Shown here piece after piece: positions 1 to 64,000 of a stretch of DNA of 64,000 nt. The notes beneath the pieces were generated by a model, which was not told where the DNA came from, did not search any database, and was given only the letters and a program-made list of their open reading frames with translations. How positions within the stretch are numbered: position 1 is the first letter of the stretch; each line of letters starts with the position of its first letter. This DNA is from Lichenifustis flavocetrariae (lineage in GTDB: Bacteria; Pseudomonadota; Alphaproteobacteria; Rhizobiales; Beijerinckiaceae): assembly GCF_026130545.1 (NCBI RefSeq), contig NZ_JAMOIM010000012.1, positions 62,001 to 126,000 on the forward strand. The letters are read 5' to 3'. A program made the position numbers and the translations under genes.

Positions 1-1
1 T

Positions 2-532
2 GTCGCGTCGCTGCGCAACGTGATCGCCTTCGTGTCGCAGGACGTGTTCCTGTTCCAGGGCACCATCCGCGAGAACATCGCGCTCGGGCGCGTCGGGGCG
101 AGCGACGAGGCCATTGTGGCGGCAGCCCGACAGGCCCATGCCCATGATTTCATCATGGCGCTGCCGTCCGGCTACGATACCGCCGTCGGCGAACATGGGT
201 CCAAGCTGTCGGGCGGGCAGCGGCAGCGGCTGGCGATCGCCCGCGCCTTCCTGAAGGAGGCTTCGATCATCCTTCTCGACGAACCGACCGCGGCCCTCGA
301 CGCGGAATCGGAGCGCGAGGTCCAGAAAGCGCTGGAAGCCTTGCGGGTCGGGCGCACCACGATCGTCGTGGCCCACCGCCTGCAGACCATCATGGATGCC
401 GACCGGATCTGCGTCATCGAGAACGGCCGCGCCGCCGAGAGCGGGACCCACGAGGAATTGCTGCGCGCTCGCGGCTCGTATCACACGTTCTTCTCGACCC
501 AGTTCGGGGAACGCAAGCGGCGGATCGCGTGA
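2..532 (+). CDS. ABC exporter, C-terminal nucleotide-binding domain (5' end outside window)
   Basis: This is the last ~176 residues of an ATP-binding domain. The reading frame is open from base 2, so the gene starts upstream of the window. Visible in order are the Q-loop (VSQDVFLFQGT), the ABC signature (LSGGQRQR), Walker B (IILLDEPTAALD) and the H-loop (VAHRL); Walker A must lie outside. The spacing after the Q-loop (TIRENIALG) and the C-terminal tail (ESGTHEELL) are typical of MsbA/LipA-type exporters, in which membrane and ATPase domains are fused. Family membership is clear; the substrate is not determinable. It is not the missing ATPase of the amino-acid importer that follows, because polar amino-acid ATPases lack these exporter-type features. 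Confidence 0.9.
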   Translation, partial: VASLRNVIAFVSQDVFLFQGTIRENIALGRVGASDEAIVAAARQAHAHDFIMALPSGYDTAVGEHGSKLSGGQRQRLAIARAFLKEASIILLDEPTAALDAESEREVQKALEALRVGRTTIVVAHRLQTIMDADRICVIENGRAAESGTHEELLRARGSYHTFFSTQFGERKRRIA

Positions 533-701
533 GCGACGAACCGCGCAAGCGACGCCGAGGCTGAGGGAAACTGCCGGCCGAACCGGTTTTGCGCTTGCAT
601 CACGCGGGCTTGGCGCAAATCATGCACCCCGAGGCGGATCCGTTCTCCAAGCCGGGCTGCAGGTCCGTCCGGCACGACCTCACGTCAGGGATGAAACCAG
701 A

Positions 702-1547
702 ATGATGATAGCACGCGCACTTGCGTCAGCCTTGCTGTCGGCGACGCTGATTGCCGGAGCCGCCGTTTCGGCTGAAGCCAAGGATTGGAAATCCGTTACG
801 GTCGTGACCGAAGGCGCCTACGAGCCCTGGAACCTGACCAATTCCGACGGCACCGTCGGGGGTTTCGAGCCGGAGCTGCTCAAGGATCTCTGCGGGCGCA
901 TGAAGATCGAGTGCAAGGTCGTGACGTCGGATTTCGACAGCGCGATCCCGTCGCTCGTGGCCGGCAAGTACGACGTCATCATGGACGCCCTCTCGATCAC
1001 CGACGACCGAAAGAAGGTGATCGCCTTCACGGACCCCTATGCCGCGACCCCGGCCGTTTTCGTCGCCGACAAGACGGGGCCGCTCGCCAAGGCACCCGGC
1101 ACGGACACGACGATCAAGCTCGATACCGATGCCCGCACCCCCACCATGGACGACCTGCGCAAAGCCTTTAAAGGCAAGACGATCGGCATCCAGTCCGCAA
1201 CCGTCTACTCGACCTTCGTGACGAACAATTTCAAGGATGTGGCGACGATCCGCGAATACAAGACCTCGCCCGAGCACGACCTCGACCTCGCGGCCGGCCG
1301 CATCGATCTCGCCTTCGACGACGCGACCTATTTCACGGCCGCCTTCGCCAAGGCCGAGAACAAGGACCTTGGCTACACGGGACCGCAGATCGGCGGCCTC
1401 GTATGGGGGCCAGGCGAGGCCTTCGGCATCCGGCAGGGAGATGCGGATCTCGTGGCCATGTTCAACAAGGCCATTGCCGAAGCGAAGCAAGATGGGACCA
1501 TCCAGAAGCTCAGCATGAAGTGGTTCAAACTCAACGTCGTGCCTTGA
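702..1547 (+). CDS. Polar amino-acid ABC transporter, periplasmic binding protein
   Basis: This is a 281-residue secreted solute-binding protein of family 3 (HisJ/ArgT/NocT-like). I place the start at the ATG at 702, because it begins a classic signal peptide (MMIARALASALLSATL, cleavage near AEA-KDW at about residue 26); the open frame upstream has no export signal. The mature start (VTVVTEGAYEPWN), the FEPELLKDLC segment, and DALSITDDRKKVIAFTDPY are hallmark stretches of lysine/arginine/ornithine or opine binders. It is followed after 41 bases by two permease genes, so it presumably delivers its ligand to them. The ligand itself (basic amino acid, opine or similar) is inference. Confidence 0.92.
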   Translation: MMIARALASALLSATLIAGAAVSAEAKDWKSVTVVTEGAYEPWNLTNSDGTVGGFEPELLKDLCGRMKIECKVVTSDFDSAIPSLVAGKYDVIMDALSITDDRKKVIAFTDPYAATPAVFVADKTGPLAKAPGTDTTIKLDTDARTPTMDDLRKAFKGKTIGIQSATVYSTFVTNNFKDVATIREYKTSPEHDLDLAAGRIDLAFDDATYFTAAFAKAENKDLGYTGPQIGGLVWGPGEAFGIRQGDADLVAMFNKAIAEAKQDGTIQKLSMKWFKLNVVP

Positions 1548-1588
1548 GCCGTTAACTCTCCGACCCGCCTCCAGCTCCGAGCCTCTGC

Positions 1589-2305
1589 ATGACTTGGCTT
1601 ACCCTGTTCGGCTTCGGCGAAAAAGGCTGGGGCGGGTTGCTGGTGATTGGACTTCTGGTCACGGTCGCGGTGACTGGGTGCGCGCTGCTGATCGGCGCCG
1701 TCTTCGGGGCGCTGGCCGCATGGGCCAAGCTGTCCCCCAAAATATGGGCGCGGGTCGCTGGCGACCTCTACACGACCGTCTTCCGCGGCGTGCCCGAGCT
1801 TCTGATCATTTTCCTGTTCTATTTCGGAGGCTCGTCCGCGCTCTCCTCTCTCGGGCATCTGTTCGGCCGGGAAGGCTTCATCGGCGTTCCCACCTTTCTG
1901 GCCGGGGCCCTGGCGGTGGGCGTCATCTCCGGTGCTTACCAAGCAGAGGTCTTCCGCGCCGCCTTCCGGGCGGTGAACCGAGGCGAGATCGAAGCCGCCC
2001 GAGCGGTCGGCATGCCGCTTCTGCTACGGTTCCGCCGTATCATCGTCCCCCAGGTGCTGCGCTTTGCGATCCCGGGTCTCGGCAACGTCTGGCAATTGTC
2101 TCTCAAGGACTCGGCCCTCGTCTCGGTCACGGGGCTCGCTGAGCTCATGCGCACCGCCCAGATGGGCGCCGGATCCACCCGTGAGTATTTCGGCTTCTAC
2201 ATCGCGGCCGCGGCCCTCTATCTCGTGCTGACCGCCCTCTCGAACCGCGTCGTGGATCTCGCCGAGGCGCGGGTCGGCCGCAGTTTCCGTCGCAGGCTGG
2301 CGTGA
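1589..2305 (+). CDS. Polar amino-acid ABC transporter permease (HisQ-like)
   Basis: This 238-residue inner-membrane protein has about five hydrophobic segments. It carries the permease EAA loop around residue 130-150 (EIEAARAVGMPLLLRFRRII), which docks on the ATPase. The TTVFRGVPELLIIFLFYFG segment is characteristic of the HisQ/NocQ branch of amino-acid permeases. It sits between the binding protein and a second permease, with which its stop codon overlaps (GTGA at 2302-2305), indicating translational coupling in one operon. Length and topology are normal for the family. Confidence 0.92.
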   Translation: MTWLTLFGFGEKGWGGLLVIGLLVTVAVTGCALLIGAVFGALAAWAKLSPKIWARVAGDLYTTVFRGVPELLIIFLFYFGGSSALSSLGHLFGREGFIGVPTFLAGALAVGVISGAYQAEVFRAAFRAVNRGEIEAARAVGMPLLLRFRRIIVPQVLRFAIPGLGNVWQLSLKDSALVSVTGLAELMRTAQMGAGSTREYFGFYIAAAALYLVLTALSNRVVDLAEARVGRSFRRRLA

Positions 2306-3027
2306 CCGGCATGCTCGATCTCCCGTTCCTCCTCGACGTGATGGGCCGCCTGCTCGCGGTCCTGCCGATGACGCTGGCGCTTTTCATCCTGTCCATCTCG
2401 CTCGGGGCCGTCCTGGCCCTGACCCTGACCTGGATGCGGGTCAGCGGGATCGGCATCCTCGATCGGGTGGCGCGCGCCTATGTGTTCGTCTTCCGCGGCT
2501 CGCCGCTGCTCGTGCAGATGTTTCTGATCTACTACGGCCTGGGGCAATTTCCCGCCGTTCGGCACAGTGTCGCCTGGCCGGTCTTGCGGGAGCCCTTCGC
2601 CTGCGCGGTGATTTCACTCGGCCTCTGCACCGCGGCCTATTCGGCGGAGATCTTCCGCGGAGCGTTGCTGGCGGTCGGGGACCGCGAGGTCGAGGCCGCA
2701 CGGGCCTGCGGGATGTCGGGCTTTCTGCTGTTCCGACGCATCATTTTCCCGATCGCACTGCGAGCGGCTCTCCCGGCCTATTCGACCGAAATGATCCTGA
2801 TGGTGAAGTCGACCTCGCTGGCCTCGATCCTCACCGTCTCGGAGATGACCGGCGTCGCGCAGAAATTGATCGCCCAGACCTACCGCACGATGGAGATCTT
2901 TCTCTGTGCGGCATTGATCTATCTGGCGATCAATTTCGTGGTGGCCCGCCTCGTCGGCCTGCTGGAATATCGGCTGAGCCGCCACTCCCGGCGCGCGCCC
3001 GTACTGGCGCAGGTTCTGCACGAATAG
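2302..3027 (+). CDS. Polar amino-acid ABC transporter permease (HisM-like)
   Basis: This is the second membrane subunit, 241 residues, HisM/NocM branch. The EAA loop is visible (EVEAARACGMSGFLLFRRII), as is the family segment VFVFRGSPLLVQMFLIYYG. It starts with GTG at 2302 overlapping the stop of the upstream permease; an ATG at 2311 is the alternative. The operon normally continues with a HisP-type ATPase gene, but the next gene here is a short ORF on the opposite strand, so the energising subunit must be encoded elsewhere or upstream of the window. Confidence 0.92.
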   Translation: MTGMLDLPFLLDVMGRLLAVLPMTLALFILSISLGAVLALTLTWMRVSGIGILDRVARAYVFVFRGSPLLVQMFLIYYGLGQFPAVRHSVAWPVLREPFACAVISLGLCTAAYSAEIFRGALLAVGDREVEAARACGMSGFLLFRRIIFPIALRAALPAYSTEMILMVKSTSLASILTVSEMTGVAQKLIAQTYRTMEIFLCAALIYLAINFVVARLVGLLEYRLSRHSRRAPVLAQVLHE

Positions 3028-3031
3028 CGCG

Positions 3032-3250
3032 TCAGTTCAGGCGGCCGAGCGTGTAGCTCCCGTCGCGATGCTGTTCGAGCGTCTTCAACCAACGCACCTT
3101 TCCGTTACGGCACTTCTTTGGCACCCAGGCGAAGCGGTGTTGCCCGAAGTCTTCCCAGACGGCCATTCCTTCTGAATCGCGGCGGCGGGTCGAGGCTGGA
3201 ATTCCAATGGATTTGCGATCGCCCAGGCCGACCCAAATAACATCCGACAT
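3032..3250 (-). CDS. Small hypothetical protein, 72 aa
   Basis: A short, basic, tryptophan-rich protein with no export signal. I recognise no domain. It is supported as a gene by a good ribosome-binding site (GGGAGA about 6 bases before the ATG at 3250) and by a compact fold-like composition (VWEDFGQHRFAWVPKKCRNG, then KTLEQHRDGSYTLGRL). It converges with the permease operon, with only 4 bases between the two stop codons. Confidence 0.6.
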   Translation of the reverse strand: MSDVIWVGLGDRKSIGIPASTRRRDSEGMAVWEDFGQHRFAWVPKKCRNGKVRWLKTLEQHRDGSYTLGRLN

Positions 3251-3538
3251 GTCTGTCTCCCTTGGATGCCGAAGGAATAGACGACAGGAATGGAAGTATC
3301 GGAATCCGAGGCGTTAAAATCCTAGTCGAACTTTATTGACCGCCCATCCTCGAAAAAAGTGCTGCCCGGCTAGGGCCTCGGGCCGCCAAAGCATTGGAAA
3401 CGTTGTCGTCCAAGCAAAGCTGGCGACAAGCGGCCGGGTGCGGCTCCCGGAATGGGTTTAGCAGTTGTTAACCAAGATTGACGAAAACCCAATCATGAGC
3501 GCATCGACGAACCGAGGCCGCTTCCACCGAGGGCGAAC

Positions 3539-5911
3539 ATGGCAATTCGGGGACACGTGCCGGCGGCATCGCAAGGGCGTGCCGTCTGGACCGGGGTCAC
3601 GGGCATTCTGAAAAAGGTATTGGCTCTTGGTCTCGCATTCGCTGTCTCAGGCTGCCTGAGCAACAATGCCCCTCTGTCGTCGGCCTCGCCCTTCGGCAAC
3701 CTCGGTGACCCGCTTGCGCCCACGCGTGACCTGCGGCCGAGAGAATTCGTCGCGACCACCAGCACTAGCACCAGCGCGCCGTCGCCTTCGAGGTCGCGCG
3801 GCATCGCATCCGTAGGTGACGATCTGTTCGTTTCCGACCCGCTGCCGGACGGGCGCCTTTACCAGAGCGACGGCAAAAACGACGTGACGCTCAATCTGGT
3901 CGACGTCGATATTGTTGCGGCGGCGAAGACCATCGTGACCGATATCCTGGGCCAGAACCTCGTCGTCGACGACAAGGTGGCCGGGACCGTGACATTGCAG
4001 ACCATCCGGCCGATCAGCCGCGCCGCCCTGATCGACCTGTTCGAGACGGTGCTGGCCGCCAAGGGCTACACGCTGGTGCGGACCAGGGACACGTACCGGG
4101 TCGCCGACGTCGGCAGCGGGGGCAGGGCGGGCGGCAACGGGAGTGGATTGCCGATCGGCGTCGGCGGCAGCGGGCTCGGTCCGGGGCTCAGCGCTCAAGT
4201 CATTCCGCTGCGCTATATCTCGGCCGAGGATATGCGCAATCTCCTGACCTCGGTGGCCCCCAAGGAAGCGGTTGTCGCGGCCGATAGCGCGCGGAACTTC
4301 CTCATCGTGTCCGGCACACGGGCGCAGATCACGGCCATCCTCGAAACCGTCGGCCTCTTCGACGTCGACTGGATGCGCGGCATGTCGGCCGCCATTTTCC
4401 CGCTGAAGTCGAACAATCCGACCGCCACGGCGGAAGAGCTGGAGCAATTGTTCGGCAGCGCAGGGGGGCCTCTGCGCGGAACCATCAAAATCCTGCCCAA
4501 CACGCATCTCAACGCCGTGCTGGTGATCACCTCGCGCGCCGAGTACCTGCGGCGCGCCCGTGAGCTCATCGCCCGGCTTGAGGACATGGCCCTGCGCAGC
4601 GAGAGCCAGTTCTTCGTCTACAAGGTGGAAAACAGGTCCGCCAAGGAACTGGCCGAGGTCGTCAAAGGGATGCTGTCGCAGGGTGGCGGATCGAGCTCGG
4701 GCTCCGGTGGGCTCTCGCCGAAACTGACGGCGGCGACGACGTCCTCCTCGGGCTTCGGCAAGCCAGCCGACGGGGCGGCCGGAGAGGCGGGAGACGCCAA
4801 GTCGAGCGGCTTCCCGTCGCCCGATGGCAGCACGGGCGGGCCTGGCGGCGATGGGCTCGCGCAAGGCTCCGACAAGAGCGGAGCGGGCGCCTTCGGGGCT
4901 CTTGCGAGCAGCAAGGCGGGGGCTGCAGCGGACCTCGGATCTTCCCCGTCGAGTGGCGGCGGAAGCGGGCAGGGCGGCAATGCGCCGACCATCGTGGCCG
5001 ACGAGCAGAACAATTCGATCATCATCACGGGCACGCGCATCCAGTACGAGCGGGTGCTGCAAATCCTCACGAAGCTCGATTCGCCGCCGATCCAGGTCCT
5101 TCTCGAAGCCGTGATCGCCGAGGTCACGCTCAATGACGAGTTGAAGTTCGGCGTGCGCTGGTTCCTCAACCAGAAACATTACAAATTCTCCGAGGCCGAT
5201 GACGCGACATCGAGCAATGCTGCGACGCTCCTCTCGGGCCTCAATTTCTCCACCACGGTTGGCCAGATCGACGCGCTGTTGAACATGTTGTCGTCGGTGA
5301 CCGAGGTAAAGGTCGTGTCGACCCCCTCCCTGACCGTCCTCGACAACCATGCGGCCCATCTGCAGATCGGCGACGAGGTGCCGATCGTCAAATCCTCCTC
5401 CACCAACACGGCCTCGAACACCGCCGCGACCGTGACGGATGTCGAATACAAGAACACCGGCGTCATCCTGTCCGTGACGCCGCGGGTGAACCAGAACGGC
5501 CTCGTCCTCCTCGACGTGGAACAGGAGGTCAGCGATGTCACGAACACCACGTCGTCGGGCATCAATTCGCCCACCATCCAGCAGCGGAAAGTGTCGACGA
5601 CCGTGATCGTCAAGGATGGCCAGACCCTGGCGCTCGGCGGTCTCGTACAGGACAAGAAGTCGAACGACCGGACACGCTTTCCAGTCCTGGGCGACATGCC
5701 CGTCATTGGTCCCTTCATGGGGAGCACCACAAATTCGAAGACCCGGACCGAGTTGATGGTCTTCGTGCGACCGCAGGTCATCCGCAACACGGTGGAAGCC
5801 AGGCAGGTCACCGACGAATTCCGGTCGCAACTGGGACGCCTGTTCAAGGTCGACCACACCAGCCGATGGCGCCAGAAGTTCGACGAAGACGTGGATCGCC
5901 TTGCGCAGTGA
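3539..5911 (+). CDS. gspD: Type II secretion system secretin (outer-membrane pore)
   Basis: This 790-residue protein would form the outer-membrane channel of a type II secretion system. An N-terminal hydrophobic stretch ends in a lipobox-like AVSGC (Cys about 39), so it may be a lipidated secretin. N0 domain begins near residue 118 (VTLNLVDVDIVAAAKTIVTD), N1/N2 repeats follow (VIPLRYISAEDMRNLL; FPLKSNNPTATAEELEQLFG), then N3, interrupted by a roughly 100-residue Gly/Ser/Ala-rich insertion (about 380-480). The C-terminal secretin domain carries VLLEAVIAEVTLNDELKFGV, DNHAAHLQIGDEVPIV, and VKDGQTLALGGLVQD. The downstream gspK-like gene overlaps its stop. GC-rich with no sign of transfer. Only gspD and gspK are present here, which is unusual because gsp genes normally form a long operon. 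Confidence 0.93.
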   Translation: MAIRGHVPAASQGRAVWTGVTGILKKVLALGLAFAVSGCLSNNAPLSSASPFGNLGDPLAPTRDLRPREFVATTSTSTSAPSPSRSRGIASVGDDLFVSDPLPDGRLYQSDGKNDVTLNLVDVDIVAAAKTIVTDILGQNLVVDDKVAGTVTLQTIRPISRAALIDLFETVLAAKGYTLVRTRDTYRVADVGSGGRAGGNGSGLPIGVGGSGLGPGLSAQVIPLRYISAEDMRNLLTSVAPKEAVVAADSARNFLIVSGTRAQITAILETVGLFDVDWMRGMSAAIFPLKSNNPTATAEELEQLFGSAGGPLRGTIKILPNTHLNAVLVITSRAEYLRRARELIARLEDMALRSESQFFVYKVENRSAKELAEVVKGMLSQGGGSSSGSGGLSPKLTAATTSSSGFGKPADGAAGEAGDAKSSGFPSPDGSTGGPGGDGLAQGSDKSGAGAFGALASSKAGAAADLGSSPSSGGGSGQGGNAPTIVADEQNNSIIITGTRIQYERVLQILTKLDSPPIQVLLEAVIAEVTLNDELKFGVRWFLNQKHYKFSEADDATSSNAATLLSGLNFSTTVGQIDALLNMLSSVTEVKVVSTPSLTVLDNHAAHLQIGDEVPIVKSSSTNTASNTAATVTDVEYKNTGVILSVTPRVNQNGLVLLDVEQEVSDVTNTTSSGINSPTIQQRKVSTTVIVKDGQTLALGGLVQDKKSNDRTRFPVLGDMPVIGPFMGSTTNSKTRTELMVFVRPQVIRNTVEARQVTDEFRSQLGRLFKVDHTSRWRQKFDEDVDRLAQ

Positions 5912-6827
5912 GTGCCGAGACGCGGGCGACGATCCGGACCCTCGGACGCGTGGGTCCATCCTGCTGCCCGTCATCGTGGTGCTGCTGTTGATCGCCAGTG
6001 CCGCGACCGCCATGACCATGCAGACCAAGGTCAGCCTCCGCGAGGCTGGAACACGGCGTGATCGGCTGGTGCTCGGTCTCCTGGCCGACGCGGCCGCGCG
6101 CTCGGCCGCACTCGCCCTCGCGCAGGCTGCCGCGACCCAGGCGGCCGCCCCGTTCGCGATCGACGGCACGCCGCAATCCTGCGCTCTCGCAGACGGGCGT
6201 CGGCTGGTCATCGAGATCCAGGACGAGGGCGGTCTCGTGGACCTCAACAAGGGAACGCCTGATCTCCTGGCGCGCATCTTTAAAAGCGCCGGCGTTTCGG
6301 CCTGGGACGCAAACGCGATGGTGGCGGCCATCAAGGCGCGCCGTCAGCCGGAGGGCGGTCCAGTGGAGAAGCCAGGCGCCGTGACCCGCCGCGCGCCGCC
6401 GGTCGCATCGCGCCAGACACAAGGGTTCGAAAGCGCGGACGAGATCGATGCACTTCCGGGCATGACTGCGGCGCTCTTCGATCAGTTGCACCCTATGTTT
6501 TCGGTGGCAAACGGGGCAGCCGGTCTCGATCCCGAGGTCGCGGGCCGAGCCATCCGATCGATCATCCCGACCAAGGAGATGACGGCTCCGGACTTCGAAT
6601 CGTTGAAGACCCCGTCATCACACACGGCCTTCACGATCACCGCGACAGTAACGTCGCCCCTGGGGATGCGTTTTCGGCGGCGGGAGGCGTTGCGACTCGA
6701 TCCAAGCGCGGGCCCGGTGGGCCGCGTGACGGCCTGGGATGAAGTGCCGGCCCTCGGAGATTTGGACGCCGGTGTGTCGGGCGCCTTCTGCGGCCGTGTC
6801 GCGGCCGCGTTGAGCACACCAAGCTAA
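5901..6827 (+). CDS. Type II secretion minor pseudopilin, GspK-like
   Basis: This 308-residue protein has a short positively charged N-terminus, a Gly-Ser boundary (TRGSILLPVIV), and one N-terminal transmembrane helix (about 20-42), as in GspK/XcpX, which uniquely lacks Glu at +5; here +5 is likewise not Glu. The stretch DEGGLVDLNKGTPDLLARIF followed by WDANAMVAAIKARRQ and an ESADEIDALPGM segment matches the GspK periplasmic domain (helix-hairpin-helix-like). The chosen start is a TTG at 5901 that overlaps gspD by 11 bases; no ATG occurs before the helix. GspK caps the pseudopilus tip. Coupling to gspD strongly supports the assignment. Confidence 0.82.
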   Translation: MRSECRDAGDDPDPRTRGSILLPVIVVLLLIASAATAMTMQTKVSLREAGTRRDRLVLGLLADAAARSAALALAQAAATQAAAPFAIDGTPQSCALADGRRLVIEIQDEGGLVDLNKGTPDLLARIFKSAGVSAWDANAMVAAIKARRQPEGGPVEKPGAVTRRAPPVASRQTQGFESADEIDALPGMTAALFDQLHPMFSVANGAAGLDPEVAGRAIRSIIPTKEMTAPDFESLKTPSSHTAFTITATVTSPLGMRFRRREALRLDPSAGPVGRVTAWDEVPALGDLDAGVSGAFCGRVAAALSTPS

Positions 6828-6854
6828 CGGCCGCCAAACGGTCAGATTGCGATC

Positions 6855-6876
6855 AAAAGGGCGCGGTCAGGCGCCC
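6855..6876 (-). terminator. Rho-independent terminator of rpoH
   Basis: Read on the minus strand, arms GGGCGC and GCGCCC flank a six-base loop and are followed by TTTT. The upstream arm lies in the last codons of rpoH. The element sits between the convergent ends of the gspK-like gene and rpoH. Confidence 0.55.
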
Positions 6877-7781
6877 TGAGCGGCCGCCGGCAGAGCCTTC
6901 GGCGGGGGTGGCAGCGACTCGATCCGGGCAAGGCCGGATTTCACCGCGGCTTGCACCTTCTCGAACGCCCTGACTTCGATCTGCCGCACCCGCTCTCGCG
7001 AAATGTCGAACTCCTCCGACAATTGCTCCAGCGTGATCGGGTCGTCCACCAGACGGCGCGCCTCGAAGATGCGCCGCTCGCGCGGGTTCAACACCGACAG
7101 CGCGCCTTTGAGCGCATTGAGACGATTGCTGCTCTCTTCCTGGTCGGCCAGCACGGCTTCCTGGCTGCTGGATTCATCCATCAGCCAATCCTGCCACTCT
7201 CCCTCGCCATCTTCGCGCATCGGGGAGTTGAGGGACGAGTCACCGCCCAGGCGGCGATTCATCTCGATCACGTCCTGCTCGGGAACACCGAGGCGGGTCG
7301 CGATGGTCGCGACCTGATCAGGACGCAGGTCGCCCTCGTCGAGAGCCGATATCTGGCTTTTGGCCTTCCGCAGGTTGAAGAACAGCTTCTTCTGGCTCGC
7401 AGTGGTCCCCATCTTCACGAGTGACCATGAGCGCAGAATATATTCCTGGATCGATGCGCGGATCCACCAGATCGCATAGGTCGCCAGCCGGAAACCTTTA
7501 TCCGGCTCAAAGCGTTTGACGGCCTGCATCAAGCCGACATTTCCCTCTGACACGACCTCACCAATGGGGAGACCATAGCCGCGATAGCCCATGGCGATCT
7601 TTGCCACGAGGCGCAAATGCGACTGCACCAATTCCTGGGCCGCACCTCGGTCCCCATGTTCCCGCCAACGCTTGGCGAGCATGAATTCCTGCTGGGGCTC
7701 CAGCATTGGGAAACGCCGGATCTCCGTGAGATAGCGGGAAAGGCCGCCATCGCTAGAGATCATCGGAACTGCGTGAGCCAT
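6867..7781 (-). CDS. rpoH: RNA polymerase heat-shock sigma factor (sigma-32)
   Basis: A 304-residue group of sigma-70 factors. Regions in order: 1.2/2.1 (LSRYLTEIRRFPMLEPQQE), 2.3-2.4 (LATYAIWWIRASIQEYILRS), the diagnostic RpoH box (QKKLFFNLRKAK, about residue 129-141), and region 4.2 helix-turn-helix (TLEQLSEEFDISRERVRQIE). The RpoH box separates it from RpoD. The ATG at 7781 is preceded by AAGGAG at a 7-base spacing. It directs transcription of chaperone and protease genes; alphaproteobacteria often carry two copies, so a paralogue elsewhere is possible. Confidence 0.96.
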   Translation of the reverse strand: MAHAVPMISSDGGLSRYLTEIRRFPMLEPQQEFMLAKRWREHGDRGAAQELVQSHLRLVAKIAMGYRGYGLPIGEVVSEGNVGLMQAVKRFEPDKGFRLATYAIWWIRASIQEYILRSWSLVKMGTTASQKKLFFNLRKAKSQISALDEGDLRPDQVATIATRLGVPEQDVIEMNRRLGGDSSLNSPMREDGEGEWQDWLMDESSSQEAVLADQEESSNRLNALKGALSVLNPRERRIFEARRLVDDPITLEQLSEEFDISRERVRQIEVRAFEKVQAAVKSGLARIESLPPPPKALPAAAQGA

Positions 7782-7981
7782 TATTCACTCCTTCGGCGGT
7801 CCCCGAGTGGCGGCGGACCGGGACGAGCGGCAAAACCGCTCGTCAACACCTGGAGATGGGGTTTCCACAGGCCTTTTGAATGGGGCTCCACATTACAGTT
7901 TCGAAAGACGAATCATCTTCGATGTCGAAGCCCCGATATTTGCGTCAGCCGATGTTGGCTTACGCCGCCAAGACGGGATTG

Positions 7982-8146
7982 CTAATGTTGAAGTCGCTCC
8001 AATTCGTCCTTGAGCTGCAGCTTCTTCCGCTTCAGTTCCACGACTTTCAACGTGTCCTGAGCGGCATGTGACTTCTCCGCTTCGATCTGCTTTTCCAGCG
8101 ACTTATGACGGCGAGCCAGCTCGTTGACGTGACCTTGTAGCGACAT
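7982..8146 (-). CDS. DUF465 (YdcH-like) small coiled-coil protein, 54 aa
   Basis: A short gene upstream of rpoH on the same strand. Translation begins MSLQGHVNELARRHKSLEKQ and ends KLQLKDELERLQH. The pattern HxxELxxRHxxLExxI, then an Ala/His segment, then LKxxKLxLKDELxxL is the signature of the DUF465/YdcH family, which is predicted to be a helical hairpin. A GGAG-like site (GAGCTGAG) precedes the ATG at 8146. The function of the family is unknown. It is about 200 bases upstream of rpoH, too far to assume co-transcription. Confidence 0.85.
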   Translation of the reverse strand: MSLQGHVNELARRHKSLEKQIEAEKSHAAQDTLKVVELKRKKLQLKDELERLQH

Positions 8147-8645
8147 TCTCAGCTCCTGGTTATAGGTGACTTTGACGCGACACGACGGGATGATGACACG
8201 GAGGTGACGCCGAGCAAGGTCATTTTCTCGGCATGGTCATCACAAAGCTGAGAGTCCGGCCACGCTCCAGGCGTCCGTTAACCAGCCCGCTGGCGCCATG
8301 GCTCCGGCCCTATCGGTGGCAAGGATAGAGGCCCGTCATGCCGGCACCGGGCACGATCGGGCCGTCTCGGCGAGATCTCCCGACCTGGGTGCGCGGGAGA
8401 CCTCTCAAGCCTGTCTTGTGGAGCTTGCGATTGACGCTCGGCGTGCTTCTGGTACCGCATTGTTCCCAAAGAACCGCAGGGCTGCCCGGATCCGGTCGCA
8501 TTCACGTGATTGGAGCCGTGCCCTTGCGGAGACCCGGCCTCTCCGGCCGTTTGTGTGTGAAAAGCGCCTCGGCGCTGTTCGTGAGGATGTCCTTCGTCTT
8601 TGACTCAGCCATGTTTCGTATCGGCGCTTTTGTGATGATGAGTCC
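8147..8645. other. 499-base gap without a supported gene
   Basis: Open frames exist on both strands here (e.g. 8298-8603 plus, 8405-8662 minus), but they are Arg/Ser/Pro-rich, overlap one another, and show no recognisable domain or good ribosome-binding site. The stretch should hold promoters for the DUF465 gene (leftward) and the 7TM-GGDEF-EAL gene (rightward). I see no RNA gene. Confidence 0.5.
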
Positions 8646-11528
8646 TTGATCAGAGCTTTCACCCTCTGTCTCGCCTACGTTCTGTTGATGGTGTCGGCGG
8701 CCGGACACCAGGCCTGGGCGGTCGAGTCGGTCCGGGTTCCGCTCGATGCGCCGGTCATCGATCTGTCCCATGCGGTGCAGCACTACAATGGGCAGGGGGA
8801 CCGCATCCAGGTGTCGACGGCCCCAGGACCGGACGGGATCGTCCGGCGGATCGAAGTCGATGCGAAACATTCCGGCACGCAGCCGAGCTGGATCGTCTTC
8901 GCGCTCACCAACGACACCGACGAGCAGCTCGAACGCTTGATCGTGGCGCCGCATTTCCGGCTCGCCGGGTCAGGCTTGATCTGGCCCGATCTCGGGTCTG
9001 TCCGGATCTCAGCCATCACGGCAAGTCAGGGGTTCCAGCCCGAGCTCGAAGATGCGACCGACGCCGATGTGTTTCGCCTGACGCTCGATCCCGGTGCGAC
9101 CGTCACCTATGTGGCCGAGCTCCGGACCGCCAACCTGCCGCAGATCACGCTGTGGCAGGCGGATGCCTACAAGGACAAGATCACGAGCCTTTCTCTCTAC
9201 AAGGGCATCGTGCTCGGCATCGCGGGCCTGCTGGCCCTGTTCCTCTCCATCGTCTTCGTGGTCCGGGGCGCGATCATCTTCCCGGCGGCGGCCGCGCTCG
9301 CCTGGGCGGTGCTGGCCTATGTGTCGATCGATTTCGGTTTTCTGAACCGGCTTTTCACCTTCGGGGCGGATGCGGAGCGCCTGTCGCGCTCGGTGGCCGA
9401 GGCCGTACTGGCCGCAACCTTGCTGGTCTTCCTGTTCGCCTATCTCAATCTCAGCCGCTGGCACGTCCGCTATTCGCATATCGCGGCCTTCTGGCTGGTG
9501 TTCCTGGCCGCGCTCGTCGGCTTCGCTCTCTACGATTCGGCGGTTGCGGCCGGGGTCGCGCGCATCATGCTCGCCACGGTGGCGGCGGTGGGTTTCATTC
9601 TCGTCATCTACCTGTCGACACACCGCTACGACAGGGCCGTCATGCTGATCCCAACCTGGCTGCTGCTGCTGGCCTGGGTGACAGCGGCGGGCTTCACCAT
9701 CACGGGCACACTGAACAGCGATCTCGTTTCGCCGGCCCTGATGGGCGGCCTTGTGCTGATCGTCATGCTGATCGGCTTCACGATCATGCAGACGGCTTTC
9801 GCGGGCGCCGGCCTGGCGCACGGGCACGTGTCCGACTCGGAACGCAAGGCCTTGGCCCTGACGGGCTCGGGCGACATCATCTTCGACTGGGATGTCGGGG
9901 CCGATCGGGTCTATGTCAGCCCCGAGGTCGAGCAGCAGCTCGGTCTGAAGCGGGGCGAACTCGAAGGGCCTGCATCGAGTTGGCTCGACCTCCTGCATAC
10001 CTATGACCGCGAACGTTACCGAGCTTGCCTCGACACCGTGCTCGACCAGCGCTGCGGCCGAATCGTCCAGGACTTCCGCCTGCGCGCCTCCGACGGGCAC
10101 TATTACTCGTTCGCCCTGAAGGCGCGTCCGGTTGTCGATGCCGAAGGCGAAGTCGTGCGGGTCGTGGGCACGCTTGCGGATGTGACGGAAGCCAAGACCG
10201 CCGAGGAGCGGCTGCTGCATGATGCCGTCCATGACAACCTGACCGGCCTACCCAACCGCGAATTGTTCTTCGACCGTCTCGACGCGGCGATCGCCATGTG
10301 CACGAGCCACAACGCGCCGCGCCCGACGATCGTGACGATCGACCTCGACCGCTTCCGCCAGATCAACGACCAGGTCGGGCCCTCGGTCGGCGATTCCATC
10401 CTTCTCACTGTGGCGCGCCGGCTGGGTCGCCTGCTGCGCCCCCTCGATTCCATGGCGCGGATCGGCAGCGATCAATTCGCGCTCATTCTGCTCTCCGAGC
10501 AGCGTTTCGAACAGACCGTGGCCCTGGCCGATTCGATGCGCCGGACCCTGAACACGCCGATCGCCACGGGCGATCAGGAAGTCGCCCTGACGGCCTCCGT
10601 GGGCGTGGCGTTTCACGACGCCAAATTGCACCTGAAGAGCGACGTGCTGATCAAGGATGCCGAGATCGCGCTGGCGCAAGCCAAGCGCGGGGGCGGCAAC
10701 CGGGTCGAGGTCTTCAGGGCTGCCATGCGAGGCCAGCCCGCCGAGACCGCTTCGCTCGAAACGGATCTACGCCGCGCCATCGAACGAGGGGAAATGCGCC
10801 TCGTGTATCAGCCTATCGTGCGGCTGGAGGATCGCACCATCGCGGGCTTCGAGGCTTTGCTGCGCTGGAACCACCCGCGTCTCGGTGTCTTGAGCCCCGC
10901 GACCTTCATTCCGGTTGCCGAGCAAAGTGGCTTCATCGTCGAACTCGGTCTGTTCGTGATGGACAGGGCGGCGCGCGAACTCGCGGCCTGGCAGCAGGCG
11001 CTCGACGTGTCGCCGCCGATCTTCGTCAGCGTCAACGTCTCGTCCCGGCAACTGCTGCGGCATGACCTGCTTGGCGACGTCAAGACCGTGCTCAACCGCT
11101 CGGGCGTTCTGCGCGGCTCGCTGAAGCTGGAGCTGACCGAAAGCCTGGTGATGGAGAATCCGGAATTCGCGGCCCAGATGCTCAGCCGGATCCGCGACCT
11201 CGGGGCCGGCCTGTCGCTCGACGATTTCGGCACGGGCTATTCGTCGCTCTCGTATCTCCAGCGTTTCCCCTTCAACACGATCAAGATCGACCAGTCCTTC
11301 GTGCGCCAGAGCGGCAAGGGCACGCGCCCGGTCATCCTGCGCTCGATCGTCAATCTTGCGCATGATCTCGGCATGGAAGTCGTGGCCGAAGGGGCGGAAA
11401 CGGAAAGCGACCTGATCGAACTCAGCCAGTTGGGCTGCGAATTCGCGCAAGGCTTCGTGTTCGGGCAGCCGATCAGTGCCGGCGAAGCCCGCAAGCTGGT
11501 GGGTGCGCCGTTGGATGCGGCCGCATAG
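8646..11528 (+). CDS. 7TM-PAS-GGDEF(degenerate)-EAL protein, probable c-di-GMP phosphodiesterase
   Basis: A 960-residue membrane sensor. Signal peptide to about residue 25; a periplasmic domain (about 26-185) resembling 7TMR-DISM sensors; seven hydrophobic helices (about 188-390); a PAS domain (about 405-515, [21 protein letters not shown]); a GGDEF domain whose active-site loop reads GSDQF and is therefore probably inactive, although an RPLD inhibitory-type RxxD motif lies five residues before it; and an EAL domain (about 700-945) with intact [39 protein letters not shown], and VVAEGAE. It therefore most likely degrades c-di-GMP, with the GGDEF-like domain acting as an allosteric sensor. The start is a TTG at 8646, just before the signal peptide. 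Confidence 0.9.
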
Positions 11529-11541
11529 TCTGGGAAGACCA

Positions 11542-12183
11542 ATGAAAACGATCGTCTGTTTTGGAGATTCCAACAGCTATGGCACGCCGCCGATGCCGCA
11601 CCCGGATTTCTGGGGGCGCTTTGGACCGGATGAACGGTGGCCCGGCGTCATGCGTCGGGCCGTGGGCGCCGACATCACGGCCATCGAGGAGGCGTTGCCG
11701 GGCCGTACCACAGTCCATGACGATCCGATCGAAGGGGCCGACAGAAACGGCCTCAAGGCCCTGCCGATGGTGCTCGGCAGCCACCGTCCCATCGACCTCC
11801 TGATCATCAATCTCGGCACCAACGATCTGAAGGCGCGGTTTTCCGTGACGGCCGACGATATCGCGGCTTCGGTCGGGGTTCTGGTGCGCTTCACCCAAGC
11901 CAGTCAGGCCGGCCCGAACAGCAGCGCCCCGAAGGTGCTGGTCGTGGCGCCCGCAATTATTCTCGAAACGAGCTTCTTCAGGGAGTATTTTCAGGGCGGA
12001 GCCGAAAAATCCCGCGGCTTCGCTCGGGCCTTCGGCGCCATGGCGACGCGCCTTGGCGTGCCGTTGCTCGACGCCGCCTCGCTGATCACATCCGATCCCT
12101 TGGACGGAATTCACCTCGATCCGAGCCAGCATGCTATTCTGGGCCAGGCGCTTGCCGAGAAGGTCCGGACGATCCTGACTTGA
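11542..12183 (+). CDS. SGNH/GDSL-family hydrolase (arylesterase-like)
   Basis: A 213-residue cytoplasmic esterase. Block I is CFGDSNSYG (catalytic Ser near residue 10), block III is NLGTNDLKA, and the C-terminal Asp-x-x-His is in DGIHLDPSQH. The closest pattern is the TesA-like/arylesterase branch (PHPDFWGRFGPDERWPGVM). I start at the ATG at 11542, 13 bases after the EAL gene stop, with GGGAAG upstream; the longer frame begins inside the previous gene. The substrate is unknown; it may be co-transcribed with the EAL gene. Confidence 0.88.
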   Translation: MKTIVCFGDSNSYGTPPMPHPDFWGRFGPDERWPGVMRRAVGADITAIEEALPGRTTVHDDPIEGADRNGLKALPMVLGSHRPIDLLIINLGTNDLKARFSVTADDIAASVGVLVRFTQASQAGPNSSAPKVLVVAPAIILETSFFREYFQGGAEKSRGFARAFGAMATRLGVPLLDAASLITSDPLDGIHLDPSQHAILGQALAEKVRTILT

Positions 12184-12282
12184 TCGGACCCCCGATGTTT
12201 CCATGTCGACTGCTCCGGCAGGCTCGAAGCGCCCTGATAGGATCGGCTGACAGCCGTGCGGAAGGAGTTGGAACCTCAGCCG

Positions 12283-12876
12283 ATGCATGATCTCAAGGAT
12301 GAGTTGCGTAAGGCCGGTTTGAAAGCCCGCGATGGGATCGATCCCGCCGCGCGAGAGCAATTCGCGAACCGCTTAGCCGAGGTCGGCCCTCGCTTGGTCT
12401 TCGATTTCCGGCGGGCAGGCGAACCGCCCGTGGTGTCGCTTTTTTCACCGATCGGCAGTGAGCCTGGCATGTTGCCTCTCGCGAGGGCGCTGAACGCCGC
12501 CGGGGTGCGGCTTGTCCTGCCCGTCGACTGGTCGCACGGCTCGCCGCTCGTCTATCGCAGTTGGGACCCCGAAGACCGTCTCTCGGTCGGACCGTTGGGG
12601 ATCCGGGAACCGGTCGAACATGCACCGGAACTCGAGCCGGATGTTCTGTTTATTCCGGCCTCTGTTTTCGACAGGCGGGGCTTTCGCCTCGGCTACGGCG
12701 CCGGCAATGTCGATCGCACGCTCCGCGCGCTTCGGGCCCGCAAGACGATCCGGGCGATCGGAGTGGCCTACGCAGTCCAGGAACACATGCTGGTTCCGAC
12801 CGAATCGCACGATGAGCCGCTCGACGTCGTCGTGACCGATCACGACATTCTTTTTTGCGCCAAACCACGACAGTAG
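12283..12876 (+). CDS. 5-formyltetrahydrofolate cyclo-ligase family protein
   Basis: This ~197-residue protein matches the family that converts 5-formyl-THF to 5,10-methenyl-THF using ATP. Family traits: N-terminal LKDELRKAGLKARDGI, mid-protein VSLFSPIGSEPGMLPLARAL, GPLGIREPVE, DVLFIPASVFDRRGFRLGYG, and a C-terminal VPTESHDEPLDVVVTD. The ATP-loop reads GYGAGNVDRTL instead of the usual GYGGGYYDRxL, so activity is less certain. The start could be the ATG at 12283 or an in-frame GTG at 12256; an AAGGAG at about 12261 favours neither spacing cleanly. Confidence 0.8.
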   Translation: MHDLKDELRKAGLKARDGIDPAAREQFANRLAEVGPRLVFDFRRAGEPPVVSLFSPIGSEPGMLPLARALNAAGVRLVLPVDWSHGSPLVYRSWDPEDRLSVGPLGIREPVEHAPELEPDVLFIPASVFDRRGFRLGYGAGNVDRTLRALRARKTIRAIGVAYAVQEHMLVPTESHDEPLDVVVTDHDILFCAKPRQ

Positions 12877-12916
12877 GCGGAACCGCAATCCTATTGTCGC
12901 GCCGGCACGCGGCCTC

Positions 12917-13552
12917 CTAAGAAGAGGGCTCAGCCGCCGCCTGTTGTCGGGTGACCCGGCGGAGAGTCAGATTGATGCGTCCGCCCTCGGGAAGGAGGCT
13001 GGACGACCCCGGGATCACGCGATCGATCCCATGAAAGGCCAGCCTGGATTCGCCGCCGAGCACCAGCACGTCGCCAGACTTCAGCCGAAACGAGCGGGTC
13101 GGGTCCCGCCGCGACGTGCCGCCGATCCGGAAGACCCCAGTGTCACCGAGCGAGACGGAGAGCACGGGCGCATCGAGGTCTTGTTCGTCCCTGTCCTGGT
13201 GCAGGCCCATGCGCGCGGTGCCCTCGTAGATGTTGATGAGACAGGCTTCGGGCGCTTGGGGATAGCCGGTGAGATCCCGCCAGAGGTCGAGCAGCACATC
13301 CGGCATCGCCGGCCAGGGCCGGCCGGTGTCAGGATGAGTGGCCTGATACCGATAGCCCTGCAGGTCCGACACCCAGCCGAGGGGTCCGAGATTGCTCATT
13401 CGCACCGAGAAAGGCGTCCCGGTGCGTGGCATGGTCGGGGTGAAGACGGGCGCGTCGCGCAGGGCGGCCTGGAGGGCACCGAGCAGCGCAACTTGCGCGT
13501 CGCGGTCGAGCGCCTCGGGGTGGAGAATGACGCCGGGGCGGACCTCCGGCAT
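12917..13552 (-). CDS. alkB: AlkB-like Fe(II)/2-oxoglutarate dioxygenase, alkylated-nucleic-acid repair
   Basis: A 211-residue enzyme that oxidatively removes methyl adducts (1-methyladenine, 3-methylcytosine) from DNA/RNA. The iron-binding facial triad is visible: HQD in GLHQDRDE and the distal His in AFHGIDRV; the 2-oxoglutarate and substrate pocket arginines are in RINLTLRR. The N-terminal PFSVRMSNLGPLGW and YPQAPEACLINIYEG are AlkB signatures. It is 3 bases downstream of gshB on the same strand and is probably translated from the same message. Confidence 0.93.
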   Translation of the reverse strand: MPEVRPGVILHPEALDRDAQVALLGALQAALRDAPVFTPTMPRTGTPFSVRMSNLGPLGWVSDLQGYRYQATHPDTGRPWPAMPDVLLDLWRDLTGYPQAPEACLINIYEGTARMGLHQDRDEQDLDAPVLSVSLGDTGVFRIGGTSRRDPTRSFRLKSGDVLVLGGESRLAFHGIDRVIPGSSSLLPEGGRINLTLRRVTRQQAAAEPSS

Positions 13553-13555
13553 GGT

Positions 13556-14503
13556 TTAGCGACCGGTGCGCTTCGCCTCGATCGTGTCCCAGATCGCAGC
13601 CGCGAGATCGGGACCGCCAAGTCGCTTGATGACCCGCAGGCCCGTCGGCGACGTCACATTGATTTCGGTCAAGTAGCCGTCGATCACGTCGATGCCGGTG
13701 AAGAGCAGCCCCCGCCGCTTCAGTTCCGGCCCGATCGTCGCGCAGATCTCCTGTTCCCGCGGCGTCAGCTCGGTGGCATTCGCGGCGCCGCCCCGCACCA
13801 TGTTGGAGCGGATGTCGTCCCCCGCCGGCACGCGGTTGACGGCACCAGCCGCCACGCCATCGACCAGGATGATGCGCTTGTCGCCATGCGCCACCGCAGG
13901 CAGGAACTGCTGCACCACCCAGGGCTCCCGGAACGTGACCGAGAAGAGGTCGAACAGGGAGCCGAAATTGGGGTCGCGCTGCGAGACCTTGAACACGGCG
14001 GCGCCCCCATTGCCGTAGAGCGGTTTCATGACGACGTCGCCGAACTCCGTCCTGAAGGCCTCGATGGCGGCACGATCCCGCGTGATCAGGGTCGCGGGCA
14101 TCAATTCGGGGAAGTCGAGCACGAAGATCTTCTCCGGCGCATTGCGCACACCGGCCGGATCGTTGACCACCAGCGTCTTGGGGTGGATCATCTCCAGAAG
14201 ATGGGTGCTCGTGATGTAGGCGAGATCGAAGGGCGGGTCCTGGCGAAGCAGAACCACGTCGAGCTCACCGATGTCCTGAACGACCGGCTCGCCCAGGGTG
14301 AAATGGGCGCCTTTCTCGTCCTTGACGCTGAGAGCCTGCACGTTGGCGAACAGCCGTCCGCTGCGCTGATAGAGGCGATCCGGCGTGTAGTAGTGCAAGC
14401 GGTGCCCGCGCGCCTGGGCTTCGAGCAGCAGCGCGAAGGTCGAATCCCCCGCGATGTTGATGGCGTGGATGGGGTCCATCTGAACCGCGACGTTCAGGGC
14501 CAT
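13556..14503 (-). CDS. gshB: Glutathione synthetase
   Basis: A 315-residue ATP-grasp enzyme joining gamma-glutamylcysteine and glycine. Typical GshB segments: [19 protein letters not shown] at the N-terminus, [42 protein letters not shown]-grasp [15 protein letters not shown], and the C-terminal [19 protein letters not shown]. The start is the ATG at 14503, with AAAGGA 7 bases before it; the frame extends 13 codons further but lacks a comparable site. First gene of an apparent gshB-alkB pair. Confidence 0.95.
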
Positions 14504-14728
14504 GGGTGATCCTTTGGCGATGTTGTTACCGGCAAAGCGCATGAGGCGGCGCGGCCGTCAACTCCCGGTACCGCGCGGAGCCGCAACGCCTTTGGGCAGC
14601 GTTGCAAAAATTGCGAACGTCAAAGCTATCTCAAGAGATTATGCGTTATAGCCGCACCGCCGCAGTTGGCGCCATTGCTGCAACGGCGCAGCATGGAACG
14701 CGGGTAAGCCCGGCGACATGGAGGGGCC

Positions 14729-16252
14729 TTGCAGCAAGCATCTTCTCGTCACGCCACTTCGGCAGGGCCGAGTTCTCTTGACGGCGTCCGGCCCGAAGCC
14801 GCGGTCGCTCTCTCCTTCGACGATCTCGCCCAGACATTTCAGCTCGCACCGGTCTCCCTCTGGCTCGAGGATTTCAGCGGCGTCAAAGCCGTCTTCGATC
14901 GCTGGCGCGCCGCCGGGATCTACGACCTCGGCGGCTACCTGCGCGCTTATCCGTCCCAGGTGGAAGCCTGTTCGTCAGCCATCCGGGTTCTCGACGTCAA
15001 TGCGGCGACGCTGGAGCTGTTTCGTGCCGCTGATTGTGCGGAGTTGGTCGCCAATCTCCACAACATCTTTCGCGGCGACATGCTGACGACTCATATCGAA
15101 GAGCTGGTGCAGCTGTGGAATGGCGAGGGCGGGTTCCAGAATCAAGGCGTCAACTACAGTCTCGACGGTCGCAGGATCGACATTCAAATCAAGGGAAAGG
15201 TCCTGCCCGGTTTCGAGGATGACTGGAGCCGGGTTCTGGTCGCCATCAAGGACGTGACCGAGCGCGAAAACGCCGTACGGCTGCTCGCCGCGAGCGACAC
15301 CTATGCGCGGGGCCTTTTCGAACATTCGCCCGTCTCGCTCTGGGTCGAGGATTTCTCCGCCGTCAAAATGCTGATCGACGAACTCCGAGCCTGCGGGATC
15401 GAGGATTTTCGTACCTTCACGGACGTCCACCCGGAGTTCGTCACGCGCTGCATGGGGGAGATCCGCGTCATCGACGTCAACCGGCACACGCTCACCCTCT
15501 TCGGGGCGCCTGATAAAACGACGCTCTACCGTCGCCTCGCGGACGTGTTCCGCGACGAGATGGTCTTTCCGTTCCGGGAACAGCTGATCGACCTTTGGCA
15601 CGGCAAGCTGTTTCAACAGCGCGAAGTCGTGAATTACGCGCTCGACGGGACGATGCTGCATCTGCATCTGCAGTTCTCTGTTCTGCCCGGCCATGAGACG
15701 ACCTGGGGCCAAGTGCAGGTGGCCTTGACCGACATCACGGCCCGCAAGAAGGCCGAAGCCTATCTCGAATTCCTGGGCAAGCACGACTCACTGACCAAGC
15801 TCCACAACCGCTCGTTTTTCGTCGACGAGATGAACCGGCTGGAGCGGCGGAGCGTCGCTCCTGTCACGATCGTCATGCTTGACCTTAACGGGCTCAAAGC
15901 CGCGAATGACGGCGAGGGACATGCGGCGGGCGACGCTCTGTTGCGCCGTGTCGGCGAGATCCTCACCAAGGCTGTCGACGCCCCCGTGACGGCGGCGCGC
16001 ATCGGGGGCGATGAATTCGCCGTCCTGATGCCACATGCCGGGGAACGCGAGTTGGCCGCCATGATGGACAACCTTCACCAGATCATCGAGCTCAACAACC
16101 AGTTCCATTCGGATGCGCCCGTGAGCCTGTCGATCGGCCATGCCACGAGCGAGAAAGGGGAACGGCTCGAAAGTGTCGCCCGGAGGGCCGATGCAAAAAT
16201 GTACGAGGAGAAGCGCAGGCATTATGCAGGGACCGATCCGCATCCCCGCTAG
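14729..16252 (+). CDS. Diguanylate cyclase with two tandem PAS domains
   Basis: A 507-residue soluble signalling protein. Two similar sensor domains follow each other: PAS1 about 30-175 (LAPVSLWLEDFSGVKAVFD ... NYSLDGRRIDIQIKGKVLPG) and PAS2 about 185-330 (HSPVSLWVEDFSAVKMLID ... NYALDGTMLHLHLQFSVLPG); their parallel wording shows internal duplication. The GGDEF domain (about 345-500) is intact (RIGGDEFAVLM) with DLNGLKAANDGEGHAAGD, so it should make c-di-GMP. No RxxD inhibitory site is visible five residues before GGDEF. The start is a TTG at 14729, with GAGGGG just upstream. The sensed signal is unknown. Confidence 0.92.
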   Translation: MQQASSRHATSAGPSSLDGVRPEAAVALSFDDLAQTFQLAPVSLWLEDFSGVKAVFDRWRAAGIYDLGGYLRAYPSQVEACSSAIRVLDVNAATLELFRAADCAELVANLHNIFRGDMLTTHIEELVQLWNGEGGFQNQGVNYSLDGRRIDIQIKGKVLPGFEDDWSRVLVAIKDVTERENAVRLLAASDTYARGLFEHSPVSLWVEDFSAVKMLIDELRACGIEDFRTFTDVHPEFVTRCMGEIRVIDVNRHTLTLFGAPDKTTLYRRLADVFRDEMVFPFREQLIDLWHGKLFQQREVVNYALDGTMLHLHLQFSVLPGHETTWGQVQVALTDITARKKAEAYLEFLGKHDSLTKLHNRSFFVDEMNRLERRSVAPVTIVMLDLNGLKAANDGEGHAAGDALLRRVGEILTKAVDAPVTAARIGGDEFAVLMPHAGERELAAMMDNLHQIIELNNQFHSDAPVSLSIGHATSEKGERLESVARRADAKMYEEKRRHYAGTDPHPR

Positions 16253-16324
16253 GCGGAGCGATCGCGTCTGACGCGCCTTTGCCGATCGGCGTCGAAGGGC
16301 GGGCTCGAAGAACGGCACAAAGAG

Positions 16325-17236
16325 ATGAGCGAGCCTGTTTCGACGTTGCGACCGCTCAAGGGGATCGGCCTGAGCGCGCTCGGCTACGGCCTCTTCTCGG
16401 TCCAGGACGCCACGGTGAAATGGCTCGTCGCGGGCTATGCGGTGCCGCAGATCCTGTTCACCCGCAGCCTGGTGATCGTGGTGATCGCCCTGCTGATCGG
16501 CGGCCGCCGCAATATCGCGGCCCTGGCGCAAAGCCGCAACAAGGGCGCCCTGGCGTTGCGATCCTTTTTGATCCTGGTGGCCTGGCTGTCCTATTACAAC
16601 GCCGCCCGCTCGCTCGGATTGGCGCAGCTCACCACCCTCTATTATGCCGCGCCGATCATCGTCGTCATTCTGTCGGTGGTTCTCCTCAAGGAGGTCGTCA
16701 GCCCGGCGCGGTGGCTCGCGGTCGCGGCGGGCTTCGGCGGTGTGGCGCTTGCGGCCGATCCGCACGGCGCGATCGATCTGGTGCCGGCCTGCCTCGCCTT
16801 GTTCGCGGCCTGCTGCTGGGGGTTGAGCATCATTCTCGTCCGCTTGATCAACCGCTCCGACACGACGACCAACCAGATGATCGTCATCAACACGCTGTTT
16901 GCGGCGGCCTGTGCGCCGATGCTGCTCTGGTACTGGAAAACACCCGATCCGTTCAGCCTCGCTTTGATGCTGATCCTCGGCGTCGCGGGTGGACTGGGAC
17001 AGTTCTTCCTCTACGAGGGATTCCGGTTCGCACCGGCTTCCGCATTGGCGCCGATCGAATACACCGGCCTCGTATGGGCGTGTCTCTACGGCTATGTCAT
17101 CTGGGGCGACATCCCGCGCGTCACGGTCTTCGCCGGCGCGGCCTTGATCGTCGGCAGCAGTCTAACGCTCGTGCTGTTCGAACGGCGGCGCGCCGCGGCG
17201 GCGTTGCGGCCGCCTGCAGAACATGGCTCAATCTAA
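16325..17236 (+). CDS. DMT-superfamily (EamA) transporter
   Basis: A 303-residue inner-membrane protein with about ten hydrophobic helices in two EamA halves. First half: GYGLFSVQDATVKWLVAGY and PQILFTRSLVIVVIALLIGG; second half: LSIILVRLINRSDTTTNQM and YEGFRFAPASALAPIEYTGL, a well-conserved second-domain segment. Probably exports a small metabolite; the substrate is not determinable. The ATG at 16325 has AAAGAG upstream. It stands alone, about 70 bases after the diguanylate cyclase. Confidence 0.9.
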   Translation: MSEPVSTLRPLKGIGLSALGYGLFSVQDATVKWLVAGYAVPQILFTRSLVIVVIALLIGGRRNIAALAQSRNKGALALRSFLILVAWLSYYNAARSLGLAQLTTLYYAAPIIVVILSVVLLKEVVSPARWLAVAAGFGGVALAADPHGAIDLVPACLALFAACCWGLSIILVRLINRSDTTTNQMIVINTLFAAACAPMLLWYWKTPDPFSLALMLILGVAGGLGQFFLYEGFRFAPASALAPIEYTGLVWACLYGYVIWGDIPRVTVFAGAALIVGSSLTLVLFERRRAAAALRPPAEHGSI

Positions 17237-17340
17237 TTGCCGAACCACGGCATGATGCAGAGTGGGATCGGTGGCGTATGATCGACTGGCCTCAGGAGTG
17301 CTAGCCTTCCCATCCGAATTCATCTGCCACAGGTCCTTAT

Positions 17341-18387
17341 ATGAGCGTCGTCCACGGCATCGCCGCAAAAGACCCGGCACGTCTCAGGCCCCGGGTCATG
17401 ATCTATGGCGTCGGGTACTACGGTATGGAGGCTGTGCGTATTCTCGTAAAAAAGGGCTGGCCGATCGTTGCGGCGGTGAACCGGGCGGGTCCCAAGATCG
17501 GTGAGGATTTGGGGCGGCTCGCCGGGCTGAACGAAGACTTGGGCGTCGTCGTGCAGGACTGTGAAACCGCCGACTACGCGACCTTGGATGCGGATATCGC
17601 GCTGGTTGTGCAAACCGAGAGGCTGAGCCACAACTTCGCCGCCTATCAACGCCTCTTGGGAGCCGGCATCAATGTCATCTGCCACGGCTCCGAGTCCTAT
17701 TTTCCGCAGGGCGCCGATCCCGACTTGGCCGAAAAGATCGATGCCTTGGCCAAGCGGAACGCTGTGACATTCACCGGGACCGGCATTTGGGATTTCTCTC
17801 GCATCTGGGCGGGACTGCTGATCGCGGGGCCGTGCACCGAGCTTCGCTCGCTCACGCATCGCAGCTTGACCAACGCAGAGCTGGCGAACGAGCGCATGAT
17901 GCGCGCCTATGGCGTTGACATGACGCAAGCCGAGTTCTTGGAAAAGGTCACCAAGGTGCCGGGCAAATTAGGAGAACTGTACAAAGGCATACCGGCGCAC
18001 GTGATGCATGCGCTTGGATTTACCATTAAAAACGTGACCGAGTTGCGCGAGCCGGTCCTGTCCGATCAACCGATGTGGTGTCGTACCCTCAATCGGTTTT
18101 TGGAGCCCGGCACCTCGCTCGGTCTTCGGATCGTCGCGTCGGTCGAAACCGTCGAAGGGCCTACGGCAAGCGCGCACATCGAACTGCGTCTCCTGGCGGA
18201 AGGCGAGTCCGAAAACATGACGTGGGCCGTTGATGGAAGGCCACCCTCCAAAATCCGGATCGACCGCGCCGATGGCGTACACGCCTCGGCAGCCTGCATG
18301 GTGAACCGCATTCCAGACGTCATAGCTGCTCCGCCGGGGATAAGGTTGATCTCTCAGCTTGGTCCACTGCGACCGTCACTGACGTAA
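17341..18387 (+). CDS. DapB-like NAD(P)-dependent oxidoreductase (2,4-diaminopentanoate dehydrogenase family)
   Basis: A 348-residue protein with an N-terminal Rossmann fold (VMIYGVGYYGMEAVRIL, GxGxxG), then a C-terminal domain as in dihydrodipicolinate reductase-like amine dehydrogenases. Supporting stretches: NVICHGSESYFPQG, FTGTGIWDFSRIWAGLLIAG and AGVHASAACMVNRIP-like ending (DGVHASAACMVNRIPDVIAA), which is usual for this family. It is monocistronic between a DMT transporter and ffh, with no substrate-defining neighbour, so only the family can be named. Its codon use is slightly less GC-rich than ffh. Confidence 0.75.
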   Translation: MSVVHGIAAKDPARLRPRVMIYGVGYYGMEAVRILVKKGWPIVAAVNRAGPKIGEDLGRLAGLNEDLGVVVQDCETADYATLDADIALVVQTERLSHNFAAYQRLLGAGINVICHGSESYFPQGADPDLAEKIDALAKRNAVTFTGTGIWDFSRIWAGLLIAGPCTELRSLTHRSLTNAELANERMMRAYGVDMTQAEFLEKVTKVPGKLGELYKGIPAHVMHALGFTIKNVTELREPVLSDQPMWCRTLNRFLEPGTSLGLRIVASVETVEGPTASAHIELRLLAEGESENMTWAVDGRPPSKIRIDRADGVHASAACMVNRIPDVIAAPPGIRLISQLGPLRPSLT

Positions 18388-18541
18388 ACGCCTTCGCGGA
18401 TTTCACACTGAACCATCACCCGGACATGCACGCATTTGACGCCGTCGCGTTTCCATTCTACGAAGTCCCGGACTTTATCCACCAAAGTCAAACACGCTGA
18501 CCAGCCCCCGAGGCTGGAGGCGAACGTCCGACAGCGCTGAG

Positions 18542-18560
18542 GCGCCCTCGGGCGCGTTTT
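18542..18560 (+). terminator. Candidate terminator upstream of ffh
   Basis: A perfect GCGCCC/GGGCGC hairpin with almost no spare loop is followed by GTTTT. It lies about 155 bases after the DapB-like gene and 54 bases before ffh, so it could end the former or attenuate the latter. The short T-run keeps this tentative. Confidence 0.4.
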
Positions 18561-18613
18561 GCTTTGGCTCTATCTCTCACCCGAGGGTCTCGGCCCGTGA
18601 CTAAGGACCACCC

Positions 18614-20173
<1,560 letters not shown>

Positions 20174-20175
20174 TC

Positions 20176-20255
20176 CCGTCATTTCGAGCGCCGCGAGGCA
20201 ATCCAGAGGCCGCGGTTCTGGATTGCTTCGTCGCTGACGCTCCTCGCAATGACGG
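20176..20255. repeat. 80-base imperfect palindrome between ffh and rpsP
   Basis: The left arm (CCGTCATTTCGAGCGCC...) and right arm (...CTCCTCGCAATGACGG) are near-complements around a central GCAATCCAGA/TCTGGATTGC pair, so transcripts would form a long hairpin. Sequences with CGTCATTGCGAGGAGC and GCAATCCAGA are known as dispersed intergenic palindromes in Rhizobiales genomes (recalled, not searched). Only one copy is seen in this window. It probably lies in the ffh-rpsP transcript. Confidence 0.75.
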
Positions 20256-20305
20256 ATTCTGTCATGTGCCGCGATCGATGCAGTTTTGAAGAAAGGTAAC
20301 GTTCA

Positions 20306-20656
20306 ATGTCCCTGAAAATTCGTCTTGCCCGCTGGGGTGCCAAGAAGCGCCCGGTCTATCGCGTCGTGGTGGCCGACGCTCGCGCGCCGCGCGACGGCCG
20401 CTTCATCGAGAACCTCGGCACCTTCGATCCCCTGAAGGCCAAGGACGATGCGACCCGCCTGACGCTCGACACCGAAAAGGCCCAGGCCTGGATCGCCAAG
20501 GGCGCCCAGCCGACCGACCGCGTCGTGCGCCTGCTCGCGGGCCTCGGCATCGGTGAAGTGCCGAAGGGCAACAATCCGACCAAGGCCAAGCCGAAGAAGA
20601 AGGCCCAGGAGCGCGCCGATGCGGCGGCTGCGGCGGCCGAAAAGGCAGCCGCATAG
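20306..20656 (+). CDS. rpsP: 30S ribosomal protein S16
   Basis: A 116-residue ribosomal protein. The start ([20 protein letters not shown]) and the [20 protein letters not shown] stretch are diagnostic of S16, followed by a typical alphaproteobacterial Lys/Ala-rich tail. GAAAGG lies upstream of the ATG at 20306. In most alphaproteobacteria rimM, trmD and rplS follow; here a strong terminator follows instead. Confidence 0.97.
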
Positions 20657-20691
20657 GCGGCGTCACGCGCAGCCGTCCCTCGCTGCCCTCA

Positions 20692-20716
20692 GGCCCGGCC
20701 CCAAGCCGGGCCTTTT
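20692..20716 (+). terminator. Rho-independent terminator after rpsP
   Basis: Eight-base arms GGCCCGGC and GCCGGGCC with a five-base loop (CCCAA) are followed by TTTT, 35 bases after the rpsP stop. The stem is uninterrupted and GC-only, so this is a convincing end of the ffh-rpsP unit. Confidence 0.8.
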
Positions 20717-20753
20717 CGCTATGTGCTTGACCGAACCCTTCCTTCGGGCAGGC

Positions 20754-21002
20754 TCAGCCACCACAGCCCGCGTGACGTTGAACGAAACGTTCCACCTGTG
20801 CCGGGAAGCCCGCCAACTTTCGGGCAGGACGCGTCGGTCGTAGGACGAGGTCGCCGCCGCAATTCGGGCAGCACCCACCCAGCCGATCCCTGACGCAATC
20901 GACGCAGAACGTACATTCGAAGGTACAGATCCGTGCGCGTGGGTCGCCGTTCGGCAGGTCGCAGTCGCAACACTCACAATTCGGGCGGAGGGCAAGGGGC
21001 AT
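20754..21002 (-). CDS. DUF1272 Cys-rich (zinc-binding) protein, 82 aa
   Basis: A short protein with the DUF1272 signature: MPLALRPNCECCDCDLPNGD, then ARICTFECTFCVDC and GGCCPNCGGDLVLRP. The eleven cysteines arranged as CxxC pairs suggest a double zinc ribbon/RING-like fold. The ATG at 21002 has GGAG 8 bases before it; a longer in-frame start at 21059 adds residues not seen in the family. The function is unknown. Confidence 0.88.
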   Translation of the reverse strand: MPLALRPNCECCDCDLPNGDPRARICTFECTFCVDCVRDRLGGCCPNCGGDLVLRPTRPARKLAGFPAQVERFVQRHAGCGG

Positions 21003-21074
21003 CGAAAGGCTCCAGAGGTCCGCCATCGTAAAACCGCGCGGCCTGGCGGTCCAGCGCAAGCGCCCTTCGGGGCT

Positions 21075-21213
21075 TCCTTCAGCAACGTCGCCTTCGACCC
21101 GGCCCAGGACTGGAACCAGTCCGATCCGGATCTATCGCTTCTTCCTGTTCGGCAAGCTGGCGCAACTGGTCATGACGGACGAGCAGCTGTACCACGACGG
21201 CCCGCTAGGCGAG
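21075..21213 (+). pseudogene. Remnant of an alkaline phosphatase D (PhoD)-like gene
   Basis: A short stretch reads as PhoD in two frames. In one frame NVAFDPAQDWNQSD (from about 21084) and in another IRIYRFFLFGKLAQLVMTDE (21125 on), continuing QLYHDGPLGE. The order FDPxQ...IRIYRxFxFGKLAxLVMTDExLYxDGP is what I recall of the central part of PhoD-like phosphodiesterases. A frameshift separates the two halves, there is no start, and the fragment ends against the amidotransferase gene. Recognition is from memory of the family. Confidence 0.5.
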
Positions 21214-21215
21214 AC

Positions 21216-22004
21216 TCACTCAGCTGGCTTGAGGCACCGTTCCCCTGCTGCTTGCTCTTCGGTTGTGACCGGCCCGGGCTTAAGGTTTGGGTCGGTCGGA
21301 GCCGCAACCCCCAGGAACCGGCGAATCCAGCTCCCCACCAGGGCAGCGTCGCCGGTAGCCTCCAGGCTCGCGAGGGCAAGGTCAGGCATGCCGTCGGGCA
21401 GGGCGGCCCGGCGGGTTTCGACGAGTTCAGCCGCGAAGCGGTGCGAGAATTCCGGGTGGAACTGCATCGACAGCGCCGTGCCACCCGCGTAGAGCAGCGC
21501 CGCAAAGGGCGTGAAGGCGCTCTCGGCCATCACGATGGCCCCCTCGGGCGCCGCGATCACCTGATCCTGGTGTGAGGCCAAGACCGCGATCGCGTGAGGC
21601 ACGGCGCCGCCCATCCAGGCCGCGCATGTCACGATCTGGTAGCTGTGCAGCCCGAGGCCCCACCCTTTGGAACTCTTCTCGACCCGTCCGCCCAACGCCT
21701 CCGCCATGACCTGGTGGCCGAAGCAGATGCCGACGAGCTTGGCGCGGCCGTGGGCCTGACGGATGAAATCCTGGAGCGGCGCGATCCAGGGCAGGGGATC
21801 GTAGACGCCGGCGGACGAGCCCGTGATCACATAGGCGGGATGATCTTCGGGCCGCGCGGGAAGCTCGCCGGCCTGCACGTCGTAGGTCCGCGTTGTGAAA
21901 GCCCGGCCGAGGAGGGCCTGCACCATGGCATCGTAGCGGCCGTGCCGCGCCGCGAGATCGCCCGGCGGCACGCCGGTTTCCAAAATCCCGATGGCCTCTG
22001 ACAT
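21216..22004 (-). CDS. Class I glutamine amidotransferase-like protein
   Basis: A 262-residue GATase1 domain protein. Nucleophile elbow LVGICFGHQVMAEALGG (Cys about residue 97) and catalytic His-x-Glu in MQFHPEFSHRF. The early segment YVITGSSAGVYDPLPWI is typical of stand-alone GMP-synthase-like amidotransferases that act on small amines or phenols (e.g. YfeJ-like). The start at 22004 (MSEAIGILETG) has GGGAGGG upstream; the longer frame to 22133 would overlap the divergent P450 gene. The C-terminus is longer than usual. The acceptor substrate is unknown. Confidence 0.88.
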   Translation of the reverse strand: MSEAIGILETGVPPGDLAARHGRYDAMVQALLGRAFTTRTYDVQAGELPARPEDHPAYVITGSSAGVYDPLPWIAPLQDFIRQAHGRAKLVGICFGHQVMAEALGGRVEKSSKGWGLGLHSYQIVTCAAWMGGAVPHAIAVLASHQDQVIAAPEGAIVMAESAFTPFAALLYAGGTALSMQFHPEFSHRFAAELVETRRAALPDGMPDLALASLEATGDAALVGSWIRRFLGVAAPTDPNLKPGPVTTEEQAAGERCLKPAE

Positions 22005-22092
22005 GCACCCTCCCAAGTCCGGCACACAATTGCCGATTCGGGTGAGAAAGGTCAAAACGATCGCCAAGCCCTCGCGTTCTGAAAACCCGCCG

Positions 22093-23352
22093 ATGACCCT
22101 TGCCGCCGAAGAGTTGCCCGTGTCGCTCCGCATCGACGCCGGAGCCCGGCGCGTACGCCTCGACCCGACCGACCCGGCCTTCGTGCAGGACCCTTACCGG
22201 GCCTATGCGGCGATCCGCGCGGTCTGCCCGTTCTTCTTCTGGGAAGACTACGATCACTGGTGCGTCACGAGCCACGCGGAGGTCGGGACGCTGTTTCGGG
22301 ACCGCCGCTTCGGCCGTGACCTGCGCCACGTGGCGACCCGGACCGAGCTGGGATGGCCAGAGCTGCCGGCGCATGTCGCGCGCTTCTATGCGTTCGAGGA
22401 CCACTCGATGCTGGAGCGCGAGCCGCCGACCCACACCCGGCTGCGCGGCCTGGTGAATCGGGCCTTCGTGTCGCGTTCGGTGGAGCGGTTGGCGCCGCGC
22501 ATCGGGGCCCTGTCCCACAGGCTCATCGACGCGATCCCCACTTCCGGCGCCTTCGATCTCCTGCCGACCTTCGCGGAACCGATCCCGGTGACGGTCATCG
22601 CCGAGATGCTCGGCGTACCGGTCGCCGATGCACCGCGATTGCTCGACTGGTCGCACAAGATGGTGGCCATGTACCAGTTCGGGAGAACGCGAGCCGTCGA
22701 GGACGACGCGGTGGCCGCCACCGAGGCTTTCGTCGGCTACATGCGCTCGGTCGTGGCGCGGCGTCGCGGCCAGCCCGGCGACGACATCCTGAGTCTGCTG
22801 CTCGCTGCCGAACAGGATGGCGATCGCTTGAGCGAGGACGAGTTGATCACCAATGCCATCCTGCTGCTCAACGCCGGACACGAGGCGACGGTGCATGCCA
22901 TCGGCAATAGCGTGGCTTTCTTGCTGGGCGGAGCCCGACCTCGACAGCCTTGGTTCGCCACGCCCGAGCGCACGGCCGCGACCGTGGAGGAACTGCTGCG
23001 GATCGCGCCGCCGCTCCACATGTTCACCCGCTACGCACTGCAACCGCTGGAGGTCGACGGGGTGGCGTTCCGGACCGGCGACAAAATCGGGCTGCTGATC
23101 GGCGCGGCCAACCATGACCCCGCGGTCTACGAGGCTCCGGAGCGGTTCGATCCCGATCGACCTTCGGTGCCGCATGTGGCGTTCGGAGCCGGCATCCACT
23201 TCTGCATCGGCGCGCCGCTCGCGCGGCTGGAGCTTCAGGTGGCCCTCCCCATCCTGTTCGAGCGCCTCCCCCATCTCCGCCTCGCGGAGACGCCGCGTTT
23301 CGCCGATCGCTATCATTTCCACGGCTTGGAGGCTCTCCGGCTGCAGGTCTGA
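22093..23352 (+). CDS. Cytochrome P450 (bacterial class I)
   Basis: A ~419-residue soluble haem monooxygenase. Visible: substrate-region REPPTHTRLRGLVNRAF (helix C), I-helix LLLNAGHEATVHAIGN, ExxR in EELLRIAPP, and haem loop FGAGIHFCIGAPLARLE with axial Cys. The conserved I-helix Thr is Ala here (AGHEAT). Ferredoxin and reductase partners are not in the window. The start is uncertain; ATG at 22093 gives MTLAAEELPVSLRI, while an upstream in-frame ATG at 22003 would overlap the amidotransferase. It is transcribed divergently from the amidotransferase with about 90 bases between starts. Confidence 0.92.
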   Translation: MTLAAEELPVSLRIDAGARRVRLDPTDPAFVQDPYRAYAAIRAVCPFFFWEDYDHWCVTSHAEVGTLFRDRRFGRDLRHVATRTELGWPELPAHVARFYAFEDHSMLEREPPTHTRLRGLVNRAFVSRSVERLAPRIGALSHRLIDAIPTSGAFDLLPTFAEPIPVTVIAEMLGVPVADAPRLLDWSHKMVAMYQFGRTRAVEDDAVAATEAFVGYMRSVVARRRGQPGDDILSLLLAAEQDGDRLSEDELITNAILLLNAGHEATVHAIGNSVAFLLGGARPRQPWFATPERTAATVEELLRIAPPLHMFTRYALQPLEVDGVAFRTGDKIGLLIGAANHDPAVYEAPERFDPDRPSVPHVAFGAGIHFCIGAPLARLELQVALPILFERLPHLRLAETPRFADRYHFHGLEALRLQV

Positions 23353-23502
23353 GACCCTCGGCAGCGCGGCTCGGCGCCCGCGAGATGGGCATCGAGCGCG
23401 CTACCATTGGTTCACCACAACCGCGACCGATCGTTTTTGACGACCGAAAAGAGCGCACGGACACGAATTGTTACCGTGGTCCTCTCATGCTGCTAACGAA
23501 GT

Positions 23503-25638
23503 ATGCGAGTTCCCGAGGCTATGCGAAACCTCTCGATCAGAGCCAGTCTGACATCGTCTCTCGTCATCGTGCTCGTCCTGATGGTCGTCGTTTCGGCATC
23601 CGCCATCACAAGCCTTGTGACGGCGAACCATCATTTGCAAACGATCAATCGGAAGTGGCTGATCGGAAGTCAGTTGCTTGGCGACCTCAAGAATACGATC
23701 TCGGAGTTTCGTGTCGTCGAGGGTTACAGAACCCTCGCGCCTGACCAGCCAAGCGAAACCCAAATGGAGTTTCTCGCCGATCGGTATGGGTCTTCGGTCG
23801 TGGAACTCCTCGCCAAATGCAGGACGTTGATCCGCACCCCTGGAATGTCCGAGGACCTGCAGACGCTCGATGACTCCTGGAAGGCCTTCCTGCAGCAGCG
23901 TCAAACCTGGCTTGCGTCGCCGGCGAGCGGCGACATGTATAAGTCACTCGGCTACGGCAGCCTTTTGCAGACCCGGTACGAGCGGGTGCAACTCGCCGCA
24001 AGCAATCTGATCGACGATGCGAAGGACGCCGCGAATGCCGAAGCCGCTGTCGCCGGGCAAGCCGCGCAACGATCGGTGACCATCTTAACGGTGCTCTCAG
24101 CCTTAACGGCGCTGCTGACCATCGGCATGATTGCCAGGGTCGACCTCCACATCACCCGACCTTTGCATGCGATCACGACTGCGCTGACAGGTCTCGCGGC
24201 CGGCCAACGCGATATCCGCGTGCCGGAAGTGCATCGCAACGACGAGATCGGTGCGATGGCCACGGCCTTCGAAGTGTTCCGCGCCAATGCCGTGGCCTTG
24301 GCGGAAGCCCAGGAGCAGGCGGAAGCGCTCGCGCGCCATGACGCGCTGACGGGCTTACCGAATCGACGGCTTTTCTCCAGCGAACTGGAGAAAGCCTTGC
24401 TGAAAACGGGACGCGATGGGGCGGCCTGTGCGGTCATGCTCATTGACCTGGACCGATTCAAACCCGTCAACGATCTTCATGGCCACGCTGCGGGCGATCT
24501 CGTCCTGTGCGAAATCGCGTCACGGCTGCAAGGATTGATGAAGGAGGGCACGATCGCACGGCTGGGCGGGGACGAATTCGCCGTCATCACGCCGCTTTCC
24601 GCAGACCTGAAGACAGCCACCAAGACGGCCATCGAGTTCGCGAGCCGGATCGTGAAGACGATCGGCGAGCCGGTCGAACTCGGCTCGGCACAGATCCTCC
24701 TCGGCGCAAGTATCGGCATCTCCCTTTGTCCGTCGGACGGCAACACGGCCGACGACATTCTCCGCACCGCGGACCTGGCGATGTACCGGGCCAAACACGA
24801 TGGCCGAGGAACCTTCCGGTTCTTCGAAGACAGCATGGATGAAGAACTTCGTGCCAAGGCCGAACTCGAAGCTGAACTGCGGCTCGCCCTGAAGGGCAAC
24901 GACATCACGCCCTATTATCAGCCTCTGATTGATCTCGCGTCGGATCGCATTGCCGGTTTCGAAGCCCTGGCCCGCTGGAACCACCCGCGGCGCGGGTTGA
25001 TTCCGCCCGACACGTTCATCCCCCTGATCGAACATCTCGGACTCCTGGACCAATTGACGGCGTCGATCGTCCGACAGGTCGTCAAGGATGCACGGAGATG
25101 GAGCCCCGAGATCCGCGTCGCGGTGAACATCTCGCCGGGGCAGTTCCAGAACAAGGCATTCCCGGCCACGCTGGCCGCCCTTCTGCTCGAGGAAGGGTTC
25201 CCGCCTCACCGCCTCGAGATCGAGGTCACCGAAACGGCCCTGGTCGGCGATCTGCAAGCCGCCAAATACACGCTTGAGGCCCTTCAGAGGCTTGGGGTCC
25301 GGGTCGTGTTGGACGATTTCGGAACCGGCTATTCCAGCCTCTCGCACCTTCGCGAATTGAAGTTCGACAAGATCAAGATCGATCGCTCGTTCATCCGGTC
25401 GATGAGCGACAATCTGGAAAGTCAGACGATCGTCGACGCGATCCTGGACCTGGCCCGCAACCTGGGAATGCCGACCGTTGCGGAAGGGATCGAAACGGCC
25501 GAGACGATGGGCCTGCTGGCCAGCCGCGGTTGCGAATACGGGCAGGGCTACCTGTTCAGCAAGGCCGTGTCCGCCGCGCAAGCCGACACCATCCTGGCAG
25601 GACAATCCGACCGGGCCCCGCTGCGCGCCGGAGGGTAG
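23503..25638 (+). CDS. HAMP-GGDEF-EAL membrane protein (bifunctional c-di-GMP enzyme)
   Basis: A 711-residue protein anchored by two helices (about 15-38 and 190-212) around a ~150-residue periplasmic sensor, then HAMP (RPLHAITTALTGLAAGQRDI), GGDEF (about 285-445; intact RLGGDEFAVI, DLDRFKPVNDLHGHAAGD) and EAL (about 460-695; [53 protein letters not shown]). Both active sites look intact, and no RxxD site lies five residues before GGDEF. Two starts are possible, ATG at 23503 or 23521 (MRNLSIRASLTSS); the second begins directly at the membrane segment. Confidence 0.92.
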   Translation: MRVPEAMRNLSIRASLTSSLVIVLVLMVVVSASAITSLVTANHHLQTINRKWLIGSQLLGDLKNTISEFRVVEGYRTLAPDQPSETQMEFLADRYGSSVVELLAKCRTLIRTPGMSEDLQTLDDSWKAFLQQRQTWLASPASGDMYKSLGYGSLLQTRYERVQLAASNLIDDAKDAANAEAAVAGQAAQRSVTILTVLSALTALLTIGMIARVDLHITRPLHAITTALTGLAAGQRDIRVPEVHRNDEIGAMATAFEVFRANAVALAEAQEQAEALARHDALTGLPNRRLFSSELEKALLKTGRDGAACAVMLIDLDRFKPVNDLHGHAAGDLVLCEIASRLQGLMKEGTIARLGGDEFAVITPLSADLKTATKTAIEFASRIVKTIGEPVELGSAQILLGASIGISLCPSDGNTADDILRTADLAMYRAKHDGRGTFRFFEDSMDEELRAKAELEAELRLALKGNDITPYYQPLIDLASDRIAGFEALARWNHPRRGLIPPDTFIPLIEHLGLLDQLTASIVRQVVKDARRWSPEIRVAVNISPGQFQNKAFPATLAALLLEEGFPPHRLEIEVTETALVGDLQAAKYTLEALQRLGVRVVLDDFGTGYSSLSHLRELKFDKIKIDRSFIRSMSDNLESQTIVDAILDLARNLGMPTVAEGIETAETMGLLASRGCEYGQGYLFSKAVSAAQADTILAGQSDRAPLRAGG

Positions 25639-25720
25639 ACAACGGGCGTAGATTCGATCCGCAAGGCGGCTTAGACATCGTGACTCACGCCGAAACCGGC
25701 GTGCCACGAGGATCCCCGCG

Positions 25721-26638
25721 ATGCAATTGAACGCCTTTCTCACCATTGGCTCCGAAGTGCGTGACGCGCTCGGGGCCGGCAAACCGGTGGTGGCGCTCGA
25801 ATCAACCATCATCACGCATGGCATGCCCTATCCGGTCAATCTGGAGACCGCCCGGGCCGTCGAAGCGGTCGTGCGCGACAATGGTGCGACGCCAGCGACC
25901 ATCGCGGTGCTGGACGGCAAGCTCGTGGCCGGCATGGACGCGGCGACCCTGGAACGTCTCGCCACCACCACGAATGTCGTCAAGGCGTCGCGGCGCGATC
26001 TCGCGGCCGTGTTGTCGAATCGCGGCAGCGCCGGCACGACCGTCGCGGCCACCATGATCGTGGCCCGTATGGCCGGCATCCCGATCTTCGCGACCGGCGG
26101 GATCGGCGGCGTGCACCGCGGCGCGGAGGAGACATTCGATGTGTCGGCCGATCTGCTGGAGTTGGCCGCGACGCCGGTGACAGTGGTCTGCGCCGGCGCC
26201 AAATCGATCCTCGATCTGCCCAAGACCCTGGAGGTGCTGGAGACGCACGGCGTGCCGGTGCTCGGCTACGGCAGCGACGAATTCCCGGCCTTCTTCTCCC
26301 GCACCAGTGGTCATTCGGTCGATCACCGCTTCGACACTCCCGAAGCACTCGCCAAGGTGATCGGCGTGCAACGGGCTCTCGGCCTCACGACCGGCATCCT
26401 GATCACCAATCCGATCCCCTTGGCCGATGCGCTCGACTCAGCCACAATCGATCCCCACATCGCCGCGGCGGTGCAGGAGGCCGAGCAGAGGGGGGTCAGC
26501 CGCAAGGAACTGACACCCTTCCTGCTGCAACGCATCCTGGAACTCACCGGAGGGCGCAGTTTGGAAGCCAATATTGCTCTCGTGAAGAACAACGCCGCCC
26601 TGGCCGCCAAAGTGGCGGTCGCGTTGGCGGCGCTCTGA
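25721..26638 (+). CDS. psuG: Pseudouridine-5'-phosphate glycosidase
   Basis: A 305-residue enzyme that splits pseudouridine 5'-phosphate into uracil and ribose 5-phosphate. Signature stretches: VALESTIITHGMPYPVNLET, KASRRDLAAVLSNRGSAGTT, FATGGIGGVHRGAEETFDVS, VCAGAKSILDLPKTLEVLET and GYGSDEFPAFFSRTSGH. Length matches the family. It is followed after 5 bases by a PfkB kinase, the usual partner that phosphorylates pseudouridine, giving a two-gene degradation operon. A Pseudouridine importer is not adjacent. Confidence 0.95.
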   Translation: MQLNAFLTIGSEVRDALGAGKPVVALESTIITHGMPYPVNLETARAVEAVVRDNGATPATIAVLDGKLVAGMDAATLERLATTTNVVKASRRDLAAVLSNRGSAGTTVAATMIVARMAGIPIFATGGIGGVHRGAEETFDVSADLLELAATPVTVVCAGAKSILDLPKTLEVLETHGVPVLGYGSDEFPAFFSRTSGHSVDHRFDTPEALAKVIGVQRALGLTTGILITNPIPLADALDSATIDPHIAAAVQEAEQRGVSRKELTPFLLQRILELTGGRSLEANIALVKNNAALAAKVAVALAAL

Positions 26639-26643
26639 CGCGT

Positions 26644-27582
26644 TTGCGCCCCGTGCCCGGAACGATCGTCGTGGTCGGCGACGTGATGACGGACATCATC
26701 GTGAAGCCGCATGGGGTGCCGGTGCCGGGGTCCGATCAATGGGCAAGCATCACGCCCCTGCCGGGTGGCTCGGCGGCGAACCAGGCCGTGTGGCTGGCGG
26801 CTTTCGGGGTCCCGGTCCTGTTCGCGGGCCGCGTCGGTGCTGCCGACCACGAGTGGCAGAGCGAGACCATGCGGCAGGCCGGCGTCACGCCTCACCTCAC
26901 CGCTGATCGTGACAGGGCGACCGGCATGCTGGTGACGATGCTGGCGCTCGACGGCGAACGTTCGTTCTTCACCGACCGCGGCGCCAACGATGGCCTGTGT
27001 CGCGACGACCTGCCCGACAGCCTGCTCGACGATGCGACGCTTCTGCATCTCAGCGGCTACGCCCTGGTGTCGCCAGGCCCCCGCGCCGCCGTTCTTGAAC
27101 TCGTCGCGACCGCCAAGCGGCGCGGCATTCCGGTGTCGGTCGATCCCGGCTCGGCCGGCTTCCTGCGCCAGATCGGCCCCGAACCCTTCCTGCGCTGGAC
27201 CAGCGGGGCCGCCATGTGTTTCCCCAATGCCGACGAGGCCGCGACCCTCGCGGTGACGGACGACCACGACGAGCAGATGCGCTGCCTCAGCGACATCTAT
27301 GGCCTGCTCGTCGTTAAGCGTGGCGCCGCGGGCGCCGAGGCCGCGAACCGGCACGGCGACCATTGGGCCGCACCGGCGAAACCCGCCAATGTGCTCGACA
27401 CGACGGGCGCGGGCGACGCCTTTCTGGCCGCGTTTCTCGCGAGCTACGTCAAGGGTGCCTCGATCCCCATCTGTCTGTCACGGGGGGTCGAAGCCGGATC
27501 GAAGGCGACCGAATTTTATGGCGGACGGCCCGGGAACGATGCTTTTCCCGGCGCTCCTCCAAGCCAATCGGCCGGTCGATGA
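26644..27582 (+). CDS. PfkB-family carbohydrate kinase, probable pseudouridine kinase
   Basis: A 312-residue ribokinase-fold kinase. N-terminal GDVMTDIIVKPHG and PGGSAANQAVWLAAFG are PfkB motif 1; the C-terminal VLDTTGAGDAFLAAFLASYV holds the anion hole and catalytic Asp. Position directly behind psuG (5-base gap, TTG start at 26644) makes pseudouridine phosphorylation its likely job; other PfkB substrates (ribose, sugars) cannot be excluded from sequence alone. The C-terminal tail is low-complexity (PGAPPSQSAGR). Confidence 0.88.
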   Translation: MRPVPGTIVVVGDVMTDIIVKPHGVPVPGSDQWASITPLPGGSAANQAVWLAAFGVPVLFAGRVGAADHEWQSETMRQAGVTPHLTADRDRATGMLVTMLALDGERSFFTDRGANDGLCRDDLPDSLLDDATLLHLSGYALVSPGPRAAVLELVATAKRRGIPVSVDPGSAGFLRQIGPEPFLRWTSGAAMCFPNADEAATLAVTDDHDEQMRCLSDIYGLLVVKRGAAGAEAANRHGDHWAAPAKPANVLDTTGAGDAFLAAFLASYVKGASIPICLSRGVEAGSKATEFYGGRPGNDAFPGAPPSQSAGR

Positions 27583-27700
27583 TCGGACATGACCGTGTCC
27601 CCGTCGTCGCCACAGGCTATCGGTTCGGTATGGTGGCGAGCCTCCGACAGAAAGCCCAAGGGGCGCCTCGGCGTTCGACCGGGCGAGAGGAGATCGCGTG

Positions 27701-28222
27701 ATGAACGGTGACTCCAGTCGGCATGGAACGGTGGCGATCCATCGCTTCGAGCCGGCGGACCAGCAGGCCGTCTTCGACGTGATCCTGCCCATCCAGCAGG
27801 AGGAGTTCGGGATTCCGATCACGGCGGCCGACCAACCCGACCTCCGGGCGATCGGTGACTTCTACCAGACCGGATGTGGCGACTTCTGGGTTGCCAAATC
27901 CGATGGCCGGGTGGTCGGCACCATCGCGCTCAAGGACATAGGCGACAGGCGCGGCGCACTCCGCAAGATGTTTGTCTCCGCGTCGCACAGGGGCTCGGCG
28001 TTCGGCGTCGCGGCCAAGCTTCTGGACCGCCTCCTCTCGAACGCGAGGGCGCATGGGGTCGCGGAAGTCTACCTCGGCACGACGGAGAAGTTCGTCGGCG
28101 CCCACCGCTTCTACGAAAAGAACGGGTTTCGGCGGATTGAGCGGGAAGAGCTCCCAAATACCTTCCCGCTCGTGACGGTCGACACTCGGTTTTACAGGCT
28201 GGACCTGGATCACGATGCCTGA
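27701..28222 (+). CDS. GNAT-family N-acetyltransferase
   Basis: A 173-residue acetyl-CoA-dependent transferase. Acetyl-CoA binding motif A is the stretch KMFVSASHRGSAFGVAAKLL, followed by YLGTTEKFVGAHRFYEKNGF (motif B), the standard ending of GNAT folds. I favour the ATG at 27701 (GAGAGGAG 9 bases upstream) over the adjoining GTG at 27698. It lies about 120 bases beyond the kinase. The acetyl acceptor is unknown. Confidence 0.88.
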   Translation: MNGDSSRHGTVAIHRFEPADQQAVFDVILPIQQEEFGIPITAADQPDLRAIGDFYQTGCGDFWVAKSDGRVVGTIALKDIGDRRGALRKMFVSASHRGSAFGVAAKLLDRLLSNARAHGVAEVYLGTTEKFVGAHRFYEKNGFRRIEREELPNTFPLVTVDTRFYRLDLDHDA

Positions 28223-28354
28223 CGCGTCCGTTGCGGGCATTTTCGCCGACGCCCCGCCTCTGGATCCGTCTGGTGGATAGGGTGATAAGGGCGGGGCATT
28301 GCTCTCCAGCCGGCGCACTCGACCGATCGACCCGCCACCCACAAGGTCTGCCCC

Positions 28355-29107
28355 ATGATCATCCGCAGCGATGAAACCGAGGATGTCCCTGTCACTGAAG
28401 GCGGGACGATGCGGTTGCATATCTTCAGGCCGGCCGTCGCAGGGCGCTTTCCCGGCGTGCTGTTCTTTTCCGAAATCTATCAGGTCACCGGCCCGATCCG
28501 GCGGCTCGCGGCCTTTATGGCAGGGCAGGGCTATGTGGTGGCGGTGCCGGAGGTCTACCACGAGTACGAGCCACCCGGCACGGTCCTGGCCTATGACCAG
28601 CCGGGAACGGATCGCGGCAACATTCTCAAGTTCACGAAGCCTGTCGCGGCTTTCGACGCCGACGCCACGGCCGCGCTTGCGTTTCTGCGTCAGCACCCGG
28701 CCTGCACCGGGAGGCTCGCCACGATGGGCGTGTGTCTGGGCGGGCATCTGGCCTATCGCGCGGCACTCGACCCGAGCGTGTCGGCCGCCGCGTGCTTCTA
28801 TGCAACCGACATCCACACCGGGACGCTCGGCGCCGGCAAGGCGGACGACAGTCTGGCCCGCATGGCGGACCTCAAGGCCGAGACCCTGTTCATCTGGGGA
28901 CGGCAGGACCCGCATGTCCCCTTCGCGGGACGGCAGACGATCCGGGCGCGGCTGGAGGAGGTCGGGGCGCGGTATGAGTGGCACGAAGTCAACGCCGCCC
29001 ACGCCTTCATGCGCGACGAAGGTCCGCGCTACGATCCGGCGCTTTTCGTTCAGGCGACCGGTTGGGTGCTGGCCCTGTTCGGCCGCAGTTTGCAGCAGGC
29101 GATCTGA
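28355..29107 (+). CDS. Dienelactone hydrolase family protein
   Basis: A 250-residue alpha/beta hydrolase with a cysteine nucleophile (MGVCLGGHLAYRA), catalytic Asp (IWGRQDPHVPF) and His (VNAAHAFMRDEGP), the dienelactone hydrolase arrangement. N-terminal FPGVLFFSEIYQVTGPIRRL and EYEPPGTVLAYDQPG are typical of the carboxymethylenebutenolidase-like branch. No other aromatic-degradation genes are adjacent, so a general esterase role is equally possible. Confidence 0.9.
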   Translation: MIIRSDETEDVPVTEGGTMRLHIFRPAVAGRFPGVLFFSEIYQVTGPIRRLAAFMAGQGYVVAVPEVYHEYEPPGTVLAYDQPGTDRGNILKFTKPVAAFDADATAALAFLRQHPACTGRLATMGVCLGGHLAYRAALDPSVSAAACFYATDIHTGTLGAGKADDSLARMADLKAETLFIWGRQDPHVPFAGRQTIRARLEEVGARYEWHEVNAAHAFMRDEGPRYDPALFVQATGWVLALFGRSLQQAI

Positions 29108-29468
29108 GTCGTAGCGGGGTCGTGCGGCTCGGCGGAGGGCGCGATGAGTAATACCAAGCTACATGAGGTTTGAGTGGCCGCCCTTGGCTGAATATCAGGT
29201 TTTGACCCCTTCGCCCCGCTTGCGGCCACGGCATTTACACATCTCAGCAGAGCATCCTGGAATTCCCCTCTCCCTTGTGGAGAGGGGAGAACCGCACCGG
29301 GCCTCTAGACAATGTGTGGTATCCGATAGCCGCTTGCCGGCGAAGGGACACGCTACGCGTCGAGCCTCATGCAGGTCGGTATAAGCGAACCGATTCCGAT
29401 CCGGCGCGTTCCCTAATAGCGCTGGCACACGAGGTGCCAGATCCTTTTCGATGGAAAGGTTGCGGATC
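29108..29468. other. 361-base gap holding a short palindrome
   Basis: I find no supported gene in this gap; the frames present are fragmentary. It contains the palindrome at 29265-29287 and leads into a small secreted-protein gene. A ribosome-binding site for that gene (GAAAGG) lies at its right end. Confidence 0.5.
29265..29287. repeat. Perfect 9-base-arm palindrome
   Basis: CCCCTCTCC and GGAGAGGGG flank a five-base loop (CTTGT). Elements of this wording recur in intergenic regions of Rhizobiales genomes (recalled). No T-run follows, so a terminator role is not indicated; it may be a dispersed repeat or RNA-stability element. Confidence 0.6.
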
Positions 29469-29723
29469 ATGAAGACGCTCGGATTTGTCGCTGCCGCGGC
29501 GCTTGTCGCGCCTCTGGTGTTTGCTGGCCCGTCGCAGGCCAGGACCGCCTTTCAGGATTTTGCCCAGGGTAGGGGGGTTTACGTGTCCAGCAAAGACCAT
29601 CCGCCAGGCGGCTTGCAGGATACAGCGGAAACCTTCGGCGCACTTCCGCCATCCTCGCCGTATTTCTACGATCGCCGCGGCGACGTTCCGCCGCCTTATG
29701 GGTATGAAGCGCCGGGTTACTGA
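29469..29723 (+). CDS. Small secreted hypothetical protein, 84 aa
   Basis: A signal peptide (MKTLGFVAAAALVAPLVFAG, cleavage near residue 25) is followed by a short Pro/Tyr-rich mature part ending in PPPYGYEAPGY. GAAAGG precedes the ATG at 29469. I do not recognise a family; Tyr/Pro/Gly-rich tails like this occur on small periplasmic or surface proteins. Confidence 0.7.
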   Translation: MKTLGFVAAAALVAPLVFAGPSQARTAFQDFAQGRGVYVSSKDHPPGGLQDTAETFGALPPSSPYFYDRRGDVPPPYGYEAPGY

Positions 29724-29798
29724 GCCTGCGTGCAGCCGCAGCGGTCGCAGGTCTCCGAAAGCTCAGTCTCATTCAAAAGCGCCGGTCGGCGACCTGCG

Positions 29799-30551
29799 TC
29801 AGGGAAGCCTTCCTTCCTGAGCCAAGAGGTCGGCATAGCTGTCGAAAGCCGCATAGGTGGCTTTCGCGAGAGCCGCGCCGACACTGACCCGGCGGATGCC
29901 GATGGCGGCCATATCGGCTACGGAAAGCCCGGTCGCCGTAAGATTGGCGTTGACGGGTTTGTCGACGGCCTCGACCACTTTCGTGAGATCAGCCAGGGTC
30001 GTGAGACCCGGCGCATAAAGGCAATCGGCGCCGGCTTGCGCGTAAGCCTTGAGCCGGACAATGACCTCATCAAGGTCGAGTTTGGCCATCAGATAGGCCT
30101 CGCACCTGCCGACCAGGATCACATCCTGGCCCGAGCGATCGATAGCGGCTCGGGCGGCGCGAATGCGTTCCGCCGCGATTGCAACGGGATAGAACCTGTC
30201 GCCGTCTCGATCTTCGATCGAAAGGCCCGCGACACCCGTTTCGATGCATCGCGTGACGTTACGGCCGACACCGTCCGGCGTGACGGCAAAACCGGCTTCG
30301 AAATCGGCATTGACGGGTAAGTCCGTTATGCCGACCAGAAACGACAGATGGGCCAACACCTCATCGACGCTCAAGGCGCCATCTTCCTTCCCGAGCGCCC
30401 AGGCCGCGCCCGCGCTGGTCGAGGCGAGAGCCTGGAAGCCCCGTTTCGCCAGTCGGATCGCCGTGCCGCCGTCCCAGGGATTGGGAAGCACGAAGCACCC
30501 AGATCGGTGCAGGGCACGGAACGCGGCACGCCGCGGGGCGAAATCTGTCAT
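29799..30551 (-). CDS. Isocitrate lyase/PEP mutase family protein
   Basis: A 250-residue TIM-barrel protein of the ICL/PEP-mutase superfamily. Core stretches: VLPNPWDGGTAIRLAKRGFQ, PVNADFEAGFAVTPDGV (Mg-binding Asp/Glu), GLSIEDRDGD, and AYAQAGADCLYAPGLTT, ending GIRRVSVGAALAKATYAAF. It lacks the isocitrate lyase KKCGH loop, so it is more likely an oxaloacetate decarboxylase- or 2-methylisocitrate-lyase-like enzyme of unassigned substrate. Transcribed toward the small secreted gene and paired with the next gene on the same strand. Confidence 0.85.
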   Translation of the reverse strand: MTDFAPRRAAFRALHRSGCFVLPNPWDGGTAIRLAKRGFQALASTSAGAAWALGKEDGALSVDEVLAHLSFLVGITDLPVNADFEAGFAVTPDGVGRNVTRCIETGVAGLSIEDRDGDRFYPVAIAAERIRAARAAIDRSGQDVILVGRCEAYLMAKLDLDEVIVRLKAYAQAGADCLYAPGLTTLADLTKVVEAVDKPVNANLTATGLSVADMAAIGIRRVSVGAALAKATYAAFDSYADLLAQEGRLP

Positions 30552-30576
30552 TGATCCCTCCTCGTCGATTGAATCC

Positions 30577-30975
30577 TCAGGCGGGTGGCCCCTCGGGATA
30601 CTGCGATCGGCCGTCGTCGAGCTTGAGCCAGGCCTGCTTGCTCGACGTCCAAATGTGCTCCGTCGGCTCGAAACGGTCGGGCTGGTCGAGACTGCCCATC
30701 GCCAGGCCTATCGTGTTCGCGCTCTGCCGTTCTGAGGCCAGGCTCGTGCCGCAAAGCGTGCAGAAGCCGCGCCTGACGCCATTCTCAGCACCGAACCATC
30801 CGAGAGGGCCGCGCATGATAACACTGTCGAGCGGCACCATGACCCGGGCATAGAAGGAAGCGCCGGTTGCTTTCTGGCAGCGGTGACAGTGGCAGGCGCG
30901 CACATTCATCGGAGCCGCGTGGGTCTCGTAGCGGCACGCACCGCACAAGCATCCGCCTTCGATCTTCAAGCTCAT
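30577..30975 (-). CDS. GFA-family (glutathione-dependent formaldehyde-activating-like) zinc protein
   Basis: A 132-residue protein with the Cys pattern of the GFA/CENP-V family: GGCLCGACRYET, CHCHRCQKATGASFY and FCTLCGTSL, which hold two zinc ions. The family name comes from one characterised member; most members are not proven to act on formaldehyde. It sits 25 bases upstream of the PEP-mutase-like gene, plausibly one transcript. Confidence 0.9.
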   Translation of the reverse strand: MSLKIEGGCLCGACRYETHAAPMNVRACHCHRCQKATGASFYARVMVPLDSVIMRGPLGWFGAENGVRRGFCTLCGTSLASERQSANTIGLAMGSLDQPDRFEPTEHIWTSSKQAWLKLDDGRSQYPEGPPA

Positions 30976-31036
30976 CGTCCGTCACCTGCCTTACCAGCGC
31001 TTCCGGGAAAACCCGCATGGCTTCAGATCGAGACCG

Positions 31037-33718
31037 TCAGCCGCCGTCCATGGGTTTTGCCGCGCCCAACGCCGCCTGGGCGGCCGCCAGACGGGCGATC
31101 GGCACGCGATAGGGCGAGCACGAGACGTAATCGAGGCCGACTTTTTCGCAAAACGCGATCGAGGCCGGGTCGCCGCCATGTTCGCCGCAGATGCCGAGCT
31201 TGAGTGTCGGCCGGGTGGCCCGTCCCCGCTCGGCCGCCATCTCGACCAACTGCCCCACGCCTTCCTGGTCCAACGTCACGAAGGGATCGGCGGCCAAGAT
31301 GTTCTTCACCGTATAGGGCCCTAAGAACGAGGCGGCATCGTCGCGCGAGATGCCGAGCGTCGTCTGGGTCAGGTCGTTGGTGCCGAAGGAAAAGAACTCG
31401 GCCGTTTTGGCGATCTCGCCCGCCAGCAGTGCGGCCCGGGGGAGTTCGATCATGGTTCCGACCTGATACGGCACGGTGACCCCGGTCTCCTTGGCGACCG
31501 CCTCGGCCATGGCGACGATGCGGGCCTTGGTGAGGTCGAGCTCGGCCAGAGTCATCACCAGCGGCACCATGATTTCGGCGGTCACGGGCTTGCCGGTGAC
31601 GCGGCCGGCCTCGACCGCCCCCTCGAAGACCGCCCGCGCCTGCATCTCGGCGATCTCGGGATAGGCGATGGCGATCCGCACGCCCCGGAAGCCCAGCATC
31701 GGATTGAATTCATGCAGTTCCGCGGCGCGGCGCTTCAATTTGTCGACGCTCGTGCCCATGGCCTTAGCGACATCGGCCATCTCGGCTTCGGTCGAGGGCA
31801 GAAATTCGTGCAGCGGCGGATCGAGCAGCCGGATCGTCACCGGCAGGCCCGACATGATGGTGAAGAGCTCGGCGAAGTCCCGCCGTTGCATGGGCAGGAG
31901 CTTGGCCAGGGCCGCGCGCCGCCCCGCCTCGTCATCGCTGAGGATCATCTCCCGCACCGAGATGATACGCTCTGCATCGAAGAACATGTGTTCGGTGCGG
32001 CAGAGACCGATGCCTTCGGCGCCGTATTTCCGGGCCGTGCGGGCGTCGAGCGGGGTTTCGGCGTTGGTGCGCACCTTCATCCGGCGCGCGCCATCGGCCC
32101 ATTCCATCAGGGTCGCGAAATCGCCGGACAGCTCGGGCTCCAGCATGGGCACGCTGCCGCGCAGCACTTCGCCCGTCGAGCCGTCGAGCGTGATCACATC
32201 GCCTTGCTTCAGGACGACGCCGTTCGATGTGACGGTCTTGGCGTGATAGTCGACCCGGATCGAGCCCGCGCCCGACACACAGGGCTTGCCCATGCCGCGC
32301 GCCACGACCGCGGCATGCGAGGTCATGCCGCCGCGCGTCGTCAGCACGCCCTCGGCGGCGTGCATGCCGGTAATGTCCTCCGGCGAGGTCTCGACCCGCA
32401 CCAGCACCACCTTGCGGCCGGCACTCCTGAGCTTTTCGGCCTCCTCCGAGGTGAACACGATCTCGCCGCGCGCGGCGCCGGGCGAGGCCGGCAGCCCGGT
32501 CGCGAAAATGTCGCGCTTGGCTTTCGGGTCGATGGTGGGGTGCAGCAGCTGGTCGAGCGAGGAGGGCTCGATGCGCGCCACGGCCTCGTCGCGGCTGATC
32601 ACGCCTACGGCCGCCATCTCGACCGCGATCTTGAGCGCCGCCTTGGCGGTGCGCTTGCCCGAGCGGGTCTGCAGCATCCAGAGCTTGCCGCGCTCGACCG
32701 TGAACTCGATGTCCTGCATGTCGCGGTAGTGGGTCTCCAGCCGTTGCGTGGTGCGCACGAAGTCGGCGAAGACCGCCGGCATGACCTTTTCCATCGACGG
32801 CTTGTCGGACCCGGCCGCAAGGCGCGCGGCCTCGGTGATGTTCTGCGGCGTGCGGATGCCCGCCACCACGTCCTCTCCCTGGGCATTGACCAGGAACTCG
32901 CCGTAGAGCGCATTCTCGCCCGTCGAAGGGTTGCGCGTGAAGGCGACGCCCGTCGCCGAGGTCTCGCCCATATTGCCGAACACCATGGCCTGCACCGTGA
33001 CAGCCGTGCCCCAGGCTTCCGGAATGCTGTTCAGCCGGCGGTACGTGATGGCACGGGCGTTCATCCAGGAGGAGAACACGGCGCCGATCGCACCCCAGAG
33101 CTGCTCGCGCGGGTCCTGCGGGAAGGGTTTCGACAGGATCTCGCCGACCTTGGCCTTATAGGCGGAGACGAGGCCGCGCCAGTCGGCGGCTTCGAGATCG
33201 GTGTCGAGGACGTAGCCCTTGCGCTCCTTGAAATCCTCCAGGATGTCCTCGAAATGGTGATGTTCGACACCCAGCACCACATCCGAATACATCTGGATGA
33301 AGCGACGGTAGCTGTCCCAGGCGAAGCGTTCGTCGCCGGAGGACTGGGCCAGGGCCACGACAGTCTCGTCGTTGAGACCGAGGTTGAGCACCGTATCCAT
33401 CATGCCGGGCATCGACGCCCGGGCTCCCGAGCGCACCGACACGAGCAGAGGGGCCTTGGCATCCGCGAAGGTGCGCCCGGTCAACGCCGCCACCTGGGCG
33501 AGGGCGGCGTCGATTTCGGCTGCCAGATCGTCGGGATAGCGCCGCCCATTGGCATAGAACCAGTTGCAGAGTTCGGTCGTCAGCGTAAAGCCGGGCGGGA
33601 CCGGAAGGCCGAGATTCGACATTTCGGCGAGGTTGGCGCCCTTTCCGCCGAGCAGGTTGCGCATCGCCCCCGTGCCTTCGGCCTTGCCGTCGCCAAACGT
33701 ATAAACCCAGGTGCCCAT
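31037..33718 (-). CDS. ppdK: Pyruvate, phosphate dikinase
   Basis: An 893-residue enzyme interconverting pyruvate + ATP + Pi and PEP + AMP + PPi. N-terminal ATP-grasp (WVYTFGDGKAEG, LLGGKGANLAEMSNLGLPVP), phosphohistidine domain (GGMTSHAAVVARGMGKPCVS), and C-terminal PEP/pyruvate domain (GLCRTEHMFFDAER, CGEHGGDP, EKVGLDYVSCSPYRVPIARLA). I choose the ATG at 33718 (GGGGAAG upstream), because MGTWVYTFG is the canonical N-terminus; the open frame continues 22 codons further. A 746-residue antisense frame on the other strand is a shadow. Confidence 0.97.
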   Translation of the reverse strand: MGTWVYTFGDGKAEGTGAMRNLLGGKGANLAEMSNLGLPVPPGFTLTTELCNWFYANGRRYPDDLAAEIDAALAQVAALTGRTFADAKAPLLVSVRSGARASMPGMMDTVLNLGLNDETVVALAQSSGDERFAWDSYRRFIQMYSDVVLGVEHHHFEDILEDFKERKGYVLDTDLEAADWRGLVSAYKAKVGEILSKPFPQDPREQLWGAIGAVFSSWMNARAITYRRLNSIPEAWGTAVTVQAMVFGNMGETSATGVAFTRNPSTGENALYGEFLVNAQGEDVVAGIRTPQNITEAARLAAGSDKPSMEKVMPAVFADFVRTTQRLETHYRDMQDIEFTVERGKLWMLQTRSGKRTAKAALKIAVEMAAVGVISRDEAVARIEPSSLDQLLHPTIDPKAKRDIFATGLPASPGAARGEIVFTSEEAEKLRSAGRKVVLVRVETSPEDITGMHAAEGVLTTRGGMTSHAAVVARGMGKPCVSGAGSIRVDYHAKTVTSNGVVLKQGDVITLDGSTGEVLRGSVPMLEPELSGDFATLMEWADGARRMKVRTNAETPLDARTARKYGAEGIGLCRTEHMFFDAERIISVREMILSDDEAGRRAALAKLLPMQRRDFAELFTIMSGLPVTIRLLDPPLHEFLPSTEAEMADVAKAMGTSVDKLKRRAAELHEFNPMLGFRGVRIAIAYPEIAEMQARAVFEGAVEAGRVTGKPVTAEIMVPLVMTLAELDLTKARIVAMAEAVAKETGVTVPYQVGTMIELPRAALLAGEIAKTAEFFSFGTNDLTQTTLGISRDDAASFLGPYTVKNILAADPFVTLDQEGVGQLVEMAAERGRATRPTLKLGICGEHGGDPASIAFCEKVGLDYVSCSPYRVPIARLAAAQAALGAAKPMDGG

Positions 33719-33948
33719 GCCACTTCTTCCCCGATCGATAACGTCTTGTTCTTGGCAGGCCCTCGGAGCGAACGACGCAGCCAAGGAACCGATGTGATGT
33801 CAGTGTCACGGCCCACGCGCATGGCGTCAACAAACCTGTTCCCGGGGCCTGCCATCTTCCGGGTCTTGCAACGCTGCCATGCGCGTGAACGGGACTCGAA
33901 CGTCTGCGAACCCGTTTCGCCGCCGGCCATGTCTCCGGGAAGCTTCGC

Positions 33949-35196
33949 ATGACTTCCCCTGTCGCGATCATCGGCGCCGGGCCGGCGGGGCTCATGGCCG
34001 CCGAGGTCCTGTCCGGTGCGGGCCACGCCGTGACGGTCTACGACCGGATGCCCTCGATCGGCCGCAAGTTCCTGATGGCGGGCCGCGGCGGCCTCAATCT
34101 CACGCATTCCGAACCGCTGGAGCGCCTCCTCCTCCGCTATGACGAGGCGGCGCCGCGCCTGAGCGCGGCGCTGAGGCGCTGGCCGCCCGAGGCGTTGCGA
34201 GAGTGGTGTCGCGGGCTCGGACAGGACACGTTCGTGGGATCGAGCGGGCGGGTGTTTCCGGTCGCCATGAAGGCTTCGCCGCTGCTGCGCGCCTGGAGGG
34301 TTCGGCTCACGGAGCGGCAGGTCGGCTTCGCGCTGCGCCACCGCTGGACAGGCTGGGGCCCCGACGGCAATCTCCTGTTCGCCACACCCGAGGGCAGGGT
34401 GAGCGTACTCCCCGCCGCGACGGTGCTGGCCCTGGGCGGGGCCAGCTGGCCCCGGCTCGGCTCGGATGGAACCTGGGCTGAGACGCTCCAGGCCATCGGG
34501 GTGGGGGTACACCCCTTCTTGCCGGCCAATTGCGGCTTCCATGCCCCCTGGTCCGCGATCTTCGCCGCGCGGCACGAGGGCGAACCGCTCAAATCCGTGG
34601 CGCTTGCCTTTGACGGAACGGTGGTGCGCGGCGACGTGGTGATCACCCGTGAGGGCCTGGAAGGCGGCGCGCTTTATCCGCTCTCCGCACCGCTGCGGAG
34701 CGCGATCCTGGCGCAGGGTCGCGCTATTCTCTCCATTGCGCTGCGGCCGGATCTGTCGACCGGGCAGCTCAGCGAGCGATGGGCCAAGCGGAAGCCGAAG
34801 GAGTCTCTTGCGACCGCGCTCAAGCGAACGCTTCACCTCGCTCCGGCCGCGATCGGGCTTCTTCAGGAGGCCGCCCATCAGGAGGGTCGATCACTGGCCG
34901 GCCTCGATGCGCCGGAGCTGGTGACCCGGATCAATGCGGTTCCGGTGCGCCTCAACGGGATCGCGCCGCTCGATCGCGCCATCTCGACCGCCGGCGGCCT
35001 CGCGTTCGACGACGTGGACGATGCATGGATGTTGCGTCGGCAGCCTGGCACCTTCGTGGCCGGCGAGATGCTGGATTGGGAGGCACCGACCGGTGGCTAT
35101 CTGCTGCAGGCCTGTTTTGCGACCGGCGTCGCGGCGGCGGAAGGCGTCCTGGCCTGGCTTGGAGGCCTGGACGCGCCACGCGTCAGCCCAAACTGA
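33949..35196 (+). CDS. FAD-dependent flavoprotein, TIGR03862/HI0933-like family
   Basis: A 415-residue flavoprotein with an N-terminal FAD-binding fold (VAIIGAGPAGLMAAEVLSGA), then SIGRKFLMAGRGGLNLTHSE, a stretch diagnostic of the HI0933/BaiN group, and a C-terminal FVAGEMLDWEAPTGGYLLQA. TIGR03862 members have a characteristic GASWPRLGSDG segment, which is present. The role of this subfamily is unassigned. It reads away from ppdK, with a ~230-base shared promoter region. Confidence 0.9.
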   Translation: MTSPVAIIGAGPAGLMAAEVLSGAGHAVTVYDRMPSIGRKFLMAGRGGLNLTHSEPLERLLLRYDEAAPRLSAALRRWPPEALREWCRGLGQDTFVGSSGRVFPVAMKASPLLRAWRVRLTERQVGFALRHRWTGWGPDGNLLFATPEGRVSVLPAATVLALGGASWPRLGSDGTWAETLQAIGVGVHPFLPANCGFHAPWSAIFAARHEGEPLKSVALAFDGTVVRGDVVITREGLEGGALYPLSAPLRSAILAQGRAILSIALRPDLSTGQLSERWAKRKPKESLATALKRTLHLAPAAIGLLQEAAHQEGRSLAGLDAPELVTRINAVPVRLNGIAPLDRAISTAGGLAFDDVDDAWMLRRQPGTFVAGEMLDWEAPTGGYLLQACFATGVAAAEGVLAWLGGLDAPRVSPN

Positions 35197-35368
35197 GACG
35201 GGCCAAGAGCCCGAGCAGACCGAGGCTGAAGATCGCGTAGACCGAGACGGCCGCCACGGCCGTCCGTTTGGAACGGCGCACGCGTCGTCGCAAACGCATG
35301 GCCAAAGACGGCCGCAAAGGACCGTTCGGATGTCTGATCACACGGGGGCCGAACATGGACGAAGGCAA
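35183..35368 (-). CDS. Possible small membrane protein, 61 aa
   Basis: A short frame on the minus strand overlapping the flavoprotein stop by 14 bases. The C-terminal half is a clean transmembrane helix (AVAAVSVYAIFSLGLLGLLA) preceded by an arginine cluster (RLRRRVRRSKR), the usual topology of a single-pass inner-membrane peptide. No family is recognised, and the start is unsure (ATG at 35368, or in-frame ATG further in). Confidence 0.35.
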   Translation of the reverse strand: MPSSMFGPRVIRHPNGPLRPSLAMRLRRRVRRSKRTAVAAVSVYAIFSLGLLGLLARLSLG

Positions 35369-35571
35369 GCTGAATGTATGGGGGAGCCAAGGCGACGGCG
35401 GATGCGAGATCGATGCCAGACACGCCGAAACGACTCGTGCGAAACCAACCTATGAGCGAGTTCGCGGCCGATCTCAACACGAGATTGGAGGCAGTCATAT
35501 TGTCGGTGAGGCGTGGAACAGCATGCCACGCGCGGCGTTGAACCGAAACAGACCGTGAACGGAGCTTGATG

Positions 35572-35802
35572 ATGAGCGACACCGCAGCCCATAATCCAAA
35601 ACTCGACGACCATCCGGGATCGAACGCCGAAAAGAACCCGGACGATTGGACCACCGGCGGCGAGCCCATGACCGGGGCGCAGGCGTCGTATCTGAAGACG
35701 TTGAGCGAAGAGGCCAAGGACCCGGAGGCCTTCGACGACACGTTGACCAAGGCCGAAGCCTCAAAGCGCATCGACGCGTTGAAGCAAGCGGTAGGGCGCT
35801 AA
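35572..35802 (+). CDS. DUF3072 protein, 76 aa
   Basis: A short, acidic, hydrophilic protein with the DUF3072 core: MTGAQASYLKTLSEEAKDPE and LTKAEASKRIDALK. GGAGC precedes the start codons at 35569/35572; I use 35572 for spacing. Function unknown; members are common in Rhizobiales and Actinobacteria. Confidence 0.85.
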   Translation: MSDTAAHNPKLDDHPGSNAEKNPDDWTTGGEPMTGAQASYLKTLSEEAKDPEAFDDTLTKAEASKRIDALKQAVGR

Positions 35803-35878
35803 TCTTTCCAAGGCCATGATCCTGTCCCGATCGGGTGAGATGTGAAGGGCGACAACTCTCGAAAAGGGTTGCGTCACA

Positions 35879-36199
35879 ATGTCTGGAAACGCCATGAACA
35901 GCCTTTACGCCCGCGTCGCGACCGAACATGCCAGCCGGTATCTGCAACAGCTCTGCAAGCACTGGAACCACAGGTTCGACGTCACGTTCGACGCCGATCA
36001 CGGCACGGTTCACCTGCCGGGCGCCGATCTCGGCCTTCTGGCGCAGCCGGATGCGCTGGTCATGACCCTCTCAAGTCCGGACGACACCGACCTGATCCGG
36101 CTGGGAGGCGTCGTCGACGCGCATCTCAGCCGCTTCGCCTTCCGGGAAACGCTTGCCATTGTCTGGTCGGGAACCGAGGCCGTTCACTCCGCTTCGTGA
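35879..36199 (+). CDS. DUF2218 protein, 106 aa
   Basis: Matches DUF2218: ATEHASRYLQQLCKHWNHRF near the N-terminus and a following beta-rich region with GADLGLLAQPDALVMTL and LGGVVDAHLSRFAFRE. Some DUF2218 genes lie near siderophore utilisation genes; none are adjacent here. It is independent of the DUF3072 gene upstream. Confidence 0.82.
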   Translation: MSGNAMNSLYARVATEHASRYLQQLCKHWNHRFDVTFDADHGTVHLPGADLGLLAQPDALVMTLSSPDDTDLIRLGGVVDAHLSRFAFRETLAIVWSGTEAVHSAS

Positions 36200-36259
36200 G
36201 CCGAATCGCAGACGGAACAGGTTATGGCTTCGCTCAACCCAGGGTAGCAACCGGACTCC

Positions 36260-36943
36260 TCAGCGGCCCTTGGGAAACGGCAGGCCGAACCGGCGCGTCA
36301 GGAACAGGCCGCCGTGCCGCAATCCGGCCTCATCGATGCCATGGCCGACGCCGAGCGACAGGTGCCATTCGCAGGGCACCTCCGTCTCGCCAAGGTCGTT
36401 GACCGACTGGAACAGCGCGTCGAGCGGGATCACTTGGTCGGCGTCGCCATGAACCAGCAGGATCGGCGGCTTCTGCAGCGCGCCCCCGCCGGTATCGACG
36501 TCGGGTGGCTCCGGCGCCACCAGGAGGCCGGAATACCCCAGAATGGCGGCGACACGCCCCCGCCGACGCAAGCCGACGTGAAGCGCCATCATGGTCCCCT
36601 GGCTGAAGCCGACCAACGCGAGGCGGCTGTCATCCAACGACAGCCGTGCCAGTTCGGCGTCGAGAAAGGCGTCGAGTCCGGGGTGGGCGGCGGTGACGCC
36701 CCGCCAGCGCTCGCCTGGATCACGAAATGTCAACGGAAACCATTGCCGGCCTGTCGGCGATTGGCTGCAGCGGTCGGGCGCGTGCGGCGCCACGAACTCG
36801 GCATCGGGCAGCCAGGGCTGCCACTGTCGTGCGATTTCGATCAGGTCGTTGCCGTCGGCCCCATAGCCATGCAGAAAGACCACGAGTTGACGCGGCGTGC
36901 GCGATTTGGCGGCAAGTCGCGGTCCGTCGATGCGGGCGGCCAT
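36260..36943 (-). CDS. Carboxylesterase/phospholipase-type alpha/beta hydrolase
   Basis: A 227-residue esterase of the phospholipase/carboxylesterase (YpfH/EstB) family. Oxyanion start FLHGYGADGNDLIEIARQWQ, nucleophile GFSQGTMMALHVGL, Asp in LVHGDADQVIPLDAL and catalytic His in SLGVGHGIDEAGL. Substrate unknown; these enzymes typically take short-chain esters. Stands alone, convergent with the DUF2218 gene. Confidence 0.9.
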   Translation of the reverse strand: MAARIDGPRLAAKSRTPRQLVVFLHGYGADGNDLIEIARQWQPWLPDAEFVAPHAPDRCSQSPTGRQWFPLTFRDPGERWRGVTAAHPGLDAFLDAELARLSLDDSRLALVGFSQGTMMALHVGLRRRGRVAAILGYSGLLVAPEPPDVDTGGGALQKPPILLVHGDADQVIPLDALFQSVNDLGETEVPCEWHLSLGVGHGIDEAGLRHGGLFLTRRFGLPFPKGR

Positions 36944-37006
36944 GGCGATACTCCCAAGTGACGCGCAGAGATATGGCGCGCTTGTCCTCCGATCATGGCG
37001 TGATGG

Positions 37007-37711
37007 TCAAGATGCCGTCGGGACCGGGGTGGCCCGTGCTCCGCGCAGCGCCCGGTAGCAGCCCCAGAGCAGATAGGCCGCGACACCGCGGAAGGGCCGC
37101 CAGCGTTCCGCCATCGCCGTGAGGTCGCGGGCGCTGGGGCGCGCGTCCCCGCCGAACACCAGCCGGGCCGCCTCCTGGAGCGCCAGATCGCCGGCCGGGA
37201 ACGCATCCGGGTGACCCAGGCAGAAGAGGAGAAAGACATCGGCGGTCCACGGGCCGATGCCTTTCAGCGCGACGAGTCGCGCATGGGCGTCGTCGACCGG
37301 CAGGTCTGCCAGCCGGTCGAGCGGCAGCGCGCCGTCCGCGATCGCCTGCGCGACGGTCCGCAGGGTGCGGATCTTGGCCGCCGACAAGCCGCAGCCGCGC
37401 AGCAGGTCGACCTCGGCCCGCAGCACGGTTTCGGGGGTCAGCGGGATGAGGGCGACGGCAAACCGCGCGAAAATGGCGGCGGCGCTCGCGGTCGACACCT
37501 GCTGGGCCACGATGGTGGCCGCAAGCCCCTCGAAGCCGCTGCGGTTGGCCCGGAGCGCCGGCCGCCCCGCCAGCGCCGTCATGGCCGCGGATCCCGCCGG
37601 ATCCACGCGGGCGAGGCCATTGAGCCCGGTGTCGAGCGCCGCCTCGGTGGTCAGGCGGAGAGGGGCGGCATGGCCAGTGCCGTGGCCCGGATGGTTCTGG
37701 TGTCGCGACAT
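37007..37711 (-). CDS. DNA-3-methyladenine glycosylase II (AlkA-like)
   Basis: A ~234-residue base-excision glycosylase. The helix-hairpin-helix-Gly/Pro-Asp motif is explicit (LVALKGIGPWTADVFLLFCL, catalytic Asp in PAGDLALQEAARLVFG), as is EGLAATIVAQQVSTASAAAI at the N-terminus. It removes alkylated bases. The start is chosen at 37711 (MSRHQNHPGHG); upstream in-frame ATG codons at 37726 and 37750 would overlap gluQ. Start codons of the two divergent genes are only about 13 bases apart. Confidence 0.92.
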   Translation of the reverse strand: MSRHQNHPGHGTGHAAPLRLTTEAALDTGLNGLARVDPAGSAAMTALAGRPALRANRSGFEGLAATIVAQQVSTASAAAIFARFAVALIPLTPETVLRAEVDLLRGCGLSAAKIRTLRTVAQAIADGALPLDRLADLPVDDAHARLVALKGIGPWTADVFLLFCLGHPDAFPAGDLALQEAARLVFGGDARPSARDLTAMAERWRPFRGVAAYLLWGCYRALRGARATPVPTAS

Positions 37712-37724
37712 GTTAAGCACCTGC

Positions 37725-38627
37725 ATGGCCTCCCCCGATCCCATGCCCATCGGTGGCGCTCAAGCGCCTTTGTTCCGTTTCGCGCCGTCGCCGAACGGCT
37801 TCCTGCATCTCGGCCATGCCTATTCGGCCCTCATGAACGACCGGCTTGCCCGGGAACGGGGCGGCATGCTGCTGCTGCGCTTCGAGGACATCGACAGGGC
37901 ACGGTGCCGGCCGGATTACGAGGAGGCCGCGCTGGCCGATCTCGCCTGGCTCGGCGTCGCCTGGACCCCGCCGCCGACGCGCCAATCCGACCGCTTCCCA
38001 CTGTATCGTGCGGCGCTCCAACGGCTTGAAGCCGAGGGCCTGGTCTATCCCTGCTTCTGCACGCGAGGCGACATCGCCAAGGCGATTGACGGCAAACCCG
38101 GTTGGCCGCGGGACCCCGACGGCTCGCCGCTCTATCCCGGAACCTGCCGTCGCAGAACGCCCGCCGAACGCGACAATCTGGCGGCCCAGGGGGCTCCGGC
38201 CGGGCTCCGACTCGATCTCGCGCGCGCGCTCGACCGCCTGCCGCCCGGCCTCGACTGGGTCGAATATCGCGAGGGCGGGGCACCCATGGGGATCCCCGCC
38301 GAGCCAGCCCGCTGGGGCGACGCGCTGCTGGCCCGCAAGGACATCCCGACGAGCTATCATGTCTCGGTCGTGGTGGATGACGCGGCGCAAGGCGTCACCG
38401 ACGTGGTGCGCGGCGAGGATCTGTTGGCGGCAACGGGTCTGCATCGCGTCTTGCAGGTCCTCCTTGGGCTCCCGGCACCGGTCTATCATCACCATCGCCT
38501 GATCTGCGACGCATCGGGCGAAAAGCTCGCGAAAAGCCGGGCCGCGCCGACCCTGCGGGCGCGCCGCGCCACTGGGGAGAGCGCCTCCGATCTGCGGCGT
38601 GCCCTCGGGTTCGACCCCACTTGGTAA
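37725..38627 (+). CDS. gluQ: Glutamyl-Q tRNA(Asp) synthetase
   Basis: A ~300-residue truncated GluRS paralogue that attaches glutamate to the queuosine of tRNA(Asp). HIGH-like GFLHLGHAYSALMNDRLA, the RFEDIDRARCRPDYEEA segment, zinc-type VYPCFCTRGDI with TCRRRTP, VVRGEDLLAATGLHRVLQVL, and KMSKS-like SGEKLAKSR. It lacks the GluRS anticodon-binding domain, consistent with its length. ATG at 37725 is used; 37743 is the alternative. Confidence 0.94.
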   Translation: MASPDPMPIGGAQAPLFRFAPSPNGFLHLGHAYSALMNDRLARERGGMLLLRFEDIDRARCRPDYEEAALADLAWLGVAWTPPPTRQSDRFPLYRAALQRLEAEGLVYPCFCTRGDIAKAIDGKPGWPRDPDGSPLYPGTCRRRTPAERDNLAAQGAPAGLRLDLARALDRLPPGLDWVEYREGGAPMGIPAEPARWGDALLARKDIPTSYHVSVVVDDAAQGVTDVVRGEDLLAATGLHRVLQVLLGLPAPVYHHHRLICDASGEKLAKSRAAPTLRARRATGESASDLRRALGFDPTW

Positions 38628-38630
38628 GTG

Positions 38631-39296
38631 TCAGGCCTCTTCAGGCCAGGCGCGGAGCACGGCGTCGATGCTCGACACGCTGACCTGCTCGGGTAGACGG
38701 GGCAGCAGCGTGTCGAGGACGGCGCGGTGGCCCGCCTCCGACGAACTCGTGACCCCATCGACTGGCACGATCACCCGCAGGCCTCGGTCGACGGCGTCGA
38801 AGAGGCTCGCCAGGACGCAGACATCCGTTTCGACGCCCGTCAGCACCAGCGTGTCGATGCGATGCCGGGCGAGATGCGATTCGAACGCGGGCGATCCGAA
38901 GATCGAATAGGTCGGCTTCTCGAACATCATCTCGGCCGACGCGATTTCGGCCAGGGGCGCGACAAGATCGAGCAGGCCCGGCGCCAGCCTCTCGCCGGTG
39001 ACGCTCGACCAGCGCCGGTAATAGTCCACCCAGCGGCCCTGCGCGGCCTCGGCCTCGCGCGGCACCGTGAAGCAGGCGAACAGCGTCCGCGCCGGATGCG
39101 CCCGCGCCAGCCGCGTCACAGCCGGGACGATGCCCGACAGCGTCGGCGTGTGCCAGGCCGTCGGCTCGGCGAACAGCCGTTGCATATCGATCACGACGTG
39201 CAGGGTGTTGGACGACAGAGGCTCCAAGGTATGATTCTCCTGATTGATCCGTTGAAGCGGAATTGATCCAGGTTCGGAGCCTTGCATCCCACTCAA
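38631..39296 (-). CDS. Isochorismatase-like cysteine hydrolase
   Basis: A ~221-residue hydrolase with the catalytic triad visible: Asp in VVIDMQRLFAEP, Lys in FEKPTYSIFG and Cys in TGVETDVCVLASLFDAVDR. Family substrates include isochorismate, nicotinamide and various amides. The N-terminus is uncertain (TTG at 39296, ATG at 39287). Converges with gluQ with only 3 bases between. Confidence 0.88.
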   Translation of the reverse strand: MSGMQGSEPGSIPLQRINQENHTLEPLSSNTLHVVIDMQRLFAEPTAWHTPTLSGIVPAVTRLARAHPARTLFACFTVPREAEAAQGRWVDYYRRWSSVTGERLAPGLLDLVAPLAEIASAEMMFEKPTYSIFGSPAFESHLARHRIDTLVLTGVETDVCVLASLFDAVDRGLRVIVPVDGVTSSSEAGHRAVLDTLLPRLPEQVSVSSIDAVLRAWPEEA

Positions 39297-39651
39297 GTCA
39301 TGTCCTCAGTTTCAAGGTAACGAGGGTCAACCGGTCGCTGTCGGTCCACGCCAGACGGTCTGTAAACGCTGTGCTGTATCTGTAATCAGATCCCGCTGAG
39401 ATCGAAATGCTCTTACCTGCCGCCGCGTGACTGTTGCGGCCCATTCGCCAGCGCGCTATCATGTGACGTCGGAAAAGGCAGACTTGGTTTGGTAAGCCCA
39501 AGTCCTTTCGGTAACGAAAGCTCTGGTTTTTGGCCTCGCGCTGGAGATCCCCACGACGAACAAAGGACGTCCATGCGCGTCCGACTGTTCGTCCGTGCGG
39601 GTTTCAGTTTCGGGAAACGCTCCGGTCGAACATCGACATAGGAGCCTGACG
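39297..39651. other. 355-base gap upstream of the FAD monooxygenase
   Basis: The only frames here (e.g. 39298-39501 minus) read as low-complexity and lack a domain, so I call no gene. The right half contains two inverted repeats at 39481-39520 that could bind a regulator of the downstream monooxygenase, whose ribosome-binding site (AGGAG) lies at its right end. Confidence 0.5.
39481..39520. promoter_or_regulatory. Two adjacent inverted repeats, candidate operators
   Basis: GACTTGG (39481-39487) pairs with CCAAGTC (39498-39504) across ten bases; immediately after, CTTTCG (39505-39510) pairs with CGAAAG (39515-39520) across GTAA. Both lie about 130-170 bases before the monooxygenase start. They resemble repressor half-sites; no regulator gene is adjacent. 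Confidence 0.4.
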
Positions 39652-41172
39652 ATGCCTATCCCCACCGATCTTTACGATGTCCTCATCGCCGGCGCGGGTC
39701 CAGTCGGCCTGTTTCTCGCTTGCGAGTTGAAGGCGGCCGGTTGCTCGGTGCTGGTCCTCGAACAGGCGAGCGACCCGGACTCGCCGTTGAAGCGGGCGCC
39801 GTTCGGCGTGCGCGGCCTGTCCGTACCAACCATTGACACCTTCGACCGGCGCGGGCTGCTGGACGAGATCAGGGACCGTGTTGTCGGCCGCGACACACCC
39901 GGAACAGCGCACTGGATGAAGCAGCAGCGCCAGCCCGGCGGCCATTTCGCCGGGATCCAGTTCTTTCACGACCGGATCGACAGCGCGCGCTGGCCATATC
40001 GGCTCGCCAGTCCCATCAGCAACGTCGCCGTGGACATGGCGAGCATCGAAGCCGTCTTGACGGCCCGTGCGAACGCTTCTGGTGTAAAAATCCTGCGTGG
40101 CAGCGCAGTCGAAGGTTTCGAGCAGTCGGACAAGGTTATCATCGTTCGAGCAGGCCAAGAGACGTTCCGAGGCCGCTGGCTCGTCGGCTGCGATGGCGCG
40201 CGCAGCGTCATCCGCAAGGCGGCAGGTATCGGCTTCACCGGTACCGACCCCGAGTTCACCGGCTATTCGGCCCAGGTCGAGTTGGCCGCCCCGGACATGC
40301 TCAAGCCCGGGCGGCACTACACGGCGGAGGGCATGTACATTTTTTCGCCGCCTGGCACGATTGGGATAGCCGACTTCGATGGCGGCGCCTTCCATCGATC
40401 TGCTCCGCTCACACGCGAGCATATCGCGACAGTGCTGCGCAAGATCTCTGGGATCGACGTCATTGTGACCGAGCTCGAAGTCGCGACCACTTGGACCGAT
40501 CGCGCCTTCCAGGCCACTGAGTACCGCAAAGGCCGGGTGCTGCTGGCCGGTGACGCGGCGCACATCCATTCGCCGCTGGGTGGGCAGGGGCTCAATCTGG
40601 GGCTCGGCGATGCAATGAATCTAGGCTGGAAGCTTGCAGCCACGATCCGTGGTGACGCGCCGGTCGGTCTGCTCGACAGCTATGAGTGCGAACGGCATCC
40701 GGTCGGTGCGCGCGTTCTCGACTGGTCGCGTGCCCAGGTCGCGCTCATGCGGCCGAGCCGAAGCTCGCGCGCACTCGGAGCCATCATCCGTGACCTTATC
40801 GAGACGCGCGACGGCGCAACCTACTTCGCCGAGCGCGTCTGGGGCGTCTCGCTCCGGTACGATCTCGGTGGCGTTCATCCCTTGGTGGGGTGCAGTGCTC
40901 CGGATTTCACGTTGAGCGACGGGCGGAGGGTTGGCAGCCTCATGCGCGACGGCAAAGGCTTGCTCCTGGACTTCAATCCCTCTCTCCCGTCGCTTGGGGC
41001 TCTCGCGAACCCACGGTCTGCGAGGATCACCTATGTCGCGGGGGACTCCCAGGACCGGCTAGGCTTACGCGCCGTGTTGGTGCGGCCCGACGGGATCGTC
41101 GCTTGGGCAAGCGACGCCGCTCCAGACAATGCGACCCTCAGCCAAGCTGTGACGCAATGGTTCGGCGAATGA
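39652..41172 (+). CDS. FAD-dependent aromatic-ring monooxygenase (PheA/TfdB-like)
   Basis: A 506-residue flavoprotein hydroxylase. FAD-binding GxGxxG (LIAGAGPVGLFLACELKAAG), DG motif (LVGCDGARSVIRKAAGIGFT), GD motif (VLLAGDAAHIHSPLGGQGLN, then LGLGDAMNLGWKLAATI). The C-terminal ~90 residues look like the thioredoxin-like domain found in phenol/TfdB-type and resorcinol hydroxylases (SAPDFTLSDGRRVGSLMRDG). ATG at 39652 with AGGAG upstream; a longer frame to 39595 is not family-like. Substrate is likely a phenolic compound but is not provable here. Confidence 0.9.
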   Translation: MPIPTDLYDVLIAGAGPVGLFLACELKAAGCSVLVLEQASDPDSPLKRAPFGVRGLSVPTIDTFDRRGLLDEIRDRVVGRDTPGTAHWMKQQRQPGGHFAGIQFFHDRIDSARWPYRLASPISNVAVDMASIEAVLTARANASGVKILRGSAVEGFEQSDKVIIVRAGQETFRGRWLVGCDGARSVIRKAAGIGFTGTDPEFTGYSAQVELAAPDMLKPGRHYTAEGMYIFSPPGTIGIADFDGGAFHRSAPLTREHIATVLRKISGIDVIVTELEVATTWTDRAFQATEYRKGRVLLAGDAAHIHSPLGGQGLNLGLGDAMNLGWKLAATIRGDAPVGLLDSYECERHPVGARVLDWSRAQVALMRPSRSSRALGAIIRDLIETRDGATYFAERVWGVSLRYDLGGVHPLVGCSAPDFTLSDGRRVGSLMRDGKGLLLDFNPSLPSLGALANPRSARITYVAGDSQDRLGLRAVLVRPDGIVAWASDAAPDNATLSQAVTQWFGE

Positions 41173-41383
41173 TCGGGAGCAGGTGAACCCGCTTCTGCGA
41201 TGTCGGCTTCGAGGCAGTCTCCGCCCGAAGCCAACCGTCCTAAAACCACCCATTCACGACCCATGCACACCTCAAACCGCGACATCACCCTCGTTCGGTC
41301 ACGGTTGAGCCGACCGCGGGAAGCCCCTATGGTCAAACTGCAGCTTGACAGCTGCGCAGCAAGCCGTTTGTCTTGCGAAGTTG

Positions 41384-41395
41384 TTTGTACACAAA
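41384..41395. promoter_or_regulatory. Perfect 12-base palindrome, possible GntR/FCD operator
   Basis: TTTGT-AC-ACAAA lies 28 bases before the start of the binding-protein gene. TGTnnACA centres with A/T flanks are typical of GntR-family operators. No regulator gene is adjacent. A weak TTGACA-like -35 lies at about 41345. Confidence 0.4.
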
Positions 41396-41423
41396 TGATC
41401 TCTGCTTTTTGAGGAGCGGAACC

Positions 41424-42503
41424 ATGGTTGTCCGTCTGGATCGTCGCCAGTTCACGCAAACCATGGGAGCGGGCCTCGCGGCGACCGCCTGGGGCCTCGG
41501 CCCGGTCCGGGCGGCCGACAAAACCATCACCGTGCTGAACTGGCAGGGCTACGGCACCGACGAGAAATTCGCAGTCAAGAAATTCCAGGAGATGACCGGC
41601 TACGAGGTCAAGCACGATTATTACAACGCCGAGCCCGAGATGCTGACGAAGCTCCGGACCAATCCCGGCGCCTATGACGTGGCGATCCTCAACACGGCAC
41701 GTGACTCGCAGGCCCAGGCCGAGAACCTGATCGACGCCATCGATCTCACCAAGGTTCCGAACGCCGCTGGCCTCGCCGACACGTTCAAGACCCATCCCAA
41801 TATCACGATCGACGGAAAGACCTACGGCGTACCGTGGGTCTGGGGCATGAACGCGCTCGCGGTGCGACGGGACAAGGTGACCGGCGTCGACAGCTACAAC
41901 GTCTTCACCGATCCCGCCTATGTGGGCCGGTGTGCGCTCTTCGACGACGCGGTCACGGGGATCGCGATGGCGGCCCTGCTGACCGGGCAGAACATCAATA
42001 ACCCCGCCGACATGAAGAAGATCGGCGACACGCTGAAGACCTTCAAGAAGAACGTCAAGCTGCTCTGGTCGAGCGAGGACGAGTGGAACAAGGCTTTTGG
42101 GGGCGGCGCCTTCGATATATCGGTCTACTGGTCCGGGGCCGTGGCCCGCTCGCAGAAACTGCACAACCTTGCCGTGGATTTCCTGATCCCGAAGGAAGGC
42201 GCCATCGGCTGGCTCGACAATCTCTGCCTACCCGCCACCAGCACCAAGAAGGAGCAGGGCCTCGCCTTCATCAACTATATGATCGATCCGAAATTCTATG
42301 TGGACTGGGTCACGGGCTCCGGGGCGCCGGCCTCGGCCAACAGCGCCGCCATGAACGAATTGCCGGCGACGGATCTCAACCGCCAGATCCACAAGCCCGA
42401 GTATCTGTCGAAGATCCAGTTCATGGGCACCCTGCCCGACGATCGGCGACAGGCCTATAACGACCTTTGGGAAGAGGTGAAGGCCTACTACGCGCATAGC
42501 TGA
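41424..42503 (+). CDS. ABC transporter binding protein, spermidine/putrescine (PotD) type, Tat-exported
   Basis: A 359-residue secreted binding protein. The N-terminus has a twin-arginine-like signal (DRRQFTQTMGAGLAATAWG, ending PVRAADK). Mature part: TVLNWQGYGTDEKFAVKKFQ, KLRTNPGAYDVAILNTARDS, YGVPWVWGMNALAVRRDKV and a VYWSGAVARSQKL-type hinge, all as in PotD/PotF-family proteins. ATG at 41424 with GAGGAG 6 bases before. First gene of a four-gene importer. Ligand cannot be fixed: polyamines, or, given the glycosidase at the end, a glycoside-related compound. Confidence 0.9.
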   Translation: MVVRLDRRQFTQTMGAGLAATAWGLGPVRAADKTITVLNWQGYGTDEKFAVKKFQEMTGYEVKHDYYNAEPEMLTKLRTNPGAYDVAILNTARDSQAQAENLIDAIDLTKVPNAAGLADTFKTHPNITIDGKTYGVPWVWGMNALAVRRDKVTGVDSYNVFTDPAYVGRCALFDDAVTGIAMAALLTGQNINNPADMKKIGDTLKTFKKNVKLLWSSEDEWNKAFGGGAFDISVYWSGAVARSQKLHNLAVDFLIPKEGAIGWLDNLCLPATSTKKEQGLAFINYMIDPKFYVDWVTGSGAPASANSAAMNELPATDLNRQIHKPEYLSKIQFMGTLPDDRRQAYNDLWEEVKAYYAHS

Positions 42504-42531
42504 GCGAGGCGCACGGCGGCAGGACGTGGGC

Positions 42532-43425
42532 ATGGCCGACACCGCGACCGGCGCGACCCTGCCGCAACCCTCGCGGGGCGGCTGGCGCATCCTGGCCCTG
42601 CTGGCGCCGGCCTATGGCTGGCTGCTCCTGACGGTATTCCTGCCGCTCTGCGCGATGCTGGTCTTCAGCTTCTTGAAGACGACACCCTTCGGCAGCCGCC
42701 AGCCGCTCGTCTTCACGTTCAAGAACTACCTCGCCTTCGTGGATCGGCCGTATCTCGTCAACGTCGCCTGGACGTCGCTCCAGCTCGGGCTCTGGACGAC
42801 GGGCCTGTGTGCCGCGCTCGGCCTGCCGGCCGCGATCGCCCTGGCCCGCGCCACACGCGGCCGGACCCGACAGGTCCTGTTCCTGCTGACCATCCTGCCA
42901 TTTTGGACCAATGGTCTCGTCCGCGTCTTTTCCTGGACCATGCTGCTGCGCGAAGGCGGCCTGCTCGACCAGGCCGTTCACCTGGTGTGGCCGGGCGCCG
43001 GATCCTTGTCGCTGCTGTATAGTTTTCCGGCCGTCGTGATCGGCCTCGTGCACGCCTATCTGCCCTACATGATTCTCACCTGCTACCTGTCGGTGGTCGG
43101 CATCGAGGACGGGCTGATCGATGCCGCGCGCAGCCTCGGGGCCCGCACGCCGGCGGTCTTCACGACCGTGATCCTGCCCCTCTGCCTGCCGGGCCTGGTC
43201 TCAGGCGCGATCCTCATCTTCGTGCCGGTGATCGGCGCCTTCATGGAACCGCGCATCCTGGGCGGCCGCATCGGCGTCACGATGGGGACCGTGATCGAGG
43301 ACCAGTTCACCAGCGCCTACAATTGGCCGCTCGGGGCCGCCCTGTCCTTCACGATGCTGGCAGCCGTGCTGGTGATCTTCGCCGCCTTCTCGGGCGTGCT
43401 GCGCAAACGGCTTGCCGTCGCATGA
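42532..43425 (+). CDS. ABC transporter permease, PotB-like
   Basis: A 297-residue membrane subunit with about six helices; MLVFSFLKTTPFGSRQPLVF and the EAA-type loop DGLIDAARSLGARTPAVFTT lie as in PotB. Preferred start is ATG 42532 (AGGACG upstream) rather than GTG 42526. The next permease overlaps its stop (ATGA). Confidence 0.92.
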   Translation: MADTATGATLPQPSRGGWRILALLAPAYGWLLLTVFLPLCAMLVFSFLKTTPFGSRQPLVFTFKNYLAFVDRPYLVNVAWTSLQLGLWTTGLCAALGLPAAIALARATRGRTRQVLFLLTILPFWTNGLVRVFSWTMLLREGGLLDQAVHLVWPGAGSLSLLYSFPAVVIGLVHAYLPYMILTCYLSVVGIEDGLIDAARSLGARTPAVFTTVILPLCLPGLVSGAILIFVPVIGAFMEPRILGGRIGVTMGTVIEDQFTSAYNWPLGAALSFTMLAAVLVIFAAFSGVLRKRLAVA

Positions 43426-44201
43426 TCCCTCTCGGCCGCCTGACGCTCGCGCTGATCCTGGTGTTTCTCTATGCGCCGGTCGTCGTCATGATCGTCATGG
43501 CGTTCAACGAGTCCGATCTCTATGCGCTGCCGCTGCAGCCTTCGCTCAAATGGTTCACGGCGCTGGCCGGCAACGAGAAGCTGATCGACGCGAGCCGCAA
43601 CAGCGTGCTGATCGCGGTGATAACGGCCGTGCTCGGGACGGCGATCGGCACACTGGCGGCCTTGGCGCTGGCGCGCCACGCGTTCCGGGGTCGCTCAGTG
43701 CTTCAGCTCCTGTTGCTGCCGCCGATCGCCATCCCGTGGTTGATCACCGGCACGGCCATGCTGGTCTTCTTCTATTGGACCGGCATCGGCCGGGGGCTGC
43801 ATGCCATGATCCTCGGCCATGTGGCACTCGCCATTCCCTATGTGGTGCTGGTGGTCGGCACGGGGCTGCAGGGCCTGCGGTCCGATCTCGAAGAAGCCGC
43901 CATGAGCCTCGGCTCGACGCCGGTCCATGCCTTCTTCGCCATCACGCTGCCGCTGCTCGCCCCGAGCCTCATCGCCGCCGCGCTTTTCGCCTTCGCGGTC
44001 TCGCTCGACCAGTTCGTCGTCTCCTACTTTCTGGCGACGCCGGGCGTGTCGACGCTGCCGGTCGAGATCTACACCTCGATCCGCAAGGGCTTCACGCCGG
44101 AGATCAATGCCGTCTCGACACTGCTGCTGGGCGCCTCCGTGATGCTGTTCCTGGTCTTCGCGGTGCTGACCCGCATGGGAGAAGCCGATGAGCGGCGTTG
44201 A
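43422..44201 (+). CDS. ABC transporter permease, PotC-like
   Basis: A 259-residue second permease: RLTLALILVFLYAPVVVMIV, then VMAFNESDLYALPLQPSLKWF and the EAA loop SDLEEAAMSLGSTPVHAFFA, as in PotC. Starts with ATG at 43422 overlapping PotB-like by 4 bases, ends 14 bases inside the ATPase gene. Translational coupling throughout the operon. Confidence 0.92.
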   Translation: MIPLGRLTLALILVFLYAPVVVMIVMAFNESDLYALPLQPSLKWFTALAGNEKLIDASRNSVLIAVITAVLGTAIGTLAALALARHAFRGRSVLQLLLLPPIAIPWLITGTAMLVFFYWTGIGRGLHAMILGHVALAIPYVVLVVGTGLQGLRSDLEEAAMSLGSTPVHAFFAITLPLLAPSLIAAALFAFAVSLDQFVVSYFLATPGVSTLPVEIYTSIRKGFTPEINAVSTLLLGASVMLFLVFAVLTRMGEADERR

Positions 44202-45240
44202 AGTCCGGGCCGTCAGCAAGCGCTACGGGGCGGCCTCCGTGCTCGACGCCGTCGACGCGCGCTTCCCCGAAGGCCGTTTCACCAGCCTGCTCGGCCCCTC
44301 GGGATCGGGCAAGACCACGCTGCTGCGGATCATCGGCGGCTTCGTGGCCCCCGATGGCGGACGCGTGGTGATCGGCGGCGCCGATGTCACGGCGGTCCCC
44401 CTGTGGAAGCGGCGCATCGGCATGGTATTCCAGTCCTACGCGCTGTTTCCCCATATGACGGTCGCCCAGAATGTCGCCTATGGGCTCAATCGACGTGGCA
44501 TCCGGGGCGCCGCCGCGCGGGCCGAGGTGGGTCGCGCGCTCGAACTGGTGCATCTGACCGGCTTCGATGCGCGGCGGCCGAAGCAGCTCTCCGGCGGCCA
44601 GCAGCAGCGCGTGGCGCTCGCCCGGGCCATCGTGACGAAGCCCCGCGTGCTGCTACTCGATGAGCCGCTCTCAGCCCTCGACCGCCGGCTGCGCCAGAAT
44701 ATGCAGATCGAACTGAAGCGCATCCAGCGCGAAAGCGGGCTGACCACGATCTTCGTGACGCATGATCAGGAGGAAGCCCTCACGCTCTCGGACACGGTCG
44801 CGATCCTCGACCGGGGCCGCATCGTGCAGGAGGGCGCACCGGCCGACATCTACGAGCATCCCCGCACGAGTTTCGCGGCGGCCTTCCTGGGCGATGCCAA
44901 CTTCTTCCGCGGCACGGTGCGGGGCGAGGCGATCGACACGCCCGCCGGGCCGATCCGCATCGCAGGCGCTCTTCCGGCCCCCGGCACGGCCGTGACCGTC
45001 GCGGTGCGGCCCGAGAAGATGACGTTGCTGTCGGCAGGGCCCGACCCGGCCGGGAATGTCATCGACGCCACCTTGCGCGAAATCATCTATGCCGGAGCCG
45101 TGTCGACCTTTCTGCTCACCGGTTCGGATGGTGCCGAGATCAAGGTCTTGAGCCAGAACCGGGATCTCGCCGGCCCGGCGCCCGGCGCCCGTGTCCGGCT
45201 CGCCTGGGCTCCGGCCCACACGGTTCTGCTCGCCGATTGA
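44188..45240 (+). CDS. ABC transporter ATP-binding protein, PotA-like
   Basis: A 350-residue ATPase: Walker A (LLGPSGSGKTTLLRIIGGFV), signature (LSGGQQQRVALARAI), Walker B (RVLLLDEPLSALDRRLRQNM) and H-loop (FVTHDQEEALTLSD). The C-terminal TOBE regulatory domain (about 240-350) is present, as in PotA/MalK-type importers. Start at ATG 44188. Followed after 28 bases by the glycosidase gene. Confidence 0.95.
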   Translation: MSGVEVRAVSKRYGAASVLDAVDARFPEGRFTSLLGPSGSGKTTLLRIIGGFVAPDGGRVVIGGADVTAVPLWKRRIGMVFQSYALFPHMTVAQNVAYGLNRRGIRGAAARAEVGRALELVHLTGFDARRPKQLSGGQQQRVALARAIVTKPRVLLLDEPLSALDRRLRQNMQIELKRIQRESGLTTIFVTHDQEEALTLSDTVAILDRGRIVQEGAPADIYEHPRTSFAAAFLGDANFFRGTVRGEAIDTPAGPIRIAGALPAPGTAVTVAVRPEKMTLLSAGPDPAGNVIDATLREIIYAGAVSTFLLTGSDGAEIKVLSQNRDLAGPAPGARVRLAWAPAHTVLLAD

Positions 45241-45268
45241 TCGGTCGCGCTGTTGTCACGGATGTCCG

Positions 45269-47125
45269 ATGCTTCGCCACGCCACCATTCCCCCGAACCG
45301 TGCCTGGTACACGTGGTCGAGCCGGCCCGCCGAAATGGTGTTCCTGCCCCTCGGTGTCCGGCTCACGCCGCTCGCCTATGCGGGCAGCACCGGCAAGGCC
45401 ACGCTCTACCCGCCTGGCGACGGCGTCGTGTTCGGTCGGCACGATCTCGAGGCGCGCGATGTCGGGTTGACGCTGACCCACGCCGGCACCACCCTCGATT
45501 GGCGCTTCACCAAGGCCGACCCCTTCGCCATCGCGGGCCGCTGGCGGGCCGACAAGCTCGGCGAATGGGGCCTGCGCTTCTGGGTCAACCTCTGCCTGTC
45601 TGCCGAAGACGGCAGCCCCGTGTGCTGGGACCAGACGGAGGGCGCGGCGCTCGTCAAAGTGGGCCACCGTTTCGTGGCACTCGTCTCCGCCGAGCCACCC
45701 GTGCAAGTGACCGGGCACCCGACCATCGAGGCCGTCGCGGCCCATTATGAACAGCACGGCTACTTCCACCTCGGCGCGCGGGCCACACAGGCACCCGCGC
45801 TGGCGCTCCGCTTCAACCTGGAGATGAGCCGCGGCAACCGTTTCGCGGCCGCCGTGGCCGACCGGGCCGACATTGCCGTCGCCCGGGCCAAAGCGCTGCT
45901 CGCGGCGCCCGAGCCGCCGCCGACCCCGCCCGCCCAGGAGGGTCCCTTCGCGGGCGCGCTCGACGCCGTGCGGGACGTGATGGCCTGGAACACGGTCTGG
46001 GACGAGATCAATGCCCGTCCCTACACGTCGATCAGCCGCAACTGGAACCAGGCCAAATTCGGCGGCTTCGGGGTCTGGCTGAACGACCAACTCTTCGCGG
46101 CCCTGATGACCAGCCTCTTCGATGCCGAGGTCGCCCGCGAAAACCTCATGGCCGTGCTGGCGAGCGCGACCCCGCAGGGCAATTTCGCCTGTCTGGTGAC
46201 CGCCAACGACGCCTGGGTCGACCGCACCCAATTGCCGATCGCCTCCTTCATCACCTGGGCGATCTACCGGCAGACCGGATCGAAGCCCATTCTGCAGCTC
46301 ATGCGCGACAGCCTGGAGCGCAACCACGCCTGGTGGTGGGCGAACCGCGACCCTAAGGGCCGCGGCCTCGTGTCCTACGGCACGTCGGACGTCGGGGAAG
46401 GCCTATATAAGGGGACGTCTTTCGGCGCCCGCAATGAATCGTCGATGGACAATGCGCCGATCCACGACGAGGCGCGCTACGATCCGGAGACCCGCACGCT
46501 CGACTGCATGGATGTCGGCCTGAACAGCCTGCTGGCGCTCGACGCGGAGATGCTAGGCAAGATCACCGAAGAGCTTGGCAATCCGGACGCTTCTCGCCGC
46601 TATGCTGAGCGCGCAACGCAGCATTGCGAAAGAATTCGATCGGTGTTGTGGGACGAGACGCGGCAGATCTTCGCCAATCGCCTCTGGTCCGGCGCTTTCG
46701 TGCGCAGCCTGGGGCCAACCAGTTTCTTTCCCATGGCGGCGGGCGCGGCAACGCCGGCTCAGGTCGACGCCCTTCTGAAGCATCTCACAGATCCCACGAC
46801 GTTTGGCGGTCCCTATGTCATCCCAGGCGTCACGAGGGACAATCCGGCCTTTGCGGACAACACCTACTGGCGCGGCCGCATCTGGCCGCCGCTGAATTTT
46901 TGGGTCTGGCGCGGCTTGCTGCGGGCTGGGCATCAGGCGGAAGCCGACGACTTGGCGGCCCGAAGCTTCGCCCTGTTCCAGCGCGCGTGGACCCAGAGGC
47001 TCTGTCCGGAGAACTACAATGCCGACAGCGGTGAGGCGCTCGATCAGCCGGACACGGATGGATTCTATGGCTGGGGCTCGCTTCTGCCCTTCATGATGAC
47101 GGACGCCGGCACTCGACTGCCATAA
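45269..47125 (+). CDS. GH63-like (alpha/alpha)6-barrel glycosidase
   Basis: A 618-residue enzyme. N-terminal beta-sandwich (MLRHATIPPNRAWYTWSSRP, then VVFGRHDLEARDVGLTLTH) precedes an alpha/alpha barrel resembling GH63 (glucosidase I, mannosylglycerate/glucosylglycerate hydrolases): WVDRTQLPIASFITWAIYRQ, ESSMDNAPIHDE (a likely catalytic acid region), CMDVGLNSLLALDAEMLGKI, and YWRGRIWPPLNFWVWRGLL. No signal peptide is visible, so it acts on an imported substrate. Its place directly after the ATPase, in the same direction, suggests the operon imports a glycoside that is cut in the cytoplasm; this link is inference. Exact specificity unknown. Confidence 0.82.
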   Translation: MLRHATIPPNRAWYTWSSRPAEMVFLPLGVRLTPLAYAGSTGKATLYPPGDGVVFGRHDLEARDVGLTLTHAGTTLDWRFTKADPFAIAGRWRADKLGEWGLRFWVNLCLSAEDGSPVCWDQTEGAALVKVGHRFVALVSAEPPVQVTGHPTIEAVAAHYEQHGYFHLGARATQAPALALRFNLEMSRGNRFAAAVADRADIAVARAKALLAAPEPPPTPPAQEGPFAGALDAVRDVMAWNTVWDEINARPYTSISRNWNQAKFGGFGVWLNDQLFAALMTSLFDAEVARENLMAVLASATPQGNFACLVTANDAWVDRTQLPIASFITWAIYRQTGSKPILQLMRDSLERNHAWWWANRDPKGRGLVSYGTSDVGEGLYKGTSFGARNESSMDNAPIHDEARYDPETRTLDCMDVGLNSLLALDAEMLGKITEELGNPDASRRYAERATQHCERIRSVLWDETRQIFANRLWSGAFVRSLGPTSFFPMAAGAATPAQVDALLKHLTDPTTFGGPYVIPGVTRDNPAFADNTYWRGRIWPPLNFWVWRGLLRAGHQAEADDLAARSFALFQRAWTQRLCPENYNADSGEALDQPDTDGFYGWGSLLPFMMTDAGTRLP

Positions 47126-47413
47126 GGGAAATCAGATAATCGAGCGAATTTGCGTAACGTGCCATATGCAACGTGCATTGCACCATGCGCGTCCGATACT
47201 TCCGCAATGGCACGATTTGTTGACCGCCCTTGTGTTTGTAGGAGGCGTGACATCTCACCCTAACCGTTTAACCTTAAGCCCGCTGCCTTGGACCACGCAC
47301 TCTTGAACCGAACGACTCAAAGCACGCTCCGGAACTGCCCAAGGAGTTGACAACTTCCCAAACGGAACTATAAACAACAGCGCAAGTTACATTTGGGTCA
47401 TACGGAGGTGTTC

Positions 47414-47932
47414 ATGAAGACGGTTTTGGCCGCGGCGGCTCTTGCTGCGACAATGGTTGTAGGATCGACGGCAGCATCTTTTGCTACGCCAACGAATCCG
47501 GTCGTTAGCCCAATCGATGGGTCGTTCTCTGGAACGGCGCCGACGAGCGGGTTTGATTTCTTTTCGTTCGCAATCCCGCTTCTCGGCAGCTACACGGTCA
47601 ACGGGATTGTCAGCACAGCGTCGTCGAAGGTGAGCATCACGGCGTTTGACTTTTTTTCCGCGCCTTTGGCCACGTCGGTGATCGAGACCGGCACCAAGCT
47701 GAGCACCAAGATCTACACTCTTGATCCGATCACGCTGGCAGCTGGAACATACTACGTCGGCGTCAAGGCGACCGGTGGAAACAATAGCTCTGCGACTGGC
47801 TATTCTGGAACGTTGTCGGTTTCGTCTGTGCCGCTTCCGACCTCGGTGGCTCTTTTTGGGACAGCGATCGCTGGCCTCGGTCTCGTCGGCGCTGCGCGCC
47901 GGAAGGCTCAGAAGGCTTCCGCCACGGCGTGA
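47414..47932 (+). CDS. PEP-CTERM-type secreted surface protein
   Basis: A 172-residue protein with a signal peptide (MKTVLAAAALAATMVVGSTA, cleavage near residue 27), a small beta-rich Ser/Thr/Gly-rich body, and a C-terminal sorting signal VPLPTSVALFGTAIAGLGLV followed by GAARRKAQ: the VPLP motif, hydrophobic helix and basic tail are the PEP-CTERM plan, which is cleaved by exosortase. GGAGG precedes the ATG at 47414. It is followed by a strong terminator. It and the next gene are less GC-rich than the flanks (34 of 60 G+C in 47521-47580 by hand count). Confidence 0.88.
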   Translation: MKTVLAAAALAATMVVGSTAASFATPTNPVVSPIDGSFSGTAPTSGFDFFSFAIPLLGSYTVNGIVSTASSKVSITAFDFFSAPLATSVIETGTKLSTKIYTLDPITLAAGTYYVGVKATGGNNSSATGYSGTLSVSSVPLPTSVALFGTAIAGLGLVGAARRKAQKASATA

Positions 47933-47965
47933 AGCCAGCCTAACGGCAAGAGGCTTCAGGGGTAG

Positions 47966-47995
47966 AAAAGGCGGGAGCTTTGCTTCCGCCTTTTT
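47966..47995 (+). terminator. Rho-independent terminator after the PEP-CTERM gene
   Basis: An A-rich left arm (AAAAGGCGGGAGC) pairs with GCTTCCGCCTTTT across TTT, with one mismatch, and ends in a T-run. It separates the PEP-CTERM gene from the TPR gene, so the latter needs its own promoter. Confidence 0.8.
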
Positions 47996-48106
47996 GCGTT
48001 AAGCGTAACGTTCATTAAATCCCATCAATCTCCAAGTCCGATAGAATCTTTATTCAGTGAAGGTTATAAGCCATTCTTCCGACGTAAAATTTTGGTGACG
48101 TAAGGA

Positions 48107-50488
48107 ATGAGACGGGTTTTATCGATTAGCTCTATTCTTTTGATTAGCCTGTTCGTAGCCGGCTGTAACAATGCTGGCCAAGATGTTGCCGAAACTCTTG
48201 CTCGTGCCCACCAGTATGTGGTCGAAGGGAATATCGCCAAGGCTCGGGTGGAGCTACAAAACGCCCTCAAGGCAAACCCGACAGATCCGCAGGTCAACCT
48301 GACTCTGGCACGTCTCGAGGATGAAGCAGGCAATCTTCAGGCGGCCGTACCTTTCTATTTGAGGGCCGCTGCTCCCGACGCTCATCTCATTGAACCTCAG
48401 CTGCGAGTCGCTGAGATCCTTCTCGACTCTGATCGACTGCAAGACGCAGCCGGACGCATCAATGCGACAGTTGGTTCTTTTCCCGGGAACGCAAGTGCCT
48501 TGGCGATGCGCGCCGACCTCGCGGAACGTCAAGGACAACTTGGACCTGCAAAGACCGATGCTGATGCGGCACTTCAGAAAGACCCTATCAACTCGCGTGC
48601 GCTCGCGGTCCTGGCTATGCTGGACCTGCGCAACCATGATGCTGAGCAAGCCCTGAACCTAGTCAATCGCGGCTTGGCGAAAGCTCCCAATGACCTCCGT
48701 TTGCTGCAAGTTCAAGCGGCCGCACTGCTCACATCGAACCAGCCCGAGAAAGCGGTCGATGCTCTCAGATCTATCGTGCGTGCCGCTCCAGGTAATATTG
48801 CTGTCCAGACCGCAATCGCCAATCTCGAAGCCAGCAACGGCAAGCTCGATGATGCAATTGCTCACTTTAAGGCCGCCGTGGATGCGAGCCCCGCAAACGT
48901 AGACTTGCAGCTTGCTTTCATCAAATTTCTGGCGAGCACAAGCAAAAGCAATGATGCCGCGTCTTACATCGATAAGCTCATCACGCTGTACCCGGATACC
49001 TCCACCTACGATCTTGCGCTAGCCGGTTATTATCGCAGCAAGGGAGCGCTTGAGCAGAGCAAGGCCACGCTTGTTCAGGCTGAAGCGAGGTTGCCAGATG
49101 GAAAGTCGAAGCGAGAGGTCGAAGTGGCTTTGGCGAAAGTCGAGGCGGACAGCGGCCATTACGATTTGGCGGAAGCAAAGCTGAACTCCGTCCTGAGCCT
49201 CGACCCGCAAAACACTGAGGCGCTCCTGTTTCGCGCCGACTTAAGTGCGAGGTTTGGACGAACCACAAATGCCATCGCCGATCTGACGGCAGTCGTGCGC
49301 AACGATCCCGTGAATGGGCGTGCATTCCAGGCACTTGCCACGGCGTACCTCCGACAAGGCGATGCAAAGCTTGCTGTGGATGCAATCCGCCGGGCTGTTG
49401 CCGTCGTACCCGGCGATGAGAATGCGCAGGCAACCTTGGCGGCTTTTCTGGAGAATGCTGCCGACCAGGAAGGCGCGCGCGACCTGATGGCACGGGTTAC
49501 TCTTCGGAGACCAGACAGCCCCTTCGTCTGGATTGTGAATGCCCAGATCGCAATCGACCGTAAGGATTGGGGTGAAGCTGCCAGATCTTTAAACCGGTTA
49601 CGTGAAATCCCTGGGTCGTCTTTTGCGGCTACGCTGATCGACGGTCAGATGCGTGCAGCGCGAGGCGACAACTCTGGTGCTGCTCTAGTCTACCGTAATG
49701 CAATCGGGGCGCAGATAGACTTTGATCCTTCACTTTTGGGGGCCTTCGCGCGCGCAAGCACAGCAGCCGGTGAGAGCGGCGACGCGGCGCAATTTCTTGC
49801 TCAGCGCACACCGGCTCTTAAGAGAGAGATCCAGCCACAAGCTTGGATCACCGCCATGTCACTGCAGGCGAGTGCAGGACATGTCGACAAGGCAGACGAA
49901 GCCTTTGCAAATGCTGTGCGCCTGTCTCCTCAGACAGCCGACTTCTATTCTGCTTACGTCGGGGTTCTTCTGGGCAAGAACCAATACGATCAGGCGAGAC
50001 GGGTGATCACGTCGGGACTCGCCGCAGGTGCTTCGCGATCTGCACTTCTGGTGCTCAGGGGCTGGATTGACGAATCTGCAGGAGACGCCAAGGCGGCGCA
50101 GGCAAGCTATAAAGAAGCGCTGGACGCCAATCCATTATCAATAGATGCAGCAAACAATTACGGGAGTCTGGTGGCGGATCGTCAATCCACCAACATCGAG
50201 GTATTGGCTGATGCACGTGCACGACTGAGTGGATCTGAAGCTATAAACAATCCATCGATCGTCGATACCATCGCATGGCTTGATTATCGCCTGGGTCGTT
50301 TCGAGGAGGCTCGGCTGTTGTTGACGCGGATCAACGCTCGTGAAAGCAAAACGCCTCAAATTCGCTTTCATCTCGCAGCGGTCCTTCTCGCGTTGGGAGA
50401 CCGGTCAACTGGATTGGCTCTTCTTGACTCTCTGAAAGGGCTGACGTTTCCAGGGTCCGAAGAGGCGCGTTCACTTTCGGCTACCTGA
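48107..50488 (+). CDS. TPR-repeat lipoprotein, PrsT-like (PEP-CTERM/exosortase system)
   Basis: A 793-residue protein with a lipoprotein signal ending LFVAGC (Cys about 20) and then tandem tetratricopeptide repeats along nearly the whole length, e.g. GNIAKARVELQNALKANPTD, NAQIAIDRKDWGEAARSLNR, QALATAYLRQGDAKLAVDAI, YGSLV at the end. Lipidated, long TPR proteins of this size beside PEP-CTERM genes match the PrsT family, which helps route exopolysaccharide/PEP-CTERM products. The ATG at 48107 begins the signal. GC content is lower than the flanks (27 of 60 in 48901-48960 by hand count). Confidence 0.85.
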   Translation: MRRVLSISSILLISLFVAGCNNAGQDVAETLARAHQYVVEGNIAKARVELQNALKANPTDPQVNLTLARLEDEAGNLQAAVPFYLRAAAPDAHLIEPQLRVAEILLDSDRLQDAAGRINATVGSFPGNASALAMRADLAERQGQLGPAKTDADAALQKDPINSRALAVLAMLDLRNHDAEQALNLVNRGLAKAPNDLRLLQVQAAALLTSNQPEKAVDALRSIVRAAPGNIAVQTAIANLEASNGKLDDAIAHFKAAVDASPANVDLQLAFIKFLASTSKSNDAASYIDKLITLYPDTSTYDLALAGYYRSKGALEQSKATLVQAEARLPDGKSKREVEVALAKVEADSGHYDLAEAKLNSVLSLDPQNTEALLFRADLSARFGRTTNAIADLTAVVRNDPVNGRAFQALATAYLRQGDAKLAVDAIRRAVAVVPGDENAQATLAAFLENAADQEGARDLMARVTLRRPDSPFVWIVNAQIAIDRKDWGEAARSLNRLREIPGSSFAATLIDGQMRAARGDNSGAALVYRNAIGAQIDFDPSLLGAFARASTAAGESGDAAQFLAQRTPALKREIQPQAWITAMSLQASAGHVDKADEAFANAVRLSPQTADFYSAYVGVLLGKNQYDQARRVITSGLAAGASRSALLVLRGWIDESAGDAKAAQASYKEALDANPLSIDAANNYGSLVADRQSTNIEVLADARARLSGSEAINNPSIVDTIAWLDYRLGRFEEARLLLTRINARESKTPQIRFHLAAVLLALGDRSTGLALLDSLKGLTFPGSEEARSLSAT

Positions 50489-50489
50489 C

Positions 50490-51404
50490 GTGGCGGATGG
50501 AAACACCCTCGGAGCAATCGACAGAGTAGGTGATGCGGCGTCGCAAGATGCACCCGCAATATCGGTCATCATCCCGCACTATGACGATCTCCTGAACCTC
50601 GGTGTCTGCCTCGCGGCATTGCGCAGCCAGACGATGGCACCGGACCGGTTCGAGGTGATTGTCGCCGACAACAATTCACGCTGCGACCGCTCGCAGCTTG
50701 AGGCCGTGTGCCGTGACGTTCACCTCATCAATGCGCCCATTCAGGGTGCTGCGGAGGCGCGCAACGCGGGCGTGCGGGCTGCCAAGGCGCCGCGTCTCGC
50801 CTTCCTCGATTCGGACTGCCGTCCTGATCCCGCGTGGCTAGCGGCCGGCTTGGCGGCGCTCGACCACCATGCGCTAGTGGGTGGACGGGTCGACGTCTCC
50901 GTAGCGAACCGCGAGGCCGTGACGCCAGCCGAGGCCTTCGAACAGGTCTTCGCGTTCAACAACGAGCGCTACATCCGTGAGGAGAAGTTCTCGGTTACGG
51001 CCAATCTTTTCACCACACGGGCCGTGTTCGAGGATGTCGGCGGCTTTCGCACCGGCGTCGCCGAGGATTACGACTGGGGCCGCCGCGCTGCCGCGAAAGG
51101 GTATGTTTGGCATTACGCGGCCGATGCCGTGGTCGAACATCCGGCGCGCCGCGACTGGCAGGAGTTGACCCGCAAATGGAAGCGGCTGACGTCCGAAGGC
51201 TTCGCGCTGGCGGCGGAAGCCAAAGGCGGCCGTCGGCGCTGGATTATCCGCAGCTGGCTCATGCTGTTGTCGCTGCCCCTCGCGGCCCTTCAGGCCGCCC
51301 GAAGCCCGAGGGTCGCTCAGCCGCAGGATCGCTGGAAAGCGCTGGCGGTCCTTATTCGCTTACGCTGGTGGCGCTTCATCGAGGCGCATCGCGTCGCCTT
51401 CTGA
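50490..51404 (+). CDS. Glycosyltransferase family 2
   Basis: A 304-residue GT-A fold enzyme: SVIIPHYDDLLNLGVCLAAL, then AEARNAGVRAAKAPRLAFLD with the metal-binding DSD (LAFLDSDCRPDPAWLAAGL), and GVAEDYDWGRRAAAKG as the acceptor-region ED motif. GTG start at 50490 immediately after the TPR gene stop, so probably one transcript. Ends with a hydrophobic/basic tail. Likely extends a surface glycan; substrate unknown. Confidence 0.9.
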   Translation: MADGNTLGAIDRVGDAASQDAPAISVIIPHYDDLLNLGVCLAALRSQTMAPDRFEVIVADNNSRCDRSQLEAVCRDVHLINAPIQGAAEARNAGVRAAKAPRLAFLDSDCRPDPAWLAAGLAALDHHALVGGRVDVSVANREAVTPAEAFEQVFAFNNERYIREEKFSVTANLFTTRAVFEDVGGFRTGVAEDYDWGRRAAAKGYVWHYAADAVVEHPARRDWQELTRKWKRLTSEGFALAAEAKGGRRRWIIRSWLMLLSLPLAALQAARSPRVAQPQDRWKALAVLIRLRWWRFIEAHRVAF

Positions 51405-51587
51405 TCGGCACCGGGTTCGGCTTTGTTCCACGGCGACTGCAAGTCCAAAAAGTGGGGCTGATTTTATGCATTTTGCTGTATAGTTGTGCTTCCGAGGATG
51501 TCGACCGGCAGCACAAATGCCGACGACATCGTGAACAACGCCGCATCTTTCGTTTTTGACAATAGCTTCCGCTACGTTACATAACAC

Positions 51588-52850
51588 GTGAAGCGGGTGT
51601 CCGATCGAGAGGTAGCATTGCGATCTTGCGTCATCATCGTCGAAAACCTGCCGGTTCCACTTGACCGGCGTGTGTGGCAGGAGGCCAAAGCTCTCCGAAC
51701 CGCGGGCTGGAAGGTCTCGGTGATCTGCCCGGCGACGGAGAAGTACCCCGCCCGGTTCGAGCGGATCGACGACATCAGCATCTACCGGCATCCGCTCTAT
51801 ATGGAAGCCGACGGATGGAAAGGCTTTCTGGCCGAATATAGCTCGGCACTCTTCCATGAATTCCGGCTGCTCATCAAAGTCTGGCGGCATGAAGGCTTCG
51901 ACGTCATCCAGGCCTGCAACCCGCCCGATCTGATCTTCCTTGTGGCGCTGCCGTTCAAGCTGCTCGGCAAACGCTTCGTATTCGATCATCACGATGTCGC
52001 GCCCGAGCTGTTCGTGGCCAAATTCAACCGCAAGGGGCCGCTCCATGCGGTTCTTCGCCTGATGGAATGGCTGACCTTCAAATCGGCCGATCTCGTCATT
52101 TCGGCGAATGGCACGTTTCGCGATATCGCGATCACGCGTGGCGGCAAGAAGCCCGACGATGTGGTGGCGGTCTACGGTGTGCCGGATCGGAGCCATATAA
52201 GACGGGTCGAGCCCGATCCCGCGGTGCGAAACGGCCGCTCCATCGTCATCGGCTATATCGGCATCATCGGCGAGCAGGATGGGGTCGACCACATGGTCAA
52301 GGCTCTGCACCTCCTCAAGACGACCTACGGCCAGACGGATTTCCAGGGATTGATCATCGGCGACGGGCCGGCGCTGCCGCGCGTCAAGACGCTGGCCGAC
52401 GAACTGGGCATTGCCGAGTCGATCACCTTCACGGGCTATCTCTCTGGAGAGAGCCTGCTGCGGCATCTCAGTGCCATCGAGATCGGCATCATCCCGGATC
52501 CTGTCAATCCTTACAATGACAAGATCTCGATGAACAAAGTCTTCGAGTATAGTGCGCTCGGCATTCCGAGCGTCGGTTACCCATTGACGGAAACCCAACG
52601 TCTCCTCAAGGACGGGGCGGTGTTCGCCGACAGCCCGGAGCCCGATGGGCTCGCGCGCGCATGCCTGGGCCTGATGGTCGACGCGGACAAACGGGACCGG
52701 GTCGGCCGGGCCGCGAAGAAGATCTCAGATTCGAGCTTCAACTGGGGGCGTGAAGTCTCGAAATATCTCGGCGTCTACGATCGCCTCGTTCCCCCGACCC
52801 TGGCCCTGAGCGGCGCCCCGGCGTCCGGAGACCGGCCGGCCGGCGGGTGA
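51588..52850 (+). CDS. Glycosyltransferase family 4 (group 1)
   Basis: A 420-residue GT-B enzyme. N-terminal VIIVENLPVPLDRRVWQEAK and VSVICPATEKYPARFERIDD; donor-binding C-terminal ADLVISANGTFRDIAITRGG, GYIGIIGEQDGVDHMVKALH and EIGIIPDPVNPYNDKISMNK with FEYSALGIPSVGYPLTET (E-x7-E). Length fits. GTG start at 51588 after a ~180-base gap, so an own promoter is possible. With the GT2 it suggests glycan assembly next to the PEP-CTERM/PrsT genes. Confidence 0.9.
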   Translation: MKRVSDREVALRSCVIIVENLPVPLDRRVWQEAKALRTAGWKVSVICPATEKYPARFERIDDISIYRHPLYMEADGWKGFLAEYSSALFHEFRLLIKVWRHEGFDVIQACNPPDLIFLVALPFKLLGKRFVFDHHDVAPELFVAKFNRKGPLHAVLRLMEWLTFKSADLVISANGTFRDIAITRGGKKPDDVVAVYGVPDRSHIRRVEPDPAVRNGRSIVIGYIGIIGEQDGVDHMVKALHLLKTTYGQTDFQGLIIGDGPALPRVKTLADELGIAESITFTGYLSGESLLRHLSAIEIGIIPDPVNPYNDKISMNKVFEYSALGIPSVGYPLTETQRLLKDGAVFADSPEPDGLARACLGLMVDADKRDRVGRAAKKISDSSFNWGREVSKYLGVYDRLVPPTLALSGAPASGDRPAGG

Positions 52851-52970
52851 GCCTGTCGCGACCGGCGCCTTCGATTTTATCGGGTCGATCTCGGCAATCC
52901 CTGGGGTGTGTTGGGTAAGGTTCCACTTCAGCGCATGTTGGGAAGGACCATTCCGCTGTAAGCGCATGTC

Positions 52971-53543
52971 TCACCCGTCCGTCCCCCGCGTATTCCGCAT
53001 CACCTTGTGCAGCGTCGCCACGAACCCCCGGAACTCCGCCTCGTCCACGCCGGCGAAGAACCGCGCATAGAGCCCGTAGATGTCGGGCCAGATCGTTGAG
53101 AAGAGCGTCAGGCCCTTTTCCGTGATGAAGACCTCGCGCACCCGCATGTCATCGGCCTTGGGGCGGCGGCGGATGAGGTCCTGGTCTTCAAGCGCGTCGA
53201 GCGTGCGGCTCATGGTGGATTGCTCGGTCACGGCGAAGACGGCGAGTTCGTTGACCGTGATGCCGGACGCGACGGTCAGCACCGCCAGCGCCCGGAACTT
53301 CGTCGTGCTGAGGCCGAGGTCGCGCAACAGGTCCTGCAACTCCGCGTTCCATTGCGCCGACAGGCGGTTGAGCAGGTAGGGCGCGAAGTGGTTGAGGCCG
53401 ATCTCGCCGATGGCCGGGATGGCTTGTCCACCTTCGCTCAGTCCGATCGCGGAGCGCGGTGGCCGCTCGGGCGTCCGTGGAGGCCGGATCTCCCGCGAGG
53501 GCGGAGTCGTCGAGAGTTTGGGCTCGGGCGGCGTCCGGCTCAC
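52971..53543 (-). CDS. MarR-family transcriptional regulator
   Basis: A 190-residue regulator with an N-terminal Pro-rich extension (about 1-45) and a winged-helix core: GLSTTKFRALAVLTVASGIT, VNELAVFAVTEQSTMSRTLD (recognition helix), then ALEDQDLIRRRPKADDMRVR and the wing EVFITEKG. The GTG at 53543 overlaps the stop of the upstream FAD oxidoreductase gene (GTGA), so the two are translationally coupled; it probably controls the divergent oxidoreductase pair. The ligand is unknown. Confidence 0.9.
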   Translation of the reverse strand: MSRTPPEPKLSTTPPSREIRPPRTPERPPRSAIGLSEGGQAIPAIGEIGLNHFAPYLLNRLSAQWNAELQDLLRDLGLSTTKFRALAVLTVASGITVNELAVFAVTEQSTMSRTLDALEDQDLIRRRPKADDMRVREVFITEKGLTLFSTIWPDIYGLYARFFAGVDEAEFRGFVATLHKVMRNTRGTDG

Positions 53544-55120
53544 GGCAACGACTTCGCAAGCAGGTAGCCCGAACCGCCGCCGAGGCCGGGGCCCGGATGG
53601 GTGGCGGCGCCGATGTGGTAGAGTCTTGGCACCGGTGTGCGGTGGTTCACCGTCCCCTTGAAGGGACGCCACAGGAAGAACTGGTCGAGGCCGCAGTAGC
53701 CGCCATAGGGATCGCCCCCGACGAGATTGACGTTGAGGGTTTCGAGATCGGCCGGCGAATAGGCGCGGCGGCCCAGGATGCTCTCCTTGAAGCCGTCGAT
53801 GTGGCGCGCGAGAACGGCCTCGACCCGATCCGCATAGGCCTCGCGGATGGCCCCGGTCCAGCGGCCGTCCGCCGGCGGCGCGATCTCGCCGGCCGCATCG
53901 CCCTTGATCTCGCGCGGGGCTTCCGGCAATTGCAGCCAGAGTACGGCTTTGCCCTCGGGGGCGCGTGACGGATCGAGCGCGGTGGGCTGGCCGACGCAGA
54001 TCGTGGGCACGGCCGGCAGAATGCCGCGCTCGGCCTCGTTGGCGGCTTTCGAGACGCCGTCGAGCCCCGGTGTCAGATGCAGAAGCGCCACCTTGTCGAG
54101 CCCTTCGCCCCGCCATCGTGGCGGGTGCGCGAGGGCATAGTGGATCTGCATGTTGCCCTTGCCGTAGCGGTAGCGGCCGAGGCCCTCGGTGATCTCGACG
54201 GGCAGGTCGGCGCCTGCAAGCAATCCGCGATAGAGCCGCTCGGGCGACATCGAGCAGATGACGCCCTGGCGGGCAGCGAAACTTCGCCCGTCGCCGAGCG
54301 TAACGCCGCTCGCCTGGCCCTTCGTGTCCCGGTCGACCCGCACGACATCTGCGCCGGTCGTGATCACCCCGCCCTTGTCGCGGATCAGCCGCCCGAAAGC
54401 GTCGAGCAGGTTTTGCGCGCCGCCCTTGACGATGGGTGCCCCCGCGGCTTCGAGCGCGAAGCCGATCACCTTGATCATCTCGCCCGAATAGGCGCTCTCC
54501 GGCCCGAGGCCCGTGTGCAGCACCCATGGGGCGAAGAGGTCGCGCACGAGCGGCGACTTGTAGCGGCCTTCGAGATGGGCACGGGCCGACACGAGTGCTT
54601 CCCCCAGAAAGGCCGCGAAGCCGCGCGGCCCGCGCCGCCAGAGTTCCTTTGCGACTGTCTGCAGCATGGCGCGCGACCAGAGCTGGCCGCCCAGCACCGA
54701 GAAGACGAGGCCCGCATTGGTCCCGAAGGCGGCCATTTCGCGCTCGAACGCCGCGCCGTCGCCAGTCGCCGACTGTTCGAAGGCGGCCCGGTTGGCGTCG
54801 CGCGACCGGCTCAGCACGAGGTGGCGGCCGTCCGGCCGCAACACGCCGGTCGGGACCTCGGCATGCGCGAAGGCCAGACCCCGCCGTTCAAGTTCCGGCG
54901 CCAGGGCCGCATAGGCCGGCGAGGTGATGAAGAGCACGAAGGTCGTGGCCATCACGTCATGGATGAAGCCGGGCGCCGTGATGGCCTCGGTGCGAATGCA
55001 GCCGCCGATGCGGTCGTTGCGTTCGAGCACCATCACCTTGCGGCCCTTGAGGGCCAGCAGCGCGGCGCAGACGAGGCCGTTGATGCCGCTTCCCACGACG
55101 ATGTAATCGACCTCGGCCAT
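53540..55120 (-). CDS. Phytoene-desaturase-like FAD oxidoreductase (PYROXD2-like), copy A
   Basis: A 526-residue flavoprotein. FAD fold DYIVVGSGINGLVCAALLAL and the ERNDRIGGCIRTE segment, then a mid-region with VICSMSPERLYRGLL and the C-terminal FAD closure LYHIGAATHPGPGLGGGSGY. Together with FLWRPFKGTVNHRTP and PTALDPSRAPEGKAVLWLQL the pattern matches CrtI/PYROXD2-type oxidoreductases rather than carotenoid desaturases proper. ATG at 55120 chosen, since MAEVDYIVVGSGING is the natural N-terminus. Divergent from a paralogue (55414) and coupled to a MarR gene. Substrate unknown. Confidence 0.9.
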   Translation of the reverse strand: MAEVDYIVVGSGINGLVCAALLALKGRKVMVLERNDRIGGCIRTEAITAPGFIHDVMATTFVLFITSPAYAALAPELERRGLAFAHAEVPTGVLRPDGRHLVLSRSRDANRAAFEQSATGDGAAFEREMAAFGTNAGLVFSVLGGQLWSRAMLQTVAKELWRRGPRGFAAFLGEALVSARAHLEGRYKSPLVRDLFAPWVLHTGLGPESAYSGEMIKVIGFALEAAGAPIVKGGAQNLLDAFGRLIRDKGGVITTGADVVRVDRDTKGQASGVTLGDGRSFAARQGVICSMSPERLYRGLLAGADLPVEITEGLGRYRYGKGNMQIHYALAHPPRWRGEGLDKVALLHLTPGLDGVSKAANEAERGILPAVPTICVGQPTALDPSRAPEGKAVLWLQLPEAPREIKGDAAGEIAPPADGRWTGAIREAYADRVEAVLARHIDGFKESILGRRAYSPADLETLNVNLVGGDPYGGYCGLDQFFLWRPFKGTVNHRTPVPRLYHIGAATHPGPGLGGGSGYLLAKSLP

Positions 55121-55352
55121 GGCGCCCCTCACGATGGCAGGCATCGTAGAAGAGGCCTATGACAATGCAAGTTTTCGCGCGGCTGCGGGGAAGTCTCGCG
55201 ACCTACGCGTGTCATCGCCGCGTTTGATGCGGTCATCTCGGCTACGGTGGTGGCATTCAAGACCAATTTGGCCCAGCTGTCCCTTTGGGTGCTGGCTCCT
55301 GGCCGGGCATAGTGCCGCGAATGAAAGATTGGACCGCATACCCGGCAGGGCC

Positions 55353-55371
55353 GCATGGACAAACTCCATGC
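55353..55371. promoter_or_regulatory. Inverted repeat, candidate operator of the FAD oxidoreductase pair
   Basis: GCATGG and CCATGC lie as 6-base arms across seven bases, about 42 bases before the start of the rightward gene and in the ~290-base interval between the two divergent genes. Size and position suit a MarR dimer site; no second copy was found. Confidence 0.4.
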
Positions 55372-55413
55372 ATATGAGACTATCTTGGCCCAGCGCGAAG
55401 AAGGAGGCGCACG

Positions 55414-56982
55414 ATGACCTATGACGCGATCGTCATCGGGGCCGGCCATAATGGGCTCGCGGCCGCCGTGCATCTCGCCACCAGGGGTTGGAAGGTGGCC
55501 GTGTTCGAAGCCGCGAAGCAACCCGGCGGCGCGATCAAGACCGCCGAAGTGACGCGGCCCGGCTTCCGCCACGATCTCTACGCCATGAACCTGAGCCTGT
55601 TCGCTGGCTCGCCTTTCTTCGCGTCCCACAAGGAGGGCCTGCTGCGCCATGGGCTTGCCTTCGTGCCCGCGCCCGACAGTTTCGCGACCGCCTTTCCGGA
55701 TGGCACCTGGCTCGGGGTCAGCCAGGATCTGGAGACCACGGCGTCGCGCATCGCGGCGCTGTCACAGAAGGATGCCACCGCGTGGCGGGCCATGGCGGCG
55801 GGTTTCGCGGCCGACGCTCCGCACATTTTCGCCGTGCTCGGTTCGCCGATGCCGTCGCGCCGGGCGATGCAGGCCGTGTGGGGCGCATTCCGGGCGAAGG
55901 GCATGGCAGGCTTGGGCGAATTGGCGCGCCTGCTGGTCGCCTCGCCGCGCGATTTCCTGGACCGTCATTTCGAGAGCCCCAAGCTGAAAGCCATGATGGC
56001 CATGTGGGGGCTGCATCTCGACTTTCCGCCCGACGCGGCCGGCGGCGCCCTCTTCCCTTATCTCGAATCCATGGCCTGTCAGAGTTTCGGGATGGTCATC
56101 GGCCACGGCGGCGCCGACACGATCGTCAAGGCTCTGACGGGCTATCTTCGGGAGCGGGGCGGCGAGGTGCATCTCGAGGCGCCCATCGTCGAGATCCTCC
56201 GTACTGGCAAAGCCGCGACCGGCGTGCGTCTGGCGGATGGCCGCACCGTGACGGCGCGCCGGGCCGTGATCGCCAACGTGCATCCGGGACGCGTGTTCGG
56301 GCAGCTGTTGCCCGGGACCGATCACGCGGCCTACCGGACCAAGCTCGACGGCTTCAAGCCGGGGCCGGCCACGATGATGATCCACTATGCGCTGAGCCGC
56401 TTGCCGGAATGGGCTGCGGGCGGGGCTCTGAAGCGTTTCGCCTACGTGCATCTCGCGCCGGATTTCGCCGCGATGACCCGCGTCTACGATCAGGCCAAGG
56501 CCGGTCTCCTGCCGGAGGCACCGGGGCTCGTCGTTGGACAGCCGACCGCGCTCGATCCGAGCCGCGCGCCCGAGGGGCAGCATGTGCTCTGGGTCCAGGT
56601 CCGCGTCCTGCCCGCGACGATCTTGGGAGATGCCGCCGGCGAGATCGAGGACACGGATTGGGGACTCGTGAAAGACCGCTATGCGGATCGGGTCGAGGCC
56701 TTGATCGAGCGCTATGCGCCGGGATTTCGGACCACCGTGCGGGGCCGGGCGGTCCTGAGCCCGGCCGATCTCGAGCGCGACAACCCGAATCTCGTGGGTG
56801 GCGACAGCCTGTCGGGGAGCCACCACCTCGACCAGAATTTCATGTTTCGCCCGGTCTTCGGCTGGTCACGCTACAAGACGCCGGTCGAAAAGCTCTTTCT
56901 GGTCGGCGCCTCCACATGGCCTGGAGCGGGTGTCGGCGCCGGGTCGGGCTTCATCCTGGCCAAGATGCTGGCGGGCCGTTGA
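55414..56982 (+). CDS. Phytoene-desaturase-like FAD oxidoreductase (PYROXD2-like), copy B
   Basis: A 522-residue paralogue of the leftward gene. FAD fold AIVIGAGHNGLAAAVHLATR, EAAKQPGGAIKTAE, PGFRHDLYAMNLSLFAGSPF, an internal GMVIGHGGADTIVKALTGYL, the shared PTALDPSRAPEGQHVLWVQV and a C-terminal LFLVGASTWPGAGVGAGSGF. The two share several exact short stretches (TALDPSRAPEG; the GDAAGEI segment), so they arose by duplication. AGGAGG lies before the ATG at 55414. Partner or substrate unknown. Confidence 0.92.
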   Translation: MTYDAIVIGAGHNGLAAAVHLATRGWKVAVFEAAKQPGGAIKTAEVTRPGFRHDLYAMNLSLFAGSPFFASHKEGLLRHGLAFVPAPDSFATAFPDGTWLGVSQDLETTASRIAALSQKDATAWRAMAAGFAADAPHIFAVLGSPMPSRRAMQAVWGAFRAKGMAGLGELARLLVASPRDFLDRHFESPKLKAMMAMWGLHLDFPPDAAGGALFPYLESMACQSFGMVIGHGGADTIVKALTGYLRERGGEVHLEAPIVEILRTGKAATGVRLADGRTVTARRAVIANVHPGRVFGQLLPGTDHAAYRTKLDGFKPGPATMMIHYALSRLPEWAAGGALKRFAYVHLAPDFAAMTRVYDQAKAGLLPEAPGLVVGQPTALDPSRAPEGQHVLWVQVRVLPATILGDAAGEIEDTDWGLVKDRYADRVEALIERYAPGFRTTVRGRAVLSPADLERDNPNLVGGDSLSGSHHLDQNFMFRPVFGWSRYKTPVEKLFLVGASTWPGAGVGAGSGFILAKMLAGR

Positions 56983-57059
56983 GCCTCGGCAGGCTCGTCC
57001 AGCCTCGGGCCAGTTTCACGTGCAACACGTGTCGGGATCGCACATGAAGGGCGCCGCTC

Positions 57060-57404
57060 ATGCACGTCCATATGAAGCCGGTTCTGCCGCAGCAACCGAC
57101 CGCGCCGCCGCGTGAGCCCCCAAAGCCGGCCGCCGCGACGGCGGCTTATGGCTCGGAGGTGCAGCGCGTTTCCGAACGACGGAACGGCGCACCGGGACGT
57201 GGGTCCCAGGGGCGGTCGCGTCCGCAACGCCCCCCGGAGGCCGACTCGTCCGGCGATGTGATCCAGGACCCGGCCGCCACCCTTGCGAAAACGCTGGCAG
57301 CGCTTGATCTCGGATTGGACGCCGTACCCCAGGAGCCGGATCGGCCGGATGCGCCCTCGCTCGACGATCTGCTGCTCGGCGCCCTGCCGGCCGGGGAGCG
57401 CTGA
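57060..57404 (+). CDS. Pro/Arg-rich small hypothetical protein, 114 aa
   Basis: A short frame after the FAD oxidoreductase with a GAAGGG-like site before the ATG at 57060. The first half is Pro/Ala/Arg-rich and looks disordered; the second half is acidic and hydrophobic (AATLAKTLAALDLGLDAVPQ, then SLDDLLLGALPAGER). No family is recognised. An antisense frame of similar size overlaps, so coding is only moderately likely. Confidence 0.45.
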   Translation: MHVHMKPVLPQQPTAPPREPPKPAAATAAYGSEVQRVSERRNGAPGRGSQGRSRPQRPPEADSSGDVIQDPAATLAKTLAALDLGLDAVPQEPDRPDAPSLDDLLLGALPAGER

Positions 57405-57474
57405 GACCAAGTCGCGTCGACAGGAGCATCGCCACGTTTGAAGAGACTGCCGCTCCGTGGCGGCGGCCCAGGCG

Positions 57475-58608
57475 TCAGCGCGACTGGTGCAGCAGGTCCA
57501 GATAATCGTCGCGGGTCGCGAGGCGTGGATTGGTGGCGTGGCAATGGTCCTTGAGGGCCTCGCCGGCCACCTGATCCATCATGGCGGCCGTGACCCCCAT
57601 GGCGTCGAGGCCGGGCGGCAGGCCGATGGCGGCCGACAGGGCGGCGACCTGCTGGTCGGGCACGCCGCCGAGGATGTCAGCCAACACGTCCCATTTGACC
57701 CCGATGGCGGCGCGGTTGAAGCGCAGGACGGCCGGCATCAGGACGGCGTTCAGCGTGCCATGATGGAGGTTCAACTCGCGCACCGCACCGAGCGGATGCG
57801 TCAGCGCGTGTACGGCGCCGAGACCCTTCTGGAACGCCATCGCGCCTTCGAGCGCGCACATCATCATGTCCCAGCGCGCCTGCCGGTCCGCCCCCTCGGC
57901 GACGGCGTCCCGGATCGCGCCCCAGCCGCGTTTGAGGCCGTCGATCGCGATGGCGTCGGCGGGCGGGTTGACGGCCGATGCCATGAAGGTTTCGAGACAA
58001 TGCGACAGCGCGTCCATGCCGGTCGCGGCCGTCAGGAAGGGTGGCAGGCCATGGGTCAGCTCCGGATCGCAGAGCGCGACACTCGGCAGCATATGGGGGC
58101 TGATGATCCCGAGCTTGCGGCCCTCGCGGGTGATGATCACGGCGGCGCGCCCGACCTCCGACCCCGTGCCCGACGTGGTCGGCACCGCGATCAGCGGACA
58201 AATGTCGCCATGGATCCGGCCCACGCCTCCGGCCACCGCCGTATATTGCGCCAACGGCCCCGGATGGCCGCTGAGCAGCCGCACCGCCTTGGCCAAATCG
58301 ATCGACGAGCCGCCGCCGAGCGCCACGATCCCGTCGCAACCCGCGTCACGGTAGAGCGCGTAGGCCGCATCGACCGCCTCTTCGGTGGGATTGGCGGGCG
58401 TGTCGGCATAGATCGTGGGTCGCTGGGGCAGCAGCGCCGCGACCCGGTCGACGAGCCCGGTCTGCATCAGCCCGCGATCGGTCACCAGCAGCGGGCGCGC
58501 CACCTTCAGGCCGTCGAGGAGGGACGGCAGCTTGGCGATCGCGCCATCGTCGAATTCGATGCGGGTCAGATAGGTGATGAGGGCCATGGCGGCAGGTTCC
58601 ATGTTCAT
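57475..58608 (-). CDS. Iron-containing (type III) alcohol dehydrogenase
   Basis: A 377-residue NAD(P)-linked dehydrogenase. Coenzyme-binding GGGSSIDLAKAVRLLSG, PTTSGTGSEVGRAAVI, and metal ligands in VALCDPELTHG (Asp), MDALSHCLETF (His) and GAVHALTHPLGA (two His). I choose the ATG at 58608 (AAGGTG about 8 bases upstream), giving the family length; the open frame reaches 58719. Alcohol or hydroxyacid substrate unknown. Stands alone. Confidence 0.92.
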   Translation of the reverse strand: MNMEPAAMALITYLTRIEFDDGAIAKLPSLLDGLKVARPLLVTDRGLMQTGLVDRVAALLPQRPTIYADTPANPTEEAVDAAYALYRDAGCDGIVALGGGSSIDLAKAVRLLSGHPGPLAQYTAVAGGVGRIHGDICPLIAVPTTSGTGSEVGRAAVIITREGRKLGIISPHMLPSVALCDPELTHGLPPFLTAATGMDALSHCLETFMASAVNPPADAIAIDGLKRGWGAIRDAVAEGADRQARWDMMMCALEGAMAFQKGLGAVHALTHPLGAVRELNLHHGTLNAVLMPAVLRFNRAAIGVKWDVLADILGGVPDQQVAALSAAIGLPPGLDAMGVTAAMMDQVAGEALKDHCHATNPRLATRDDYLDLLHQSR

Positions 58609-58951
58609 TGGCCCGCACCTTCGTTCGTGCGGGAGGGCAAGACCGAACCGGTCGCGTGCCTTCACCTTGCTACGAATGTTGGCTGTCGGCGTCAAATCAG
58701 GCCGGAAACGGATTATCACTTCGAATTAGCAGAGCGAAAAATCTGAACCATCATAAATAGAGACCCGTAGTATCACTCGGCGTAGTCGATTTGCAGCGGT
58801 GCTTTGAATATGCAACCGTACAAAGGCGCCAGTCCTGTCCTACAGTACAACCGCGCAGATCCGTTTGAAACTCCTATCGTCATGGAAAAGAACTTGCGCA
58901 GAAAACGCATCATGTTGAAGTGATTAGCTTTGAGCGTTCAGACGGATCTGC
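58609..58951. other. 343-base gap between alcohol dehydrogenase and orphan membrane gene
   Basis: I see no gene. The stretch is visibly richer in A+T than the flanks and holds the promoter of the leftward alcohol dehydrogenase. It marks the edge of the AT-richer segment that continues through the next gene. Confidence 0.5.
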
Positions 58952-59953
58952 TCAGTCGGCCAAGAAGCTGCCAAAGAAATCCAGCCGCATCAGTCCAACC
59001 AATCCGGCTGGGAACTCAGTTGGGGCGAGCCCCACTGCGGTCGGGGTCAAGATTCTGTAAGCAAACCGCGTCTGATGCCTACCCAACTGATCAGAGGGGA
59101 AATGGTAGGTCACGCATCCAAGCAGCAATGGATCGACTCTTGGAAAATCTTTGAAGAGGTTTCTTTCCATCTCTGCCCTGGTTGCCGTAATAGAAAAACC
59201 ATATTCGGTTACGTGTCCGGTCAGTTCTTCCGCCGGAAAAAGAGTTAGTTCGAGGAAATTGCTTCGTTTGATCCTAAGCTCTTCAAACCGTGCCTTGACT
59301 CTGGCTTCTTCAAAGCCGCCCGGATGAAAGAAGTCGATCCAGATATCTACGGTTATTTGCAAAGCTGGAGTGATGCCAATGTTTTTAATAGGCAGTCGAG
59401 CAGTCGCCCAGATTTGTTGTTCGGTGATTTGGAACACGTTGTCTAGCACAGGGCGTCCAACAGTCAGCCATGCTCGATTGTTGGCAATGAGGCTTTCACG
59501 CGCGAGCTTGGCTTGCTCTTTGGCAGCATCGGCAGCTTGCTTGGTATCATACAGGCCATTGCGCATTAGAACGAGTTGCCGAATAAAGAACAAGGCTTGC
59601 AGAGAGCCGACGCCAATAAGTCCAAGCGTGTAGAAGCCTGCTGAATCGCCGGTGATCGTCCAATGCCACCACCGGTATATCGGGCCTTTGCCCTCCTGTT
59701 CGGCGTCGGCACTGGTATGCTGGCGCCCTATTTGATCAGTTGATTTGCTGTCGGGCGGCACCCAAAGCGCGAATGCGAAGGCTAGAGCGACAATCACCAT
59801 CCCAAAGACGGAGCCGCGCTGATAATCGGAAATGTCTTTCACGCGGAAGTCTCTGCTTATTCTAAGATCCTCCAGTCGTATCTCTTCCATCCCCAGAACC
59901 GCTAGGAGTGGCCGCCAAAAAATCCGTGCGTACGCTCCTCGTTTAAATTTCAT
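58952..59953 (-). CDS. Two-TM hypothetical protein, 333 aa
   Basis: No recognised family. Two N-terminal hydrophobic helices (VFGMVIVALAFAFALWVP about 48-66, and FYTLGLIGVGSLQALFFIR about 105-125), then an Ala/Lys-rich helical segment (TKQAADAAKEQAKLARESLI) and a soluble beta-rich domain. This layout, a two-TM anchor with a coiled-coil stalk, is common in uncharacterised proteobacterial membrane proteins. The gene has clearly lower GC than the neighbours (28 of 60 in 59161-59220 by hand count), suggesting recent acquisition. Confidence 0.75.
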   Translation of the reverse strand: MKFKRGAYARIFWRPLLAVLGMEEIRLEDLRISRDFRVKDISDYQRGSVFGMVIVALAFAFALWVPPDSKSTDQIGRQHTSADAEQEGKGPIYRWWHWTITGDSAGFYTLGLIGVGSLQALFFIRQLVLMRNGLYDTKQAADAAKEQAKLARESLIANNRAWLTVGRPVLDNVFQITEQQIWATARLPIKNIGITPALQITVDIWIDFFHPGGFEEARVKARFEELRIKRSNFLELTLFPAEELTGHVTEYGFSITATRAEMERNLFKDFPRVDPLLLGCVTYHFPSDQLGRHQTRFAYRILTPTAVGLAPTEFPAGLVGLMRLDFFGSFLAD

Positions 59954-60153
59954 GGTGATCGACGGCTCGCTCTCGCCAAATGTCGAGCCGTCCTGCTTTT
60001 GCGAAGTACATCATCGCCGCCAAATTGGCGTCTTGACGATATGAACCGAACGAAGCGGGCGGTGTTAATCGCCCTCATTGTGTCCGCCCCGTCGAGGCTG
60101 CATCCTAGCAGCGCAGCTCGCGCGCTTTGCTCGGGCGTTCCGATGAGGTCCGG

Positions 60154-61008
60154 GTGGTGTGGACGATCGATTCCGAAACCGGCGTGCTGACCGACGTTCT
60201 GCTCGGGACCCCTGATCACTATCACTGGATCCACAGCAACGCGATTGCGACCCAGACGCTGGGCACGGGCCGGCAGATCGACGTGCAGCGGCTGCAAAAC
60301 CAGTTCCGCCAGCTCGAAGACGCCTTCGACGCGGCCGGGGTCAAACGCCACTATGTCGAGGTCGAGTCCCACCTGCCCTACCAGGTCTACACCCGCGATT
60401 CGAGCCAGACCACGCCCTGGGGTCCGGTGCTGACGCAGCTCGCGCTGCCGGCCCGGCGCGGCGAGGCCGCCGCGATCCTGCGCTTCCACGGCGCGAGCGA
60501 CGGGTTCTGGCGCTATGCAAGCCGCGGCACGATCGAGGGTGGGGACATCCACATCATCCGACCGGGGCTGCTCGTCCTCGGCTGGTCAGGCGTGCGCACC
60601 ACGCAGGAGGGCGCCGAGCAATTCGCCGGCTGGTTTCGCGAGCAGGGCTGGGAGGTGCGGCTCGAACCTTTCGCCGAGCATTTCCTGCACCTCGACGTGC
60701 TGTTCTGCATGGCGGCCGCGGGGTTGGCGGTGGCCTGCATCGAGGTGTTGGGCGACGGGTTCCGGGACTGGCTCGCGGCGCATGACATCCAGGTGGTCGA
60801 GGCCAGCTACCGTGAAGTGATGGCCATGAGCTGCAACCTCCTGGCCCTCGGACGGGACCGGGTGATTTCACCCCGTCACAGCACCCGTATCAATGCGGCG
60901 CTGCGGGCCGAAGGGCTCACGGTCTACGAGCCCGACCTCGACCTCTTCGCGGCAGGCGGCGGCAGCGTGCATTGCATGACGATGCCGCTGCGCCGCGAAC
61001 CGGGGTGA
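60154..61008 (+). CDS. Arginine deiminase/dimethylargininase (amidinotransferase) family enzyme
   Basis: A ~284-residue guanidine-modifying enzyme. Catalytic Cys near the C-terminus (AGGGSVHCMTMPLRREP), His in FLHLDVLFCM, and the conserved TIEGGDIHII and YTRDSSQT loops. DDAH or ADI-type activity on arginine or methylated arginine is the usual chemistry; specificity is not shown. I start at the GTG at 60154 (GAGG 6 bases before), though a TTG at 60127 is open in frame. It stands between the orphan membrane gene and the efflux operon. Confidence 0.85.
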   Translation: MVWTIDSETGVLTDVLLGTPDHYHWIHSNAIATQTLGTGRQIDVQRLQNQFRQLEDAFDAAGVKRHYVEVESHLPYQVYTRDSSQTTPWGPVLTQLALPARRGEAAAILRFHGASDGFWRYASRGTIEGGDIHIIRPGLLVLGWSGVRTTQEGAEQFAGWFREQGWEVRLEPFAEHFLHLDVLFCMAAAGLAVACIEVLGDGFRDWLAAHDIQVVEASYREVMAMSCNLLALGRDRVISPRHSTRINAALRAEGLTVYEPDLDLFAAGGGSVHCMTMPLRREPG

Positions 61009-61086
61009 TCGGGTGTCCCGGCGCACCACGGGGTCGATCTCGATCGGCGAATGGGCCGATGCTCAGGCAGGAGAGGGTCCGCCGGG

Positions 61087-62007
61087 TCAGGGCGCGGTGG
61101 CGGCGTGCGGCGTCACCTCCACGGTCGCGGTCATGCCCGCGACCAGCCGCACGTCGGATGGCACATGGTCGATATGGACCCGCACGGGCACGCGCTGGGC
61201 GAGCCGGACCCAGGTGAAGATCGGGTTGACATTGGCGAGGCCGCTCGCGCCCGCCTGCGCATTGCCGACCACGATCCCGCGCGCCAGGCTGTCGACATGG
61301 CCGTCGAGCACCTGTTTGTAGCCGAGTAGCCAGATCTTCGCCGGGTCCCCCTCCTTGATCGGCGCGATCTTGGTTTCCTCGAAATAGCCGTCCACCCAGA
61401 ACGAGTCGGCGTTGACGATCGAGAAGGCCCGCGAGCCGGTGGTCGCATAGTCTCCGAGCTGCGTGCTGAGATTGGTGATCCAGCCGTTCACCGGGGAATG
61501 GATCTCTGTGCGCTCCAGATTGAGCTTGGCCTTGTCGAGATTGGCGAGGGCCTGCTGATAGACCGCATAGGCGACTTCGGCGGTCGCGGCATAGCTTTGC
61601 TGTTCTTCGCGTGTGGTCGCGAGGTCGGTCAGGGCCGCGCGCCGTTTGGCCTCCACCTGCTTGTTCTCGAAGTCGGCCTTGGTCTGCGCCACATTCGCAT
61701 TCGAAAGCGCGACCGCGATCTCGTAGTCGCGCTTGTCGATCGTCATCAACAGATCGTCCTTGTGAACAAACTGGTTGTCGGACACGGGCAGCGCGATCAC
61801 CCTGCCCGACACTTCGGGCGCAAGCGCCACGACATAGACCCGGACACTCCCGTCGCGCGTCCAAGGCGCCCCGAAATAGGCCTGCCACATCAGGGCCGTG
61901 AGGCCGCAGGCGGCGGCCACGACGAGCAGCGTCAGGGCGATCGGCACGATTCGGAGGCGATAGCGCAAGGGCGCGGCTGGAGCGGGACCCGTGGTCTGGT
62001 TAGACAT
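61087..62007 (-). CDS. Efflux membrane-fusion protein (AaeA/EmrA-like)
   Basis: A 306-residue periplasmic adaptor. One N-terminal TM helix (RIVPIALTLLVVAAACGLTA), a lipoyl half with VSGRVIALPVSDNQFVHKDD and coiled coils, then NPIFTWVRLAQRVPVRVHID and a DVRLVAGMTATVEV C-terminus. It overlaps the DUF1656 gene by 8 bases and would link an inner-membrane pump to an outer-membrane channel. Confidence 0.92.
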   Translation of the reverse strand: MSNQTTGPAPAAPLRYRLRIVPIALTLLVVAAACGLTALMWQAYFGAPWTRDGSVRVYVVALAPEVSGRVIALPVSDNQFVHKDDLLMTIDKRDYEIAVALSNANVAQTKADFENKQVEAKRRAALTDLATTREEQQSYAATAEVAYAVYQQALANLDKAKLNLERTEIHSPVNGWITNLSTQLGDYATTGSRAFSIVNADSFWVDGYFEETKIAPIKEGDPAKIWLLGYKQVLDGHVDSLARGIVVGNAQAGASGLANVNPIFTWVRLAQRVPVRVHIDHVPSDVRLVAGMTATVEVTPHAATAP

Positions 62008-62218
62008 AGAGGTGGAGGCTCGCAGTCAGAAGAACGATCGCGGACAGGATGATCAAGTAGAGCGCCACCTCGAAGAGGCCCGGATACCAGATCGCGTCGA
62101 ACCAGCCTTGCCGGGTCGCGACTTTGCGGAACAGATACAGCACGCCATAGGCCCCGATCATCATCAGCGACATGGGCGCGACATAGACGCCGAACAGGTC
62201 CACTTCGACGAAGCTCAT
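62000..62218 (-). CDS. DUF1656 small membrane protein (AaeX-like)
   Basis: A 72-residue protein with two TM helices: FVEVDLFGVYVAPMSLMMIG and GLFEVALYLIILSAIVLLTA. This size and the position between the AaeA-type adaptor and the FUSC permease match AaeX/DUF1656. It overlaps both neighbours (8 and 4 bases). Confidence 0.9.
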   Translation of the reverse strand: MSFVEVDLFGVYVAPMSLMMIGAYGVLYLFRKVATRQGWFDAIWYPGLFEVALYLIILSAIVLLTASLHLYV

Positions 62219-64000
62219 CGGATTTCGGCTCCGAAATAGTCGGCATAGTGTTGCAAGGTTTCCGACATTTCGCGCGCCGCTCCCTGCATCCGCAGGCGGC
62301 GGGCGGGGTCGAGCTGATCGGCCCCCGCTTCACCGAGCGCGTCCTTCAAGGCCTTCAGCGCTATACGCGCGCGATGGACATCGCCTTCGGACAGGGCGGT
62401 GGCGGCCTCCAGGAGATGCGCGCGACCGCGTCCGGTCTCCGCCTCGGAAGTCCCCAGATCGAGGAATTGAAGCCCAAGCGTCAGGGCCGCGAGCAGGCGC
62501 GATCCCTCGACGAGGTCCGCGTCGGGCGGCATGGCCATGAGGCGGCCGAAGATGCGGCTGCGCCAGCGGTCGGGCACCCAGCGCCGGGGCCGGCGCAAAA
62601 GGCCGCGCAGGTCGCGCAATGTCAGGGCCAGCAGCCGGGCCGTCCGCATCCGGCGCGGAACGGGTGGCATCGCCCGCATCACCACGGCGCCGGCGACGCT
62701 GCCGCCGACGATCGCGAGCGCCGTATTGTAGAAGCTGATCGTGTCGTAGCTAATGGTATTGGTCGGGCCCAGGAGTGGGATGAAGTTCGCGGCTGCGGCC
62801 ACGAAGACGGGCGCCAGGGCCGGTTGGGTCGACAAAGCTCCCATAGGCACGAGCGCCAGTCCGAGAATGATGGTGAAGCTCAGATAGGTTTCGTGGTTCG
62901 GCAGGATCGCGAATTTGAAAACGCCCGCGACCACGGCCGTGATCACCATGCCCAAGCCGAACTTGACCGCTGCCGCGTAGGCTTGTTCGTCCTGCGGGGA
63001 GAGCAGAAGCACGGTCACGGCCAGAAACGTGATGAAGGTGAGGCCGGACGGCCAGGATGTCGCGACATAGAACCAGCAGCCAAGGCCGATGGCGACGAAG
63101 ACCCGCAGTGCATTGACGAGCGGCGGCAGGACATCGGGCAGGAAGTCGCGCGGGACGGCGGTCACCAACAAGGCCCGCTTGGGTTGTGTCAGCAGCACCA
63201 TGGTGTTGGAGGCGCGGCCGAGCCCTTCGAGAAGAGAGGCGATGCGATCGGCCCCGAGCCGGAGAGATGGTGCGTCCGCCGACCAGTGCCGGGCGTCCCG
63301 GGCCGCATCGAACCAGACATCGCGTGCGTGGACCGCGGGACCGGCGCTCTCGTCCAGTCCGCTTCTCTCGGCGGTCGGCAGGTCGAGCCGGAAGCCCGGC
63401 TCCGGCGGCAACAGCGCCCACAAGGCCTGGGCCTGACGTTCCGCCTCTTCGGCCGGGAGCCGTTCGAGATGGAGGCCCAGCGAGCGCCACGCCGACAGGG
63501 CGAGGAACAGGCCATTGATGCCCGCCCGGACCGTGCTCCGGCGCTCGCCCAACACAGGTGATTCGCCGATGGCCTGATCGAGAAGCGGATCGAGAGCGGC
63601 CACGCGTTTGATGAGATCGCGCCGGCGGGTGCGGAATTCCGCATCGGGGGCGCCCTGGCGGTGGAGTTGCGAGGCGGCCCCTTCGCCGATCTCGGCCGCG
63701 AGGCCGGCGAAGGTCGCGGCCAGCCGGCGGGAGGATCGCCCGGCGTCGGTCAGCGACATGATCACCATGCCGCACACGATGCCGAGACAGATCTCCGTCG
63801 CGCGCGACAAGGCGAGGATGAAAACCTGGTCGGGCTCGGCGATCGACGAGGAGGCGATGATCACCATCGTGTAGCCGGACAGCATCGCCGCATAGGCGGC
63901 AAAATTGCGCAGAAGCGTCGAGACGAAGCTGCAGGCCGCGCACCAGAGCGCCATGGAGATCAGAAAGCCGGCGCGCTCCTGGGGGAAGGCGGCGGTGAGG
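62215..64000 (-). CDS. FUSC-family efflux transporter (AaeB-like), 5' end outside window
   Basis: At least 595 codons are visible, and the frame stays open to base 64000 with coding-like sequence before the first in-window ATG at 63954 (PQERAGFLIS), so the gene starts beyond the window. TM-rich halves (VFVAIGLGCWFYVATSWPSG, FLAVTVLLLSPQDEQAYAAA, FTIILGLALVPMGALST) flank a long cytoplasmic part, the FUSC plan of AaeB. Likely exports aromatic acids or similar compounds. First gene of the efflux operon. Confidence 0.9.
   Translation of the reverse strand, partial: LTAAFPQERAGFLISMALWCAACSFVSTLLRNFAAYAAMLSGYTMVIIASSSIAEPDQVFILALSRATEICLGIVCGMVIMSLTDAGRSSRRLAATFAGLAAEIGEGAASQLHRQGAPDAEFRTRRRDLIKRVAALDPLLDQAIGESPVLGERRSTVRAGINGLFLALSAWRSLGLHLERLPAEEAERQAQALWALLPPEPGFRLDLPTAERSGLDESAGPAVHARDVWFDAARDARHWSADAPSLRLGADRIASLLEGLGRASNTMVLLTQPKRALLVTAVPRDFLPDVLPPLVNALRVFVAIGLGCWFYVATSWPSGLTFITFLAVTVLLLSPQDEQAYAAAVKFGLGMVITAVVAGVFKFAILPNHETYLSFTIILGLALVPMGALSTQPALAPVFVAAAANFIPLLGPTNTISYDTISFYNTALAIVGGSVAGAVVMRAMPPVPRRMRTARLLALTLRDLRGLLRRPRRWVPDRWRSRIFGRLMAMPPDADLVEGSRLLAALTLGLQFLDLGTSEAETGRGRAHLLEAATALSEGDVHRARIALKALKDALGEAGADQLDPARRLRMQGAAREMSETLQHYADYFGAEIR

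Follow-up and report, generated by a model that had tools for sequence, protein, structure and literature searches.

A divergent pair of FAD oxidoreductases and a MarR regulator in Lichenifustis flavocetrariae, a candidate core of an isatin-forming catabolic regulon

Two divergently transcribed FAD oxidoreductase genes (here A and B) and a MarR-family regulator gene lie in a 64,000-nucleotide stretch of Lichenifustis flavocetrariae DNA (the window). Comparison of loci across relatives places all three in one recurring gene set together with an isatin hydrolase, an IorA/IorB-like oxidoreductase and an Opp/Dpp-type importer. Judged by this gene company, the set probably serves to oxidise a compound derived from indole, giving isatin and leading on towards anthranilate. 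We put at roughly even odds (about 0.5) the reading that a catabolic regulon for indole-derived compounds, one that forms isatin, has A, B and the MarR protein at its core. Membership of A and B in the isatin pathway is well supported; the reactions that they may catalyse are inferred.

Isatin and dioxindole are reported intermediates in bacterial indole and auxin breakdown, and the excerpts of that literature examined name no enzyme for the conversion of dioxindole to isatin or of isatinate to a CoA thioester. The initial annotation had suggested an oxidation step without an assigned enzyme, and this is supported. The conserved gene set and a recurrent candidate operator make both the C3 oxidation (two flavoproteins) and the isatinate step (IorAB-like) directly testable. 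If the isatin reading is true, it would bring into indole catabolism proteins that at present carry the label 'NAD(P)/FAD-dependent oxidoreductase' or carotenoid desaturase.

The two flavoproteins had been described as duplicates facing away from each other across about 290 bases, which holds: the gap is 293 bases and A and B are about 40% identical (39–40% in pairwise comparison). The features of the locus are:

52971..53543, minus strand: MarR-family regulator, 190 aa, GTG start at 53543; Pfam MarR/MarR_2, over cut-off
53540..53543, minus strand: GTGA overlap of the A stop and MarR start, 4 bases, from sequence reading
53540..55120, minus strand: FAD oxidoreductase A, 526 aa, alternative ATG at 55144; Pfam
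55121..55413, no strand: A/B intergenic gap, 293 bases
55156..55173, plus strand: candidate operator-like site CCTATGACAATGCAAGTT, 35 bp ahead of the A ATG, 9.7 bits
55353..55371, no strand: inverted repeat GCATGGACAAACTCCATGC upstream of B, 8-base arms with one mismatch, from a palindrome scan of the gap
55365..55382, plus strand: candidate operator-like site TCCATGCATATGAGACTA, ~40 bp upstream of B, 12.2 bits
55401..55407, plus strand: Shine-Dalgarno-like AAGGAGG ahead of B, from sequence reading
55414..56982, plus strand: FAD oxidoreductase B, 522 aa; Pfam

By sequence reading, the GTG at 53543 is the sole in-frame start codon of the MarR gene ahead of aa 69. Its four-base GTGA overlap with the A stop codon agrees with the initial annotation, which had coupled the regulator to one of the flavoproteins, and suggests that MarR is translationally coupled to A. 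The ORF coordinates of loci L013–L015 likewise give a 4-base overlap.

Using A as the query, we searched 397 genomes of the order, scoring at most three candidates per genome, and found A in 34; B adjoins A in 32 of these 34, divergently in 30 and in tandem in two. A is present in 4 of 385 genomes in the class sample, with B adjoining it in all four; the window's own genome is counted in both samples. A MarR match lies directly 3' of A on the same strand in 32 of the relatives' 33 loci. The three-gene arrangement is kept, and scattering of the pair among relatives, which the initial annotation had named as speaking against its reading, was looked for and not seen. All nine A carriers among the genomes behind loci L008–L018 also have B, 24 kb away in one of them (G006), a co-occurrence that is biased because these genomes were found with a B query. 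B occurs without A, among differing neighbours, at plasmid loci L054 and L055, and the gene set is plasmid-borne in several Rhodobacterales.

The company kept by A is consistent. Among the A-positive genomes of the order, 33 of 34 have an isatin hydrolase and 33 of 34 an IorA-like oxidoreductase; IorA is present in all 49 isatin-hydrolase genomes and A is absent from 16 of them, and Fisher tests of these co-occurrences ignore shared ancestry. Of 33 loci fetched, 30 have the isatin hydrolase gene placed between A and B; IorA or IorB is present in 29 of the 33 and MarR in 32. In the neighbourhood table, isatin hydrolase was not found in 4 of 54 A-bearing stretches (L048, L049, L051 and L173), nor IorA/IorB in 10 of the 54; some of these stretches end at contig ends. 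The neighbourhood tables cover only genes resembling the reference set, and their stretches in part overlap or stop at contig ends. Besides isatin hydrolase and IorA/IorB, the recurrent neighbours include in part 2-aminobenzoyl-CoA-type genes or an indole monooxygenase operon. The neighbour gene in Sulfitobacter has a match to isatin hydrolase B (4j0n) with an E value of 4e-163; in Sulfitobacter indolifex A and B adjoin proline-racemase genes instead. Azospirillum thermophilum has genes for an SDR, an indole monooxygenase, a flavin reductase and a transporter, then A (70%), followed by a putative isatin-hydrolase homologue (48%). A hydantoinase identity was considered and rejected for neighbours of ~715 and ~508 aa, which a family scan gave as IorA and IorB.

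The window's contig itself also holds IorB, IorA, an Opp-type importer set, a PRK08255-type gene and an isatin hydrolase, and a 2-aminobenzoyl-CoA-type cluster of this genome is on the same contig as A and B. The isatin hydrolase lies 59 kb from A in a different operon and belongs to a different subgroup. No indole monooxygenase match was found in the window genome with a query that matched loci L047, L052 and L140/L175.

The strongest PDB sequence matches of the window's MarR protein are 3cjn (124 bits), 7kym (83) and 3e6m (74), with weaker ones to 7kua (45), 7kfo (45) and 7krh (41); we take 7kym, 7kua, 7kfo and 7krh to be auxin-type MarRs. A candidate MarR operator had been placed in the shared gap, and this stands at the level of the family: a motif search recovered a palindromic motif with a positive-scoring site in 31 of 32 non-redundant divergent A/B gaps. 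These had been reduced from 44 by shared 6-mers and include the window's gap, and the motif score of the set is raised by the relatedness of its sequences. Controls were four mononucleotide shuffles per width, each given 10 restarts, whereas the real gaps were given 40. The motif is common to A/B-type gaps and IorA|SBP5 gaps, the latter represented by 7 of 67 stretches, those with a divergent gap of less than 900 bases.

Of the window's own copies, scored with a matrix built without the window's sequence, CCTATGACAATGCAAGTT takes ninth place in the two-strand list and fifth on the contig with a symmetric matrix, and taken alone it is a weak candidate operator. TCCATGCATATGAGACTA is third in the contig's two-strand list and rank 8 with the symmetric matrix, and its score was exceeded in one of five shuffled contigs, at a position on one strand. 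Both sites are weak, and the contig alone would not single them out. Its top site with the symmetric matrix is 78 bp ahead of IorA, and its best site with the directional matrix is at 121188, with no module gene nearby.

A and B each match Pfam NAD_binding_8 and Amino_oxidase, all over cut-off. The top NCBIfam match of both is CrtO (NF045689), at 170 bits for A and 206 for B, both far under the curated cut-off of 1000 bits, with crtI_fam next. Single-chain AlphaFold models have mean pLDDT values of 89.9 for A and 85.9 for B (below 50 at B residues 467–485 and 499–506). The best PDB fold match of both is 4rep; A aligns to it with TM scores of 0.79/0.84 and B with 0.78/0.83. The crtI-type fold and the N-terminal FAD-binding glycines, invariant in the alignment, are present in both, and a phytoene-desaturase-type label fits. 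In a tree, the A clade has support of 0.995 and the B clade 0.25 without L017 (Symbiobacterium), which groups on the A side and was therefore left out of the B count. The initial annotation had proposed comparing the paralogues for complementary active-site losses, and none was seen: most conserved positions are common to both, and A and B differ at 14 positions that are conserved inside each paralogue group. In abstract beginnings from the CC-licensed PMC literature, we recognised no paper assigning A or B.

CrtO converts CH2 to C=O. A and B would act at C3 of an oxindole or dioxindole ring in the way that CrtO-type ketolases attack an allylic CH2. The first step, from CH2 to CHOH with water as the oxygen source, would be the hydroxylation of an oxindole-type substrate by B; dehydrogenation of the dioxindole-type alcohol by A would then give isatin. 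Which step belongs to which protein is the least certain part of the proposal. Isatin hydrolase would then yield isatinate, an aryl 2-oxoacid, which IorAB may convert by oxidative decarboxylation to 2-aminobenzoyl-CoA, feeding a PRK08255-type route. The MarR protein would keep both arms repressed as long as no indolic ligand is bound.

Several other readings were weighed against this one. A and B could together make up an obligate heterodimer, one flavoenzyme on the model of CtmAB or delta-24 sterol desaturase, that carries out just one oxidation step of the isatin pathway. The published excerpts have CtmAB and the delta-24 desaturase each pairing two such flavoproteins, B adjoins A in 32 of 34 genomes, and distances within A and B co-vary (r = 0.84 over 45 loci; 0 of 2000 permutations); the last two points equally favour the isatin-forming reading. 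However, genome G602 has A, but none of its three scored candidates for B reached 1e-75, genome G007 has B without A, and the alignment retains the conserved flavin-motif positions in both A and B. The flavinylation histidine is missing wherever the motif was found. We hold an obligate heterodimer to be rather unlikely. A substrate that is itself a terpene or lipid, as the initial annotation had ventured, would suit the carotenoid desaturase fold of A and B and an architecture that, as far as the excerpts go, resembles limonene dehydrogenase. We reject this because of the gene company: the recurrent partners are isatin hydrolase and IorA/IorB, and the annotated plasmid stretches have no gene annotated for terpenes or carotenoids besides A and B, making it very improbable.

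Two further readings stay with indolic substrates. A and B might desaturate or oxidise the side chain of an auxin or auxin catabolite (IAA or 2-oxindole-3-acetate) in an iad-type branch. The excerpted account of iad loci includes iorA/iorB homologues, MarR and an isatin route (PMC9613470), and B adjoins an acyl-CoA ligase, an enzyme class used in the iad route, in L008. The resemblance of the window's MarR to 7kym, 7kua, 7kfo and 7krh, taken as auxin-type, points the same way. Set against this, one Rieske reference (tblastn) had a match beside A only in L051, the locus from which it came and where A is 46% identical, and in L183, L190, L195 and L197 Rieske matches accompany the isatin hydrolase of the other subgroup; we regard the auxin branch as unlikely. 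Alternatively, oxidised tryptophan (oxindolylalanine or dioxindolylalanine, free or in peptides) could enter by Opp and amino-acid ABC import. A and B would install or oxidise the C3 oxygen of the oxindole without O2, an aminotransferase would give the 2-oxoacid, and an HpcH/HpaI-type aldolase would release pyruvate and isatin; the isatin hydrolase, followed by an isatinate oxidoreductase of the IorAB-like type, would lead on to 2-aminobenzoyl-CoA. In genome G000 the isatin hydrolase lies in a run with an aldolase, a class I aminotransferase and an amino-acid ABC pair; similar sets are near A in L156 and L170 and adjoin the Opp genes of A/B loci in L178 and L179. Yet the run in G000 is more than 50 kb from A, and an aldolase homologue was found in just 5 of 67 searched stretches, some overlapping; this route too seems unlikely.

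The isatin-forming reading can be set beside known systems, described here from excerpts of PMC11061730, PMC4109377, PMC12538310, PMC12633357, PMC9613470, PMC6221969, PMC10374108 and PMC6117287. CtmAB (limonene dehydrogenase) and delta-24 sterol desaturase are likewise paired, catabolic flavoprotein paralogues acting on an activated C–H bond and, as with A and B, CtmAB has its two subunits encoded together; their gene company differs. The excerpted flavinylation consensus of CtmAB-type enzymes is G-F-L/R-X-N/S-T/L-H-A. The window has GFIHDVMA in A and GFRHDLYA in B, and the histidine was never at its position in the rows that matched the search pattern: the 51 matching rows of 53 for A have M/L/F/Y there, and the 54 of 55 for B have A/G/Y/F/C. 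We therefore rejected CtmAB membership. The CrtO/phytoene-desaturase family (crtI_fam, 4rep, 4dgk) supplies the best NCBIfam and fold matches, with scores far under the CrtO cut-off.

The iad locus of Variovorax and Bradyrhizobium has in common with the A/B module IorA/IorB homologues, MarR and an isatin route to anthranilate in its excerpted descriptions, which do not name A or B. It differs in its Rieske oxygenase: the canonical A/B module has no adjoining Rieske match, and among 67 stretches the reference used, which is not true IadDE, matched only its own source, L051. An excerpted 2025 preprint sets IadI downstream of C8H7NO2, so that the place of isatin in iad is unsettled. In the iif pathway, as excerpted, an SDR, an indole monooxygenase and a flavin reductase lead to 3-hydroxyindolin-2-one (PMC6221969). 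The window genome differs from it in having no indole monooxygenase match; the same three genes adjoin A in L047 and L052 and the module in L140/L175, and L047 has A together with a putative isatin-hydrolase homologue at the place expected for IifA.

The three genes described in the initial annotation are present as it had them, when read from the sequence:

52971-53543, minus strand, MarR regulator (Pfam MarR), GTG start
53540-55120, minus strand, FAD oxidoreductase A (Pfam NAD_binding_8/Amino_oxidase)
55414-56982, plus strand, FAD oxidoreductase B (Pfam NAD_binding_8/Amino_oxidase)

A and B diverge across 293 bases, and the regulator's GTG, the sole start codon in its reading frame before residue 69, shares four bases with the stop codon of A. 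The two oxidoreductases are about 40% identical; the best NCBIfam match of each is CrtO, both far below the cut-off, and the top PDB match of both AlphaFold models (mean pLDDT 89.9 for A and 85.9 for B) is the gamma-carotenoid desaturase 4rep. B is adjoined by an Fe-type alcohol dehydrogenase (57475-58719, minus strand) scoring above the NCBIfam cut-off for 4-hydroxybutyrate dehydrogenase, and then by a 333-residue reading frame (58952-59953, minus strand) with no Pfam match at 0.01. The region 48107-52850 encodes two glycosyltransferases, of which one is MftF-like and the other resembles XrtA-system enzymes, along with a PrsT-like TPR protein; all score under the NCBIfam cut-offs of those families.

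A search of 397 genomes of the order for A (E up to 1e-75) gave 34 carriers. The pairing of A with B, also claimed initially, is strongly conserved: B adjoins A in 32, divergently in 30 and in tandem in two (G466 and G604). In G602 no B was detected at E 1e-75, and in G706 A reaches the contig end. In a sample of the class, A occurs in 4 of 385 genomes, our own included, and B in all four. Of the 397 genomes, 49 carry isatin hydrolase (E up to 1e-60) and 70 carry IorA, of a 2-oxoacid oxidoreductase-like pair (E up to 1e-120); each accompanies A in 33 of its 34 genomes (Fisher p 6e-35 and 2e-27, respectively). Around A we fetched 33 loci, leaving out our own genome. Of these, 31 contain B (divergent in 29), 30 have isatin hydrolase in the A-B interval, 32 have MarR immediately downstream of A, 29 contain IorA or IorB, and 25 contain SBP5, of an oligopeptide-type importer. 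With plasmid records included, isatin hydrolase occurs in 50 of 54 A stretches and IorA or IorB in 44. One locus, L160, resembles the window in its short A-B gap, with isatin hydrolase elsewhere.

Relatives found with B include several proteobacterial records, Cypionkella psychrotolerans and MAGs among them, that have the MarR-A-B arrangement. One flank of the trio there has genes of about 715 and 508 codons, IorA-like with a TPP domain and IorB-like with DUF6537; the opposite flank has an SBP_bac_5/Opp transporter. Plasmid neighbours (two of the records are unannotated) include a 'cyclase family protein', indole monooxygenase, flavin reductase, SDR, RidA and a 'bifunctional salicylyl-CoA 5-hydroxylase'. 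For the Sulfitobacter 'cyclase' the match is to isatin hydrolase B (4j0n; E 4e-163), and for the Azospirillum monooxygenase it is to 7z4x (E 3e-183). Judged by gene company, the three genes belong to a wider set, and the assignment of A and B to isatin metabolism is well supported. Counting against the pattern, no isatin hydrolase, MarR or IorAB was found at the S. indolifex A and B locus, and B lies among unrelated neighbours in L054, L055 and one haloarchaeal plasmid. B-like proteins of 44–48% identity occur on haloarchaeal plasmids of Salinirubellus, Halococcus and Halocatena (L059, H56-H59). In Alloyangia pacifica T6124 (L052, 17785-19316) B is present only as two pieces, with no annotated gene, on a stretch that also carries an indole monooxygenase operon.

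The window covers positions 62001-126000 of contig C31 in its genome, and the module genes there lie further along that contig (contig coordinates):

138767-140308, IorB
140466-142631, IorA
146793-151948, Opp-type binding protein, two permeases and two ATPases
158058-168998, thioesterase, SDR, second MarR, ECH, ACAD, FadJ-like, TDO-like, RidA and PRK08255-type cluster
176208-176990, isatin hydrolase

The PRK08255-type protein of this cluster scores 997 bits against a cut-off of 1078. The isatin hydrolase is 54% identical to that of Sulfitobacter and contains EHTGTHFDAPVHW, the spacing of which fits the LaIHA residues His69, His73, Asp75, His79 and Trp80 (PMC6117287). Indole monooxygenase had no match in this genome. 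At 152015-152596 is a 193-residue protein without an NCBIfam match; it recurs beside the module in 16 of 67 neighbourhood stretches. L048, whose annotation has a VOC-family gene beside the Opp genes, contains a homologue. In five other genomes of the genus the matches to B are all distant, E 7e-20 at best, and A was absent from the 19 other genomes listed for the same family; this suggests lateral gain.

A palindromic EM motif search over 32 non-redundant divergent gaps returned a motif of 18 bp (roughly TATaTGCATtTGCAaaTA) whose total score is 264, against 30–33 in four mononucleotide shuffles. The best site is positive in 31 of the 32 gaps, from 6.8 in the window to 18.4, and negative in L010. 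A matrix derived from 30 of these sites, omitting those of the window and L010, was applied to gaps not used in building it. For the seven stretches of 19–20 kb in which IorA and SBP5 diverge, the gap between them contains the top site of the stretch in six cases and the runner-up in the seventh. On our contig, the symmetric matrix places position 142700, 78 bp before IorA, at the top and the A-B gap sites fifth and eighth. The directional matrix puts 121188, with no module gene nearby, first, followed by 142700 and then, at third and ninth, the A-B gap sites; the better gap site's level was also attained in one of five shuffled contigs. Taken together, one regulator common to both arms is well supported in the relatives and only suggested in the window; we infer that it is the MarR protein.

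The predicted site of action of A and B is C3 of an oxindole, on three grounds: isatin hydrolase is usually in their gap, A of Azospirillum thermophilum is placed among indole-oxidation genes, and their best named match is CrtO, which converts a ring CH2 to a ketone. The A. thermophilum A (70% identical) follows SDR, indole monooxygenase, flavin reductase and transporter genes and is itself followed by an isatin-hydrolase homologue (48%); no gene there is annotated as an IifA-type oxygenase. In the indole (iif) pathway, as given in PMC6221969 and PMC12538310, upper enzymes of these kinds yield 3-hydroxyindolin-2-one, which IifA takes to anthranilate. A with isatin hydrolase could substitute for IifA, via isatin. 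A and B probably have separate jobs, since G602 has A, adjoined by isatin hydrolase, aldolase and aminotransferase genes, but no detected B, and G007 has B without A. B, which often adjoins the importer, is the better candidate for an entry step.

Isatinate is a 2-oxoacid, and IorA is present in all 49 isatin-hydrolase genomes of the order, which suggests that the IorAB-like enzyme converts isatinate to 2-aminobenzoyl-CoA. A is missing from 16 of these 49, so the IorA-like gene may act more generally as an isatinate oxidoreductase. PRK08255-type genes occur in 12 of the 67 stretches searched; in L052 the N-terminal half of the protein resembles VioD and the C-terminal half old-yellow-type flavoproteins, the layout expected for a 2-aminobenzoyl-CoA monooxygenase/reductase.

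The isatin hydrolase of our genome, in a run at contig positions 172621-178265, belongs to another subgroup, recurring at 70–71% identity. This subgroup is accompanied by an HpcH/HpaI-type aldolase in L178, L179, L186, L187 and L188; an aminotransferase is also present in L178, L179 and L188, and the first two of these have an amino-acid ABC pair as well. Comparable sets occur close to A in L156 and L170. On chemical grounds, transamination of dioxindolylalanine would give the aldol adduct of isatin with pyruvate, and such an aldolase could split it to provide a second source of isatin. This company and chemistry together are the basis for a possible route to isatin from oxidised tryptophan.

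In the phylogeny, the A clade has support of 0.995, and the B proteins without L017 form a weak clade (0.25). A and B distances co-vary across 45 loci (r 0.84; 0 of 2000 permutations), to which shared species history contributes.

As the limonene dehydrogenase CtmAB and delta-24 sterol desaturase show, flavoproteins of this type can work in pairs on an activated C-H bond. The flavinylation histidine of these enzymes is absent from A and B, which are therefore not placed with them. In the auxin-degradation (iad) loci, the iadC-K2 region begins with a Rieske enzyme (PMC12633357), which was not found beside the canonical A and B loci; isatin hydrolases 55–63% identical to ours adjoin Rieske genes in L183, L190, L195 and L197, as expected of iad loci. 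According to PMC9613470, iad loci feature IorA/IorB, MarR and isatin, and all three are common to the A and B loci.
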